Shown: positions 1 to 16,609 of the stretch, piece by piece
Position numbering within the stretch: position 1 is the stretch's first letter
Layout of the letters: every line of letters begins with the position of its first letter
From: Rodentolepis nana
Lineage: Eukaryota > Platyhelminthes > Cestoda > Cyclophyllidea > Hymenolepididae
Length of the DNA: 16,609 bases
Assembly (NCBI GenBank): GCA_900617975.1
Contig: UZAE01000935.1
Span: 1-16,609 of the forward strand
Reading direction: 5' to 3'
Notes under the pieces: generated by a model
Seen by the model: only the letters and a program-made list of their open reading frames with translations
Databases searched by the model: none
What the model was told of the DNA's origin: nothing
Translations under genes and position numbers: made by a program

Positions 1-3
<3 letters not shown>

Positions 4-32
<29 letters not shown>
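4..32. repeat. (TA)n microsatellite
   Basis: A pure TA dinucleotide run of about 14 units at the left edge of the window. It is followed by TTAAAC and TTCATGG, a short motif that recurs after a TATATA stretch near 15380. Confidence 0.95.
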
Positions 33-36
<4 letters not shown>

Positions 37-563
37 CGTTTCATGGTGTGCATGACGATGACTCTCACTATGCAAATACTAACAAAAAAACATTAAATTT
101 GCGCTAATAGACCACTTTAAAAAAAATATTTCGGCCAATAAAATGGTTTACTAGGATGCCGATTCAATCAAATAGGCAGAGATTCACAAACGAAAATCGA
201 AAATGCTCCTAGTTTTCGTTAGCACTGCGGTAAAGTAAGAAATCTTCTCAATTTTATTTTAAAAAAAAAAAACAAAAATGAAGAAAAGTCGTGAAAGCAA
301 CTCTTCAAGATACAATTCCTCCAGTCTATAATCGTCGAGAATCATAGACAGGCGCATTTCTGCAAACCAGAGGCCAACTTAAGAAATTTTTTATTTTGGA
401 AAGTGAATTAACCAACTTAGAGAATATAGGAGATCAAAAATTCAAACAACAAAGAAGACCCATCTCCTGATTGTTCCTTAAACCTTCTATTAACTGACAG
501 CAATTTCTTACCGCGATCAAAATTGAAATAATTTTTTTTAATACCCTTCATGGATATGAAAAT
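33..563. other. AT-rich stretch, no recognisable gene
   Basis: No ORF of useful length, RNA gene or repeat copy was recognised. The stretch has several A and T homopolymers and ends at the tail microsatellite of the first short retroelement copy. Confidence 0.6.
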
Positions 564-913
564 ATTTATTTATTTCAAATGGCAGGCATTTTGATAGTCA
601 TCATTAGCCCTTTAGTTGACTTCGGGCTTCACAGAAGGGAGGAACATTAAAGTGAGAAGAATTCTACAGGGGAAAAGAAGAGCGATTCACAGATGTAAAA
701 GACAGCAGACAGACACAAAGTCAGAGAAAAGGCTAGATGAGTACTGTGGGACACAAAGGCAGAGAAAAGGCTAGATGAGTACTATGAAGGGGTCGAATAT
801 GACATACAGTGGGGTTATGGTAGTTTGGAAGTCAGAAGTCAATAGACTTTTTTGTCGTATGAATATACGTTGCCCAGAGTGCACCACGTGGAGGTAAGTC
901 TATTGCACACCCC
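564..913 (-). mobile_element. Ribozyme-headed short retroelement (family S), copy S1
   Basis: A minus-strand copy, so the + strand reads tail first. The (TTTA)n tail at 564-575 is followed by the conserved 3' block (TTTCAAATGGCAGGC, then CATTAGCCCTTTAG), a purine-rich middle (pyrimidine-rich in RNA sense) and the ribozyme head ending at the CCCC of 910-913, which is G1-G4 on the RNA strand. The middle carries a 38-bp tandem duplication (713-750 and 751-788, near identical) not seen in other copies. About 9 nt after the ribozyme are missing relative to sister copies. The element has no ORF and must move in trans. The LINE with the same ends (copies near 4022 and 9092) is the obvious partner, by inference. 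No clean target-site duplication is visible, because extra head units are fused to its 5' end (914-1116). Confidence 0.85.
841..913 (-). ncRNA. HDV-like self-cleaving ribozyme, head of copy S1
   Basis: On the minus strand G1 is at 913. P1 is GGGGUGU against GCACUCU and has one mismatch. P2 is CAAUAGACUU against AAGUCUAUUG, 10 bp. P3 is ACC/GGU with a 7-nt loop. The joining strand is GGGCAA, P4 is CGUAU-AUUC-AUACG, and J4/2 is ACAAAA with the candidate catalytic C at 854. P2 is longer than in other copies because two flanking positions are A-U and C-G here. The fold was found by eye. The P1 mismatch may slow cleavage. Confidence 0.7.
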
Positions 914-1116
914 ATGATACCTATCATAACGCCTGCCATTTGAAAGTACGTTGTCCAGGGTGCACCACGTGGAGGTAAGTCTATCGTATTCTTAAGAATA
1001 ATTGTTTAGAAAACCAGCAAGGGTTGAAAGTTGCCCAGGGTGCACCACGTGGAGGTAAGTCTATCGCACGCTGTCCAGGGTGCACCACGTGGAGGTAAGT
1101 CTATCGCACACACCCC
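914..1116 (-). repeat. Extra ribozyme-head units plus an inverted tail fragment fused 5' of S1
   Basis: Immediately beyond G1 of S1 comes a 32-nt piece of the family's 3' tail in the opposite orientation (914-945; ATGATA...GCCTGCCATTTGAAA reads forward on +). Three partial head units on the minus strand follow: 946-986, 1030-1069 and 1070-1116. Each spans the P2/P3/P1' part of the ribozyme and stops in or just before P4. Only the outermost unit (ending at 1116) has the GGGGTGTG start. The 43 bases between the first two units (987-1029) do not match the family and contain a palindromic ATTCTTAAGAAT. Confidence 0.8.
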
Positions 1117-1766
1117 TCCGCTTCCAAATAAGATGTTGATAGTGAAGGCATATCTTATAAAAATAAGACTGCTTTATACGTAAGGCATTAGTCATTGCAA
1201 TGATGACGTAATTTAACTAATCGATGAACATTTGTACAAATGATGAAACTAAATATTTTGTCCTTAATCACATTTTAGAATAGTGATTGTCAAACGAATG
1301 CAAATTTTTTAATGCTCTCTTTGGATATAAAGCATGCTTTCAAAAAATTTGGCTGTATGCAGATAACTATTCTAGCTCTAAAGACAATCCATCAATGAAA
1401 TAAATTTCGAATGCAATCCTTTTGGCAGTCATAAAGGCAATCGATTTTACAAAAATTCGTGAGGTCGTATTAGATAAGAGAATTAGATTAGTCAGAAAGA
1501 ATTCATATAACCGGTTTTTGTGGTTGACTTGTGGGGAAACTGACAAGACTATTGTTCTTGCTAATTTGCTAGACTCTCCTATAATGCAATTAATAAAAAC
1601 TATTCCTTTTCTTCGCAGCTTCTTGCTTCAAATTCGATTAAAAAATTAAGGATATAGTAGCTGGGAGCTGTGGAACAGCTTAAAAATTCATCATGCAATT
1701 CATTTAATTTACTGAATTACACTTAGAGGAATGTCTTAAAATCAAGTAAAATGAGTGATGTTGATT
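1117..1766. other. AT-rich stretch; one weak open frame
   Basis: A plus-strand frame is open for about 80 codons and ends with TAA near 1647-1649. It has no convincing ATG start, splice context or recognisable domain. I do not call it a gene. Nothing else was recognised. Confidence 0.5.
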
Positions 1767-1778
1767 ATATTATTATAT
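1767..1778. repeat. Target-site duplication, left copy (S2)
   Basis: ATATTATTATAT is repeated exactly at 2142-2153 and directly abuts both ends of element S2. The sequence is low-complexity, but its placement at both boundaries is exact. Confidence 0.75.
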
Positions 1779-2141
1779 TATTTATTTATTTCAGATGGCT
1801 GGCGTTTTGATAGTTATCATTAGCCCTTTAGTTGACTTCGGGGTTCAGAGAAAGGAGGAACATTAAAGTGAGAAAAAATCGTTCAGAGAAAGGATGAGAA
1901 ACATCAATGTGGCAAAAGTTGAGAGGGGACAGAATAACGATTCAAAGATGTAAAAGAGACAGACAGACACAGAAGCAGAGGAAAAGTAAGTTGAGTACTG
2001 TGGAAAGGGTCGAATTTGACATACAGTTTGGTCATGGTAGTTTGAAGACAGAAGTCAACTGCCGATTAATAGACTTTTTTGCCGTTTGAGTATACGTTCC
2101 CCCTGGGTGCACCACACGGTGATAAGTCTATCCCACACCCC
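1779..2141 (-). mobile_element. Ribozyme-headed short retroelement (family S), copy S2
   Basis: A full-length minus-strand insertion of 363 bp bounded by a 12-bp exact target-site duplication. The + strand reads: (TTTA)n tail, TTTCAGATGGCTGGC and CATTAGCCCTTTAG 3' block, a purine-rich middle slightly longer than in other copies (it has a unique insertion containing GATGAGAAACATC), then the head ending in CCCC at 2138-2141. The first base on the RNA strand is the predicted ribozyme G1 and touches the duplication with no extra base. This is one of the best boundary definitions in the window. The short open frame across its right half is repeat sequence, not a gene. Confidence 0.9.
2069..2141 (-). 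ncRNA. Degenerate HDV-like ribozyme, head of copy S2
   Basis: P2 (AUAGACUU/AAGUCUAU) and the J4/2 GGCAAAAA are intact. P3 is broken (AUC against GGU), P1' ends in A so the G1 pair is lost, the GGGCAAC strand reads AGGGGGAAC, and P4 has one mismatch. It was probably active when the copy inserted and has since decayed. Confidence 0.6.
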
Positions 2142-2153
2142 ATATTATTATAT
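2142..2153. repeat. Target-site duplication, right copy (S2)
   Basis: Exact repeat of the 12 bases at 1767-1778, directly after the CCCC that ends S2 on the + strand. Confidence 0.75.
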
Positions 2154-4008
2154 CATTATACGGTGTAATCGGTTTTACAAAGGGAATATCTGTCGCTGTA
2201 CTATTTGCAGAAGAAAGTCAATCTCATTGGTAAAATAATTTGAAAATAACAAAAATTTGACTCAATTTACCCTCCAATATTTAAGAAATATCTAGCATAT
2301 TTTGCTTAAGCTTAGTTGCTCATATCAACGCTTTTTCCCCCGGAGAGAAGTGTAAAACCCATTCAAGTGACATGTCATTTGACAGAATAATTAGCGATAA
2401 TTAATGGACAATTTCTTTCCCAACTACGCGTAACTTCACACTTAAGCGAGCATAACGCGAATGTGCCATTTTAAATTGTACAATTTAAACAAAATTTAAC
2501 TTTAACACTCTCACTTTTTTATATAATTATTAAAACGGTTCAAGGTGGTAAATAACATTTTTTATTTCAAAAATACAGAATACAGAATACAGAATTTAAT
2601 GAAATAATGATTATCAAAAGGTCAGAAATATTCTTAAGATTAATTATCAACTCCCTGAAAAGACTTCCATTCACTTATCATTATTAACTATTTATACGTG
2701 TTTGAAAATTCTATAAAGTTACTAGAAATTACTGTGATTTGAATAATAAAACAAGATAGTTGTCAGCTACATTTCATTTAACTTGCGTATTTATTTAAAA
2801 AATTTTAAAATATTAATGAAAGTTTTCATCAACTATTTATGAGTTTCCATGATTGATCATTACCAGGTTCTGTATTAATGGCTTTTAGACAGTTAGGCAA
2901 TTGTCGGAACTGTCATTGATTAGCAGGACTTGCAAAGTTTCTGCACGTCTGTCAAAACTCCTAGGAAAAAGGCAGACTCTTATCAGCCATTACTGTTCAA
3001 TTTCAGCTTCCTATCTACCCTGTGGCTACCTCCCCCCACATTTTCAGGTAAATTGAAAGTGTCTTAAACAAATTCTTTTTCATATAGACTTGAATTTAAT
3101 CGTTATATTGACTCTACTACGACCCACATCAAACGTACCTTCGATGTAACTACCACCTGACAACTCCTTCCATTAGTTCTCGCAGTTAGCTCTACATTTC
3201 TTCAAATTCAAAGCCTCTTTCCTTTTGTCTCTTCCTCCTCGAAGTCTCACTACCCGACTTTTACACTCAACATCCGACTGCAGCAAATCCTTTTCAATTC
3301 GTTCGCGCTTTGAAAAGCTTGCACTTAAACAAGGGCTACTTATTCAAACAAGTTGTGCGGCTCTGTAAATAGGAGAAAACTAAGTTGAGGTATTTAAAAT
3401 AAATGAGAGAAATGTAATTTACTATTTGTACTATATGCAAGTAAAATGAGATTTGAAATTTTCCGAAATTTTGGCATGAATGAAAAAAATTCCCGATGTT
3501 TGCTAAATCTTACGATAATTATAAGTAGCATTTCAAGGAAGTGCCAAAATTTTTTTAAAATTCTAATTTTATCTTCCTTTATTATTGAATAATAACTCGA
3601 ACGAATTTTAATAATTTTATAGCGTATAATGATGACGGGAGTTTTATCATTTCAGTCGGTTACTTTCATTTACCATGAAATTTCTTAGATATTGCCAATT
3701 AAATATACTAATATTAGCCTAAAAAGGAGAGCAAAGAACTTTGAGAGCCATTTCATTTTATGTGAATTAGCCACAGAGGCTACTGAGAATAGGTCAAGGT
3801 CATTCTAGCGCAAACGCCATATTGATAGGCTTAAGATGAGATAGTTAACGAGCTTTAGTTAACAGAACTCAGGAAAAAACGCTAATAATCTTTTATAATC
3901 AGCTTTATTAAAGTCTAATCCATGTCGACCTAACCATCGAATTGAAATGTCACGTCTTATTTATTAACCTTTTCACAGCATATCGAATACATTTGCTCAT
4001 TTCCATCT
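2154..4008. other. No recognisable gene; one unassigned minus-strand open frame
   Basis: Mostly AT-rich. The stretch 2880-3340 is less AT-rich, and within it the minus strand is open from 3343 to a stop at 3173-3175, about 56 codons. The frame is lysine/arginine-rich (for example SKRERIEKDLL and VVRLRGGRDKRKE). It has no ATG and no domain I recognise. It could be an old exon or chance. No RNA genes or element copies were seen. Confidence 0.5.
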
Positions 4009-4021
4009 TGAGAAGGAGAAA
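4009..4021. repeat. Target-site duplication, left copy (mini-LINE)
   Basis: TGAGAAGGAGAAA is repeated exactly at 4358-4370 and abuts both ends of the insertion at 4022-4357. It is a complex sequence, so chance is unlikely. Confidence 0.95.
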
Positions 4022-4068
4022 TTATTATTATTTCAAATGGCAGGCTTTGTGATATTTATCATTAGCCC

Positions 4069-4254
4069 TTAAACTTTGACTTCAGCTTCCCCCAAGGGTG
4101 GGGGGGGGGGTACATCATAGGTTTGTAGGATTTTCTCTACTTGGATCTTCTTGTCCGGTGACATTCCTCCAGCATTCCACTGGAGGATCTGAAGACGTTG
4201 TGATTCGCCCTGACGAGGACGATTTCTCTTATAGCCTTTTTTCAAGCTAATCAT
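4069..4254 (-). pseudogene. Remnant of LINE ORF: endonuclease N-terminus fused to 3' UTR
   Basis: The minus-strand ATG at 4254 opens a 61-codon frame. Residues 1-21 are basic (K/R-rich). The segment QILQWNAGGMSPDKK at about residues 22-36 has the QWNAxG start typical of APE-like endonucleases of non-LTR retrotransposons, where the N is a conserved active-site position. After about 48 residues the frame leaves coding sequence and reads through the C-tract of the 3' UTR (a run of prolines) to a stop. The rest of the endonuclease, the reverse transcriptase and the C-terminus are deleted, so no enzyme is made. The ATG lies only about 100 nt from the element's first base, with endonuclease motifs following almost at once. 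This suggests a single-ORF LINE or one with its first ORF lost. The clade is not determinable from this fragment. Confidence 0.8.
4089..4110 (-). promoter_or_regulatory. C-tract/G5 hairpin in LINE 3' UTR (mini-LINE)
   Basis: In RNA sense a long C tract (complement of 4100-4110) is followed by ACCCTT and GGGGG (complement of 4089-4093), able to pair as a short C5/G5 hairpin. The same arrangement occurs in the second LINE copy (9163-9180). A role in 3' UTR recognition by the reverse transcriptase is inference. Confidence 0.45.
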
Positions 4255-4285
4255 AATAAATCGAAGTCAAATCAAATGCCGAGTG

Positions 4286-4357
4286 ATAGACTTTTTTGCC
4301 GTACGAAGATACGTTGTCCAGGGTGCATCACGTGGAGGTAAGTCTATCTCACACCCC
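4286..4357 (-). ncRNA. HDV-like self-cleaving ribozyme at the LINE 5' end
   Basis: Minus strand, G1 at 4357 directly next to the target-site duplication. P1 is GGGGUGU/GCACCCU (7 bp, G1•U). P2 is GAUAGACUU/AAGUCUAUC, 9 bp; the outer pair is G-C here but G•U in S copies. P3 has one mismatch (ACC against GAU) and L3 is UCCACGU. The joining strand is GGACAA, P4 is CGUAU-CUUC-GUACG (a U•G closing pair in place of U-A), and J4/2 is GCAAAA with the candidate catalytic C at 4298. It is the same fold as in family S, on a LINE, as established for R2 and several other non-LTR elements. The P3 mismatch may reduce activity. Confidence 0.8.
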
Positions 4358-4370
4358 TGAGAAGGAGAAA
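4358..4370. repeat. Target-site duplication, right copy (mini-LINE)
   Basis: Exact copy of the 13 bases at 4009-4021, immediately after the CCCC that is G1-G4 of the ribozyme on the other strand. Confidence 0.95.
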
Positions 4371-5766
4371 TAAAATCGGAAATAGCACTTTGGGCTTTAC
4401 ACCCCACTTTGCGAATAAACGCATGAACTTTCGAAGCAGGAATATACATTTAATCTCCAATTCAACCCAACATTAATTGTCTTAATACTTTAACGCATTG
4501 ATTGAAAGGTCTTGCATTTTAATTGAAAGTATTTACATGACTAGAGTACAATAGTGATAGTGGTAAACATTTTCCTATTATCCACATTTGATCCCATTCT
4601 CTAGAGGCTTCTAAAAATAATCATTTCCTTACCACGTGTTAGAGAAATAGTTGTTATTACTACCCTTATTATGTTCAAACGTAAAGCTGATCACGATCAA
4701 GACAATTTATTCCCAAAGAGGTTAATTGATGACCCGACAAGGGTGCTAGTAATCTCTATTATAGTCACCTTCCTGACACGGCTTTACAATTTTTTTGCCT
4801 TCAATGAATTCTTTTTCCACACTCACTTTTAGACGTTCTGAATTGGAAGGGTTAGTTGTACGCTGTACAAAATCTGGAAACATTCGCTTTCCAAGGTGGT
4901 ATCATCTACATTCACGCAAATTTATTACGTAGCCATCTCTAATAACGGCAGCCACATGGAAACTTCTTCAGACAGAGCAAAGTTTATATTGGGTTATTTT
5001 AATATCTACTGTACATCTTTGATCGCTTACTCTTATATGAAATAAAGGAACACAACGGCCCACTTGACATTTCAGGAAATTACCTTTGAATTTACAGATA
5101 GAAGAATTTATGTAACAAATAAGGGGACCGATATGGGCATTATATTAGGAATAAAATGGTGATTCTCAGACTAGATTTATATAAATATATTCTTATTTTG
5201 GTCATTTTTATTTATGGGATGGAAATTGCGTGCAGGAAAAGTAGAAAGCTTCAAAAAGGGGTTGACAGAAAGTCTGGGTGATCAAAGAAAAACAATGAAA
5301 ATTGATTTTTCAAGAGTCTAGCCCCATTCAAACTCAAGCAGTGTTGTAGAGCCAACTTTCATGTAGTATTAGTAGAAGCAGTAGAAGCGGTAATTCTCTT
5401 TGTTCTATCAAAACGCTTCACAAATGTTCCTTCATAGAATGTTTCAATCAATTTACACAATTTGGAGGAAAGGCATATTAACTAAATTTCCAGCCCAGTT
5501 TGCTAAATTCTAGCTCCATCAACCAGCTAAATAATTCATAAAGTTATTTTCAACTTCTTATAAATTATTCATGGAAAATTAATTTTTATCCCTATTCACT
5601 CTTGGTACTACTTCATCAATACAATCTGCCCCAGTCACCTGGAATAACTTGGAATAATTAAAATAATGAAAAATAAGTTGTCTCAAAAATATGAGAAGTT
5701 AAATGGGACAAAGAATTTCAACTGAATGTCTCAACATAAGCATACATTTGAGCTCAATTCAGTCTT
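4371..5766. other. No recognisable gene
   Basis: AT-rich sequence. Between about 4745 and 4975 the minus strand has a protein-like frame interrupted by one TGA (segments such as LGKRMFPDFVQRTTNP and VSVEKEFIEGKKIVKP). I cannot assign it to a family. It is either a decayed exon or chance. No repeats or RNA genes were recognised. Confidence 0.5.
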
Positions 5767-5775
5767 TCCCACAAT

Positions 5776-5850
5776 GAGGTGGGCGATAAATTAACCTCCA
5801 TGTGGTGCACCCTGGGCAACGTATTCTCATATGGCAAAAACGTTTGTTAT
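5776..5850 (+). ncRNA. Decayed HDV-like ribozyme, head of copy S4
   Basis: The core CCTGGGCAACGTAT and the J4/2 GGCAAAAA survive. P1 has two mismatches (GAGGUGG against GCACCCU), P2 is eroded (AUAAAUU against a changed 3' strand), and the end of P4 reads AUAUG. It is recognisable by descent and unlikely to cleave. Confidence 0.55.
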
Positions 5851-6103
5851 TCGGCAGTTGACTTCTGACTTCAAACTATTATGACCCCACTATATGTCAT
5901 ATTCGACCCCTTTCACTGTACTCATCTTACCTTTTCTCTACATTTGTGTCGATCTGTCTCTTTTATATGCACAAATAACTCTTCTGTTCCCCCTCTCGAA
6001 TTTTTCACACTTTGATGTTCCTTCTCCTCTGTGAAGCCCGAAGTCAGCTAAATAGCTAATGATAATTATCATAAAGCCCACCAATTGAAATAAAATAAAA
6101 TCG
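5776..6103 (+). mobile_element. Ribozyme-headed short retroelement (family S), copy S4
   Basis: A plus-strand copy from GAGGTGGGCG (consensus GGGGTGTGCG) through the head, the conserved GACTTCTGACTTCAAACT, the pyrimidine-rich middle and the 3' block to an AAATAAAATAAAA tail. It is flanked by TCCCACAAT (5767-5775) and TCCCACTAT (6104-6112), a 9-bp imperfect target-site duplication (8 of 9 bases). Substitutions throughout (for example AATAGCTAATG for AAGGGCTAATG and CCCACCAATTG for CCTGCCATTTG) mark it as an older copy. The tail contains AATAAA-like hexamers in RNA sense. Confidence 0.85.
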
Positions 6104-6111
6104 TCCCACTA

Positions 6112-6300
6112 TTGGATCCCATGGCTGTAGCTCGTCTTTTGAAACTTATTCAACAGAGAGTACAAATATACCATAAGAATAAAGCCTTAGAAGGCCCGAG
6201 TTCAAATATTTCTGTGTTGTGCCAATTGCAGCTGATTAGAGAGACGAGTAAGGCACATTTGAGAACAGCCGTCATTTCGCAAAAAGAATTTGTCTTATGA
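6112..6300 (+). other. Unassigned open frame abutting copy S4 (possible terminal exon)
   Basis: A 62-codon plus-strand frame starts within TTGGATCCCATGG (first ATG at 6121) and ends at TGA 6298-6300. The composition is protein-like and helical (MAVARLLKLIQQRV, then LCQLQLIRETSKAHL near the middle). I recognise no family. The retroelement S4 sits directly upstream. If S4 and one copy of its target duplication are mentally removed, the frame extends a few codons further 5' to an AG preceded by TTTGAGCTCAATTC, a weak splice-acceptor-like context. That would make it a last exon invaded at its 5' edge. This is inference, and chance is quite possible. Confidence 0.25.
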
Positions 6301-6374
6301 TTTATCACCAGTAACCCGAATAACCTCCCCCCATAACTGATAGATGGGTACCAGTTTTCTGAACCACTAACCCA

Positions 6375-6393
6375 CCCCCCCCCCCCCCCCCCC
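6375..6393 (+). repeat. C19 homopolymer
   Basis: An uninterrupted run of 19 C after ACCCA. It is one of six long C/G runs in the window; the others are 4100-4110, 6989-6998, 8630-8636, 9172-9180 and 9600-9610. Such runs are prone to length errors in sequencing. Confidence 0.9.
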
Positions 6394-6988
6394 ACGATCA
6401 AGGGATGTCTGAAGGGTAAAGAAGCTGCTGTTTAATTTACTTGATAAAATACATATATTGATGATAAGTTTCCATATGCTGCGCTGTTTAATATTCCAAG
6501 TGTGTCTGCAATGCTGTACGAAACCACTACTGCATTAATCGAACAATTCACAGCACGAGGTGTGTAACTAAATGCAATACCCTACTTTTACTCACAATGA
6601 TAAAGCAACATCGGAAACTTAATGGGGAATTCAAGGATCAAAGCCTTGTTACAACTGTGCTCTGAAATCATCGGGTTATTCACAGTTTAACTACCTTCCA
6701 AACAGTCCTTTTTAACCTTACCTTTATCCACTTTATATTAAAACGCCGGGTGTATATTTTTAAATGATGTACTCTTTCCACATAGTTCTTTTAATAACCA
6801 ACCACTGGGCAAGAAATTCCAACCATTTGAGTAATGTCTGCGATTAGGTGACAGTCTGTTCATGTCGTGCGTGATTACGAAGTATTGATGGCACGAAGTG
6901 TCTATGTGGACCCTTTTCTACTTTCTTGAATTTTTATGTTGCGGTTTAAGTGAAGGATAACTTTTCCGTTAGGGTTCTGCATCCAATT

Positions 6989-6998
6989 CCCCCCCCCC
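6989..6998 (+). repeat. C10 homopolymer
   Basis: A run of ten C within a pyrimidine-rich stretch. It creates a spurious proline/glycine-bearing open frame on either strand. Confidence 0.9.
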
Positions 6999-8421
6999 AC
7001 TACCTCCCCATTTTCATCTTGAACTCTTATATGGAAATCTTTCATTACCTCAACGTTCATTCGTCTCCTGCTGTACAGAGCTGTGAATTCAATTTCCCTA
7101 TCAGTCATTTTTTGTTTTCAATTTTAACTACAAAATACAAATAAATTAAAAACTTCCAAAAAACATCTGACTAGTGAAATTACTAAAGCCACCGCAAATC
7201 AATAAATCATTAAAGATGTTGAGATAGAAATTGGAATTAAAATCAGGCCACAACTGATGTCTCTAATTAAAATTTTCCTTTTGGCTTAGTTATGCCAAGA
7301 CGAGATTATAAGTTAACCAGGCACACAAACATCCACACGATTTTTAAGTGTTTGGACTTGACGGTAATGTGGCCCTTCTTTATTCGCAGCTTAAATTCTC
7401 TTTTTTCGATCTTCGCTACCGAAATAAGACTGTAGAGACGAAATTTGCAAGCGGTAGATTTGGAGGATAGAAGTGCGTAGATCTTAGAGGTGGCTATTTG
7501 ATGCGAAGATTCTAGAAAGGCAATAAGTGAATAGGCTTCAGAGTATCTGGCGTGTACATTGTCACTAATATCAGAATACGCAGAGTATTTCTTTCTGAAT
7601 TAAAGCAGTCAGTATGCCGTGATACAATGGAAGTAGATTGGATTGATGGCCGCTGTAATCTTTTCATGAGGATCTGTAAAAATATTTAAAGATGTGGAAG
7701 GTATAAAATTTTCCAAAAAAATATTGGAACAAATGAGACATAAAAATTTCACTTAGAAGAGGAAACCTAATATCACCCTCTTCCACCCAATCCTGAATTC
7801 AAATCATTTTCGCTTCCATCTCATTAACTTTTGAAGCCTCATTGCCTTAAGGCGGTAATAAATAAAGTTGACTTAGAAATAATTACATTAAAAAATTGTC
7901 CTAATGGTTGGACAAAGATGACAATAAACTCCTTGAACAGGTCATTAAATTTTGGTGGAAGGAGGTTGCAAAAATGTGATGTCGATATTTCCTGCCCCCA
8001 ATTCCTTGAATCAATGAATGCAGTTTATTACTTTACCGCTGATTTCGTATCCATTGTCATCTAACTAGAAACTAATAAATCTTTAAAAAAATTGCGATCG
8101 AAATGCAAATTTGAGTTGATTATGGTGGGTACATGCAAATGCAGTTTTAAGCTGCTTGGAGTCATTATTTACTTTTTGTACATTCCGTATATTGCCAAAT
8201 TCCATTTAAATAAAATTTCGTGAAAACATGCATCATTTTGCGCAACATCCAATTTGTCAAATTCAAGAGGGTGCGATGAAAAATGAAGATGTTAATTTGA
8301 GTATGGCAAGTGGACAAGCCAGATAGTAATTGGCGTGATAACAGGCCTTCTTAGCAAATAGAATTTGTCTGCTACCCACTGAAGGAGATTGAGCTATGAG
8401 TCGGTGGTTATTTTATTCCAC

Positions 8422-8494
8422 GGGGAGCTCAATAGACTTACTTTCACATGGTGCACCCTAAGCAACGTATACTCAAACGGCAAAGAAAGTCCAT
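8422..8494 (+). ncRNA. Decayed HDV-like ribozyme, head of copy S5
   Basis: P2 (AAUAGACUU against AAGUCCAU) and the P1' strand GCACCCU are recognisable. P1 is interrupted (GGGGAGC), L3 is changed, the joining strand reads AAGCAAC so P1.1 is lost, and P4 has one mismatch. Probably inactive. Confidence 0.5.
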
Positions 8495-8674
8495 AAACCG
8501 ACAGTTGTCTTCAAATTGCCATGACTCGATTGTATACCATATTCGATCACATCCTCAGGACTTACCTTGACTTTTTCTCTACCTTCGTGTCTGTCTCTCT
8601 TACATCTGTGAATTACCCTTCTTTACCCTCCCCCCCAACCGCCCCTCGATGACTATGATGTCCCTCCTCTCTGG
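8422..8674 (+). mobile_element. Ribozyme-headed short retroelement (family S), copy S5, 3'-truncated
   Basis: A plus-strand copy starting GGGGAGCTCAATAGACTT and running through the head, the GACTTC/TTCAAA segment, the pyrimidine-rich middle (with a C7 run) and GATGTCCCTCCTCTCT. It then departs from the family before the shared 3' tail. This is the most diverged copy. A weak similarity between GGTTATTTTATTC (8407-8419) and GGTTAGACAATTC (8673-8685) might be an eroded target duplication, which would mean the tail was already absent at insertion. I would not rely on it. Confidence 0.75.
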
Positions 8675-9091
8675 TTAGACAATTCATTAATTGGCAAATA
8701 GGGATAGGCCTCATATTATTGTGACCTGAAAGATTGTGATGGGATGAGAAGGCGTTGTTTCGTCTTCGTATCAAGAGTAATATGCCCTTTTGATACAATA
8801 AAACCGGAGCAGTTACCATTAGGAACTTTTTAAGTAGTTATTCAAGATTAAAAAGCAAAAGCTAAAAGCAAAATCAAACCAGTCGCAGAAAGCTTCAGCT
8901 TGGCTCAATAATTAGTCGTGTGTTGTGATCAAAGTAATGAATGACCTAGAGGCCAAAATATACGTAGAGCAAATGAGTTGGGTAGGGTGATAGATATCCC
9001 TTGCAAAGGGGCAATTGCCCAAAAACTGATAAGATGATTTAGTTCACGAGAATTGAGATGCCCTTTCCTGATGGGAAGGATCCATGCTAAC
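8675..9091. other. No recognisable gene
   Basis: Unique-looking AT-rich sequence between copy S5 and the LINE tail. It contains a short inverted repeat GGGGCAATTGCCC near 9007 and a minus-strand frame with a non-family sequence. Nothing else was recognised. Confidence 0.5.
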
Positions 9092-9162
9092 ATTATTATT
9101 ATTATTTCAAATGGCAGGCTTTGTGATATTTATCATTAGCCCTTAATCTTTGACTTCAGCTT

Positions 9163-9180
9163 CCCCCAAGAGGGGGGGGG
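9163..9180 (-). promoter_or_regulatory. C-tract/G5 hairpin in LINE 3' UTR
   Basis: In RNA sense C9 (complement of 9172-9180), then TCTT and GGGGG (complement of 9163-9167), able to form a C5/G5 hairpin just upstream of the shared tail. It has the same position and form in the mini-LINE despite differing C-tract length. Confidence 0.45.
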
Positions 9181-9198
9181 TACATTTAAAGCAGTTAA

Positions 9199-9447
9199 TT
9201 AATAGCAGTTCATTAGCCGTCTTCTTGCTTCCCAGTATCTCTGGCTTTCCATCGATGTCCTTAGGGCTGGACACCGAATCAGGTGGGTCTTCTCCATTTC
9301 CTTGTGTAGGTTACATAAGGGGCATGTGGGTTGAGTGTATACTCCCAATCTGTGAAGATGTTTTGCCAAGCAATCGTGGCCAGTACGTAGTCCAAACTCT
9401 GCAACGGCTTCGATTCTTGGCCAGTCGGCTATATCGGAGAGTGCCAC
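9199..9447 (-). pseudogene. C-terminal fragment of non-LTR retrotransposon polyprotein
   Basis: A minus-strand frame of 82 codons ending at TAA 9199-9201. It stays open to an upstream stop at 9532-9534 but has no genuine start. The segment DWPRIEAVAEF, then LRTGHDCLAKHLHRLG, is followed by a zinc-knuckle-like CPLC-x9-H-x3-C. This is the layout seen at the extreme C-terminus of many arthropod APE-type LINEs, after the RT (and RNase H where present). It ends RYWEARRRLM. The knuckle is thought to bind nucleic acid during target-primed reverse transcription. Everything N-terminal is missing through 5' truncation, so it is not functional alone. The frame lies on the strand opposite a longer but meaningless plus-strand frame (9150-9506). 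Confidence 0.85.
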
Positions 9448-9599
9448 ATTTAAGTAGGCCGAAATTCGAAGATGATAGAAGGCAAAACTACTCTTCTTAC
9501 GTTTAATTGCTACCCTGAAAAAGAGGGTGGCTTACAATAGCCAGTTATTCACCTTTTCTACCCCATTGAGGAAATCACAGAACCCAACAGCCTTTCACT

Positions 9600-9610
9600 C
9601 CCCCCCCCCC
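9600..9610 (+). repeat. C11 homopolymer
   Basis: A run of eleven C, 20 bases before copy S6. It is not part of the element, since it lies outside the likely target duplication. Confidence 0.85.
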
Positions 9611-9630
9611 TTATTATAATATTGAAATAA

Positions 9631-9701
9631 GGGGTGTGCGATAGACTTACCTCCACGTGGTGCACCCTGGGCAACGTATACTCATACGGCAAAAAGTCTA
9701 T
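9631..9701 (+). ncRNA. HDV-like self-cleaving ribozyme, head of copy S6 (reference copy)
   Basis: All elements of the fold are present in 71 nt. P1 is 9631-9637 GGGGUGU with 9662-9668 GCACCCU (7 bp, G1•U and U•G ends). J1/2 is GCG. P2 is 9641-9648 AUAGACUU with 9694-9701 AAGUCUAU. P3 is ACC (9649-9651) with GGU (9659-9661). L3 is the 7-nt UCCACGU, whose CC can pair with GG at 9669-9670 as P1.1. The strand GGGCAA (9669-9674) precedes P4, CGUAU-ACUC-AUACG (9675-9688). J4/2 is GCAAA with the candidate catalytic C at 9690. Cleavage would occur just 5' of G9631, the first base of the element. The fold order and catalytic C context follow the established nested double-pseudoknot of HDV-like ribozymes found in R2, RTE and trypanosomatid retroelements. 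Activity is not shown here. Confidence 0.88.
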
Positions 9702-9959
9702 TAACTGGCAATTGACTTCTGACTTCAAACTGCCATGATCCCACTGTATGTCATATTCGACTACTTTCACAGTACTCACCTCACCTTCCCTTTTCTCTAC
9801 CTGTGTGTCTGTCTCTTACATCTTTGAAACACTCCTCTCTTCCCCTTCTCAACTTTTTCAATTTGATGTTCCTTCCCCTCTGTGAAGTCTGAAGTCAACT
9901 AAAGGGCTAATGATAACCATCAAGACGCCTGCCATATGATATAAATAAATAAATAAATA
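9631..9959 (+). mobile_element. Ribozyme-headed short retroelement (family S), copy S6, near consensus
   Basis: The cleanest plus-strand copy. It has the ribozyme head (9631-9701), the segment GACTTCTGACTTCAAACT, a CATATTCGAC block, a pyrimidine-rich middle (ACCTTCCCTTTTCTC, GTGTGTCTGTCTC) and the 3' block (CTCTGTGAAGTC, CTAAAGGGCTAATGATAA, GCCTGCCATATG), then an (ATAA)n tail. The bases just outside, TATAATATTGAAAT on the left and TATAATTGGAAAT on the right, look like an imperfect target duplication. It contains no ORF. T4-T5 runs inside the body argue against a polymerase III transcript. Ribozyme processing from a longer RNA is the more natural way to make its 5' end. Confidence 0.9.
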
Positions 9960-10345
9960 TAATTGGAAATTTAAAATTGACTTAATTTCAAATATATTCA
10001 GCATTTGCTGGAATACGGAAATACGAGCCGTTTTTCAATCGAGATCCGAATGCACTTAACTCGCATTGAAGAGCTAAAAAACTGGATATTTAACGATGTC
10101 CTACCACTCAATACTTCTAGATCTTAGCTACAGTTTTTTTCTCCCGTAAATCCCTAAGAAAATCTCAGCTATCAAACTCTTAGAACAGTCGAGTTGAGTG
10201 CTTATTGTTTTGAAATAGTAATTTAATTATTTTGCTCTGAGAAAACCAAATTCTCTCTTTTCACTTTTCCTTTGATGATGATTCAGTCTTCAAAGTTCTG
10301 TCATTATTTAAGAATATTCAAACCTGTGACTAATTAAATTTAATT
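9960..10345. other. No recognisable gene
   Basis: AT-rich spacer between the tails of S6 (+) and S7 (-). No RNA gene or ORF was recognised. The two flanking copies are in inverted tail-to-tail orientation. Confidence 0.5.
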
Positions 10346-10800
10346 AATTTATTTATTTATTTCAAATAACAGGCATATTGGTAGTCAACATTAGCCCTTT
10401 AGCTGACTTTGGACTTCGCAGATGTAAAGTGAAAGATAGTCACTTAGGCAGAGAAAAGGTAAGATAAGTACTGTGGAAGTGGTGGAATATGAGGCACAGT
10501 GAGGTCATGGTAATTTGAAATCAGAAGTCAACTGCCGGTTTATTGACTTTTTTCCCGTATGAGTATACGTTGCCCAGGGTGCACGCCGTTTGAGTATACG
10601 TTGTCCAGGGTGCACCACCTGGAGGTAAGTCTATCGTGAGTATACGTTGCCCAGGGTGCACCACGTGGAGGTGTATGAGTATACATTGCCCAGGGTGCAC
10701 CACGTGGAGGTAGCCGAATGAGAATACGTTGCCCAGGGTGCACCACGTGGAGGTAAGGTGTGAGTATACGTTGCCCAGGGTGCACCACGTGGAGGTAAGT
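10346..10800 (-). mobile_element. Ribozyme-headed short retroelement (family S), copy S7, with multimerised head
   Basis: A minus-strand copy. On + it reads: (TTTA)n tail, TTTCAAATAACAGGC and CATTAGCCCTTTAG 3' block, a shortened middle, then a head that continues into six partial ribozyme units. The middle lacks about 70 bp between two TTCACAGA-like repeats present in full copies (here fused as CTTCGCAGATG), an apparent deletion between short direct repeats. The outer 5' boundary lies in the P2 strand (GGTAAGT), so the terminal GGGG is missing. AAACCTG occurs just outside both ends (10320-10326 and 10802-10808) and may be a short target duplication, though on the left it is separated from the tail by AT-rich bases. 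Confidence 0.85.
10561..10800 (-). repeat. Tandem array of six ribozyme-core units
   Basis: Six units, each containing TATACGTTGCCCAGGGTGCA or a close variant followed (except in the first) by CCACGTGGAGGT. They run at about 10561-10584, 10585-10636, 10637-10672, 10673-10712, 10713-10760 and 10761-10800. Unit lengths differ because joins are not at a fixed point: units end at GCAC, CTATCG, GGTGT, GGTA or GGTAAGGTG and restart at GCCGTTTGAG, TGAG, GTATGAG or GCCGAATGAG. In ribozyme terms each unit covers P3-P1'-joining strand-P4 with a variable part of P2. None has the 5' P1 strand, so none should self-cleave. Translations of this array give meaningless repetitive frames. Confidence 0.9.
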
Positions 10801-11137
10801 AAAACCTGCAAAAAATGGACATTCAACGGTTTCAGACCTAAAATTTTACCATTCTGAATGCGCGTTGCGCATCAAATTCTTCTCCGCAGTTGTCCATGAC
10901 TACTTGCCGGACTTGTCACTTTGATTCATTTCAATTTAAGCTTTCATGAAATAAGGCGATTTTTGTCCATGCACTCAGAGAAGCGTTTAGTCCTGCCTAA
11001 AATTGGAATTCAATGAGACTGTCATAAATTCGTCGAAGACACTGAGTGGAACGATAGGCACGATTCTTGGAATTGAAATTGGATCGTCCTCATTACAGGT
11101 AGTGAACAACCCTTAATACATCTTGATTAAATTACTT
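10801..11137. other. No recognisable gene
   Basis: Unique-looking spacer between the 5' ends of S7 (-) and S8 (+), which are head to head. No ORF, RNA gene or repeat was recognised. Confidence 0.5.
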
Positions 11138-11152
11138 ATTTCACGTTTGAAT
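11138..11152. repeat. Target-site duplication, left copy (S8)
   Basis: ATTTCACGTTTGAAT matches ATTTCACGATTAAAT at 11475-11489 in 13 of 15 positions and abuts G1 of the element. Confidence 0.85.
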
Positions 11153-11223
11153 GGGGTGCGCGATAGACTTACCTCCACGTGGTGCACCCTGGGCATCGTA
11201 TTCTCATACGGCAAAAAGTCTAT
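11153..11223 (+). ncRNA. HDV-like self-cleaving ribozyme, head of copy S8
   Basis: P1 is 11153-11159 GGGGUGC with 11184-11190 GCACCCU, giving a C-G pair where S6 has U•G. P2 is 11163-11170 with 11216-11223, P3 is ACC/GGU, and L3 is UCCACGU. The joining strand is GGGCAU (A to U at the last base), P4 is CGUAU-UCUC-AUACG, and J4/2 is GCAAA with catalytic C candidate at 11212. Structurally complete and likely among the best copies to assay. Confidence 0.85.
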
Positions 11224-11474
11224 TTTTCGGCAGTGGGCTTCTGAATTCAAACTACCATGACCCCACTATATGTCATATTCGACCACTTCAATAGTACTCA
11301 CTTTACCTTTTCTCTGCATTTGTGCCCATCTGTCTCTTAACATCTGTGCATCACTCTTCTGTTCTCCCTTCCCAATTTTCTCACTATGATGTTCCTCTAT
11401 TCTGTGAAGTCCGAAGTCAGCTAAAGGGCTAATAATAGCTATCAAAACGCCTGCCATTTGAAATAGATAAAGAA
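11153..11474 (+). mobile_element. Ribozyme-headed short retroelement (family S), copy S8
   Basis: A full-length 322-bp plus-strand insertion with a 15-bp target duplication (two mismatches). It starts GGGGTGCGCG, carries all family blocks in order (head, GACCCCACTATATGTCATATTCGACC in sister-like form, pyrimidine-rich middle, CTAAAGGGCTAATAATAGC, GCCTGCCATTTGAAAT) and ends in a short AGATAAAGAA tail instead of a regular (TAAA)n. As in the other bounded copies, its first base is the predicted ribozyme cleavage G. Confidence 0.92.
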
Positions 11475-11489
11475 ATTTCACGATTAAAT
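11475..11489. repeat. Target-site duplication, right copy (S8)
   Basis: ATTTCACGATTAAAT, a 13/15 match to 11138-11152, directly after the AT-rich tail of S8. Confidence 0.85.
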
Positions 11490-14400
11490 TGTCTCGAAAT
11501 AAGCTCTTCATTGGCTAACTGACCAAATTAACTGAAAAATTGATATTTTTGTACCGAAAGCAGCTAATTGCAATGAGTGTCTACGCCTTTTAAACTAAGA
11601 ATGGCACCTTTTGATGTGACCTTGTCAACATCATTTCTCTTGTCCTCACTGAACACTTCAGTCATGTCAACATCGGCCGCAACCACTGCAATGGTGTTAG
11701 CGCACAGACACACCCTCTTCCTCTAAACATGAATTCCGGTGAACTCTCAATTAACTTAGCTTCGCTGTTGAAGTGTAAACTTGGACGGTATATATCCTGA
11801 AGAATACTTGCACAAAAATGGTCGGCAAAGCTGTTGACTGACGCCCCTCTAAATTACATTTTATTAATTATCGTTTTAATTTCGCTTCCGTTGCTTAGAG
11901 CTGGTTTTATGGGGAAATTTTCATTTGAAATGTGATTTTTAGGGTTGTCATATTTAGTGAGCAGGAAATATGCGAAAATATAATTTATTCTCAGGAAGAA
12001 AAACAATTTTTATTTCACAGATTAGAAATATTTTCAAATTGTTGCCATTTTCAAATATTTTTTTCATCGTCTAACTTTTTTAATCAATTTGTTACATATC
12101 TAATTAATTTTTCATTTAATTTAAATCAAAATTGAATTTTTGGACAAATTCTAATCTCAGAGTAGATTGCAATAAGATTAGAATTTTGTTTGATAATTTA
12201 TGAGTTCAAACAAATTGGCTATGTGGTATTGTTATTTTTGAAATTATTATTATTTCATAGCCCCAGTGAATCTTCTATGCTCCCCCACCCCGCTGCAAAT
12301 TCCAATTCGATTTATTGCTAATTCTAATTATATTGTGAGAAAATATACACTTTATGATGAATCATTGTATAATCCTACAAAATAAATATCGATTTTAAGT
12401 CTAGAAAATTACTTTTACTTTGCCAGGTATGACGGTGTTACTTCTCTTATGGAATTATCAATTTTCTCAATAATTTACTCAACGATGACTATTTTTAAGC
12501 AATTACTGCACTCATTTTTGCATGAATTTGAAATTTGCATGATAGGTTATTAAATTGTTAACTGCGTAAAATCGGTAACAGTTTTCCTTAACAAAAAGGC
12601 AAATATTTGTGGAGCATGGAATGACGTGAAAAACGCCAAGAGCCATTTGCATTGTCGGTAGATAACATGGATACAGTGGAAAAACTGCTCATGAATACAA
12701 TGAACAATTAATTGAGGCCTAGTTACTTTGTACGCAAGTCTGTCAAGCCATGTGATTACATGTGTGCGTGTTTTTAAACCAAACAGCACCTCTTTGCATA
12801 GACACCCAATAAATCCGAGTCACTACCTGGTCAGTCTGGATCGTAACAGAGAAATTAATCGATAATCACGGAAAGGTTTCAGTGAGTTTATAGTTAATGT
12901 TGGGATGAAGTGGCTGAACACATTTTGGGTCGGTTCATCACTTGGCTTGAATTTGAATGCACCTGACGTTCTCCAACGTTATCTAATTTGATAATTCTCT
13001 TTTGGAGTCAATATGACCTATCAAATCATCATAATCTTCTATTTAAGGGGCACCTTTTGAAAGAAGGTGGGAAATAAATAAATTGGCATCCACCAAAGAA
13101 TATTTATTTCTAAATCGATTAGTAATTATGCTCTAACTAACATTTGATTGTAAATATCGGGCTGACCTCATTCAATTTAAAATTCATACGGTATTTGTCT
13201 TTTAAGATATTGCATTCACAGTTTTCTCATCTTAACCAAGTGTTGAACATCTTAATTCAAGAGGATTTCAGGAGGCTATATTCAGGTTCATATATCATCT
13301 TGGTGAACCTAGTTCAATGGCTAGGCAGCATAGAATATAACGTGTCCTAATATTCAAAATCATTTCGAAAATTCAAACCGTATAAGTACCAGCAGCATTC
13401 AAATTATGACGCATTAAAGATATTAGCCTATGAAAATTTGCGATTTCTTTTTGAACACAATATTTTCACCCAAGATTTGCACTTGTGAATCCCAGTTTTC
13501 TCAACCCTCCTCCCCCCATTTATTGAGCATTTTCTCTTCAGAAAAATTGTAGGAAAGTTTGTCATCAAAAGCTCAAAATATTTTTAAATCGGTAGAATTG
13601 CAAATGCCTAGCATGAGTAGTTTTTATTCCAATTTTCTTAATTACTTACCCGCATTTGTAAAAGGTGTTTCCCTCTTCATAGAAAGATCTCTACCTTAGT
13701 TAAATGTTTGAGAAAAGCAAATATCTAAATTTTAACTTTACTAAATTCCAATGTCGAGTGTGCAAATACTGCCATCATAAATGGTTACTTAAAAAGGAGT
13801 ATTGTAGTTTGAAGAATATTTGAAATTTATCCTCCCCCGAAACTGATTAAATGCTTAATTAAAAAACATGTGTAGAGAGTAACTTCAATTCATTTATTGA
13901 ATTGAACATTTTTTTAATTACTAAACAGCAGTATCGAATCCAACAGAGTTTCATCTAAAACTTGAAACGATTTTCTTCTTAAAGTACAATCAGTAAATAT
14001 CTTCCCTGCACCAAATGGATAAGAGTGCGTTTGGCAAGCCTTAGAGGGTACAATTCTGTGAAACACTGCAAGCATTGACCTCGAAAGGCTTGGTACTTTT
14101 GGAGCAAAAATACCCTTCTTAATTATGTTAGTTACACCTATCAATCGTCACTAACACCACCATCCACTAACGTGCTGGTTACGTTTTAAAGAATGCTATG
14201 TTAATGCAAGTGAATTTAATAGTTATTTTGATCCAACATATTGTTTTTATTGCATAACAAAGCTTTAAAAAGACATTCATGCTAAGACAATGAACCATTG
14301 TATAAGTGCATAATGGTTTTAAGTTTAGAATTTGGAACCTAATTATTAAATGAGTTTTCTCCTATTTATAGTATTATAATAAGATTTATAAATAAATTAG

Positions 14401-16103
14401 ATCAAATAATTGTTAATGAAATCTAACTGTATTTGAGCTATTAAATAGATTAAAACGCAATAACGACGAAAAATCGAAAATGAGAAAAACAAACAGTCAC
14501 ATAGAAGAAAAGATTAAAAAATCGGAAATTGATATTTTGTAGCTCAGATTTTGCCATACAACAATGTGAAATTTAAACAGATAGTTAGCTACTTTGTTAA
14601 TAAATAGAATAAATTTGGTAAACTAGAATAAAAGCTGATAAATTCCCATAAACTATAATGAAATTATGAAATGATTAAATAGATACAAAGACGATAAGCA
14701 AATTTTTATACTCTATGTCCCCATATTTAGTAGTTTTTGATCAGAAAGTTGAAAAGAATTTTTATGGTATCATAACATAGGCCTTCTGTTCTCGTTTTGC
14801 GTAGTTCCAACTTCAGATTTATTTCATTTCGACTAGATATCTTTCAGTTTTAAACACAAATTTTTCCCTATTTTACATGAAAGACTCAGAAATATGTCAA
14901 TTTATTTGAGACATTATCGGACCAAATAGCTTTAAGAATTGCTCACCCTGATACATATACTTAAGTGAACTTAATTTGAATAATTAATCGATTATTAGAT
15001 GCCAATAACAGCATACAAGGTCACATGTTCCAGTCTTAAATTCAATTTTGATATTATGACATCTTGAATTAAATTTCTGATTGCAAGTGAAATTAATTTG
15101 TGAATAATCTATAAGCCATTAATCCTTAATAAAATTAAAATAAGTACAATTGAATGGTACATTATGAATTATATGAACAGATGTATAGCTTTATGATTAT
15201 TTGCAACACTAAACTTGCCTAATTGGGGCCATATTGCGTTAATATAAACTTTCCATAAAATAGGACCTCTTTAATTAGCTACAAGAAAAAAACTGTTCAA
15301 TTAAACAAGAGCAATTGCTATCGTGAGGTGTCAATAGATGGGTACTAGCAATATGATTATGTATATATTATTTTTAAATATATATTAAACCCTTCATGGC
15401 TCACTGGTGCTTGAGTAATACTCAGCAACAGATTTATTTAACAAACAGGATGGACGTTTCTAATTAAACGCATGACATAACTTGACACAATTTTCATTTA
15501 AAGACACTTTACAAACACTTTACAGACATTCATTATTTAAATAATTTGCAATCATGGAACGTATACATTTGAATTTCATTTTGCGAAGTTTAAATTGGGT
15601 TGTTTTTAGGGTGGTTAATTAAAATGACAAGTCTGAACGAAAATAGGAACGTCATCAGACAGTGTAAACAGGTCTGCGAGTGGAGGGTGCAGACAGTGAT
15701 TGTCTCCATGAGTTTTGAGGCGCGTAGTCTGACCTTGTAAAATTTTATCAAAGAAAATTCTTTTGAGCTAAATTTTAAGTAATTACATTACGTATTGCCT
15801 GTTTAAGGAATGAAATCAGTTTCTTGAAAAAGTGTTTTTTTTTCATTCACAATTTCTTCACTATTTAAGCCGTTTTTTTATTCGTTACAAGCATGTTTAA
15901 GCTCACCTTTAAATTCTTATGAATCTGTTTCGTCTAAATTACCGCCTGTATTAAAGTGATATTTTCACGATTAAGAATTTTAGGCTATATAACAACAGAA
16001 AATAGCAGTTATCATAGTTGTATTAATTAATTTAAAATCTGCATATACATAGAACTAAAGTTTAATACTTGTCTATTAGGACAAGGGTAATAAAGTGATG
16101 AAG
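11490..16103. other. Long AT-rich stretch, no recognisable gene or element
   Basis: About 4.6 kb without a family S or LINE copy. Scattered frames up to about 79 codons (for example minus 13914-14144 and 12550-12789) have no recognisable domain, splice context or codon signal I can defend. A TATATATTAAAC...TTCATGG motif at about 15377-15400 resembles the left edge of the window. ATTATTATTATTTCA near 12245 looks like a LINE tail microsatellite, but the conserved tail does not follow. Confidence 0.5.
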
Positions 16104-16111
16104 TCAAGAAT

Positions 16112-16182
16112 GGGGTGTGCGATAGACTTACCTCCACATGGTGGGCCCTGGGCAACGTATACTCATACGGCAAAAAGTCTAT
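16112..16182 (+). ncRNA. HDV-like ribozyme, head of copy S9, weakened P1
   Basis: P2, P3, L3, joining strand GGGCAA, P4 and J4/2 (catalytic C candidate at 16171) match the S6 reference. P1' reads GGGCCCU instead of GCACCCU, so P1 has one G-G mismatch and an extra U•G pair. It is probably impaired. Confidence 0.7.
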
Positions 16183-16407
16183 TAATCGGCAGATGACTTC
16201 TGAGTTCAAGCTATCATGACCCCACTGTATGTCATATCCTACCACTTACACAGTACTCATCTTACCTTTTCTCTGCATTTGTGTCCATCTGTCTCTTTAC
16301 ATCTCTCAATCACTCTTCTTCCTTCCCCCCTCTCAAATTTTTCTCACTACGATGTTCCTCCCCTCTGTGAAGTCCGAAGTCAACTAAAGAGCTGATGATA
16401 ACTATCA
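16112..16407 (+). mobile_element. Ribozyme-headed short retroelement (family S), copy S9, lacking the 3' terminus
   Basis: A plus-strand copy with a near-consensus head and body, stopping after GATGATAACTATCA. The last block (GCCTGCCATTTGAAAT) and the microsatellite tail are absent. TCAAGAAT (16104-16111) and TCAGGAAT (16405-16412) flank it, a possible 8-bp target duplication with one mismatch. If real, the copy was integrated without the normal 3' end. Confidence 0.85.
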
Positions 16408-16412
16408 GGAAT

Positions 16413-16587
16413 CTATGGTGCTATTTCATCGTTGTCTTAAAGGAAAAGAAGGCTAGAGAATGGAACTTCAAATTATCATCTCCAAAGCCCTACACAAATT
16501 CATACAGATCTTAATCGTAAAATACAATTACAACTCACGAAATAGCTAACAGATCACAAAAAGTCAAAACGTTTTTTTCAAGTAACT
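16413..16587. other. No recognisable gene
   Basis: Short AT-rich spacer between S9 and the beginning of the next copy. Nothing was recognised. Confidence 0.5.
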
Positions 16588-16609
16588 TATTTATTTATTT
16601 ATATCAAAT
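16588..16609 (-). mobile_element. Start (3' tail) of another family S or LINE copy, cut by the window edge
   Basis: TTATTTATTTATTTATATCAAAT at the right edge equals the reverse complement of the family tail ((ATAA)n plus ATTTGA). The (TTTA) unit points to family S rather than to the LINE, whose tail is (TTA)n. The rest lies outside the window. Confidence 0.65.

Follow-up and report, generated by a model that had tools for sequence, protein, structure and literature searches.

HDV-like self-cleaving ribozymes are reported to cleave at the 5' junction of a number of non-LTR retrotransposons, namely R2 of the fruit fly, R4, Dong, baggins, RTE and L1Tc (PMC3774820), and likewise at that of some NARTc and SIDER short elements (PMC4035085); a review names 5'-end processing as their likely role (PMC7761336). 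In the trypanosomatid system of L1Tc/ingi with NARTc, RIME and SIDER, as the account of Pr77 describes it, an HDV-like ribozyme is located within the initial ~77 nt both of a LINE possessing AP endonuclease, RT and RNase H and of its abundant short truncated derivatives, and cleavage takes place just upstream of the ribozyme (PMC4035085). The SIDEs of R2 and R2/R1 in Drosophila are described as combining a 5' HDV-like ribozyme with the 3' end of a LINE, and the same source calls non-LTR SIDEs rare in general (PMC3414825).

The family described here, found in a stretch of 16,609 nucleotides ("the window") and in the 107 Mb genome assembly (4701 contigs) that we searched, resembles the L1Tc/ingi system in its LINE domains, its short elements and, as far as the published description of Pr77 allows the comparison, in a predicted cleavage site just upstream of the ribozyme. 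It differs in that the host is probably a flatworm and the middle of the short element has no recognised origin. The R2 SIDEs are confined to fixed rDNA sites and co-transcribed with 28S (PMC3414825), whereas the present elements are dispersed, numerous and flanked by duplications of variable targets. R4, Dong, baggins and RTE share with them cleavage at the 5' junction of the element, predicted in our case, but the report on these elements, in the parts that concern us, describes no dispersed short derivative (PMC3774820). The device and its use are therefore already known, being reported for R2, R4, Dong, baggins, RTE, L1Tc, NARTc/SIDER and the R2 SIDEs. What is new is the element family, its probable host, the occurrence of a dispersed and numerous ribozyme-headed short family in an animal, and, beside it, a LINE with endonuclease, RT and RNase H that bears the same head. 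A search of the open-licence literature, which leaves out most subscription papers, revealed no dispersed animal case of this kind. The copies recognised in the window are as follows (heads are scored against the 25 pairs of the fold).

9631..9701, plus strand: HDV-like ribozyme head, predicted to be cut 5' of G9631, with C9690 (position 60) as predicted catalytic C
9631..9960, plus strand: complete short non-autonomous element with ribozyme head and LINE-like 5' UTR to about nt 97
842..913, minus strand: ribozyme head, 25/25 pairs, top Rfam score of the window (43.1 bits); element to about 555
2069..2141, minus strand: damaged ribozyme head, 23/25 pairs, no Rfam match; element to about 1779
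4023..4357, minus strand: internally deleted LINE copy, with 93% identity to the LINE copy L063 both before and after the deletion
4286..4357, minus strand: ribozyme head of this LINE-type copy, 24/25 pairs (pair scoring and Rfam match)
5776..5850, plus strand: ribozyme head damaged in P1 and P2, 21/25 pairs; element to about 6099
8422..8494, plus strand: damaged ribozyme head with P1 broken, 21/25 pairs; short element to about 8635
9095..9447, minus strand: 5'-truncated LINE copy, comprising the C-terminal CPLC...H...C part of the ORF and the LINE 3' end
10342..10800, minus strand: short element with a head repeated in partial units 30-46 nt apart
11153..11223, plus strand: ribozyme head, 25/25 pairs, A to T at position 44; element to about 11471
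16112..16182, plus strand: ribozyme head, 24/25 pairs, mismatch G6xG33 in P1; element to about 16410

Pair-by-pair scoring of positions 9631-9701 (+) reveals a full HDV-like double pseudoknot, in which P1, P1.1, P2, P3 and P4 are nested in the correct order and all 25 pairs are standard. P1 comprises 7 bp (GGGGUGU/GCACCCU) with the wobble G1-U38, and is connected by J1/2 (GCG) to P2, which has 8 bp (AUAGACUU/AAGUCUAU). P3 has 3 bp (ACC/GGU) and is closed by the loop L3 (UCCACGU); P1.1 is formed by C23-G40 and C24-G39 (CC/GG) and followed by G-CAA; P4 (CGUAU/AUACG) carries the 4-nt loop ACUC, and J4/2 reads G-C60-AAA. An earlier note on this stretch, made by reading the letters, had claimed the whole plan for this 71-nt segment, with a 7-bp P1 containing G1•U, an 8-bp P2, a 3-bp P3 with 7-nt L3, P1.1, P4 and J4/2, and every one of these elements is present, with no mismatch. 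The eight heads that it listed all exist, the first of them at 842-913 rather than 841-913, but only three are fully paired (842-913, 9631-9701 and 11153-11223), the other five having from 1 to 4 broken pairs. The head at 2069-2141, for instance, has lost the cleavage-site pair (G1/G38) and one pair of P4, and has G for C42; the copy that the note designated S8 for cleavage tests, presumably the eighth listed head (16112), carries the G6xG33 mismatch in P1. The nested-only folding energy of the head is ordinary in comparison with shuffled sequences (z -0.34), as calculated with a program that is unable to form pseudoknots; in the best structure of this kind P1 and P4 are present, while nt 8-9 pair with nucleotides of P3' instead of P3.

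The most telling point obtainable from the sequence is the location of the 5' end of the element. Among 28 distinct short-element loci (the 30 best matches minus the two duplicates L012 and L023), 13 are flanked by exact target-site duplications of at least 10 nt (11-19 nt), a length reached by 0 of 756 mismatched (permuted) pairs of flanks. In 11 of these 13 the duplication stops at the base before G1; the two exceptions are L010, which lacks the first two bases, and L016, which has one extra base. The remaining 15 loci, including the 9631 copy, have no exact duplication of at least 10 nt; flank matches of 8-9 nt occur in two of them, and are also reached by 10 of the 756 mismatched pairs. 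HDV-like ribozymes are stated to cleave at the first nucleotide of P1 (PMC4908430), and hence the end of the element and the predicted cut coincide to the base. Target-site duplications of variable length, together with the simple 3' tail (AAAT)n, identify the elements as non-LTR retroelements, i.e. products of TPRT.

The truncated LINE end at 9095-9447 was traced through the genome, which led to LINE copies that have the same ribozyme starting at their first base, directly upstream of a reading frame whose first part encodes an APE-type endonuclease (L061, L063); an in-frame ATG is found at nt 104. In all 20 LINE 5' ends read, a biased sample because they ranked high in a search whose query contained the head, GGGG stands at the boundary after unrelated flanks, although in six of the 20 the flank itself ends in G, which makes the first base ambiguous there. 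That search gave 39 non-self alignments, 25 of which have G1 as their first base, while the remaining 14 begin no more than 5 nt away. Pfam searches identified PF14529 on L063, PF00078 and PF00075 on L061, PF00075 on L062 and PF00078 on L064; endonuclease, RT and RNase H make up the domain set of the I-superfamily (Ingi-like), here collected from pieces of different copies, since all copies read are incomplete (stops, gaps, deletions) and no intact autonomous LINE is among them. A duplication of 14 nt that runs up to G1 flanks the LINE copy L063; L061 has no exact target-site duplication. The head at 4286-4357, which had been counted with the short family, belongs to an internally deleted LINE (4023-4357) made of the ribozyme, the 5' UTR and the start of the endonuclease ORF (93% identity to nt 1-246 of L063), followed by the LINE 3' end (93%) and flanked by identical 14-nt duplications at 4009-4022 and 4358-4371, ending at G1; here the interior of a SIDE has been derived by deletion. 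The suggestion of the same device on a short non-autonomous family was right in kind but incomplete, as the head also starts the likely partner LINE and the ends of the short element are LINE-like. First-look searches returned 6539 candidates for the short element and another 3085 for the 5' end of the LINE, all unscored and not to be taken as copy counts.

Comparison of the short element with L063 reveals 90% identity over nt 1-71 and 81% over 86 aligned positions of the 3' end, and a weaker similarity of the 5' UTR continues to about nt 97, so that the 9631-9960 copy consists of the ribozyme head and LINE-like 5' UTR, a middle without recognised origin, a LINE-like 3' end and the (AAAT)n tail. 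None of the LINE pieces examined, which cover no whole LINE, matches the middle (nt ~98-245); the only matches to it within LINE loci are other short elements carried there. An origin of the middle from the LINE ORF was considered, and no convincing match was obtained. A tRNA-derived SINE was considered as well and rejected: ARAGORN finds no tRNA in the window, and cmscan of the window finds neither 7SL nor 5S. With its LINE-like ends, unmatched middle and lack of a tRNA gene, the short element is, as judged from its sequence, SIDE-like rather than a classical Pol III SINE, and it has the 5' ribozyme and the 3' end in common with a LINE that characterize SIDEs. In one copy (L036, 1575-1987) we observed the middle (nt ~74-163) repeated several times.

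A question that touches the partner and not the ribozyme is whether a different LINE mobilises the short element, its similar ends reflecting only descent from the present one. The unmatched middle (nt ~98-245) and 3' ends that are only 81% alike would fit such a history, but the two elements have both ends in common, and insertions flanked by duplications and starting at G1 are found for either type, which makes another partner unlikely.

Rearranged copies are found beside the regular ones. Partial heads, spanning roughly P2/P3 to the P4 loop, are reiterated at two sites of the window (~934-1114 and 10605-10800, minus strand), with units spaced 30-81 nt apart; a further copy, L092, has a head with three reiterated units extending from P3' to J4/2. 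These arrays look as if reverse transcriptase had jumped between templates near the 5' end. Inspection by eye shows that at 913-950 the ribozyme-headed element that ends at 913 lies directly against a piece of the family's 3' end in opposite orientation, and that more partial heads follow up to 1114, forming a nest of rearranged copies.

A covariance-model search, which the earlier note had proposed as a check, was carried out with cmscan against Rfam, and the family RF02682 (HDV-F-prausnitzii) matches seven of the eight listed heads in the window, all except 2069-2141. The best matches are 842-911(-) with 43.1 bits (E 3.1e-5) and 9633-9701(+) with 40.2 bits (E 1.5e-4), followed by 5778(+) with 35.3, 4286(-) with 35.1, 11155(+) with 32.4 and 16114(+) with 30.9 bits, the weakest being 8424(+) with 19.4 bits (E 9.6); an additional match covers the rearranged head at 10542-10689(-) (23.9 bits, E 0.87). 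All matches in the window stay below the gathering score of 44. RF00094 matches four of the same heads with E from 0.07 to 3.5. In the same genome the gathering threshold is passed by 37 of 61 scored places, drawn from 25,212 first-look candidates, with a best score of 54.5 bits and E down to 1.1e-7; it is passed in none of 14 control genomes, a weak control in which those with names are prokaryotes. We read 20 of the 37 copies above the threshold, and in each of them the similarity to the short element (78-89% identity) extends well past the head, at least as far as nt 194; the heads of L095 and L104 are shortened and that of L092 is the reiterated one. RF02682 and RF00094 are bacterial and viral ribozyme models that share the fold of the head and differ from it in the lengths from P1 to P3; the RF02682 consensus CCUCUACGUGG is one base off the CCUCCACGUGG of the head. 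A strict descriptor, composed after the motif had been seen, is satisfied twice in the window, at 9631(+) and at 913(-), each of them the first base of an element. Searches of plasmids, viral contigs and contigs of prokaryote genomes returned no relatives, which says little because these collections are not of animals.

For an alignment of heads, we collected 114 core matches from the window and the genome, of which two were cut off and 21 were duplicates; from the remaining 91 we left out 11 (nine reiterated partial units and two 5'-truncated heads) and aligned 80, of which 68 are distinct, the 20 Rfam-best copies standing outside the alignment. The predicted catalytic C60 is kept in 65 of the 68 distinct heads, the following A61 in all 68 and the cleavage-site pair G1-U38 in 59, counts that lean toward intact heads because the loci examined were the best matches to the query. 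Standard pairs fill 1595 of 1700 paired cells, which is no evidence of selection on the pairs, because 146 of 500 column shuffles reach this value; the absence of covariation in 68 heads of one family is as expected for neutrally decaying copies. LINE heads (L065-L084) differ from those of the short element at position 7 of P1 (U or C opposite G), at position 25 in L3, by G41 to A, and in the loop and closing pair of P4, while another LINE type (L061 and 4286 in the window) has the P4 loop CUUC closed by a U-G pair.

The principal rival to a ribozyme that sets the 5' end is a promoter or translation element at this position, the HDV-like fold being a relic or a side function. Transcription starting at G1 (+1) would fix the 5' ends there equally well, and Pr77 is reported to be promoter and ribozyme at once (PMC4035085), so that the two functions need not exclude each other. 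A promoter, however, has no need of a double pseudoknot of 25 pairs or of the catalytic C and A positions, whereas the strict descriptor is still satisfied by 38 of the 80 heads and the Rfam threshold by 37 of the 61 scored places, and no tRNA-like head of the Pol III kind was recognised; we regard this alternative as quite improbable. That a ribozyme-like sequence arose by chance, or through the bias of our descriptor, and was then multiplied by copying is hardly credible: all copies do come from one ancestor and are therefore not independent, there is no covariation and the descriptor was written post hoc, but a curated model built from another source gives E 3e-5 in the window and down to 1.1e-7 in the genome, the descriptor has no match in 24 Mb of random sequence (order-1, with the composition of the window or of the heads), and the motif stands at the very first base of both the LINE and the short element.

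With the fold, the Rfam matches, a 5' end at the predicted cleavage site, the similar ends and the duplication-flanked insertions all observed, the head of 71-72 nt is very probably a self-cleaving ribozyme of the HDV-like type and constitutes the exact 5' end both of a LINE and of a SIDE-like family which this LINE most likely mobilises. An element lying in a transcribed region would be read through from an upstream promoter; the ribozyme would fold on emerging and cut 5' of G1, releasing an RNA that starts with GGGG. The LINE protein would then recognise the similar 3' end and the A-rich simple tail of the short RNA and copy it in trans at a nicked target, giving full-length copies with short target-site duplications.

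The host had been thought to be probably an arthropod. The COX1 gene in the same assembly (L105, contig C1797) argues otherwise, as it reads AAA as Asn, ATA as Ile and TGA as Trp: alignment with a solved COX1 places AAA at conserved Asn sites (e.g. the Asn of LLxDRN); the conserved Lys in the HK motif is encoded by AAG, and ATA stands where Ile fits. This codon use is that of the echinoderm/flatworm mitochondrial code, and the protein also resembles the COX1 of flatworms. If the COX1 contig comes from the same animal, a flatworm is the likeliest host.

The family thus adds a further case of an HDV-like ribozyme shared by a LINE and its short parasite, an arrangement known from trypanosomatids and from the rDNA-bound R2 SIDEs. 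Because it is numerous, dispersed and flanked by duplications, a large number of insertions can be examined, to the single base, for a 5' end set by the ribozyme. A more tentative reading, plausible in our view and still somewhat doubtful, is that the short element represents a Pol III-independent, dispersed, high-copy short retroelement of an animal, with a self-cleaving ribozyme as its sole recognisable 5' module, which spreads by riding on host transcripts and cutting itself free. If this reading is true, potential sites of self-cleavage may number in the thousands among the transcripts of the genome, and if cleavage does take place, insertions within genes on the sense strand would cut the transcripts of the host.
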